Shown piece after piece: positions 1 to 33,921 of a stretch of 33,921 nt of DNA. The stretch spans positions 1 to 33,921 of the forward strand of contig JAUXAN010000027.1 in the NCBI GenBank assembly GCA_030619885.1, read 5' to 3'. The position numbers were made by a program, and so were the translations under genes. Positions within the stretch are counted from its first letter, which is position 1; the number at the start of each line of letters is the position of its first letter. The stretch comes from a bacterium. Lineage in GTDB: Bacteria; Hydrothermota; DG-26; JAUXAN01. Under the pieces are notes generated by a model. It was given only the letters and a program-made list of their open reading frames with translations. It was not told where the DNA came from and made no database searches.

Positions 1-48
1 GAAAGATTAGATTCCAGATTCCAGCACGACCCCACAAGTGCTTATACG

Positions 49-120
49 AAGTGCGAGGCAAAGCCGAGCATTTGGGCGGAGCGAAGCGTAGCCGTATGTC
101 CGCTGTTATCTGCAGGCTTA
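49..120. repeat. Structured sequence and left inverted-repeat arm beside the TIR-STAND gene
   Basis: Bases 49-59 and 63-73 form a stem of about nine pairs around a 3-base loop. Bases 105-120 (GTTATCTGCAGGCTTA) are the reverse complement, at 15 of 16 positions, of bases 2763-2778 on the other side of the TIR-STAND gene. The arm lies 18 bases past that gene's stop codon. The sequence is more GC-rich and hairpin-prone than the gene beside it. It could be a recombination or transposition end, but I cannot see a complete known attachment site before the window edge. Confidence 0.5.
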
Positions 121-138
121 TTACGATATGAATTCTAT

Positions 139-2712
139 TCATGATTCTTTATAACCTCTTGTTAAAAGTTTTTTTGCCGGAATTCCTAATTTGTTTTCTA
201 TTCGTTGTCTATCTTTATAATTAATTGGATGTAAAGAACAATGATTAGCAACCATTAATTTTATTGCTCTTTTTGCCATCTCAGAAAAGTCCTTTTCGTC
301 AATCCTTTCCACAATTTTATCAATTTGTAGATTCTTATTGTACCACATTAAAATCCCATGTTTTACCAGGAAAGATGCCGGAGTACTCACTTCATCACAA
401 ACTTTCTTCACAATTTCAGTTAATTTATCAGAACCTAACGAGTGAACAATCTTATAAATAATAATGTATACAGCAAGGAGGTTTAGATTCCAAAATATAA
501 TTCTTGAAATTTCCCTCAAATTTTCTTCACCTGGTTTTCTCTTTCTTTCTTCTTTTTTTTCAATAATTTTTCTTAATCTCTCCGAGATAAAATCAATTAT
601 AGCTTTTTGTTCATCTTCACTTTTTATGATTTCAAAGAAAGAAGATAAAATTCTTAAAAGAACATTCATCGCTTCCACAAATATCTCTTCAAGTCTCGTT
701 TTTTCTAATGAGCCTGCTCGGTTTTTGATAATACACCCCATAACCTCTACAGTTTTAATAGCTCTCCTTAATTCTTTTCCCAAAGAATCCTCTTTATCGA
801 TATCTTCTTTTTGTTCTATATCTTTCTGAGATTCCTCCAAGTCATTTTGCATCTTTAATTTTTCCATTCTTTCCTTTTCAGGTGTTATATTAGCAGGTGG
901 CAAAACCGCTTTAACAATAATGTCTGCTTGTTCATCAAAAAACTTAACTTCATCTTTTGTCAATGTTGCAGGTTTATATTTATCAAATAAACATAATGCG
1001 TTAAGTTCAATTTCTTCTAAGATATTGACATTTTTAGAATGATGAGCTATGAAAACCGCAAAATAGGCATTTTCATCTACATAAAGATTATTCATTATTG
1101 TTTCTATTTCTTCCTTTATTTTGTCATCTTCAATATGTTCGGCAAGATATTTAGCAACAAAAAAGTAATAAAGATATGGATATCGAAATGAGTAATTATT
1201 AAAGCTATCCACTGAAACTATTCGGCTTAAATTTTTAAGTAAGACTTCCTTTTCTATTGGAAGGTTATATTTTTCCAAATACAACTTCATAAATGAGGTA
1301 AAATCATCAGGCGATAACTCATACTTCTTTTCTTTGTAAATATAGAAAGCAAGCTCTGTTAGGAAATTTATGTATATATCAATCTTATCATTTTTTACAC
1401 CTTGTTTCCTTAAATAAAAATATATAAAAGCTTGATAACAGTAACCCTGAGATGTTATTTCTTGATCAAGTGGTATTGCAAATGTTTCATAGGTAACTAT
1501 GGCAGATAAAATAAAAAATGGATATGAAGGCATAATTCCTCTACCAATAGTTTTTCCTAAAATGGAATCTATAAGTTCTGTGGTTCTGTCAATATCTTTG
1601 TAAATATCTCTAATTTCTTTATCTGTTAAGCTTACCCACTTTTTAATTAATTCATACCTTAAGGACGGTTTAAGTTCCCTTATCTTAAAGTAAGCAAATG
1701 ATCCAATAAGTTTTTCGTCTTTAATATTCAAACCAAAGATGTCATCAACAACGACAATACAGCGAGGATATATAGATAAATCTTTGATATGTTTTTCTTT
1801 ATTCTTAGCAAGATGAAAATCATCTATTATCGGGATTATTCGCTCTTTATCAATTTTATTTATATCAATTCCCTTATATTGTTCATGAAATGAATGTAAT
1901 ATTTTATTTTCTATTTTCCCTGAAAAATGAGTCTTTTTATCAGATACATAAACAGGGATAAAATTCTTATTTCGTAACTCTTTAAACATAATTTTACACA
2001 AAGTTGTTTTGCCTGATCGGTCTTCTCCAGCTATAACAATCTTTGGATAGTCTAAAAGATTTTTTAATAATTCCTCTGGGCTTGTCTTTCCTTCATATTC
2101 TCTTAAATTATCATATTTATCTAACTCAGGATATACAAATATGTCATCTAAAAAAACTCTTTCTTTTTGAGAATGTGCTTCTGTTAACATTTCTGTATCT
2201 TGTAAAAAATTTTCAAATTCTTCTGTTATTTCTAATTGCTTAATTTTTATCTCTTTTTCAATTAGTTTTTTTAATCCAATGTAAACATCATGCCATGCTT
2301 CGTTTCGATCTCGAAAACTTGAGACAGGTTTTCCGTCTGTGGGCAAAGCCAATAATTTGGAAATATCTTTATCATCTGACCATCCACAAGGAGACAAAAT
2401 GATTGGAATAACTGGAATTCCTTTCTGTTTTCTCAATTCCAATGCTTTCTTTTTTTCTTTCTTACAGTTATCTGAAGAAAGAAAATTTGGTGAGATAAAT
2501 AGACAAATAATGTCTGCGTCTTCTAAATTATTATCAATTTTATTTTGATAATCTTCACCTGGTAAAATTTCACGATCATACCACTCTTCTATTAAACCAT
2601 TATCTTTGAGCGGAGCGATATGTTTTTTAAATTGTTCAATATAAGGATTTTCATCAAGATTGTCTTGATGTGAGTAGCTAATAAAAAGTTTTAATTTCTT
2701 GTTCTGTTCCAT
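139..2712 (-). CDS. TIR domain-STAND NTPase, predicted antiphage sensor/effector
   Basis: About 857 residues. Residues 7-155 form a TIR domain: KLFISYSHQD at the start, then SSDNCKKE at 79-86, which places the candidate NADase glutamate at E86. A P-loop follows (GEDRSGKTT, 229-237) with a Walker B-like IIDDFH at 295-300, as in STAND/NACHT-type NTPases. The remainder is helical, Lys/Glu-rich and unrecognised, and is a likely ligand-sensing region. In related bacterial proteins the NTPase arm senses a phage product and the TIR arm degrades NAD+ or makes a signalling nucleotide; that role is inferred here. I prefer the ATG at 2712 because GGAGG lies 8 bases upstream. A TTG at 2727 overlaps that ribosome site. 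It is last in a minus-strand run behind the HEPN and type IIG genes and is bracketed by a 16-bp inverted repeat (105-120/2763-2778). Confidence 0.85.
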   Translation of the reverse strand: MEQNKKLKLFISYSHQDNLDENPYIEQFKKHIAPLKDNGLIEEWYDREILPGEDYQNKIDNNLEDADIICLFISPNFLSSDNCKKEKKKALELRKQKGIPVIPIILSPCGWSDDKDISKLLALPTDGKPVSSFRDRNEAWHDVYIGLKKLIEKEIKIKQLEITEEFENFLQDTEMLTEAHSQKERVFLDDIFVYPELDKYDNLREYEGKTSPEELLKNLLDYPKIVIAGEDRSGKTTLCKIMFKELRNKNFIPVYVSDKKTHFSGKIENKILHSFHEQYKGIDINKIDKERIIPIIDDFHLAKNKEKHIKDLSIYPRCIVVVDDIFGLNIKDEKLIGSFAYFKIRELKPSLRYELIKKWVSLTDKEIRDIYKDIDRTTELIDSILGKTIGRGIMPSYPFFILSAIVTYETFAIPLDQEITSQGYCYQAFIYFYLRKQGVKNDKIDIYINFLTELAFYIYKEKKYELSPDDFTSFMKLYLEKYNLPIEKEVLLKNLSRIVSVDSFNNYSFRYPYLYYFFVAKYLAEHIEDDKIKEEIETIMNNLYVDENAYFAVFIAHHSKNVNILEEIELNALCLFDKYKPATLTKDEVKFFDEQADIIVKAVLPPANITPEKERMEKLKMQNDLEESQKDIEQKEDIDKEDSLGKELRRAIKTVEVMGCIIKNRAGSLEKTRLEEIFVEAMNVLLRILSSFFEIIKSEDEQKAIIDFISERLRKIIEKKEERKRKPGEENLREISRIIFWNLNLLAVYIIIYKIVHSLGSDKLTEIVKKVCDEVSTPASFLVKHGILMWYNKNLQIDKIVERIDEKDFSEMAKRAIKLMVANHCSLHPINYKDRQRIENKLGIPAKKLLTRGYKES

Positions 2713-2762
2713 GGCACTATCCTCCAATACTTATTTTAGCACCTATCCTCATTGTTTCTTTT

Positions 2763-2825
2763 TAAGCTTGCAGATAACTTGTTTATATCCGCCCATACGG
2801 GTCTGCGACAGTTAATTGCGGATAT
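2763..2825. repeat. Right inverted-repeat arm plus hairpin upstream of the TIR-STAND gene
   Basis: Bases 2763-2778 (TAAGCTTGCAGATAAC) match the reverse complement of 105-120 at 15 of 16 positions. Immediately beyond is a perfect 8-bp inverted repeat, ATATCCGC at 2785-2792 and GCGGATAT at 2818-2825. Inside it, ACGGGTCTGCGAC recurs at 26839-26851, near another palindrome cluster. The arm lies in the predicted 5' leader of the TIR-STAND mRNA. Confidence 0.6.
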
Positions 2826-2980
2826 TCTTCTTATAACTCGATTTTTACTATTATTTAGCTTATCATCTCCCTCCTTTTCTAACAATCTGTCTAAGACCCC
2901 CTTTCTTTGGTAAAAATAAATCTAAATAAAAAAACGAGGATAGTACATAGTTTTCTCCTTTCACTACCCTCCTGAATATA

Positions 2981-3009
2981 ATAATATAGTTTATTTCAAA
3001 ATTTGTCAA
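2981..3009 (-). promoter_or_regulatory. Sigma70-type promoter for the TIR-STAND gene
   Basis: On the minus strand a T-tract leads into TTGACA (3009-3004), then 17 bases, then TATTAT (2986-2981). This is close to consensus and points toward the TIR-STAND gene, suggesting it can be transcribed independently of the genes upstream. Confidence 0.6.
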
Positions 3010-3093
3010 GAAAAAAATGGCATTTTGTTGCAAAAAATTTTCTATGAAAATAGGGGAAGTGCCCCCATATTTCTTGCTGTGAATTTCTGAAAC

Positions 3094-4668
3094 CTAAACC
3101 TTCCACTCGTCCTCCCAAATATCCAATGGCACTTCCGGTATCACGCTGTCAGAACTTCTCTCTTTTGCACGTCGCTGTTCTTCGCAATGAAGGGCTAATG
3201 AAAGATATATCAGCGCAGCTCGCGTCATCTTAATGAGCCTAAGCGTTTTTGCATCAAATTCTCGACGATACATAGAAAAAGCCAAAGTGTCAGCTAATGC
3301 CAGAGAGCTCACATTATTGTCCGAAGGTGGTCCGGACCAAAGGTCATCATGAAGTTTGAAGTATTTGTGTTCAAGGTGGTTACGAATTTCATAAAGTTTT
3401 TGAGCATCTGGCTCGATGGATTCCTTGAAACCAGGTTTATCCTCGAATAAATCCTTACTGAGCCAGAAAAGTCCCCGTAGCGGCCAGTTCTGACACCGTT
3501 GGAAGTTTGGCCTTAAGCCCTTGTTCTTTTTTGAGGACACGTACCAAAATGTTTTGAAATAAATTTTCTCTTTCCTTTCTAGAGAGAATTTCAAGTAATG
3601 AGTCAAGAAATAGGCAATTTTGTCGAATAAAGAGTAGGCTATTTTGAAAGCGGCTTTCACTTTTTCAATAGCCAGCGAATATGAGGGATAATCAAGTGTG
3701 TTGTAAAGAAGTACATCTCTGTCTGAAAAGTGAGGTTGCTCCGCATTGATTCCATCGTAGTATAGATATCTGGCCGACACGAACTCCTGCTTCATCTGAT
3801 TGAAATAGCCCGGATAGTATGGGCCTTCCCTGATTCCGACGACAATGTCAGGTGTGGTGAGTATGTCGCGCGCTGCGATCGGATAAGGTCCCAAATCATT
3901 CAAGGGATTCAAGAATAACCCTTTCTCCAAGCACCATCGCCGATACCGAATCTCCTGTTCCGAGGCATCAAGACAGAAGGTATGCATATCAATATCTTTA
4001 TCTATATACTCGGGCGACAGTACAGACTCAATCCCCATCCGACACTTGTCAAAATTTTTCCTTGCATCTTCATGGAGTGGCGATAATAGAGCAGTTTTCA
4101 GATCAGCATGGGCGTGTTTGAGAAATATTGCCGCATGACCTTCGTCATAAAGGGTGCGGGCGTAATGAGTGAGACCACATCCTTTGCAGCCGCGAGCCAT
4201 GGTAAACGAAGGTAACTTGATTAATGCTTTCTCCCAATATTCGATCGCCTCCACAAAACGACCTACGTCATGCATAAGATTACCCAAATTTGTTAGGATT
4301 TGACATACTCGTTCATCTGGTAATTCGCCAAGTCCATCCTCGTGCAAAGCCCTGCGGCGGTGAATAATCTCCTTTCTTATCTCTTCTTGTTCCCAGTCCC
4401 AAGATCGATAACTGCCCGCTCTTAATGTTCTCAAATTTGCCCATGCGTTAGCTAATAAATAGTTAGACATTGCCAACTGCCCCGTGGTTAGGTGTCGCTT
4501 CTGCAACTCTTCGGATAATTTTATTGCGCGCTTCAGCCCTTCCATTTTTCGCATATCCAGAGAGAGATCCGTCAGCCGTCCGATATGCAACAGCACCTCT
4601 TCGGTTGTAAGATCTATCAAATTCTCCACCGAGATCAGTGACTTATAAGTATCTTCAGGATTTGCCAT
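3094..4668 (-). CDS. TPR-HEPN protein, LA2681-like, predicted defence RNase
   Basis: 524 residues. Roughly residues 120-195 look like degenerate TPR helices (LTNLGNLMHDVGRFVEAIEYWEKAL). The C-terminal third (about 335-490) is an all-helical domain with EIRNHLEHKYF. R429-NHLE-H434 is the RX4H motif of HEPN ribonucleases, and the layout resembles the LA2681-like HEPN family. HEPN enzymes of this type cleave RNA, often as abortive-infection or toxin effectors; the target here is unknown. CKGC at 161-164 might bind a metal but is unpaired. The ATG at 4668 has AGAGG about 7 bases upstream. It stands between the type IIG enzyme (99-base gap) and the TIR-STAND gene on the same strand, which supports a defence role. 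Its codon use looks less AT-rich than that of its two neighbours, so it may have been acquired separately. Confidence 0.7.
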   Translation of the reverse strand: MANPEDTYKSLISVENLIDLTTEEVLLHIGRLTDLSLDMRKMEGLKRAIKLSEELQKRHLTTGQLAMSNYLLANAWANLRTLRAGSYRSWDWEQEEIRKEIIHRRRALHEDGLGELPDERVCQILTNLGNLMHDVGRFVEAIEYWEKALIKLPSFTMARGCKGCGLTHYARTLYDEGHAAIFLKHAHADLKTALLSPLHEDARKNFDKCRMGIESVLSPEYIDKDIDMHTFCLDASEQEIRYRRWCLEKGLFLNPLNDLGPYPIAARDILTTPDIVVGIREGPYYPGYFNQMKQEFVSARYLYYDGINAEQPHFSDRDVLLYNTLDYPSYSLAIEKVKAAFKIAYSLFDKIAYFLTHYLKFSLERKEKIYFKTFWYVSSKKNKGLRPNFQRCQNWPLRGLFWLSKDLFEDKPGFKESIEPDAQKLYEIRNHLEHKYFKLHDDLWSGPPSDNNVSSLALADTLAFSMYRREFDAKTLRLIKMTRAALIYLSLALHCEEQRRAKERSSDSVIPEVPLDIWEDEWKV

Positions 4669-4767
4669 AGAATACCTCTAATCAACTTGTAGTTGTCGAC
4701 ATGAGGTCAGATTACAAGATAAGAAATAGACTCCGGATATTTCTTCCGCCATTTCAACCTCATTTAT

Positions 4768-7572
4768 TTAACTCGTTCCTTCAATTATTTCCCTCTCTTC
4801 CTCTGTAATTCCATAAAGTTTATAGACTAAATTGTCAATTTCTCTATCCGTTTTTTCAATTTGTCGCTGTAGTTGGTCTTTTTCACTGCCTTTAGCAGTC
4901 TGGATTTTCTTATTCAAATCCAGCATCACATCCACCAATGCCACCAGGTCATCGTGAAGTTCCTTTTCGGCAGGGTTAGAAAAATTAATAGTGCAAATTG
5001 GAAGTTGTGCGACTTGTCTTGCTTGAATTTCGGAAAATACCTTTTTAGTTGACTTCAGAAATACTTGATAATAAAAATTTAAAGCTGAGGAGTTAAAAAG
5101 AGATAAAAAATATTTTAAATCATACTTGACTCCACTCCTTAAATTCATTACTACTAATGTGTTCAAAGCGTAGAATTGACTATCATCATAAGTAGCAATT
5201 AACCTATCACCTACCCTTCTGAAAAACAACTTTTCCTTACTCACAAAAATGTCTTCTCGTTTGCAACTATGAATAGCTTTAACATCATATTTCAAATATT
5301 TATTATTCCAATTCAAAGAATAGCGATTGATGTAACGCCCATCTAATACCCGTTTATACTGGTTATTTAACTTTTTACCACTAAGATATTTTGCTCTATC
5401 GTGTTTAATCGCAATTGCTTGGTTTATGTTAAGAAACTCACCAAGTTTTTTAGTTGAGGTTTCTAACTGGTTTTTTAATAATTGAGTTCTTTCATTAAGA
5501 TTTATGTTAAATCTTCTTTTATGAGATTCATTAAATAATCCCTGAGTGATATCTCTTATTTCTATAAACTGATAGTTCTCATTAACATCATATATTTTAA
5601 CTTTGTTTCTCTTTCTTCTTGATTTATCCCTTACATTTTCCAATATTAAGATTATATTTTCTATAACCGCATCTTTGAAGGGTAAATTTTCAAAAGAGAC
5701 AATGCTTTTGATTACGCAATTATCTAAAATTATGATTCTCAATTTCTCATAATAATCTTGAGTTAATATTGTGTTAGGTATAATGAAACCAAGATGTCCT
5801 TTCTCACGCAAAAGCTCAATCCCAAGTTTTGTAAAAAACCCAAATGTATTAAGTCGACCCATTGAAGACTCGTATTTTTTGACAAGATATTTTTTCAGAT
5901 TACTCTTTAAATTTTCTTCCATTGACAACTGTACATACGGCGGATTGCCTATTACTACATCAAATCCACCTTCTTCTTTCATAATCTTTCTAAATTCATC
6001 TTTCCAGTTGAATGGTTTGACTTTGTACCAGTCATCACCAAAGTATTTTTTCAGTTCTAATGTGTCACCAGAAATTAGTGAATTGCCGCACCGAATGTTT
6101 CTGTCCAGCATCGGCAGAATTGAACGGCCTGGAATGATGCCAAATTCGCCTTCAAGCATTTTTAACATTAAAGAAAGTTTTGTAACTTCTACCGCCTGCT
6201 CATCAATGTCCACACCAAAGATGTGGTCACGCAAGATTGCACTTTTTTCATGAATGGATAAAAGCGGCTCTACTTCCGCATGCTTCAACTCCAATTTCCT
6301 CTGCCCTTCTTTCGATTTGGGCTGATGTTTTTTCTTTTGATTTCGATAATAATTCATCATCTCTTCATAAGCCCTGATGAGAAAACTTCCCGAACCACAG
6401 GCTGGGTCTAATATCCTCAACTTTTTTATCTTCTTAGGCGGTAATTCTTGCAATAATTTACCAATGGTATTTTTGACAATGTAATCAACAATATATTCCG
6501 GGGTATAATAGACACCCCCTGCCTTTCTCACATCAGGCTTTAATTCGTATCTAACCTGGTGGTCAGTTAATCGGATAGTATAACCCAGATATTGTTCATA
6601 AATATTACCTAAAACTTCTGAAGGAATAACATCAAATTGATAAGGGTTGTAAGTATCCATGATGATGTCCCGTATTACAATGAAATCAATGGCTAAATTT
6701 TTCTCCCATTCCTGAGGTCTAAATAAATCACTGTCAAAAATGATATTGTAATGCTTGAATTCCTCTTTTAGAAAAAGCATTGTGTTCGTGCCTACAGTCT
6801 CGGTTCTTTCTTCAAATAATTCTTTTAAATGGCTACGATAAATAAAACTACGGTCTTCACAGGAACGCATAAATATAATACGGTCAAGAATCCGCTGGGT
6901 TATTTCTTTAAGATAATTCGCATCCTTTCCCGAATCACCAGAATGAAAAAGGTGATGATTATTTTTGAAAATATCTTTGGCTAAACTCACCCGCCACCTC
7001 TTGAGGTCATCAAGAATTGCTTTGTCAACTGGAAGCCTATCCTTTGGTTTTACAAGAAGTAATTTATCAAGTTCGCCTTTAACTACCGATTCCTTGGAAA
7101 GCAGCCATAACTTGTCAAACTGTTTAAGATAATCTTTCCAGTCTAAATCAAGTTTCAAGCCTTTAAGAAGATTCCTTGAATCTGGTTTAACGGTTACATC
7201 AAAGAGTTTAATTCCTTCAAAATCGGTTAGCAGAACAAAAGGAACACTTTTTTTGTTATATCCATATCGAACCGCCTGTTCAATGTGTTTATTAAGGTCT
7301 TCCCTTATTGCTTTCGACTCAATAAAGACTTTGATCACACCATCTACTTTTAGTCCATAATCAACTCTGCCGTGTGAAACCTTTTCTTCAGGGCTTACAT
7401 CATCTATGTTATTCACATCCCAGCCCAAGACATCTTTCAATAGGGGTTGAATAAATCCTGTTTTGGTCGTTTCTTCCAAATAATCTTTTATTCGACCAGT
7501 TGCTAACTCTCTCTCAAACTTGGCTATTAACTTGGCTAAATTTTCTTTCGCTCTCTCTATCGTCAATTCCAT
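4768..7572 (-). CDS. Type IIG restriction-modification enzyme (Eco57I-like, single chain)
   Basis: About 934 residues. The N-terminal nuclease domain has DYGLKVDGVIKVFIESK, giving D71, E85 and K87 of a PD-(D/E)XK site. The central N6-adenine methyltransferase shows motif I (LDPACGSGSF, about 385-395) and the catalytic motif IV NPPY (about 541-545). The C-terminal portion (roughly 640-880) resembles a TaqI-like target-recognition domain, followed by a coiled region. One chain therefore contains cutting, methylating and recognition functions; the recognised sequence cannot be read from here. Start: family members usually begin just before the helix 'ERAKENLAKLI', fitting the ATG at 7572. An in-frame TTG at 7647 would add 25 residues, and neither has a strong ribosome site. 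No separate specificity or methylase gene is adjacent, as expected for type IIG. First gene of the minus-strand defence run. Confidence 0.88.
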   Translation of the reverse strand: MELTIERAKENLAKLIAKFERELATGRIKDYLEETTKTGFIQPLLKDVLGWDVNNIDDVSPEEKVSHGRVDYGLKVDGVIKVFIESKAIREDLNKHIEQAVRYGYNKKSVPFVLLTDFEGIKLFDVTVKPDSRNLLKGLKLDLDWKDYLKQFDKLWLLSKESVVKGELDKLLLVKPKDRLPVDKAILDDLKRWRVSLAKDIFKNNHHLFHSGDSGKDANYLKEITQRILDRIIFMRSCEDRSFIYRSHLKELFEERTETVGTNTMLFLKEEFKHYNIIFDSDLFRPQEWEKNLAIDFIVIRDIIMDTYNPYQFDVIPSEVLGNIYEQYLGYTIRLTDHQVRYELKPDVRKAGGVYYTPEYIVDYIVKNTIGKLLQELPPKKIKKLRILDPACGSGSFLIRAYEEMMNYYRNQKKKHQPKSKEGQRKLELKHAEVEPLLSIHEKSAILRDHIFGVDIDEQAVEVTKLSLMLKMLEGEFGIIPGRSILPMLDRNIRCGNSLISGDTLELKKYFGDDWYKVKPFNWKDEFRKIMKEEGGFDVVIGNPPYVQLSMEENLKSNLKKYLVKKYESSMGRLNTFGFFTKLGIELLREKGHLGFIIPNTILTQDYYEKLRIIILDNCVIKSIVSFENLPFKDAVIENIILILENVRDKSRRKRNKVKIYDVNENYQFIEIRDITQGLFNESHKRRFNINLNERTQLLKNQLETSTKKLGEFLNINQAIAIKHDRAKYLSGKKLNNQYKRVLDGRYINRYSLNWNNKYLKYDVKAIHSCKREDIFVSKEKLFFRRVGDRLIATYDDSQFYALNTLVVMNLRSGVKYDLKYFLSLFNSSALNFYYQVFLKSTKKVFSEIQARQVAQLPICTINFSNPAEKELHDDLVALVDVMLDLNKKIQTAKGSEKDQLQRQIEKTDREIDNLVYKLYGITEEEREIIEGTS

Positions 7573-7700
7573 TCTATTGCAATCATAATCTAAAAATACA
7601 GAAATGTCAAGCAATTTGAGGTCATGTTGCGCATAGATTTTCGACAATTCTCAATGCTAATAGAATTCTTGTATTAGATGATGGAGAGGAAAAAAATCCC

Positions 7701-7729
7701 TTGACATAAAGAGTGATTTAAGACATAAT
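7701..7729 (+). promoter_or_regulatory. Sigma70-type promoter for the family 9 glycosyltransferase
   Basis: TTGACA (7701-7706), 17-base spacer, CATAAT (7724-7729). It lies in the gap between the divergent type IIG gene and the glycosyltransferase and points toward the latter. Confidence 0.6.
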
Positions 7730-7790
7730 ACTTTATATATGTTTACATCTGTAACAGATGTTTTTCAAATCTATCTCAGATCTTTTACTA

Positions 7791-8780
7791 ATGAAGTTTT
7801 TGATTGTTAGAACCGACAGGATAGGTGATTTAATAATCTCTACCTCTGTCTTTGAACTCGTAAAAAGGAAATTCCCGGATTCAAAAATTATAGCATTAGT
7901 ATTAAAAGATACCAAAGACATACTTCTATATAATCCTTACATAGATGGAATAGTTGGAATAAGTCGTTTTACAAATTTGAAAGACTTTCTCCATTTGGTA
8001 AGGCATATTCATAATCAAAAGTTCGATATAGGAATTCTTCTCCATCCGACATTTTCACTCTCGCTTCTGTTATTCTTATCGAGGGTAAAGATAAGGGTTG
8101 GGACAGGCTATAGGTTTTACAGCCTTCTATTCAACAGAAGGGTTTATGAACATAGAAAAGATTGTAAAAAGCATGAGGCAGAATACAATTTAGGATTTTT
8201 AAAATTTCTCGGCATTGAAGGGCTAAAAACTGTGCCAAAGATTTTTCTATCAAAAGAAGAAATTCGCAAATCTACTTACAAATTCAAGGACAAGATAGTA
8301 GCGATACATCCAGGGTCAGGTGGGTCTGCGAGGGCATGGGGGAGAGGCCACTTTGCAGAAATAGCAGACCTTCTTGCAAGGAAAGGGATGAGGGTCTATC
8401 TGACGGGCAGTAAGAAGGAGAAAGGATTAATAGATGAGATAAAAAGCAGAATGAGAACTCTGCCATCCATTTTGGTTGGTGGAACTACCCTCAGGGAGTT
8501 TGCTGTTTTTTTAAGCCATTGTTCACTTTTAATCACTAATTCTACAGGACCCTTGCACATAGCGGCAGCAGTTGGGACTCCCACCATTTCGATCTTCTGT
8601 CCGATTGCTGGATGCAGTCCAGTCCGATGGGGTCCACTGGGAAGAAAAAATAAGGTTTTCATTCCTGAAGTATCTGCCTGCAAAAAATGTATCGGAAAAA
8701 GATGTAGATACTATGATTGTATGGATATGATAAAACCAGAGGCGGTATTTGAAGAAGCAAAGAAAGTATTAAAAATTTAG
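7791..8780 (+). CDS. Glycosyltransferase family 9 (LPS heptosyltransferase-like)
   Basis: About 329 residues. It begins MKFLIVRTDRIGDLIIST, the hallmark N-terminus of ADP-heptose:LPS heptosyltransferases. The donor-site half carries HPGSGGSARAWG and TNSTGPLHIAAAVGTPTISIF, both typical of GT9 enzymes. The role is transfer of a heptose or similar sugar to the lipopolysaccharide core at the inner face of the cytoplasmic membrane; the exact sugar is not decidable. I chose the ATG at 7791 because the family motif starts there; an in-frame ATG at 7758 adds 11 unlikely residues. A Cys-rich tail near the C-terminus (CKKCIGKRCRYYDC) occurs in several GT9 proteins. It is alone between the defence island and the radical SAM gene. 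Confidence 0.85.
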   Translation: MKFLIVRTDRIGDLIISTSVFELVKRKFPDSKIIALVLKDTKDILLYNPYIDGIVGISRFTNLKDFLHLVRHIHNQKFDIGILLHPTFSLSLLLFLSRVKIRVGTGYRFYSLLFNRRVYEHRKDCKKHEAEYNLGFLKFLGIEGLKTVPKIFLSKEEIRKSTYKFKDKIVAIHPGSGGSARAWGRGHFAEIADLLARKGMRVYLTGSKKEKGLIDEIKSRMRTLPSILVGGTTLREFAVFLSHCSLLITNSTGPLHIAAAVGTPTISIFCPIAGCSPVRWGPLGRKNKVFIPEVSACKKCIGKRCRYYDCMDMIKPEAVFEEAKKVLKI

Positions 8781-8817
8781 ATATTGATCTGTGCTAATCT
8801 GTGGGGTCTTTTTTTCC

Positions 8818-8845
8818 TTGACAAGAAGTTTGTATTTGCTATAGT
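8818..8845 (+). promoter_or_regulatory. Promoter upstream of the radical SAM gene, at the end of an 'ATCTGTG' repeat
   Basis: TTGACA (8818-8823), 16-base spacer, TATAGT (8840-8845). The -35 box sits at the right end of a dispersed repeat (8786-8823, 'ATCTGTG...AATCTGTGGGG' then a T-tract). Bases 8850-8961 contain a short open frame of about 35 codons ending just at the next start codon, without a clear start; it may be a gene remnant. Confidence 0.5.
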
Positions 8846-8961
8846 TACTTTGAAAAGAGCTATGAAATAGATCCAGTAAAAAGAAAGGTAAAGATGGTTA
8901 TCTTGGGGAAGCTTTTCAGTCGCTTTGGAAGCGAAGAGGTAAAAAAAATAGAGGAGGGTTA

Positions 8962-10320
8962 ATGAAAGTTTTGTTGGTTAATCAACCCATGGGTTTTTCT
9001 TATGGTAGTATAGGCATAATGCGCCCTCCTCTTGGCTTAGCATACCTTGCTTCAGTTTTAAGAGACCATCACCAAGTGAAGATAATTGATTTCAGTGTTG
9101 AGAAACAAAACTGGAATAACTATCCATATAGTGAGTTCGATATTGTAGGTATCTCAGCTGATACTTCAAGATATCTTATCTCTTTGAGGATTGCTAAGGT
9201 TGCAAAAAATCAAGGAGCTATAGTGGTAATGGGAGGCCCTCATGTTAGCTTTTTAGATAAAGATGCATTAGAAAGCGGAGTGGTGGACTATGTCGTCCGA
9301 AATGAAGGGGAATACTCCTTTCTTTCCTTGGTTAAATTCTTATCTAAGGAGATACCTTTTGAAGAAGTGAGAGGGGTTTCCTATTTAACTAATGGCGAAC
9401 TCAGCAGAACCCCTGATGCTCCATTTATTTATGATTTGGATTCCCTACCTTTTCCAGCAAGGGAGCTTTTACCTCTCAAACTTTATGGGGAAAAAATGAA
9501 TGGTCGCCCTACGACTACGCTGATAACTTCTAGAGGCTGTCCCTTTAACTGCGACTTCTGCTCCTCCTCTCAGTTTTTTGGCGTTCGCTGGAGGGCAAGA
9601 TCGGCTGAAAATGTTTTTGAAGAGATGGGATTGCTGTATAAAAAGTATAATTACCGAGCACTCTCATTTGTTGATGACAACTTTACCTTGGATCCTGATC
9701 GTATTATCAAACTATCCCAAAAAATAATAAAGCAAAGATGGAACCTCATCTGGGGGGCATGGTCACGTGTGGATACAATAGCACATAACCCTGACATGGT
9801 TAGAATGATGGCCAAGGCTGGATTTAAATGGACTTTCCTCGGATTTGAGAGTGGTAGCCAGGAAGTGTTGAATGAATACGGAAAAAGGGCGCTCGTCCAA
9901 GATGCTTTAAAAGCAATGGAAATACTAAAAGAAAATCATGTAGGAGTAACAGGAAGCTTTATCCTTGGGGCTCTGAATGAAACTAAAGATATGATGAAGG
10001 AAACCATCAACTTTGCAAAACGGCTTAACCCCCATACGGCTCAATTCTCAGTGCTAACCCCTTATCCTGGAACCAAGCTCTATGAAATGGTAAAAGATCG
10101 ACTTTTAACTAAAAATTGGGGAATTTATACCGGCTCACATCCTGTAATAAAGCTTGACCATGTATCCCCTGAAGCATTGAGAATGCTTTTTATTATGGCT
10201 TATTCTTCCTTTTATCTGCGACCGGGAAAGCTCGTTGAGAACATGCCGTATGTTTGTAAAATAGTCCCTAACATCTTAAAACTTTTAGCTTCCAAGATGT
10301 TTTTATCTAAAAGCTTTTAA
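8962..10320 (+). CDS. B12-binding domain radical SAM protein
   Basis: 452 residues. Residues 1-135 form an N-terminal cobalamin-binding Rossmann-like domain, with PPLGLAYLASVLRDHHQV early and VVMGGPHVSF later. The radical SAM core starts at TTLITSRGCPFNCDFC, where C193, C197 and C200 would hold the 4Fe-4S cluster, followed by SFVDDNFT and FESGSQEVLNEYGK. The domain order matches the large B12-dependent radical SAM class used for methylation or rearrangement in lipid, hopanoid, cofactor or natural-product pathways. The substrate is unknown. A strong GGAGGG ribosome site lies just before the ATG. Neighbours handle cell-surface sugars, which makes an envelope role possible but unproven. Confidence 0.85.
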   Translation: MKVLLVNQPMGFSYGSIGIMRPPLGLAYLASVLRDHHQVKIIDFSVEKQNWNNYPYSEFDIVGISADTSRYLISLRIAKVAKNQGAIVVMGGPHVSFLDKDALESGVVDYVVRNEGEYSFLSLVKFLSKEIPFEEVRGVSYLTNGELSRTPDAPFIYDLDSLPFPARELLPLKLYGEKMNGRPTTTLITSRGCPFNCDFCSSSQFFGVRWRARSAENVFEEMGLLYKKYNYRALSFVDDNFTLDPDRIIKLSQKIIKQRWNLIWGAWSRVDTIAHNPDMVRMMAKAGFKWTFLGFESGSQEVLNEYGKRALVQDALKAMEILKENHVGVTGSFILGALNETKDMMKETINFAKRLNPHTAQFSVLTPYPGTKLYEMVKDRLLTKNWGIYTGSHPVIKLDHVSPEALRMLFIMAYSSFYLRPGKLVENMPYVCKIVPNILKLLASKMFLSKSF

Positions 10321-10514
10321 AAACTACTCACAGAACCCCCCATACGAGCCATATGGCAGTATCCGTATAGAAAGGTTTGCCCTACGAGTCATAGATGTTG
10401 ATCTCTGCACCCTCTGCGGTTTTCTTTTTTTCTCTGTTAATCTGTGTAATCTGTGGTTTCCAGGTGGTTCCTTTTCTCTTGACATCTTTTATTACATTTC
10501 TAATAATTATTGAA
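10321..10514. other. Repeat-rich intergenic segment
   Basis: This stretch holds a palindromic cluster (CCATACGAGCCATATGG at 10339-10355, ATCCGTATAG at 10361-10370). It also holds a copy of the dispersed 'ATCTGTG' repeat (10401-10463) and the promoter of the DUF3108 gene. A reading frame starting at 10395 runs through the repeat into that gene, but this is best seen as noncoding repeat sequence that happens to be open. Confidence 0.6.
10479..10506 (+). promoter_or_regulatory. Promoter for the DUF3108 operon, probably leaderless
   Basis: TTGACA (10479-10484), 16-base spacer, TAATAA (10501-10506). The ATG at 10515 is only 8 bases past the -10 box, so transcription would begin at or within a couple of bases of the start codon. 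No ribosome-binding site is visible there. Confidence 0.55.
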
Positions 10515-11231
10515 ATGGCATGTAAGCGATTAGATTTAACTGTGGGTAGGAATATCGGTGTGGTCTTTGCAATGCTTCCATTCTTTGTCGGGGAGAGGGT
10601 TGAGTTCGCTCTCAATTATGGCCCTGTCAGTGGGGGCACTGGAGTGATGGAAGTAAGAGATATTAAGAATATAGATGGGGCTGACTGTTTTCACCTGTTT
10701 TCTGCAGCAAAGACTAACTGGTTCTTCTCGCTCTTTTTCAAAATAGACGATACCTGGGAATCGTATTGCACAACCGATTCAATGTATACGATCCGATACG
10801 AAAAGAGATTGAGAGAGAAACTCTGCAATGTGGATGTCTCTGTTGACTTTGACCATAAAAGAGAAATGGTGTTCTACTCCGATGGCGACTCGATAGAAAT
10901 GACAAAAGGAGCAATGGATTTTTTAACCTCGATCTATTATGTTCGAACACTTGAGTTGTCGGTTGGTGATACTATCTTCGTAAATAATCATACTGATAAG
11001 GAAAACTATCCTTTAGAGATATATGTACTCAAGAAAGAGAGGGTGAACACATTTGCTGGCATATTCGACTGTCTTAAATGTGAACTTCTTTCTAAAGGTG
11101 GAGGGATATTTGGAAGTAAGGGCGGTTTAACTATTTGGGTAACGGACGATTCGAAGAAGCTTCCCGTCCTTTTAGACAGCAAGGTCGCTATCGGTTCGAT
11201 AAGGGCGATAGCACGCAAAATTAAAAGATAA
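10515..11231 (+). CDS. DUF3108-family protein
   Basis: About 238 residues. The opening PFFVGERVEFALNYGPVSGGTGVMEV is the signature of DUF3108 proteins (typically FxVGExLxYxVxWGxxxAGxA). These are beta-rich, usually exported proteins found with envelope genes; their biochemical role is not established. No convincing signal peptide remains with this start. A GTG at 10560 (AGGA 8 bases upstream) or ATG at 10569 are alternatives, while starting at 10395 would translate repeat sequence. Its stop overlaps the next start by one base (TAATG), so the two are translationally coupled. It opens an operon with the deoxyhypusine-synthase-like and mannose-1-P guanylyltransferase genes. Confidence 0.7.
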   Translation: MACKRLDLTVGRNIGVVFAMLPFFVGERVEFALNYGPVSGGTGVMEVRDIKNIDGADCFHLFSAAKTNWFFSLFFKIDDTWESYCTTDSMYTIRYEKRLREKLCNVDVSVDFDHKREMVFYSDGDSIEMTKGAMDFLTSIYYVRTLELSVGDTIFVNNHTDKENYPLEIYVLKKERVNTFAGIFDCLKCELLSKGGGIFGSKGGLTIWVTDDSKKLPVLLDSKVAIGSIRAIARKIKR

Positions 11232-12181
11232 TGAGTTTTGAAGCTATCGATCTTGATGATATTAAGACCTGCTCAATTAAGAAGAGGAAAAGCAAGGTTA
11301 AAGTTAAAGATTTCAGCAAGGTCTTTGAACCTGACGACTATTTCGAAAACTTCATCTCTTCCTTTCCAAATATCTTGACAGGGAAAGATATTCGTTCTTT
11401 GACAGATATAATAGTTGCTACTGTAAGAAGAAATGGAGAAGTTGTGTTGATGTTGGGTGCGCATGTGATCAAGTGTGGACTATCGACTATTATCATAGAT
11501 TTAATAGAAAATGAGGTTGTTACTTCAATAGCAATGAATGGGGCAGGGGGTATACATGACTTTGAGATTGGAGTCTGGGGAGAAACATCCGAAGATGTTG
11601 CTTCAGGGCTTAAAGTTGGCAAGTTTGGAATATGGGAAGAGACAGGACGGCTGATGAACGAAGCAATCTCTGAAGGCAAAGGGGATGGAATAGGTTTAGG
11701 TGAAGCCCTTGGTAAAAAAATTGTTGATCTTGGTACCTCCTATAAAAAATACAGTCTATTAGCAAAATGTTATGAGACCAAGATACCCTGCAGTATCCAT
11801 GTCGCATTTGGTACCGATATAATACACTATCATCCGACTTTTGATGGAGGGGTAACAGGCGAAATGACCTTGACAGATTTCAAAATATTTGCTAAAGTTA
11901 TATCAAGGTTGGAAGGTGGAGTCGTGATGAATATCGGGTCGTGTGTAATTCTTCCCGAAGTATTTTTGAAGGCATTAAACTGTGCCAGAAATTTAGGATA
12001 CAGAGTAGAAAAGTTTACAGCGTGTAATTTCGACCAGATAGAACATTATAGACCTATGAAGAATGTGTGTGAGAGACCGACAGCAACTGGTGGAAAGAGT
12101 TTCTCTATTATTGGAAGGCATGAGATTGTAATCCCTCTACTGGCAGGGATCATAAAATACAAGTTATCGAGGAGTGGCTGA
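11231..12181 (+). CDS. Deoxyhypusine synthase-like conserved protein
   Basis: 316 residues. The centre reads LMLGAHVIKCGLSTIIIDLIENEVVTSIAMNGAGGIHDFEI, then ETSEDVASG, with a late HYHPTFDGG and GGKSFSIIGRHE. This Rossmann-like pattern of glycine-rich turns resembles deoxyhypusine synthase-family proteins, which bind NAD and act on spermidine. Bacteria lack the eIF5A substrate, so a hypusine role is not expected. I assign the fold family with moderate confidence and no reaction. Coupled by a one-base overlap to the DUF3108 gene, and the next gene starts one base after its stop. This tight placement next to GDP-mannose synthesis suggests nucleotide-sugar or polysaccharide metabolism, as inference only. 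Confidence 0.55.
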   Translation: MSFEAIDLDDIKTCSIKKRKSKVKVKDFSKVFEPDDYFENFISSFPNILTGKDIRSLTDIIVATVRRNGEVVLMLGAHVIKCGLSTIIIDLIENEVVTSIAMNGAGGIHDFEIGVWGETSEDVASGLKVGKFGIWEETGRLMNEAISEGKGDGIGLGEALGKKIVDLGTSYKKYSLLAKCYETKIPCSIHVAFGTDIIHYHPTFDGGVTGEMTLTDFKIFAKVISRLEGGVVMNIGSCVILPEVFLKALNCARNLGYRVEKFTACNFDQIEHYRPMKNVCERPTATGGKSFSIIGRHEIVIPLLAGIIKYKLSRSG

Positions 12182-12182
12182 G

Positions 12183-13241
12183 ATGTTTTTTGCGATTATA
12201 CTTGCCGGGGGCAGAGGAGAGAGGTTCTGGCCGAAATCAACGAGGAGAAATCCGAAACAACTCATCCCGATAATAGGAGAAACTTCCATGATATCTACCA
12301 CCTGTAAGAGGATATTTCCAATGCTGAAGGAAGATAATATCTTTATCGTAGCACCAAAAGATCTTCAGGACTCTATTCTCAAGACCCTCCCGTGGATGAG
12401 GGGGAAGAATATTCTAAAAGAACCGATGGGAAAAAATACAGCGCTGGCTATTGGATATGCGGCGGTTTCAATCGAGAGATATGATAAGGATGGTATAATG
12501 ATCGTCCTCCCAGCAGACCACTTCATACCGGATGAGAAGAAATTTCTCAATACACTCAAAGTTGCGATAGATGTGGCGAAGAAAGGCTATCTGGTGACAT
12601 TTGGTGTCGTTCCATTGAGACCTGAAACAGGATACGGGTATATCGAAGTGAACGCAGAGGTGATAGAGACGGGAAAGACGCCTGTTTATAGGTCGAATGC
12701 CTTCAAGGAGAAACCAAACTTGAGACTCGCCCAGAGATTTGTGAAATCTGGTAAGTATCTGTGGAACAGTGGTATGTTCGTGTGGAAAATATCCACGATA
12801 ATGGATGCTTTTGCACAATATATGCCAGAACTCTATGAGAGGCTCGAAAAGTTCAGAAGATCACCTACTCCTGAGGTGTTAAATCGAATTTATAAGGCAT
12901 CACCTCATATTTCAATAGATTATGGAATAATGGAGAGGGCAAAAAATGTAGCTGTAGTTCGGGCAGATTTTATGTGGGATGATGTAGGTTCATGGTTAGC
13001 ACTGGAAAGGATGAAAAAGAAAGATAAAAATGGGAATGTTATAAATGGAGGATTTATTGGCACCGATACCAAAGATTCGATAATACTTTCTGACTCCGGA
13101 CTGATAGCAACGATAGGAGTTGATAATCTTATCATAGTGCGGACAAAGAATACTACCCTGGTCTGTAAGAAAAGTATGGCACAGGAAGTAAGAAAAATTG
13201 TCAGCCTTCTTGAGACTAATGGACTTGAAAAATATTTATGA
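12183..13241 (+). CDS. manC: Mannose-1-phosphate guanylyltransferase
   Basis: 352 residues. It makes GDP-mannose from mannose-1-phosphate and GTP in the cytoplasm, feeding LPS, capsule or glycoprotein sugars. The nucleotide-binding signature is near the start (ILAGGRGERFWPKSTRRNPKQ), followed by KEPMGKNTALAIGYAA, VLPADHF, TGYGYIE, FKEKPNL, LWNSGMFVWK and MWDDVGSW, all typical of the family. The length fits the single-domain form without a phosphomannose isomerase tail. I use the ATG at 12183 with GAGGAG 8 bases upstream; a GTG at 12174 overlaps that ribosome site. Third gene of the operon that starts at the DUF3108 gene. Confidence 0.92.
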   Translation: MFFAIILAGGRGERFWPKSTRRNPKQLIPIIGETSMISTTCKRIFPMLKEDNIFIVAPKDLQDSILKTLPWMRGKNILKEPMGKNTALAIGYAAVSIERYDKDGIMIVLPADHFIPDEKKFLNTLKVAIDVAKKGYLVTFGVVPLRPETGYGYIEVNAEVIETGKTPVYRSNAFKEKPNLRLAQRFVKSGKYLWNSGMFVWKISTIMDAFAQYMPELYERLEKFRRSPTPEVLNRIYKASPHISIDYGIMERAKNVAVVRADFMWDDVGSWLALERMKKKDKNGNVINGGFIGTDTKDSIILSDSGLIATIGVDNLIIVRTKNTTLVCKKSMAQEVRKIVSLLETNGLEKYL

Positions 13242-13275
13242 ACAAAGGAGGTGGAAAGGATAGGAAGGATTAAAT

Positions 13276-13332
13276 AGGGGCAACCCTTGCGGTTGCCTAA
13301 AAAGAGGGGCAACCCTTGTGGTTGCCTAAAAA
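13276..13332. repeat. Two tandem 28-bp hairpin repeats
   Basis: Copies at 13276-13303 and 13305-13332 differ at one base. Each folds as GGCAACC-CTTGY-GGTTGCC, a perfect 7-bp stem. A third relative in the opposite orientation lies at 21338-21362. They sit between the mannose-1-P guanylyltransferase stop and the AAGGAGG ribosome site of the SPOR lipoprotein. They may act as mRNA-processing or partial terminator hairpins, or simply be mobile repeats. Confidence 0.75.
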
Positions 13333-13347
13333 TAAGGAGGTTAAAAA

Positions 13348-13866
13348 ATGAGAAAACTTCTATGTCTTCTGGTGTGTTTCATATTCATCTTCTCCTTCTC
13401 ATGTAGGAAACGACCTCCGGAAGAGGTAGTCGCTGAGATTGGGGAAGAAGAATTTGAAGAAGAAGAATTTGAAGAAGAGGAAGAATTTGAAGAAGAAGAA
13501 TGGGAAGAAGAAGAAGAATGGGAAGAGGAAGAAGAAGTAGTGGTAGAAGAAGAGGAAGTAACTCCAACTATAGAAGAAGAAGGGACAGTGACACCTCCAC
13601 CAGTGACTCCTCCTGTAACGCCTACAGAAACTATGGGATTCAGGGTACAGGTAGTTGCTACAGCATATCTGGCTAATGCAGAGAAACTAGCATCTGAAGC
13701 GAGGATGAAATTCCCTGAAAAGGTATATGTGGAATATATCGCACCCTACTATAAAGTGAGGATTGGTGACTGTGTCTCCAAAGGCGATGCTAATGCCCTA
13801 AGAATGAAAGCAAGACAAATGGGTTATAGAGACGCATGGATAGTAGAGACTATGGTAAGACCGTGA
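13348..13866 (+). CDS. Acidic SPOR-domain lipoprotein
   Basis: 172 residues. A hydrophobic export signal ends at C19 (IFSFSC), a plausible though not textbook lipidation site. Residues 25-78 are an extreme glutamate tract with regularly spaced Phe or Trp (EEEEF and EEEEW units), then a Pro/Thr linker (PPPVTPPVTPTE). The C-terminal 70 residues (FRVQVVATAYLANAEKLASEA...) match a SPOR domain, which binds septal peptidoglycan stripped of stem peptides. The expected role is periplasmic, at division sites. AAGGAGG is 7 bases before the ATG. The acidic tract is encoded by near-pure GAA/GAG runs, prone to slippage. Another start is unlikely because the signal peptide would be lost. Confidence 0.8.
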   Translation: MRKLLCLLVCFIFIFSFSCRKRPPEEVVAEIGEEEFEEEEFEEEEEFEEEEWEEEEEWEEEEEVVVEEEEVTPTIEEEGTVTPPPVTPPVTPTETMGFRVQVVATAYLANAEKLASEARMKFPEKVYVEYIAPYYKVRIGDCVSKGDANALRMKARQMGYRDAWIVETMVRP

Positions 13867-13875
13867 ATTATCTTG

Positions 13876-14463
13876 ATGAAGGTAGCCCTTGCGACTAAGA
13901 ATAAGGACAAGATAGTAGAGATAAAGGAGATATTAAAAGGGCTGAATCTGACATATTTTACCTTCTATGATTCTTCAGATATTCCTGATGTAGTAGAGGA
14001 TGGACTAACTTTAAGGGAAAACGCAGAGAAAAAAGCAAGGCACTGCGTTAACTATACGAACTGCATTTCTATCGCTGATGACACCGGATTGGAGGTTGAC
14101 ATCCTCAAAGGGAAACCAGGGGTTCGTTCTTCCAGATTTGCTGGTGAAGATGCGACTTATGCCGACAATAACAAGAAACTTCTATCTATGCTAAAAGGTA
14201 TTTCCAAAGAAAAGAGAACTGCTACTTTCAGATGTGTAGCAGCTTTGGTCTATCCATCAGGCAAGGAAGTAACCTTCGAAGGTTCAATATCTGGATACAT
14301 AGGATACGAGCCGAAAGGAGAAGCTGGATTCGGATATGACCCTCTGTTTGTGGTCAGACAATACGGAAAGACGCTTGCTGAATTGGGCAGTGTAAAAAAT
14401 AAGATCTCTCACAGGGCAAAGGCATTCTTGAAACTGAAGAGATATATAAAAAAAGAGATATAA
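13876..14463 (+). CDS. rdgB: XTP/dITP diphosphatase (non-canonical purine NTPase)
   Basis: 195 residues. It hydrolyses dITP, XTP and ITP to monophosphates, keeping deaminated purines out of nucleic acids. MKVALATKNKDKIVEIKEIL at the N-terminus, IADDTGLEVDILKGKPGVRSSRFAGEDA and GEAGFGYDPLF are the family's substrate and metal-binding segments. The length is standard. The ATG at 13876 is preferred over the TTG at 13873; no ribosome site is evident, so it may rely on coupling with the SPOR gene ending 9 bases upstream. A tRNA-like fragment begins only 3 bases after its stop. Confidence 0.93.
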   Translation: MKVALATKNKDKIVEIKEILKGLNLTYFTFYDSSDIPDVVEDGLTLRENAEKKARHCVNYTNCISIADDTGLEVDILKGKPGVRSSRFAGEDATYADNNKKLLSMLKGISKEKRTATFRCVAALVYPSGKEVTFEGSISGYIGYEPKGEAGFGYDPLFVVRQYGKTLAELGSVKNKISHRAKAFLKLKRYIKKEI

Positions 14464-14465
14464 AA

Positions 14466-14519
14466 CGAGGTGTAGCGCAGTGGTTTAGGGAGCAGGAGGT
14501 CGTCCGTACGGATCACCCC
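14466..14519 (+). pseudogene. tRNA-Pro-like fragment, copy 1 (deleted anticodon arm, replaced T-arm)
   Basis: The first 23 bases match the intact tRNA-Pro at 14895 at all but one position. The copy then skips the 5' half of the anticodon arm, keeps GGAGCAGGAGGTC, and has GTCCGTACGGAT (14502-14513) where the T-arm should be, followed by CACCCC. It cannot fold as a tRNA. The palindrome CCGTACGG belongs to the dispersed family described elsewhere in this window. Confidence 0.8.
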
Positions 14520-14536
14520 AATGAAGTGCTGTTACA

Positions 14537-14782
14537 ATGTCATATTATGTATATGTAATCAGGAGTCTTAAAGACGGGCGGTTGTATGTCGGACAGACTA
14601 CAAACTTGAAGGCGAGACTGAAGAGACATAATGAAGGCAAAGTTCAGTCTACGAAGAATAAAGGACCCTTTGAGATAGAATATTTTGAGAAATATGAGAC
14701 TCGTGGGGAAGCAATGAAGCGAGAACGATATTTAAAATCGCCAAAAAGGGAAAGTAAAGAAACGAGAGTCAATAAAGAATAA
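14537..14782 (+). CDS. GIY-YIG nuclease-family protein
   Basis: 81 residues. It is a small GIY-YIG domain: YYVYVIRS (GIY strand), GRLYVGQT (YIG strand), R27 and R30 in the following helix, and E63 in AMKRERYLK as the likely metal-binding glutamate. Stand-alone proteins of this size (UPF0213/YhbQ type) are common, and some sit next to RNA genes. This one lies between two damaged tRNA-Pro-like copies, just before the intact tRNA-Pro, and its start codon falls in a short block (14520-14540) repeated after copy 2 (14856-14876). No ribosome site is visible. A homing-like or site-specific nicking role at the tRNA gene is an attractive inference but not shown. Confidence 0.75.
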   Translation: MSYYVYVIRSLKDGRLYVGQTTNLKARLKRHNEGKVQSTKNKGPFEIEYFEKYETRGEAMKRERYLKSPKRESKETRVNKE

Positions 14783-14784
14783 GA

Positions 14785-14855
14785 CGGGGTGTAGCGCAGT
14801 GGTTTAGCGTCCGTATGGACCTTGGGAGCAGGAGGTCGTCCGTACGGATTACCCC
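14785..14855 (+). pseudogene. tRNA-Pro-like fragment, copy 2 (palindromes in the D/anticodon region and T-arm)
   Basis: It begins with 25 bases identical to the intact tRNA-Pro. GTCCGTATGGAC (14809-14820) then occupies the start of the anticodon stem, CTTGGGAGCAGGAGGTC is retained with the TGG anticodon, and GTCCGTACGGAT (14838-14849) replaces the T-arm. It starts 3 bases after the GIY-YIG stop. The bases after it (14856-14876) resemble those after copy 1, so the two copies are related to each other as well as to the functional tRNA. Confidence 0.8.
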
Positions 14856-14894
14856 AATGAAATGTTATCATAATGTGAGATAAAGATTAGGAAA

Positions 14895-14971
14895 CGGGGT
14901 GTAGCGCAGTGGTTTAGCGCGCCTGCCTTGGGAGCAGGAGGTCGGTGGTTCAAATCCACTCACCCCGACCA
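14895..14971 (+). tRNA. tRNA-Pro (TGG)
   Basis: A complete 77-base cloverleaf with encoded CCA. The acceptor stem is CGGGGTG with CACCCCG, the anticodon stem is CCTGC/GCAGG, the loop is CTTGGGA and the anticodon is TGG at 14929-14931. The T-arm is GGTGG-TTCAAAT-CCACT. It is the only intact member of the local tRNA-Pro-like set and the likely landmark for the insertions on both sides. Confidence 0.97.
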
Positions 14972-15117
14972 AATTGACCTTTGGATTTTGGAAAGAAATG
15001 ACAACAACAAAAAGTTACAACTTGAGGCTTCATCTAGAGTCGTGCATAAACGAAGTAGTTCGGTTATTTTAAGTTAGACGAAATCGTGAGCAAAAGGCTT
15101 AAAGGAGAGAGGATAAT

Positions 15118-15216
15118 ATGGGATTGAAAAAACACATGCACGCCAAAAGTAGATGGCAGAATAGTAGCCAAACCGGAATAAAAATAAATAAAGGAGTTAG
15201 AGATCATGCCAATTAG
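15118..15216 (+). CDS. Possible 32-residue leader peptide overlapping the ATPase start
   Basis: An open frame with an AGGAGAGAGGA purine tract just before its ATG. It encodes a basic, His/Lys-rich peptide (starts MGLKKHMHAKSRWQ). It ends 10 bases inside the ATPase gene in a different frame, an arrangement that would couple their translation. No family recognised; it may be chance. Confidence 0.3.
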   Translation: MGLKKHMHAKSRWQNSSQTGIKINKGVRDHAN

Positions 15217-16726
15217 AAGAAGAACATTTGAAGGAAGGAAGGAAGGAAGAAGAGAAATTGAATTGAAAATTGAGGTAAAGAATTTTGGCCCGATAAGCAG
15301 TGGTAAGATAACACTTAAACCTCTCACACTATTTATTGGCCCTAACAACTCAGGAAAATCGTATGCTGCGATGCTAGTTCACTCCATATTTGAGTCTTAT
15401 GCCCCGATTACTTTACCCAGACGGGCACCCTTCTTTATGAGGGGACGTTTTTTTGCCAAACATCTTGATATTCGTACTTTTCTCAAAGAATTCCCTGAGC
15501 TGAAAAGGCAAATCGACGATTTAAAAGAAGGAAGGGAACTAGAGATTCCAAAACAAGTTATAGAAAAAGTAACCAACATGATTTTTGGAGAGATATATGA
15601 AAAAAGATTAAGTGATGAAGTTGTTCGTTCATATGCTTGCCCACTCAACGAATTAATCAGGATTGGGAAAAAATCATTTGTACTAAAAATTAATTTTAAT
15701 TCCTATAGTACTCATTTGACATACCAAAAAGATAAGTTAAAGATCAAAGAGTATCCACAATTGAATATCAAGATAAGAATCAAAGTAATCGACTTGCCTC
15801 GTCCTACAATTGAAATAAAGGAGAAGGAAAAGGAGGTTTTGATTGAGATAGGTGGGTGGAGAGAGAAAGAAGAGAAAAGGTTTATGTCTATCCGATTAAT
15901 GGACATAATTTTCGAGGTATGTGTCTCTAAAATATTGGAAAATGTAGCGATGCCATGTTACTATCTTCCTGCTGCAAGGTCTGGTATACTTCAAGGTCAT
16001 AAAGCGCTTGCTGCGAGTATAGTAAAAAAAGCCCCATATGTAGGTATAGAAAAGCTAGAAATCCCAAAGTTCTCTGGGGTTGTATCTGATTTTATTTCCT
16101 CTGTTATTACCTTACCTGAAGAGAAAGGTCCCTTTTATCAGCTCGCTCAGAACTTTGAAAAAAAACTGATTAAAGGAGAGATTGTAGTCCGAACTTTAGA
16201 TGAGTATCTTTATCCGGAAATTAAATATAATTTTCAGAATACTGAGATTCCATTGCATAGAGCTTCTTCAACTGTTTCTGAATTAGCGCCGCTATTTCTT
16301 TATTTAAAGTATAGTATTGCACCTGGGAGCATTTTAATAATAGAAGAACCAGAAGCTCATTTACATCCAGAAAATCAGCGAATTTTAGCAAAGCTTTTGG
16401 TCAAATTAATAAGAAAGGGTGTCAACATAACAATTACAACTCATAGCGAGTACTTATTAGAGCAATTGAGCACTTTCATTCTGCTTAGCAAAGTTGAGCC
16501 AAAAAATCGCGTAGAGAGGTATAAATATAGCAAAGAAGATTTCTTAAAGCCCGATGAAATCGCTGCTTATGTGTTTGATTATGACAAAAGGAGTGCCGGA
16601 CACAGAATAACCGAAGTTGAAATAACAGAAGAAGATGGGATTTCGCAAGAAGAATTCATCAATATTCATGAAGCTCTTTATGAAGAAACAATTAAACTTC
16701 GAAGAGACTTAAGCGCCGAGACATAA
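15206..16726 (+). CDS. AAA/OLD-like ATPase, candidate defence-module ATPase
   Basis: 506 residues. An SMC/OLD-type ABC ATPase domain: KIEVKNFGPISSGKITLKPLTL leads to the P-loop GPNNSGKS (45-52). SSTVSELAPLFLYLKY near 352-366 is signature-like, ILIIEEPEAHLHPENQ (about 375-390) is the Walker B, and TTHSEYLLEQL (about 409-419) carries the switch histidine. The middle (100-330) is a variable insertion with no fold I recognise. There is no C-terminal TOPRIM domain as in OLD or GajA. GGAG 9 bases before the ATG supports the start. The PD-(D/E)XK-like gene follows directly. ATPases of this type paired with a small nuclease occur in several antiphage systems (Septu, PARIS, AbiL-type), but this pairing matches none I can name. 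Confidence 0.75.
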   Translation: MPIRRRTFEGRKEGRREIELKIEVKNFGPISSGKITLKPLTLFIGPNNSGKSYAAMLVHSIFESYAPITLPRRAPFFMRGRFFAKHLDIRTFLKEFPELKRQIDDLKEGRELEIPKQVIEKVTNMIFGEIYEKRLSDEVVRSYACPLNELIRIGKKSFVLKINFNSYSTHLTYQKDKLKIKEYPQLNIKIRIKVIDLPRPTIEIKEKEKEVLIEIGGWREKEEKRFMSIRLMDIIFEVCVSKILENVAMPCYYLPAARSGILQGHKALAASIVKKAPYVGIEKLEIPKFSGVVSDFISSVITLPEEKGPFYQLAQNFEKKLIKGEIVVRTLDEYLYPEIKYNFQNTEIPLHRASSTVSELAPLFLYLKYSIAPGSILIIEEPEAHLHPENQRILAKLLVKLIRKGVNITITTHSEYLLEQLSTFILLSKVEPKNRVERYKYSKEDFLKPDEIAAYVFDYDKRSAGHRITEVEITEEDGISQEEFINIHEALYEETIKLRRDLSAET

Positions 16727-16743
16727 ATATGGAGAGACTTTTT

Positions 16744-17202
16744 ATGCCAGTTATAAACTGTATCAAAAGCAATTTTACTAATGCGATAATAGCGCGTTGT
16801 TCTGAGATGGGCTGTAGATTGAGACTCAATGGTTTGAGTAACTATGTCATATTGAAAGGTGAAAGAATTTGTGAAGATCGTAGAATATGTGACTGTATTA
16901 TTTTTACTAGAGATAACTGTATGATTATTGGTATCGTAGAATTAAAAAGTAAAACTATACATTCAAATCAAATTATAGAAAAACTTACTAATGGGTCAAA
17001 AATTGCGTTAGATATTTTGGAAGAGTGTAGTGATAACGGCATGAATTTTGAATTTTATCACCTCGTTTTGTGCAAAAGGTGGCATTCATCTGAATACAGG
17101 GTAATAATTAGTAAAAAAATCATAGTCGGAGGAAAAAGATACGACATCATACCTAAAAGATGTGGAGTTTCTTTCTCTGCGGTAATATCTGGTTTAAAAT
17201 AG
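16744..17202 (+). CDS. Small PD-(D/E)XK-like protein, partner of the ATPase
   Basis: 152 residues from the ATG at 16744, which has GGAGAG 7 bases upstream; an ATG at 16729 adds 5 residues without a ribosome site. I see a putative nuclease core: D50 in ICDCIIFTRD, then IIGIVELKSK with E66 and K68, the spacing of a PD-(D/E)XK catalytic site on adjacent strands. No known family is recognised by name. It is cysteine-rich (seven scattered cysteines), without a clear zinc motif. It follows the ATPase by 17 bases and is surely co-transcribed. The pair would fit a sensor ATPase controlling a nuclease effector; a DNA target is likely from the fold but unproven. Confidence 0.55.
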   Translation: MPVINCIKSNFTNAIIARCSEMGCRLRLNGLSNYVILKGERICEDRRICDCIIFTRDNCMIIGIVELKSKTIHSNQIIEKLTNGSKIALDILEECSDNGMNFEFYHLVLCKRWHSSEYRVIISKKIIVGGKRYDIIPKRCGVSFSAVISGLK

Positions 17203-17223
17203 CCTAATAATTGGAGAGGAGTT

Positions 17224-17283
17224 ATGAGGTATAATATTTATGATGTGCACGCATATGCTAGTAAACAAGAAGAGATTACCTGA
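17224..17283 (+). pseudogene. Interrupted 19-codon start of a third gene
   Basis: ATG at 17224 with a strong GGAGAGGAG ribosome site encodes MRYNIYDVHAYASKQEEIT. It then meets TGA, which is the first three bases of the MITE-like element. This suggests a third gene of the ATPase module was cut by the insertion. Sequence beyond the element does not clearly resume a protein. Confidence 0.45.
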
Positions 17284-17490
17284 ATCCTGCATGAGAATTT
17301 TAATGTTCAAATGTTAAGATCCTTATCAATTCTGAATTTAAAAGCTAAAAAGGCTTAAAAAGAGAGTTACAATTTAGACATACCTACGGTATGCCTTAAT
17401 TGTAATGCCAAAACACCGCCAAAATATCAAAATATCATTTCAAAACAATATGTTAACCAACTTCGGTTAATAAAAGTCACGCAGGATTCA
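17281..17490. mobile_element. 210-bp MITE-like element with inverted ends and 8-bp target duplication
   Basis: Ends are TGAATCCTGC (17281-17290) and GCAGGATTCA (17481-17490), a perfect 10-bp inverted repeat. Outside them are AGATTACC (17273-17280) and GGATTACC (17491-17498), a target duplication with one mismatch. Inside are a long hairpin (17367-17405, 18-bp arms with two mismatches and a TAC loop) and a second stem TTAACC/GGTTAA (17453-17470). No transposase is encoded, so it would be moved in trans. Confidence 0.7.
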
Positions 17491-17498
17491 GGATTACC

Positions 17499-18088
17499 CT
17501 TTGCTCACGACTCTTCGGTCGCTGTCGCTCCCTCGTCCTCGCTTCGCTCGGAGCGTATAACACGGTGTATGCAGTTCGCTGTCGCTCACCCACAAGCAAA
17601 TCTATTTGGGACGGTGCTTGACTCTGTGACTTTAACAAGGGGATAGACTACTTTAATGAAAGGGATATGGGGACGGTTCATTCATTATTCATAAAGTTTT
17701 GTTTGAAAGTTAAAGCAAAAACATCTAATGTGACCTGATCGGGGGTCACCTATGATGAAGTTGCTACTCCACCTCCGGTGAATTAAGGTGCAGGGGACAG
17801 GCGTTCGTTTGTTCGTTTTAAAAATAGGAATTTTGGCAAAGGCAGTTTTTGAGAAAATTAACAAAATCAAAAGAAAAAAAGATTGTATGCCTTGGCAAGA
17901 GGCAATCTGCAAAATGGAAGCGAATAGGGTAATGAGCATCTGAATAGGGTAATGAACAGGGCAATGTCTGGGTTATTCCGTTGTTTAACTAATTACGCTA
18001 AACAAAGGCATTAGAAAAGCAATAGGCGTTTCAGAATGCAGGCTAACGAATCAAAATAGGTTCGAACGGTGTCTAATTTCCCCGATAA
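17499..18088. other. Gene-free segment with mobile-element debris
   Basis: Bases 17499-17600 are GC-richer and hairpin-prone, with CGCTGTCGCTC repeated twice. Bases 17665-17700 and 17790-17825 have the 'GGGGACR' phrases often left by transposon decay. GTGACC/GGTCAC forms a stem near 17728-17748, and GAATAGGGTAATGA is repeated at about 17921 and 17942. A plus-strand stretch around 18008-18085 reads like the end of a decayed protein (GIRKAIGVSECRL), with stops upstream. Nothing here supports an intact gene. Confidence 0.55.
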
Positions 18089-18874
18089 TTAGTCTATTCC
18101 ACTTGGTAATAAGAGGATGTAGGGGGTGTGGGTTACAGGATTTTCCTGTAACAATACCTTTGTCTTATAAACATCTTCGATTAAAGTAGGTGTGATTACC
18201 TCCTCGGGGGTACCAATCAGTCGTATTCTACCAGCATCGAGTAATATCAACCTTTCACAGTACATACTTGCAAGATTTAAATCGTGGGAAATTGCCAGTA
18301 TCGTCATACCCCTTTTATTCAACCTTTTTAACAGGTCGAATATTTCAATCTGATGGTTCAAATCGAGATGCGATGTTGGTTCATCAAGTAATAAAATTTT
18401 AGGTGACTGGGAGAGACTCCGCGCTATCACTACCCTCTGGCGTTCACCACCTGAGAGGTCATTTATAGGTCTGTCCCTAAAGGACAGGGTATCTGTAAAT
18501 TTCATAGATTCGTAGACTATATCATAATCTTTTTTAGTCTCGGATTTAAACCTTTTAAGATATGGATACCTTCCCATAAGGACTATCTCTTCTGTTTTGA
18601 AGTTGAATGCAAAGAAACTCTCCTGAGGGACGACTCCGACCGACCTGGCTATATCTATTCTTGTAAGGGAGTCTGCACTTTTTTCAAAGATCTCCACATT
18701 GCCAGACCATGGATGGAGGATACCAGTGATAACCCGGAGTAAGGTCGTCTTCCCGGAACCATTAGGACCGATCAATCCAACAAAGGAACCGCTTTCAACA
18801 GTGAAATTCACATCCTTCAGAACAGGTTTTGAAATATACCCGACAGATATGTTATTTACTCTTATCGCTAACAT
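18089..18874 (-). CDS. ABC transporter ATP-binding protein, FecE/BtuD type
   Basis: 261 residues. A complete ABC ATPase: Walker A GPNGSGKT (36-43), Q-loop VPQE (82-85), signature LSGGERQR (140-147), Walker B LLLDEP (161-166), then ISHDLNLA with the switch histidine. The DLNHQ stretch after the D-loop and the overall pattern match ATPases of metal-chelate importers (iron-siderophore, haem, vitamin B12). The partner permease and binding protein are not in this window, so it is an orphan here. With two B12-linked proteins in the window, cobalamin uptake is possible but cannot be separated from iron. It starts 15 bases after the GT2 stop codon and is probably co-transcribed with it. The segment downstream is repeat debris, and an insertion could have removed the permease genes. 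Confidence 0.85.
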   Translation of the reverse strand: MLAIRVNNISVGYISKPVLKDVNFTVESGSFVGLIGPNGSGKTTLLRVITGILHPWSGNVEIFEKSADSLTRIDIARSVGVVPQESFFAFNFKTEEIVLMGRYPYLKRFKSETKKDYDIVYESMKFTDTLSFRDRPINDLSGGERQRVVIARSLSQSPKILLLDEPTSHLDLNHQIEIFDLLKRLNKRGMTILAISHDLNLASMYCERLILLDAGRIRLIGTPEEVITPTLIEDVYKTKVLLQENPVTHTPYILLLPSGID

Positions 18875-18889
18875 TTTTCTGCTACAACT

Positions 18890-19750
18890 TCACCAATTCA
18901 AAACCGACTGAATTGCCTTATAAGTTATTCTGATACAGGCGGTGATAAAAAGCATAATCCCAAGCGAGAAGGTCCAGTAATTTCTATTGTGTATTCTAAA
19001 AAAATTGTATGCACCAAGATGGGAGAGAGCTATCATCTTGCACCTGATTTTGCTGGTGCTTCTTGCAAGATAGTGGATTACCTCAGCATCTGGGAAGAAC
19101 ATAACCTTCCATCCAGCGTGTTTCATCCGGTAACACCAGTCAACCTCATTGAAAAATAGTGGAAATCGCTCATCCAGCAATCCAACCCTTTCTAATACAT
19201 CCCGTCTCACCACAATGCAGGCACCCATAAGCTGGTCAACTTCTTTGGGACTCTGATGGTCAAAATAGCCCATTCTCCAGCGACCGAAGATCTTATGATT
19301 TGGGAACATTTTAGAAAATCCTGTAAATTCCCAGAGAAAAGTTTGAAACGTCGGAAACTCGCGGCAGGATGGCTGAACGGTACCATCGGGATTCAAAAGT
19401 TTTGGACCGAGCGCACCAACACCAGAATGAGAGTCCATAAATTTTATCATCTTTTGGAGTGCATTCTCTCTAACAACAGTATCAGGATTCAGGAGTAAGG
19501 CGTATCTTCCTTTAACGACTTTTAATCCCTGATCGGTCGCCTTTGCAAACCCTCGATTTTCTCTATTACTTATTATCTTCACCTTCAGAAATCTTTCTCT
19601 AATAATCTCCAAAGTTCCATCACTAGAACCATTATCTACCACGAGTACTTTGGCTTTCAATCCGTTAACATTTTTAAATATAGAATTGAGACAACTTTCT
19701 ATATACTCTCGACTGTTCCATGTGACTATGACAATTGATAAATCCAACAT
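18890..19750 (-). CDS. Glycosyltransferase family 2 (rhamnosyltransferase-like)
   Basis: 286 residues. A GT-A fold enzyme: SIVIVTWNSREYIESCLNSI at the N-terminus, VVDNGSSDGT for nucleotide-sugar binding, LLLNPDTVV as the metal-binding DxD-like segment, and FFNEVDWCYRMKHAGWK as the acceptor and base region. A hydrophobic tail (FSLGIMLFITACI) may anchor it to the membrane. It resembles dTDP-rhamnosyl transferases of O-antigen or exopolysaccharide synthesis; the sugar is not certain. Followed at 15 bases by the ABC ATPase gene. Confidence 0.85.
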   Translation of the reverse strand: MLDLSIVIVTWNSREYIESCLNSIFKNVNGLKAKVLVVDNGSSDGTLEIIRERFLKVKIISNRENRGFAKATDQGLKVVKGRYALLLNPDTVVRENALQKMIKFMDSHSGVGALGPKLLNPDGTVQPSCREFPTFQTFLWEFTGFSKMFPNHKIFGRWRMGYFDHQSPKEVDQLMGACIVVRRDVLERVGLLDERFPLFFNEVDWCYRMKHAGWKVMFFPDAEVIHYLARSTSKIRCKMIALSHLGAYNFFRIHNRNYWTFSLGIMLFITACIRITYKAIQSVLNW

Positions 19751-19790
19751 CCAACTTCACTCTTTAATTCAGACACTGATTAACATCTCA

Positions 19791-19901
19791 GGATCCGTAT
19801 GGACAGATATTCAAAAGAAACTAAAGAGAAAGTAAGAAAATGGAAATTGTGAGACTGAACAGATAAATTTCTTAATTTCCAATTTCTATTTTCTGGTGTT
19901 A
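19791..19901. repeat. Palindromic repeat and 69-bp dispersed repeat copy
   Basis: GGATCCGTATGGAC at 19791-19804 belongs to the ATACGGATCC palindromic family. Bases 19833-19901 are the reverse complement of 27530-27591, with 57 of 62 aligned bases identical and one 7-base indel (a duplicated GGAAATT). All five substitutions are transitions. Confidence 0.75.
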
Positions 19902-19913
19902 GTCTTTCAGTAT

Positions 19914-20438
19914 CTACTTTTCTTCAAAATCAAGATAGCCTATGTAGGATAGATTTCTGTATCTCTCATTGTAATCTATTCCATATCCGACAACGAACTT
20001 ATTTGGTATAGAGAATCCGAGATAATCTATATCTACCTCTACATCTCTCCTTTCTTTCTTATCAAGGAGTGCGCATACCCTTACACTGTTTACTTTTTTC
20101 AATTTAAATGTCTTTTGAATGAATTTTAGAGTTAGCCCTGTGTCAACTATATCCTCAATTATTATCACATCTCTCTTTTCTACTGAAGTAGTAAGGTCCT
20201 TTGTAATCTTTACTATACCCGATGTCTCGGTGCTTAAGCCGTATGATGCGACACCGAAGAACTCGCATTCACAGGAGATATCGAGTTTTCTCACAAGGTC
20301 TGCAAGAAAGATAAAAGCACCATTCAATATACCTATTAGAATTGGATTCTTGTCTTTGTAATCAGCAGAGATCTGTGCGGCTAACTCTGAAACCTTTGCC
20401 TCAATTTCTTCTTTAGATATGAGTGGAACGACCTTCAC
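19914..20438 (-). CDS. hpt: Hypoxanthine phosphoribosyltransferase
   Basis: 174 residues. A purine-salvage enzyme joining hypoxanthine or guanine to PRPP. The PRPP loop VIIIEDIVDTGLT (91-103), the ILNGAFIFLADL segment, and IPNKFVVGYGIDYNERYRNLSYIG near the C-terminus are typical. I place the start at a GTG at 20438 that overlaps the sppA stop codon (GTGA), giving the usual family length and a translationally coupled junction. The longer frame up to 20528 would only read sppA sequence out of frame. Confidence 0.92.
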   Translation of the reverse strand: MKVVPLISKEEIEAKVSELAAQISADYKDKNPILIGILNGAFIFLADLVRKLDISCECEFFGVASYGLSTETSGIVKITKDLTTSVEKRDVIIIEDIVDTGLTLKFIQKTFKLKKVNSVRVCALLDKKERRDVEVDIDYLGFSIPNKFVVGYGIDYNERYRNLSYIGYLDFEEK

Positions 20439-21319
20439 TTTGGTAGATGTTGAGGTAGAAATAGCTTGTACTCTAATTTCACCTCCTGTTGGTTCAGTCT
20501 TGAATAGTAAGCTTCTAACAGGTCCCATATCCTGAACCTTTTCTTCTTCAAAATTTTTGGTTCGCCCTCTATCCCTGCCATCCTGCCCGCAATAGTTATC
20601 GCATCACTCAGCGTTCCGAGTCTGTCAACCAGGCCCAATTCCTTTGCCTTTCTTCCGGTGAGAATCCTGCCATCAGCGATCTCCAAAACTTTTTTCCGTT
20701 CTAAATTTCTCTCTTTGCACACTATATCGACGAATTGGTTATAGACATCGTCCACAGACTCTTTTAAAAGCGCCTTCTCTTCGGGTGTCATCTCTCTGAA
20801 TGGAGATCCAATATCTTTATACTTGCTCGATTTTATCACTTCAAACTTTACTCCAATTTTTTTCAACAATCCCTCCATATTTGTGAATCCCATAATTACA
20901 CCTATCGAACCTGTTATCGTGCCGGGATTTGCAACCACTGTATCAGCAGCGGATGCTATATAATAGCCACCCGACGCACACACACTGCCCATAGATACAA
21001 CGATACTTTTTCCATCTTCTTTTGCTTTCTTGATTTCATCGTAGATCTCATTCGAAGCCACCACGCCTCCACCAGGACTGTCTATTCTCAATACCATCGC
21101 CTTTATATCGCCCCTCTTTCTGTACTCCCTGATCTCTGAAATTATCTTATCAGCGTTAAATCTATGGATCAAATCGTTGATTTCAATTAAAGCAATCTTT
21201 TCCCCGAGCAGTGGTTCGGCAGAGACCATCGATTTGAATATACTTACAAGAAAGATTGTGAAGGCAACGACAAAAAAACCTGCCGCTATGCCTACAATAA
21301 CCCAATATTTCTTTTTCAT
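20435..21319 (-). CDS. sppA: Signal peptide peptidase SppA, short bacterial form
   Basis: 294 residues. A membrane-anchored S49 serine protease that digests leftover signal peptides. One N-terminal membrane span (WVIVGIAAGFFVVAFTIFLVSI) is followed by VLRIDSPGGGVVASNEIYDEI. SVCASGGYYIASAAD contains the likely nucleophile serine, and IKSSKYKDIGSPFREMTPEE the likely catalytic lysine. The ATG at 21319 has AGGAGG 5 bases upstream; the GTG at 21322 is too close to that site. Preceded by a small membrane protein and followed by hpt with a 4-base overlap. Confidence 0.9.
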   Translation of the reverse strand: MKKKYWVIVGIAAGFFVVAFTIFLVSIFKSMVSAEPLLGEKIALIEINDLIHRFNADKIISEIREYRKRGDIKAMVLRIDSPGGGVVASNEIYDEIKKAKEDGKSIVVSMGSVCASGGYYIASAADTVVANPGTITGSIGVIMGFTNMEGLLKKIGVKFEVIKSSKYKDIGSPFREMTPEEKALLKESVDDVYNQFVDIVCKERNLERKKVLEIADGRILTGRKAKELGLVDRLGTLSDAITIAGRMAGIEGEPKILKKKRFRIWDLLEAYYSRLNQQEVKLEYKLFLPQHLPK

Positions 21320-21337
21320 CACTGCCTCCTTAAATCA

Positions 21338-21362
21338 GGGCAACCACAAGGGTTGTCCCTAC
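21338..21362. repeat. Hairpin repeat of the GGGCAACC family
   Basis: A single copy, inverted relative to the pair at 13276-13332, sharing about 20 of 21 core bases. It lies between the small membrane protein's stop codon and the sppA ribosome site, within an operon. Confidence 0.7.
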
Positions 21363-21363
21363 T

Positions 21364-21576
21364 TTATTTTATCATAATAGAAATCGGGACCAGCACACAG
21401 TATCCCAATACGAGTAGAATGGGGGCCAATGTAATCGAACCTTTCGCAAGCACATAAAATCCCACAACTATCACTATGATTCCAGAGAAAAAGATTATAT
21501 AATTCCATTTTGAAAAAGAGAGCTTCGATTCAACCGTTTTCTTAAATTTCCTTTTTTTCTTTTTCTTCTTTGACAT
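21364..21576 (-). CDS. Small two-span membrane protein
   Basis: 70 residues. A very basic N-terminus (MSKKKKKKRKFKK) is followed by two hydrophobic segments (about 27-44 and 50-68). The shape is that of the short DUF3098-like proteins, with no known activity. AGGAGG lies 4 bases before the ATG. It sits 13 bases after the LpoA-like lipoprotein in the asnS-hpt operon. Function unknown; the positive N-terminus predicts that end stays in the cytoplasm. Confidence 0.65.
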   Translation of the reverse strand: MSKKKKKKRKFKKTVESKLSFSKWNYIIFFSGIIVIVVGFYVLAKGSITLAPILLVLGYCVLVPISIMIK

Positions 21577-21589
21577 ATTACCTCCTTAA

Positions 21590-23329
21590 CTACCATATAT
21601 GAACAGGGACCACTTCCCCTTTTTTAATCCTATAGAGTCTCAAATTCGCTGGTTTGATATTTTTTGATAGATATACAACCCCTGATATACCCCTTCTCAT
21701 AGGCATCGAATCAAGAAATTCCTTTATTTCAAAAGGTGTACAAGCACCTTCCTTTACACTTTCCACTATGACCTTTCCAGCATCATAGCTTAAAACACTT
21801 GCTCGCATCGGTTCTATACCAAACTTTTCTTCATATGTCTTTACGAACTCTTCCTCTGCGTTGTTATTATTCTCTTCTCCAAAAAAACATGCAAACACCG
21901 CACCTTCAACATAATCCTCTGCTAAATTCGCAACCTTTTCTTCCATCCATCTGTTCCCACCTAAAAGAGCGGATTCTACTTCATAGTATCTAATTTGGGT
22001 TGAAATCAGGATTACATCGTCAGCGTAGCCTGGAATGTAGATGGCTTCAGGAGCGACCTCTTTCACAATCGCTAAAATCTCCCCAAAATCGGTAGTTCCG
22101 CATTCGTATGATTGCGTAGTTAAGACATTTCCACCCAATCTATTCACTTCATTGACAAAACTGTTGGCGAGGGATGAACCGTATGAGTCTTTCGGGTGAA
22201 TCACAGCGAAAGTTCTATATCCCTCTTCTTCGATGGCATACCTTGCTACCTCCCTCGCTTCATACCTCAACCCTGTATTCAATTGAAAAACATACTCCCC
22301 CAAATCCTGTATCCTGCTTTCTGTAGCAGTTGGTGAAATGAGAGGGATATTCGAATAGTCTGCTATCACGGCGGCAGGAATAACAGATGCTGTAAATATC
22401 GGTCCAACAATTACCAGCACATCTTCATTCTTGATAAGCAGTTTCATTCCCTTTACAGCCTCGATCGCATCCCCTTTGGAGTCGTAATAAATCAACTCAA
22501 GTTTCTCCTTGCTATCCTTATTATATTCGGAAAGCGCCAACTTCAACCCATTTTTCACTGCATTTCCATAAAAGTAGTATTCGCCACTCAATGGGGCTAT
22601 CAAACCTATACGGTTTGAAACCAACCCCCTGCCCTTTTTCGCTTTTCCATATAGATCCTCTGCTTTCAATGCATATGTAGAGTCAGGATATTTTTCAATT
22701 AAAGTTTCAAAGATTTCCTTCGCTTTTCTGTAGTTTTGACTCTCAAATTCGTATCTACCAATTCTGTAAAGTATGAGGGGGGCGAGACTCTTTATTTTAC
22801 ACTTTTTCTTTATCTTGTATAGTTCCTCAAGGGATAAATCTCCAACGAGTTTTGTCAGTTTTTTCTCTGCTTTATCTCGGAAGGACTCGTCATCACTCTT
22901 ATCCAATATCTCAATCAGGGCATAACTCGCTTCTACTCTGTTTGAAAATCTTAAGTGAGTCTCGTAGAGAATCAAATTCACATCATCGATAAACGGAGAT
23001 GATGGGAAATTCTTTTTCAACCTTTCCGATTCATCAATTGCAGAGGAATAGTTTTTCAATCGGTAATAACAGAGTGCCACCATAAACTGGGAATCATCTC
23101 CTTTTTCTGTAAAAGAAAGATTCCTCGCAACTTCTCTAAAATTTCTTAAACCATCTTCATATTTCCCTTTATTGAAAGCTACCTGTCCATTATTATAGAT
23201 TCTCTCCGCCTTACGGTCCAAATACTCGATTTCCTTCTTTTCCAACTTTGGTGGTCTTTTCAAGCCTTCACATGAGAGGAGGAAGAAGCCAGCGAGAAAA
23301 AGTAGGTATTTTTTATTTATGGATAACAT
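21590..23329 (-). CDS. TPR + type I periplasmic-binding lipoprotein, LpoA-like
   Basis: 579 residues. The lipobox LLSC gives lipidated C20. Residues 38-225 are TPR-like repeats ([62 protein letters not shown]). From about 240 comes a leucine-type periplasmic binding fold: [67 protein letters not shown]. This order, TPR then substrate-binding fold on a lipoprotein, is that of LpoA, the outer-membrane activator of penicillin-binding protein 1A, so regulation of peptidoglycan synthesis is a reasonable inference. A plain amino-acid binding protein is less likely because no transporter genes are adjacent. It overlaps the asnS end by 13 bases. Confidence 0.75.
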
Positions 23330-24609
23330 TTTTCTAAAAGTCTTGGAAAGGGTATCGCCTCTCTTATGTGTGGAAGTTTACATATCCAAGTTATGGTTCT
23401 TTCAAGTCCCAGTCCAAATCCAGAATGGGGGACTGAACCGTATTTCCTCAAATCGAGATACCACTCGTATGCATCCTGAGGTAAGTTGTGTTCTTCAATC
23501 CTTTTCTTAATAGTTTCGAGGTCGTCTTCCCTCTGGCTACCACCAATTATTTCCCCGTAACCTTCGGGTGCAAGCATATCTATAGCAAGGGCAAGCTGAG
23601 GGTTTTGTGGGTCTCTCTTCATATAGAATGGCTTGCATTTCGCAGGATAATGATGAACCAGGAGGGGTTTGTTAAATTTTTCTGAGAGCAGGGTCTCCTC
23701 TGGGGAACCGAAGTCATCCCCCCATTTGAAGGAAGAACCTTCTTTATTCAAAATGTCTACTGCCTCATCATAAGATATCCTCGGAAAGGGTGGAATGACA
23801 TTTTCTAATGGACCCGTATCCCTCTCCAGTATTTTTAACTCCTCTGCTCGGTTTACAAGCACCTGCTCTGTAATATAAGCAACAAATTTCTCAGCGAGTT
23901 CCATTATGTCATCGAGTTCAGCAAAAGCAATTTCAGGCTCAATCTGCCAGAATTCTGTTATATGTCTCCTTGTCTTCGATTTCTCTGCTCTAAATGTGGG
24001 TCCAAAACAGTATACCTTTCCGAATGCCATCGCAGCCGCTTCCATATACAACTGACCACTCTGTGAAAGGTAGGCTGTCTCGCCAAAATAATCTGTTTCG
24101 AACAGGGTGGTAGTACCTTCAACAGCGGATGGGGTGAGGATAGGCGCATCTACAAGAAGAAACCCGAGTGAATCAAAAAATTTTCTACACGCTGAAATTA
24201 TCACGTTCCTTATCCTCATTATTGCTAGCTGTTTTTTTGAACGGAGCCAGAGGTGGCGATGTGACATCAAAAATCCTGTTCCATGTTCTTTCTTCGTAAT
24301 AGGGTAGTTCTCGGCAATCTGTATAGGTTCCAACTCTGATACAAGAATCTCGTAGCCACCAGGCGCCCTCTTATCTTCTCTGATTTTACCTTTAACGACA
24401 GCAGAGGATTCTTGAGGAATTCTGTCAGCCAGTTCGAAAGTTTGCTCAGAAACATCCGCTTTTGAGATAACCCCTTGGGCAATTCCTGTTCCATCTCTGA
24501 GCATAAGGAATCTTATATTTCCGCTTGAACGTCGGTTATACACCCACCCCTTCAAAGTTACATTTTCACCTACATATTTGCCCATTTCAGCTATATATAC
24601 CTGCTCAAG
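23317..24609 (-). CDS. asnS: Asparaginyl-tRNA synthetase
   Basis: 430 residues. It charges tRNA-Asn in the cytoplasm. An N-terminal OB-fold ([26 protein letters not shown]) binds the anticodon. The class II core has motif 2 ([21 protein letters not shown]) and motif 3 ([13 protein letters not shown]). The TEFW segment and the overall pattern indicate AsnRS rather than AspRS. The ATG at 24609 is preferred, with AAGG a few bases upstream and the family's usual length; an ATG at 24648 adds 13 residues and lies just 10 bases from a possible -10 box. First gene of the minus-strand operon that runs to hpt. Confidence 0.93.
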
Positions 24610-24657
24610 CATTAGAGCCTTTTTCTCATCGTCTACAAGAATTATCATTTAGAACTT

Positions 24658-24686
24658 ATCTTGCTAAAGATATGAAACTTTGTCAA
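24658..24686 (-). promoter_or_regulatory. Possible promoter of the asnS operon
   Basis: On the minus strand TTGACA (24686-24681), 17 bases, CAAGAT (24663-24658). The -35 box is perfect and the -10 weak. No other candidate lies between asnS and the divergent MFS gene on this strand. Confidence 0.35.
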
Positions 24687-24708
24687 TAGAAAAGAAAAGA
24701 AACCTTCT

Positions 24709-24722
24709 ATACGGATCCGTAT
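24709..24722. repeat. Perfect 14-bp palindrome, dispersed family member
   Basis: ATACGGATCCGTAT is its own reverse complement and is the cleanest copy of the family. It lies between the divergent asnS and MFS genes. Confidence 0.8.
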
Positions 24723-24869
24723 GGATCGTATGACAAGATTGCACAGATTTTAACCCATCTGTGAGTGGAACTGCTGTGAAAAAACCTTGACTTGTTTTTA
24801 AAAAGTTGTTAGAAAGAGAAAGGGAAATGATGTTAAAAATGATTAAATGGGTTCAATCTTGAATTTTGG

Positions 24870-26066
24870 ATGAGGAAAGACTTTGTATCTGTTCTCAGGA
24901 TAAAAGATTTTTTAATCTTTGCATCTGGCCAGACAGTCTCCCAGTTTGGCGAGAAAATGGTTAACCTTGCACTTATCGCATTGGTGGGTGTGTATGCAAA
25001 GGGCTCGCCTGCTGCACTTTCAAAACTCGCTGTTAGTATCAGCCTCCCTGTCATTCTGTTCGCTCCTTTGGTGGGTGTTGCAGTAGATAGGTTAAACAGA
25101 AAGAAAGCCATCATTTTCAGTGAATTAGGTCGGGCATTGCTCATTCTGACTATTCCTCTTGTAATGGTCTGCATGCATAGCCTTTTTGCAATATATATTT
25201 TTGCATTTTTCATCTTCTTATATGCTCTTATCTTCAATACATCAAAATTATCTATAATTCCAAATCTCGTTCCAACCGATAAACTTCTTGGTGCAAATTC
25301 GGTGTGCTCCTTTGCAGTAAGAACGGCAACAGTCGTTGGTCTACTTGGAGGTGGCTATTTAATCGACTGGTGGGGATGGCAGAAAAGTTTTTATATTAAC
25401 TCTCTATTTTTTATTGGTTCTGCATCCATCTTCACTCAAATTTTCGTCAGTTTCAAAAACAGAACCAGATCTAAATTGACATTCTTCTCAGACCTTAAAG
25501 AAGGTTTTACACTCGTTTTTAAAGAGAGGAAAGTTCTGTTCGTTATGGGAGTATCTTTTCTCCTCTGTTTAGTCGGTGCTTCTGTTTATGTTCTTATTGT
25601 AAATATAGTCCAGCAGGAATTGGGCAAGGGGACAGGGGGTATTGGGATGCTTGGGGGGATGTTGGCTATTGGAACACTCATCGGCGCTTTTCTGTTTGGT
25701 ATGACAGGTCGGCGTTTTAAAAAAAAGAGAGTGATTCTTTTTGCATTCCTGATTTTGGGAATTATTTTTGCTGGCTTCTCACTCTGCAAGAATTTCATTT
25801 TCTTTATATTATTATCCTTCTTGGCAGGGATTGTGATGACGCCCATCACAATCAGTCAGGATACTATTTTACACGAAACATTAAGAGAAGAGATGAGGGG
25901 GAGAATATTTGGTATAAAAGATTGGATATTAAATCTTTTTTTTGCAATCTCATCAGTAACACTTGGAATAATTGCCACAGTGACATCGGTAAGGGCAACC
26001 CTTTTTGGAACGGGCTGTCTGATAGCGGTATTAAGTGTTCTTGGAATGTGGCGGATTCGAAAATAG
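24870..26066 (+). CDS. Major facilitator superfamily transporter
   Basis: 398 residues. An inner-membrane carrier with about 11-12 hydrophobic spans. GVAVDRLNRKKAI between spans 2 and 3 is the MFS motif A loop, and VLGANSV and GGGYLIDWWGW resemble the enterobactin-exporter/drug-exporter branch. The substrate is not known. The start has no clear ribosome site; a weak promoter-like TTGACT/TTAGAA lies at 24787-24814. Its last 36 bases overlap the convergent Mut7-C gene, so the two transcripts are antisense at their ends. Confidence 0.85.
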   Translation: MRKDFVSVLRIKDFLIFASGQTVSQFGEKMVNLALIALVGVYAKGSPAALSKLAVSISLPVILFAPLVGVAVDRLNRKKAIIFSELGRALLILTIPLVMVCMHSLFAIYIFAFFIFLYALIFNTSKLSIIPNLVPTDKLLGANSVCSFAVRTATVVGLLGGGYLIDWWGWQKSFYINSLFFIGSASIFTQIFVSFKNRTRSKLTFFSDLKEGFTLVFKERKVLFVMGVSFLLCLVGASVYVLIVNIVQQELGKGTGGIGMLGGMLAIGTLIGAFLFGMTGRRFKKKRVILFAFLILGIIFAGFSLCKNFIFFILLSFLAGIVMTPITISQDTILHETLREEMRGRIFGIKDWILNLFFAISSVTLGIIATVTSVRATLFGTGCLIAVLSVLGMWRIRK

Positions 26067-26507
26067 TCCTTTTATTCTTTTATCAATGGCATCATAATGG
26101 GTACCCTGCCAGTAGTATTTATTACACCTGTTACAATGAACAAAACTGGACTGGTTCTGATACACGAAGAGAGGAACTTTACCTTTTGCATCTTCTTTAT
26201 TCACTTCAGTTAGTTTTGTATTACACAGGCCACATCTTGTGAATGGTTTTGGCTTCAGTTTGAATTTCGAAACGACTTCTTTCAACTGTTCAAAAGTCAA
26301 GTCGCTCTTTAACAGGTAGACCCTACCTTTATTTGCCAGTGACCGTTTTCTCGTTAAAATGATTCTGTCTTCTTCAAGGCTCTTCTGGCAGAGTCTTGCG
26401 TTATTATCCTCTTTGAAATACAGGGTGTCGAAACCCAACATTCGCAACCATTTGGCGAGTCTTCCTGCCATGAAGTCCACAATAAATTTAAGTTCAACAG
26501 ACGCCAA
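26031..26507 (-). CDS. Mut7-C RNase-domain protein (PIN-like with zinc ribbon)
   Basis: 158 residues. FIVDFMAGRLAKWLRMLGFDTLY (about 8-30, with D11) and RIILTRKRSL are hallmarks of the Mut7-C (DUF82) family, a PIN-like fold predicted to cut RNA. A zinc ribbon follows (C91, C94, C124, C127). Some relatives carry a ubiquitin-like domain, absent here. The start is a TTG at 26507 with AGGTGA 7 bases upstream, overlapping the stop of the truncated cupin ORF, which suggests coupled translation. Confidence 0.85.
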   Translation of the reverse strand: MASVELKFIVDFMAGRLAKWLRMLGFDTLYFKEDNNARLCQKSLEEDRIILTRKRSLANKGRVYLLKSDLTFEQLKEVVSKFKLKPKPFTRCGLCNTKLTEVNKEDAKGKVPLFVYQNQSSFVHCNRCNKYYWQGTHYDAIDKRIKGLFSNPPHSKNT

Positions 26508-26514
26508 AAGTCAT

Positions 26515-26670
26515 TCACCTATAGTCTTCATCCTTATGGGTATGCCAACTATACGCACCCTGGATTCTTGCTATTCTCAAGGCGACGTTGTGGACGAAGG
26601 CGATCTCATAGGGCTGCCAGAACTCTTTTATTTTCTCCTTGGCAAATTCTTTCAAAGAAATCTTTGTCAT
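26515..26670 (-). pseudogene. Truncated cupin gene, 51 codons
   Basis: An AGGAGG site 4 bases before the ATG opens MTKISLKEFAKEKIKEFWQP and runs to IQGAYSWHTHKDEDYR, then TGA. The start matches small single-domain cupins of about 110 residues, and WHTHKDED is the first half of the metal-binding HxH(x)nE motif. The second half of the barrel is missing, and Mut7-C begins 8 bases on. It is probably a decayed gene whose expression signals now serve Mut7-C, or a reduced protein. Confidence 0.6.
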
Positions 26671-26728
26671 CGTTCCTCCTTACCAAGTTTGATTATATCT
26701 ACATAAATATAAATGGCAAGAAAAATCA

Positions 26729-26851
26729 AACCACAGATTAACATAGAGAAATACAGACTAAAGTACAGGAGAACTTTCTCTTTTCCATACGGATCCCATA
26801 TCCCTACGGATCCGTTGCACAGCATCCGTATGGAATGGACGGGTCTGCGAC
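26729..26851. repeat. 'ATCTGTG' repeat remnant and a cluster of the palindromic family
   Basis: Reverse-orientation repeat words (CCACAGATTAACATAG) are followed by CCATACGGATCCCATA (26785-26800), CCTACGGATCCG (26803-26814) and ATCCGTATGG (26824-26833). TTCCATACGGAT at 26783-26794 and ATCCGTATGGAA at 26824-26835 form a perfect 12-bp inverted repeat. Right after it is ACGGGTCTGCGAC (26839-26851), also present at 2797-2809. Confidence 0.75.
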
Positions 26852-26862
26852 CTGCGGAAAAT

Positions 26863-27498
26863 TTATACTGAGGAATGACGGTATGGACAGTTCTTAAAGT
26901 TGCATCGAGAACATTTAATCTTTACATCAGAAGAGGAAATATCTTTACTTAGATTGACTGCAAAGGAGATCGATTTTCTCGGCACCATCATCATTGAATC
27001 GAGAAGTTTTACTCCTATTTTGTTACCATCCAGAATTTTAAAAATCAACTTCTGTCCTTCGATTTTCCACGAACTATATCCAGGGCTGAACCTCCGTGAT
27101 ACTAAAAGGTCCAGGTTTTTTGCACAAGTGCATATTCGGAAGTTTGCGTAGTCGGCTACCTCTTCTACAACACAGGAACCGATAGCGTCCAAGATTAGAC
27201 CCTTTGTGAGCTCACCCGATTGCGTAAATTTAGAAACCTTCTCTTCTAATGCAGGGCCAATGCTACAGACAGAAAAAGCAACCATTTCAGTCTTTTTAAA
27301 AATTCTGTGGCTGGATATTTTATCTGCACTTACTATTGTATAGATTGAAATAGGTCTTACCAAAAAATTTGACAGTTTTTTAAGTTCGACTATTAAATTC
27401 AGATATCTGCTTCTGATATCCGAATTTTCCTTATACCCCAGATACCTGTAGATTTCCTGGTCCTTTACTTCTACAGTAAAATTTGACAGAATTTCCAT
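26863..27498 (-). CDS. Stand-alone methionine synthase activation-domain protein
   Basis: 211 residues. RRFSPGYSSWKIEGQKLIFKIL and IGVKLLDSMMMVPRKSISFAV correspond to the AdoMet-binding activation domain that reactivates oxidised cob(II)alamin in MetH. It is separated from other MetH domains. The C-terminus has CSRCNFKNCPYR, a cysteine cluster that could bind a metal or cluster. It follows the homocysteine methyltransferase gene on the same strand at 90 bases, with a dispersed repeat between them. Confidence 0.82.
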   Translation of the reverse strand: MEILSNFTVEVKDQEIYRYLGYKENSDIRSRYLNLIVELKKLSNFLVRPISIYTIVSADKISSHRIFKKTEMVAFSVCSIGPALEEKVSKFTQSGELTKGLILDAIGSCVVEEVADYANFRICTCAKNLDLLVSRRFSPGYSSWKIEGQKLIFKILDGNKIGVKLLDSMMMVPRKSISFAVNLSKDISSSDVKIKCSRCNFKNCPYRHSSV

Positions 27499-27529
27499 TT
27501 ACCACACAAGAAAGTATAAACCACAAGAT

Positions 27530-27654
27530 TAACACCAGAAAATAGAAATTAAGAAATTCATCCGTTCAGTTTCACGATTTTCATTTTCTTATTTTTTCTT
27601 TAGTATCTCGTGAAAATCTGTATCATCTGTGGTTTCTTTTTTCTTGACCACATC
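27530..27654. repeat. Dispersed repeat copies between the two methionine-synthase modules
   Basis: Bases 27530-27591 mirror 19833-19901 in inverted orientation (57/62). Bases 27607-27654 are a copy of the 'ATCTGTG' repeat ending in TTTTTTCTTGAC. The second copy lies inside the 3' end of the homocysteine methyltransferase gene and encodes its last 18-20 residues. Confidence 0.7.
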
Positions 27655-28533
27655 CTTTATCTCTTTAATAAACTCGGGATTAGTTCCACAACATCCGCCC
27701 ACTATATTACAACCAAATTCAAGTATTCGACGAATATCTTCAGCGAAGTCTTTTGGTTTTTGCTGATATGTAGCCGTGCCCACAGGATCCTTTGGACCAG
27801 AGACTATCCTCGGTTTTCCTGCATTGGGTTGGGCAATTACGGGTAAGTTAGTATTCTGTTTAATTATCTTTACGAGTTCGACCATCTCCTTACTTCCAAG
27901 AGTACAGTTTGTTCCCACTACATCTGCCCCTTCATCCTTTAGAGATTTAACTGCTTTAGCCACTTCATCTCCCATCATCGTAAAAAAACCGCGGGGTGTG
28001 TGGTTATAGGTGAGAGAAACAAAGACTGGCAGAGATGTAACCCTCTTTGCTCCTCTAAGGGCACAGAGAGCCTCCCTTAAATCATACATAGTCTCGATAT
28101 TTATTAAATCAAGACCTCCTTCACTGAGAAGGGAAGCCTGTTCACTGAATACCTCCTCAAGTTCACTTTCCGTAGCATTACCCATTGGAGGCAGGAACTT
28201 TCCTGTGGGTCCAATATCGCCTGCCGTGTATTTTCCTTCCGGGCAAACGTCTCTTACAAGTCTCGAAGCCTCAAGATTAACTTTTGTAATCTCTTTATCA
28301 ATACCTGAACTTTCGAGTTTCGTTCTATTTCCACCGAAAGTATTCGTCTGCACTATATCAGAGCCTGCATTATAATATGCGAGGTGTATCTTCTTAACGA
28401 CTTCAGGATGTTCGAGATTCCACTTTTCTGGAGGAACTCCCGGAGGAAGACCTTCTGCGATCAGCATCGTTCCCATACCCCCATCGAAAATCAGTACCCG
28501 TTCCTTGAAAACTTCCAATACATTTTTCTCCAT
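27589..28533 (-). CDS. Homocysteine S-methyltransferase domain protein
   Basis: 314 residues. A zinc-dependent TIM-barrel methyltransferase like the N-terminal module of MetH. IFDGGMGTML, VQTNTFGGNR and DIGPTGKFL line the site, with zinc ligands C210 (GTNCTLGS), C281 and C282 (GGCCGTN). The folate- and B12-binding modules of MetH are absent, so the methyl donor must be a separate corrinoid protein or S-methyl compound. The tail from about 297 (ETTDDTDFHEILKKK) is read from a dispersed repeat and looks like a recent extension. The activation-domain gene lies downstream. The start ATG at 28533 lies 7 bases past a -10 box. Confidence 0.85.
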   Translation of the reverse strand: MEKNVLEVFKERVLIFDGGMGTMLIAEGLPPGVPPEKWNLEHPEVVKKIHLAYYNAGSDIVQTNTFGGNRTKLESSGIDKEITKVNLEASRLVRDVCPEGKYTAGDIGPTGKFLPPMGNATESELEEVFSEQASLLSEGGLDLINIETMYDLREALCALRGAKRVTSLPVFVSLTYNHTPRGFFTMMGDEVAKAVKSLKDEGADVVGTNCTLGSKEMVELVKIIKQNTNLPVIAQPNAGKPRIVSGPKDPVGTATYQQKPKDFAEDIRRILEFGCNIVGGCCGTNPEFIKEIKDVVKKKETTDDTDFHEILKKK

Positions 28534-28540
28534 TCAATTT

Positions 28541-28569
28541 GGATTACAAAGATAAAATCTTCTTGTCAA
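28541..28569 (-). promoter_or_regulatory. Promoter of the homocysteine methyltransferase gene, probably leaderless
   Basis: On the minus strand TTGACA (28569-28564), 17 bases, TAATCC (28546-28541). The ATG begins 7 bases later, so the mRNA would start at the codon itself; no ribosome site precedes it. Confidence 0.45.
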
Positions 28570-28759
28570 GTGTAAATTTAAGGAGAAATGGAGAAAGTCC
28601 ACAGGATCCGTATGGAAAGGAAATGGAAAATCTGTGTTAATCTGTGGTTTCAAAATATTTTCTTTTTTGCTATAATACCAGTATAAACGCTGTTTGAAAA
28701 AGATTTTTGACAAATTTCTGGCTTTATGGCATATTCAACCTGATTATTCGTGTAACCTG

Positions 28760-28785
28760 CCCCGCACTTATGCATAAGTGCGGGG
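28760..28785. promoter_or_regulatory. 26-bp perfect palindrome upstream of smc
   Basis: CCCCGCACTTATG followed by its exact reverse complement, with no spacer. It lies 26 bases before the smc -35 box. No T-run follows on either strand, so it is a poor terminator; an operator for a dimeric regulator or a cruciform-forming repeat is more likely. Confidence 0.6.
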
Positions 28786-28810
28786 TGAATGAGATTCGTG
28801 GTTTTTTTTC

Positions 28811-28839
28811 TTGACAAAATCTAATTCTATTTTTAATAT
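28811..28839 (+). promoter_or_regulatory. Promoter for smc-ftsY, probably leaderless
   Basis: A T-tract then TTGACA (28811-28816), 17 bases, TAATAT (28834-28839). The ATG at 28851 is 11 bases past the -10 box, leaving a leader of about 4-5 bases and no room for a ribosome site. Confidence 0.65.
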
Positions 28840-28850
28840 AATTTTTAAGC

Positions 28851-31800
28851 ATGCTGTTAAAAAGTCTCAGACTTTCAGGTTTCAAATCCTTTCCCAACCG
28901 TATAGATTTTAATTTTACAGATGGGTTGACCTGTTTCGTTGGCCCAAATGGTTGTGGAAAGACCAATATAGTTGAAGCGATACGCTGGGTACTTGGTGAA
29001 CAGAATCCACAGCGGCTCAGATGCGAAAAGATGGAGGATATTATATTCAATGGTTCTGCCAGTAGACCGCCTACAGGTATGGCTGAGGTGACGCTCACAA
29101 TATCGAATGATGATGGAGGCCTACCCATAGATTATACCGATGTTGCTATTACAAGAAGACTCTATCGCTCGGGTGAGAGTGAATACTTTATAAACAGAAA
29201 TCCTGTCAGATTGAAGGATATAACAGAATTATTTTTGAATACAGGAGTAGGTGCCCGAACTTACTCCCTATTTGAACAGTCGATGATAGATAAAATATTA
29301 TCAAAGGATCCACATCAGAGGAGATACTTCTTTGAAGAGGCTTCAAAGACAGCAAAATATAGAGAACGAAAGAAAGAGACCTTGAGAAAATTGGAGGCAA
29401 CTGAACAGGACCTCTTGAGTGTTCGCGAGGTTGCATTGGAGATACGAAGGCATACCAGATCCCTTAAACGTCAGGCGAGCAGCGCAAGGAAACATCTAAG
29501 GCTGAAAGAAGAGTTGAAGAAAGTAGAAACTTCTTTTTTTAAAAAAAGATACGAGGAGATAAATTCCGAGATAGAAAATCTGAATGATAAGAAGAAGAAA
29601 ATAGTATCTGCAAGGGATGAACTGCTGAACTCTTTATCGAACAACAAAACAAAGATACAGACTCTTAAGAATGAATCCAGCAATATAGTAAATGAGGTGG
29701 TCAAAGTAGAACGGATGATTGTAAAGATTGATGCGGAAATAAAAGAGAACGAGAAAGAAGCGGTCTCATATAAAGAAAGATTGAAAGCACTTGCTGAGAA
29801 CAAAAAAAGTCTGAAAGAGGATGTAAAACTCTCCATGAAGAAGAATAAAGAGATTACAATTAGAATTAGAGACAACGAAGCGAAACTCAAAAAGATAGAG
29901 CATAGCCTTTCTAAAATAAGGGGTAAATTGAAAAATTGTGAAGCAGAAAAGATAGAGATAGAAGGGAGGATAGTCAAAACTAAAGAAGAGTATAATAGAA
30001 CTAAAGATAAGTATATGAGTCTGTTTACATCTGAAAAAGAGAAAAAAAGTGAACTTTTCCATTTACGGACTAAAGAGGATGGCGAAGAGTACCAGAACAA
30101 AAATTTGAGGATAGAATTGAGTAACTTGAACAAGGATGTATGCTCAACCGGTGAAGAAATCAAGTTGAGAACTGAAGCGATAGGCAATTTGAAAAAGGGC
30201 GAAGCCATTTCAAAAACCGAACTTGAAACACTCAAAGAAAAAAAGGAAAATTTTGCAAACAGTTTGGCCGAAATGAATTCCGAGATAGAGAACCTCTCAA
30301 GGAAGATAGAGAAAGAGAGAGAAGAACTGAAATCTCTGCTAAAGGACAAGTCTTGTCTGTTTACAGGAGATGTTCTATCTGAAATTGTAGATATCACCCC
30401 CGGATACGAATCTGCAATTGAAACTGCTCTTGGCGATAGGGTGAGCGCAGTTGTAGTAAAAAGTGAAGCAGAGGCAGTAGAACATATCAAATATTTAAAA
30501 GAACACGACCTTCCAAGAACAAATTTTGTGGTGTCTCGGGAAGGTGAACAGAAAGAACTTCCAGACGATAAGGGTATTATAGGGAGAGCAACGGATTTTG
30601 TATCCTCAAAATCCAAACAGATTCTCGGAAGATTGCTTGGAAATTTTGCTGTGGTGAAAGACTTGCGTACAGGAATTAACTTGAGTAAAAAATATAAAGA
30701 AATTAACTTTTGCACCCTTGCAGGAGAGGTAGTTCGAACCGATGGTATAATCGCAGGTGGAAAATTCGTTGATAAGGTTATTGGAAGGAAAGAGAGGATA
30801 GATGAGTTGCAAAGGCAGATTGAAATTCATACAAAAAGCCTCGTCCTTGCAGAAAAAAACAGGAATACTTTGAACTCTGAACTTTCTAAAATAGAGCGAA
30901 CCATTTCAAAGAAAGAATCGTCCATTAGAGACATTACTTTGAAACGGGCAGGACTCGATATAGAGAAGTCCCAGTTAGAATTGAAAAAATCAGATTTACA
31001 AAGAAGAGTTTACCAGATAAGTGCATCCTTGAAATCCACAAAAGAAAAAATCGAAAAATTAGAGAACAAAATCAAAACGGCTGAAGCCCAATACCAATCT
31101 ATAAAAAGCAATAAAGATACACACGAACTTGCTCTTGAAGAAGTTGAGAAAACACGGAGTAGAACAGAAAATCTAAATAGGAAGATATTGAAAAAACTCG
31201 ATGAGCTCAAATTGAACTCTTTCCATCTCGAGACGGAGTATAATAACATTCGTAACAGGATAGAGAGTAGCAGAAATACTTTGAATGAGATTAAAGAGAA
31301 TAGGATAAAGAGTGAAGAGAGGCTCGATCTCATAGCGACTAAAAGCAAACAACTTGAGGAAGGTTATAAAAGATGTACCCATCTCATTAGAGAGAAGATA
31401 GAGAAGAGAAATCTGGCACTGGAACGTACGGACGAACTGTCACACAAAAAAGGCGAACTCGCTGAAGAATTATCAAATGCAGAAGCCGAGTCTAACACAT
31501 TACAGAAAGAAATAGAAGGATGCAGAGAAGAAATCCACCAGACAGAGATGGACATTTTAGAACTCGTAGCTCAAAGAAAAAATTTGAGCCAGAAAGTATT
31601 GGACGAATATGGGGTCAAACTTGGTGAATTTGAAAGTGAAATTGAAGAAGTGACAGAAGAGAAGATAGCAGAGATAAGAGAGAAACTAAATAGACTGGGA
31701 CTTGTCAACCCATTAGCACTCGAAGAGTATGAACAGGAAAAAGAGAGATTGGAATTTTTGAATGCACAGATAGGTGACCTTACAGGTGCTAAAGAGTCGT

Positions 31801-32288
31801 TGATTGAGACCATATCGCATCTCGACAAGAGTGCACGGGAACAGTTCTGTAGGGTATTTGAGGATATAGAGAAGAAGTTCAAAGAAATTTTCGGCAAACT
31901 TTTTGAGGAGGGTGAAGCGGATCTGATTTTAGAGAAGGGTAAGGACCCCCTCGATGCATCCATAGACATTATTGCCTGTCCTGCCGGGAAAAAATTTCGG
32001 AGCATAGAACTTCTCTCCGGTGGAGAGCGGAGCCTTGTGGCTATAGCACTACTTTTTGCAATCTATCTTACCAGTCCATCACCATTCTGTATATTGGATG
32101 AGATAGATGCCCCACTCGATGACTCCAATATCGTAAGATTTGCATACCTTCTGAAAGATTTGAGCAAATATGCTCAATTTGCAATCATCTCTCACAACAA
32201 GAAGACGATGGAGGCAGCGACTTCCTTATATGGAATTACGATGCCAGAACCAGGCGTTTCCGAAGTCATATCAGTGGACTTCCGGTAA
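28851..32288 (+). CDS. smc: Chromosome segregation protein SMC
   Basis: 1145 residues, close to the family norm. It is an ATP-driven DNA-loop extruder that compacts and separates daughter chromosomes, normally with ScpA and ScpB (not in this window). N-terminal Walker A GPNGCGKT (31-38), EAIRWVLGEQNPQRLR and an early coiled coil of about 330 residues (165-495). The hinge is at roughly 500-660 (PGYESAIETALGDRVSAVVV ... GEVVRTDGIIAGGKF), followed by a returning coiled coil to about 990. The C-terminal head has the signature LLSGGERSLVAIALLF and Walker B FCILDEIDAPLDDSN. Followed 15 bases later by ftsY, a common bacterial pairing. Confidence 0.97.
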   Translation: MLLKSLRLSGFKSFPNRIDFNFTDGLTCFVGPNGCGKTNIVEAIRWVLGEQNPQRLRCEKMEDIIFNGSASRPPTGMAEVTLTISNDDGGLPIDYTDVAITRRLYRSGESEYFINRNPVRLKDITELFLNTGVGARTYSLFEQSMIDKILSKDPHQRRYFFEEASKTAKYRERKKETLRKLEATEQDLLSVREVALEIRRHTRSLKRQASSARKHLRLKEELKKVETSFFKKRYEEINSEIENLNDKKKKIVSARDELLNSLSNNKTKIQTLKNESSNIVNEVVKVERMIVKIDAEIKENEKEAVSYKERLKALAENKKSLKEDVKLSMKKNKEITIRIRDNEAKLKKIEHSLSKIRGKLKNCEAEKIEIEGRIVKTKEEYNRTKDKYMSLFTSEKEKKSELFHLRTKEDGEEYQNKNLRIELSNLNKDVCSTGEEIKLRTEAIGNLKKGEAISKTELETLKEKKENFANSLAEMNSEIENLSRKIEKEREELKSLLKDKSCLFTGDVLSEIVDITPGYESAIETALGDRVSAVVVKSEAEAVEHIKYLKEHDLPRTNFVVSREGEQKELPDDKGIIGRATDFVSSKSKQILGRLLGNFAVVKDLRTGINLSKKYKEINFCTLAGEVVRTDGIIAGGKFVDKVIGRKERIDELQRQIEIHTKSLVLAEKNRNTLNSELSKIERTISKKESSIRDITLKRAGLDIEKSQLELKKSDLQRRVYQISASLKSTKEKIEKLENKIKTAEAQYQSIKSNKDTHELALEEVEKTRSRTENLNRKILKKLDELKLNSFHLETEYNNIRNRIESSRNTLNEIKENRIKSEERLDLIATKSKQLEEGYKRCTHLIREKIEKRNLALERTDELSHKKGELAEELSNAEAESNTLQKEIEGCREEIHQTEMDILELVAQRKNLSQKVLDEYGVKLGEFESEIEEVTEEKIAEIREKLNRLGLVNPLALEEYEQEKERLEFLNAQIGDLTGAKESLIETISHLDKSAREQFCRVFEDIEKKFKEIFGKLFEEGEADLILEKGKDPLDASIDIIACPAGKKFRSIELLSGGERSLVAIALLFAIYLTSPSPFCILDEIDAPLDDSNIVRFAYLLKDLSKYAQFAIISHNKKTMEAATSLYGITMPEPGVSEVISVDFR

Positions 32289-32303
32289 AACTGCCCTATT
32301 TTA

Positions 32304-33161
32304 ATGAATCTCTTTAAAAAAATAAGTTCATATCTCAAAAGAGGGTTGAAACTGGATGAGGAATTTTTCGTTTCTTTAGAGGAGAAACTTGTAGAGGCAG
32401 ATGTTGGGATTTTAACTTGTAAAAAAATCGTTAATAAGATAAGAGAAGAAGTTAGAAAACATAAACTTGTCGATTCTACTGCAATCATACCGTATGTAAA
32501 GAAAGAAATATTGGATATACTTTCTGTTGAAAGAGAAATAAATTTCAATTCTCAACTTCATACGATACTGGTAATAGGTGTCAATGGAACGGGTAAGACC
32601 ACGACGATTGCTAAACTTGCGAATTATTACAAAGGGTTAAAAAAGGATGTGCTTTTAGCCTGTTGTGACACTTACCGTGCAGCTAGTTTCACACAACTTG
32701 GAATCTGGGCAGATAGATTGAATATCGGTATTGTGAAAGGTGCGAGCGGTGCAGACCCTGGGGCGGTGGCATACGATGCCGTAGAGTCCGCTTTTGAGAA
32801 GAAGAATATCTTAATAATAGATACAGCGGGTAGACAGCATACAAAATATAACTTGATGGAAGAACTGAAGAAGATAAAGAGGGTACTTGCGAAAAAGATT
32901 GAGGGAGCGCCTGCTGAGGTCCTATTGGTTCTCGATGCCACCACAGGCCAGAACGCACTATCACAGGCAAGGCTTTTTACTAAAAATTTAGATGTTACAG
33001 GGATAGTAATTGCAAAACTCGACGGAACAGCGAAGGGAGGGATAGTTATTGCCATTGCAGATGAGTTAAAAATACCGATAAGATACATAGGAATTGGGGA
33101 AGGGGTGGAAGACTTTAATATATTTAACAAGGAAAAATTCGTAGATTCAATATTTGAATAA
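32304..33161 (+). CDS. ftsY: Signal recognition particle receptor FtsY
   Basis: 285 residues, a short form without the long acidic A domain. An SRP GTPase that docks ribosome-SRP complexes at the membrane for co-translational insertion. The N-domain helices (1-80) are followed by G1 GVNGTGKTTT (92-101), DTYRAASFTQL, DTAGRQ, KLDGTAKGG and the closing GIGEGVEDFNIFN. The start at 32304 lies 15 bases after smc with no ribosome site, so translation may depend on coupling. The shorter N-terminus means membrane binding must rely on the N-domain helix. Confidence 0.95.
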   Translation: MNLFKKISSYLKRGLKLDEEFFVSLEEKLVEADVGILTCKKIVNKIREEVRKHKLVDSTAIIPYVKKEILDILSVEREINFNSQLHTILVIGVNGTGKTTTIAKLANYYKGLKKDVLLACCDTYRAASFTQLGIWADRLNIGIVKGASGADPGAVAYDAVESAFEKKNILIIDTAGRQHTKYNLMEELKKIKRVLAKKIEGAPAEVLLVLDATTGQNALSQARLFTKNLDVTGIVIAKLDGTAKGGIVIAIADELKIPIRYIGIGEGVEDFNIFNKEKFVDSIFE

Positions 33162-33634
33162 TACCTCCACACTTTTTTCTTGACCTATAAGAGAGTTTCG
33201 AAAAATCTTTTCCCATAAAGAAGGCAGGGGTTTTTGGTGAGTGCAGATCCGTCGACAATCCTTGGCACAAAACTCTTCACTTTGGCTAACCCTTTTAGTA
33301 TGAAAGACATACGGATACTAAGCGACATTCGTAAAGTTAGGAGCAAGGGAACCAAATACCCCTGCCGAAACTCATTGATGGTTTTTTCAACACTCTCTAT
33401 GCAATCAAGCAAAAAGTCAAATAGTTAGCCTGACCCCAATAACAATCCCTGGGGGATAACAAGTTTCACGAAATCAAAACTCAAGGAAAAATCTTCCCAT
33501 AGCCCTACGGATCCCATACGTGTCTGTCATACGACCCGTCCCTACGGATCTGTATGGATAAGGGCGACTGTGTTTTTTTTCTCTTGACTTTTTCATATTT
33601 TTGTGCCATACTTCTTATAAGGAGGTTAGAAGAT
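33162..33634. other. Gene-free gap with palindromic repeats
   Basis: CATACGGATA at 33308-33317, then a cluster: CCCTACGGATCCCATACG (33503-33520) and CCCTACGGATCTGTATGG (33540-33557). The phrase TAGCCTGACCCCAA (33425-33438) resembles transposon-derived intergenic debris. Two overlapping open frames of 64 and 75 codons on opposite strands have no recognisable protein content. The final 50 bases carry the toxin-antitoxin promoter. Confidence 0.55.
33584..33612 (+). promoter_or_regulatory. Promoter of the toxin-antitoxin pair
   Basis: After a run of T: TTGACT (33584-33589), 17 bases, CATACT (33607-33612). The antitoxin AAGGAGG site follows at about 33619-33625. The adjoining palindromic cluster could serve as an operator, but this family occurs elsewhere without such genes. 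Confidence 0.5.
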
Positions 33635-33862
33635 ATGAACATGAAAACTTTGAAACTGTATCCAGAACAAATTGCTGTAGCTATCTCGCTCCTAAATGAT
33701 GAGGAAAAAAAGAAAGTAGTCAAGTTGGTTCCTGATATCGGAAGATACTTCCGTTTCCAGTCGCTTGACGCAATTCGAGAAAAAAATAAGCGGGCATCAC
33801 CCAAAAAAGTCTCATTGGATGTAGATAAAGCAATAAAGGCAATAAGAACTGGTAATGACTAA
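33635..33862 (+). CDS. Antitoxin of a PIN-type toxin-antitoxin pair
   Basis: 75 residues (MNMKTLKLYPEQIAVAISLL...). Small, charged and helical; it has no family signature I can name. It is called an antitoxin from its position: an AAGGAGG ribosome site, then an 8-base overlap with a PIN-domain toxin start. The C-terminal DVDKAIKAIRTGND could be the toxin-binding tail, as in other short antitoxins. Confidence 0.6.
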   Translation: MNMKTLKLYPEQIAVAISLLNDEEKKKVVKLVPDIGRYFRFQSLDAIREKNKRASPKKVSLDVDKAIKAIRTGND

Positions 33863-33921
33863 GGCAGTTTTGGATACTAATGTAGTGGTAAGCGGCACAA
33901 TATCTCCAAGAGGAATTCCGT
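33855..33921 (+). CDS. PIN-domain toxin, partial (cut by window edge)
   Basis: 22 residues are visible: MTKAVLDTNVVVSGTISPRG. VLDTNVVVSG is the first metal-binding aspartate segment of the 'PIN family toxin component' group (COG1569-like), RNases that cut specific tRNA or mRNA sites. It overlaps the antitoxin by 8 bases (ATGACTAA). Confidence 0.85.
   Translation, partial: MTKAVLDTNVVVSGTISPRGIP

Follow-up and report, generated by a model that had tools for sequence, protein, structure and literature searches.

A stand-alone GIY-YIG nuclease gene among damaged tRNA-Pro copies, a probable member of a widespread element family anchored at tRNA genes

In a bacterial contig, analysed here over its full 33,921 nucleotides as one window, a gene for an 81-residue stand-alone GIY-YIG nuclease is embedded in an array of tRNA-Pro copies. 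On the same strand, and in this order, lie the RdgB gene, a damaged tRNA-Pro copy (copy 1), the nuclease gene, a second damaged copy (copy 2) and an intact tRNA-Pro(TGG) gene. We consider it probable that the array belongs to a family of free-standing GIY-YIG elements of homing type, widespread and anchored at tRNA genes. It is best read as a homing-like element tied to a tRNA, homing itself being the step that we infer.

All features of the array are on the plus strand. Its upstream host neighbour is the RdgB/Ham1 (XTP pyrophosphatase) gene at 13873–14463 (Pfam PF01725, 1.1e-59), which also precedes tRNA-Pro in a relative with an empty site (locus L183, see below). Copy 1 (14466–14519), recognised by alignment to the intact tRNA and not called as a tRNA, retains the acceptor strands and lacks 13 nt of the D/anticodon region, while its T-arm has given way to the palindrome TCCGTACGGA (14503–14512). 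It is followed by a leader block (14520–14540) that includes the start codon of the nuclease gene (14537–14782), the product of which certainly belongs to the GIY-YIG superfamily (PF01541, 9.2e-20) and has its conserved columns intact, namely those of the catalytic Tyr, Tyr, Arg and His and of the metal-binding Glu. Copy 2 (14785–14855), identified by alignment to the intact tRNA and by its fold, carries two palindromes: GTCCGTATGGAC (14809–14820), which replaces GCGCCTGC between the D and anticodon arms, and again TCCGTACGGA in the place of the T-arm (14839–14848). Its acceptor stem is still paired in the predicted fold. A second leader block (14856–14876), a copy of the first within a direct repeat of 80% identity, leads to the intact tRNA-Pro(TGG) at 14895–14971, where the T-arm swapped for TCCGTACGGA in both damaged copies reads GTGGTTCAAATCCAC.

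Much of this had been proposed by a first-pass annotation, which described three tRNA-Pro units in one orientation, a shared palindrome in the T-arm place of the first two, an additional sequence in the anticodon region of copy 2, and related blocks after the copies with the start codon inside the first; all of these are borne out, as is the expectation that only the last unit is intact, which alone is accepted in a tRNA scan of the region (ARAGORN, and Rfam RF00005 with 71.7 bits). A feature absent from that annotation is that the 13-nt deletion in copy 1 falls at the same place, the D/anticodon junction, as GTCCGTATGGAC in copy 2. The annotation had further taken the array for a repeatedly inserted unit of tRNA, leader and nuclease gene. 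That the unit is tied to a tRNA and spares one working copy is supported by an empty site, by recurrence of the layout at many tRNA genes and by tandem arrays of tRNA-like sequence with GIY-YIG genes. Copy 2, however, repeats nothing of the unit beyond its tRNA, leader and start codon. The repeat (14488–14558 versus 14824–14894) is 80% identical, and as the reading frame starts within the first block and an equivalent ATG is present in the second, the duplicated unit comprises the tRNA, the leader and the beginning of the nuclease gene. The second block looks like the start of a second unit from which the body of the reading frame is absent, since its ATG stands directly before TGA; the window array has a single ORF body.

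Within the window, GTCCGTACGGAC has 6 matches with up to 2 mismatches, where 0.22 are expected, and 3 of the 6 lie inside the array. Throughout the 2.46-Mb window genome, TCCGTACGGA is confined to 7 sites and DNA resembling copy 1 has no other occurrence. No group I intron match was obtained in the window at Rfam gathering thresholds, so that the reading frame, situated between tRNA copies, qualifies as free-standing. Terminal inverted repeats are not present at the window locus, where the longest match is the 10-nt TCCGTACGGA palindrome itself. Just 3' of the tRNA, at 15206–17202 (plus strand), an AAA_15/AAA_21 (OLD- or AbiEii-like) ATPase gene is directly followed by a 157-aa ORF of unknown family, and the two are possibly a defence pair.

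A relative without the unit was found, as the first-pass annotation had suggested should be sought. In a genome of the same class and another family (G002, locus L183), RdgB is followed after about 130 bp by one intact tRNA-Pro(TGG), the two being ordered and oriented as in the window, and the fetched sequence has neither the nuclease gene nor extra tRNA copies. Occupied and empty alleles of one locus are thus at hand, from a single relative at the level of the class. Given the layout of L183, it is plausible that the lone tRNA-Pro came first and that the array was added later in the lineage of the window; since window and empty site belong to different families of the class, the time of insertion is imprecise. 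In a further genome (G001) the tRNA is absent from the fetched flank of RdgB, which is therefore of no use as an empty site.

The nuclease appears to be kept active by natural selection, judging from dN/dS values of 0.05–0.37 (13 pairs giving usable values) and from near-invariant catalytic columns, with Y17, G19, R27, H31 and E63 retained in 159–163 of 163 relatives. By profile similarity the protein falls with UPF0213/COG2827, the nearest solved structures being 1ZG2 (3e-17) and 1YWL (1e-13) (UPF0213) and Slx1 (3e-9). No DNA-binding domain is evident in its 81 residues, and the best NCBIfam match is a group I intron endonuclease model, scored under the cut-off of that model. A phage origin was considered and not adopted, as phage and plasmid matches are weak (<50% identical) and three IMG/VR loci have no tRNA.

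The association with tRNA genes recurs far beyond the window. When 147 WOR-3 genomes were searched, 48 had a match at E ≤ 1e-8, in about 90 places, and a scan of named genomes with a profile from a 4-sequence alignment gave, among its 80 best loci, members from WOR-3, Patescibacteria, Bacteroidota, Zixibacteria, Ignavibacteria, Margulisbacteria, Nitrospirota and others. The set analysed comprises 163 related loci from WOR-3 and about 15 other phyla, with one hit counted per locus. A tRNA or tmRNA gene lies within 500 bp of the nuclease gene at 84 of the 163 (42/84 in WOR-3, 42/79 in other genomes), a fraction that describes this subfamily rather than all GIY-YIG proteins because the loci were picked by similarity to the window nuclease. 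At 65 of these 84 the distance is at most 150 bp, and at all 84 the RNA gene is on the same strand as the nuclease. Chance proximity would be expected at about 2–5% of loci (about 2% in the window genome, with 46 tRNA genes in 2.46 Mb), and even at a conservative 5% the probability of the observed figure is near 1e-32.

The first-pass annotation was right that the window unit is anchored at tRNA-Pro, but this is no restriction in the family, as relatives use most tRNA isotypes, tmRNA and the RNase P RNA gene (rnpB). The window genome itself has two further relatives, one of them 161 bp from a same-strand tRNA-Asn. Nuclease relatives also border tmRNA genes (L041, L044, L066, L083, L137, L160 and L162), and L041 contains a 55-nt duplicate of the tmRNA 3' end. 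Between two genomes of one genus (G052:C1:42748-44548 and G053:C4:44810-46701; loci L191, L193, L195 and L202), a module of tRNA-Asp and GIY-YIG gene is inverted within collinear flanks. Group I intron matches were seen close to GIY-YIG relatives at L057, L063, L079, L080, L088 and L091, for which reason the subfamily may include intron-borne members.

Partial tRNAs beside GIY-YIG genes, which the first-pass annotation had likewise suggested looking for, occur at many tRNA genes. In the typical case an incomplete copy of the tRNA, one arm of which carries a perfect palindrome, abuts the nuclease gene, and the intact tRNA comes before or after. Alignments to the intact tRNA reveal one form in which the 5' part of the tRNA with its hairpin precedes the nuclease and the intact tRNA follows, and a mirror form in which the intact tRNA and the nuclease are followed by the 3' part of the tRNA with a hairpin. 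The duplicated stretch often takes in 6–13 nt of leader or trailer (e.g. L021, L043, L103, L121, L060 and L138), and tandem nuclease arrays are found at L023, L044/L098, L045, L051, L063 and L069. A perfect stem of at least 7 bp is present in or at 48 of 95 copies, compared with 6.4% of random segments of the same loci; for stems of at least 6 bp the figures are 65/95 and 15.6%.

Of the junctions listed by hand from the stem output, 18 are in the D region, 19 in the anticodon region and 9 in the variable/T region, so that the loss of a single fixed cut site does not account for all palindromes. They could be lesions that remove the cut site, independent repeats that settle in debris or, by analogy, hairpins that tune expression; in T4, hairpins at ribosome-binding sites serve several homing endonucleases (PMC2988022). 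Pure D-loop insertions of an identical CCTGCCTGCCGGCAGGCAGG were observed in WOR-3, Parcubacteria and Daviesbacteria (L056, L081, L141 and L165), and CCTGCCTGCCGGCAGGCAGG is also found in copies from Flavobacteriaceae (L118, L153). It occurs in 8 of the 147 WOR-3 genomes, three of which (G002, G143 and G146) have no GIY-YIG match. We did not adopt the idea that the palindrome is a genome-wide REP family tied to the nuclease, in view of this distribution and of the few sites of TCCGTACGGA. Two distant loci of the window genome, L010 and L011 (G000:C32 and C40), have in common a long repeat ending in GTGCATTCCGTACGGATCCAGAGATAGGTCGATTTTTCTTGAC, which is probably another dispersed repeat family of that genome.

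Protein phylogeny indicates that nuclease lineages hold to one target RNA across phyla. On a tree of the 163 sequences the label of the target RNA changes 46 times, compared with a mean of 74 and a minimum of 67 for shuffled labels, although single branches are weak because the alignment has about 70 columns. The nearest neighbour from another phylum has the same target in 19 of 95 cases, where a null model in which labels were shuffled within phyla only gave a mean of 6.3 and a maximum of 12. Examples of shared targets are Pro (WOR-3, Bacteroidota), rnpB (WOR-3, Parcubacteria), Glu (Margulisbacteria, Saganbacteria) and Ser (Zixibacteria, Nitrospirota).

The third copy in the window genome is located within a class A RNase P RNA gene (L015:4395-5039; G000:C36), the single one that was found in this genome. 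The 5' strands of P1, P2 and P3 (GGATGGAGGAGATC, GGTGATC and CCCCGCACATAAGTTGCC) come before the reading frame and their partner strands after it, which places the ORF in the P3 loop of rnpB. At this locus the reading frame is stop-free in the loop and continues into the RNA gene, and the palindrome of the rnpB element is seen again in a 3' hairpin of the same RNA. Inverted repeats of at least 11 bp closely surround the ORF at 5/5 rnpB loci and at 30/68 loci with no recognised RNA, compared with 0.7% for mismatched flanks; at RNA-linked loci they are found at 8/77 tRNA and 0/7 tmRNA loci. The repeats form recognisable sets, such as ACCCCGTTAGAGATA, ACCCCGTGAGATA, ACCCTGTTAAATAA and CCCCGCACCTT. 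At locus L094 (G101:C31; reverse complement, 289 and 867) an element of full length (259 bp) and an 86-bp derivative, which has the same ends but an internal deletion, are about 300 bp apart. Elsewhere in the window genome the rnpB palindrome stands alone at 5 sites, where a control pattern gave 0. One of these, at L189 around the palindrome CCGCACATAAATTTATGTGCGG, is nested in another hairpin: the loop of one palindrome holds a second, and a perfect stem of 24 bp results.

Such observations could also be accommodated by a structure-specific nuclease of the Slx1/UPF0213 kind, belonging to a palindrome-bounded mini-transposon that enters hairpin-forming DNA. We regard this as unlikely, and the same holds for its detailed version, in which the element would enter the arms of tRNA genes, the P3 loop of rnpB and further palindromes, the active form would be bounded by terminal inverted repeats, and solo palindromes would be what internal deletion leaves behind. 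The structural relatives of the protein, the inverted repeats at rnpB and at loci without an RNA, the pair of elements at L094, and the solo rnpB palindromes with their nested case at L189 are what such a transposon would lead one to expect; but terminal repeats are scarce at tRNA loci and missing at tmRNA loci, the dispersed palindrome is present in WOR-3 genomes that have no GIY-YIG match, and a pure preference for structure accounts neither for the target fidelity of lineages nor for the universal placement on the same strand.

Passive hitchhiking would mean that tRNA loci are tolerant and well-transcribed landing spots, that the gene was duplicated with the tRNAs by ordinary recombination, and that the palindromes are generic repeats in debris. 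Duplicated tRNA segments are indeed natural substrates for recombination, and palindromes such as CCTGCCTGCCGGCAGGCAGG are dispersed in some genomes even where a GIY-YIG match is lacking. We nevertheless judge hitchhiking very improbable, as it has difficulty with target fidelity across phyla, with purifying selection on a protein with intact catalytic residues, and with the same strand at every linked locus. An artefact of metagenome assembly at a repeated tRNA can be practically dismissed: the window is an entire contig of a draft genome in 86 contigs, but the same anatomy is found in independent assemblies, including records labelled Zunongwangia pacifica (L118) and Mesonia oceanica (L153) and one labelled as a chromosome (CP070839.1; L112, L115), and the copies differ by substitutions and replaced arms, as is not expected from exact collapse or expansion.

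For the preferred reading, a homing-type element anchored at tRNA genes, we infer the following process. Where a tRNA gene of the type that it targets is unoccupied, the small nuclease would cut it, and repair from an occupied copy, or between tRNA repeats, would then install the nuclease gene with a duplicated piece of tRNA and flank. The host would be unharmed, as a full tRNA remains beside the gene, and the surplus tRNA pieces would be free to decay, with an arm in most of them replaced or filled by a palindrome that may also remove the cut site. Repeated rounds could lead to tandem arrays like that in the window, where, by analogy with phage SegB (see below), an empty tRNA-Pro gene would be cleaved and the unit brought in by repair, one full tRNA being kept. 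Against homing stand the lack of an evident DNA-binding domain in the protein and the fact that the intact tRNA beside the gene should be a target as well.

More tentatively, and with somewhat less than even confidence, we suggest that the loci together represent an unrecognised class of mobile elements of about 0.3 kb dedicated to structured-RNA genes. One branch would home to tRNA and tmRNA genes and duplicate its target, and a sister branch with inverted repeats would occupy RNase P RNA loops and shed deletion derivatives that become dispersed palindromes, both using a GIY-YIG nuclease of 80 aa that stands alone. The elements commonly associated with essential RNA genes are large and restore the 3' end by means of an integrase. 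In the present case, tRNA, tmRNA and RNase P RNA genes of many phyla appear to be occupied by no more than a nuclease gene of 80 aa, the target depending on the lineage. Should this be confirmed, it would be a simple, testable selfish element that accounts for some of the tRNA debris and hairpin repeats seen in genomes of candidate phyla, and nature would thereby offer compact nucleases directed at a variety of RNA genes.

Among known systems, REP/RAYT and Rickettsia palindromic elements are short dispersed palindromes reported in genes including RNA genes, and REPs are paired with a tyrosine transposase. Membership of REP/RAYT was rejected, as the window nuclease is a GIY-YIG protein and not a Y1 tyrosine transposase, and the small number of TCCGTACGGA sites argues likewise. 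The closest structures by profile, UPF0213/COG2827 (YazA, YhbQ) and Slx1, are small proteins of about 80–100 aa; we know of no characterised member of UPF0213/COG2827 that is tRNA-anchored, and its neighbour in the Bacillus records retrieved is a gene for a tRNA1(Val) methyltransferase. The GIY-YIG endonucleases of group I introns of the I-TevI type are comparable in that some relatives of the window nuclease are near such introns, but in the window the host RNA is preserved by duplication and not by splicing.

No earlier description of the layout was found in a full-text search of the open-access literature. The first-pass annotation, to which no described element of this kind was known, had overlooked segB of phage T4, which is a free-standing GIY-YIG gene separated by 5 bp and by 41 bp from tRNA genes on its own strand (PMC2988022). 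SegB of phages T4 and T6 is the nearest experimentally described system, and the likeness is one of layout and inferred action, not of sequence. Orthology was rejected, since BLASTP aligned a single pair, at E 0.005 and with 29% identity across 80 gapped residues, phmmer detected none of the 163 relatives, and beyond the GIY-YIG motif the proteins are not recognisably related. SegB has 221 aa and is a phage protein, whereas the window protein has 81 aa and is chromosomal, and partial tRNA copies bearing palindromes are not annotated in the SegB region. SegB cleaves within tRNA genes and causes tRNA and segB to be amplified in tandem (PMC13096335); according to the title of Brok-Volchanskaya 2008, cited in PMC2988022, it promotes inheritance of the tRNA region. 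Its reported motif, RAWTSGAAC (PMC13096335), would correspond to the reverse complement of the T-loop consensus, the T-arm being the arm lost in copies 1 and 2 of the window. Our data suggest that the tRNA-region habit of SegB in T4 and T6 has a broad chromosomal counterpart.
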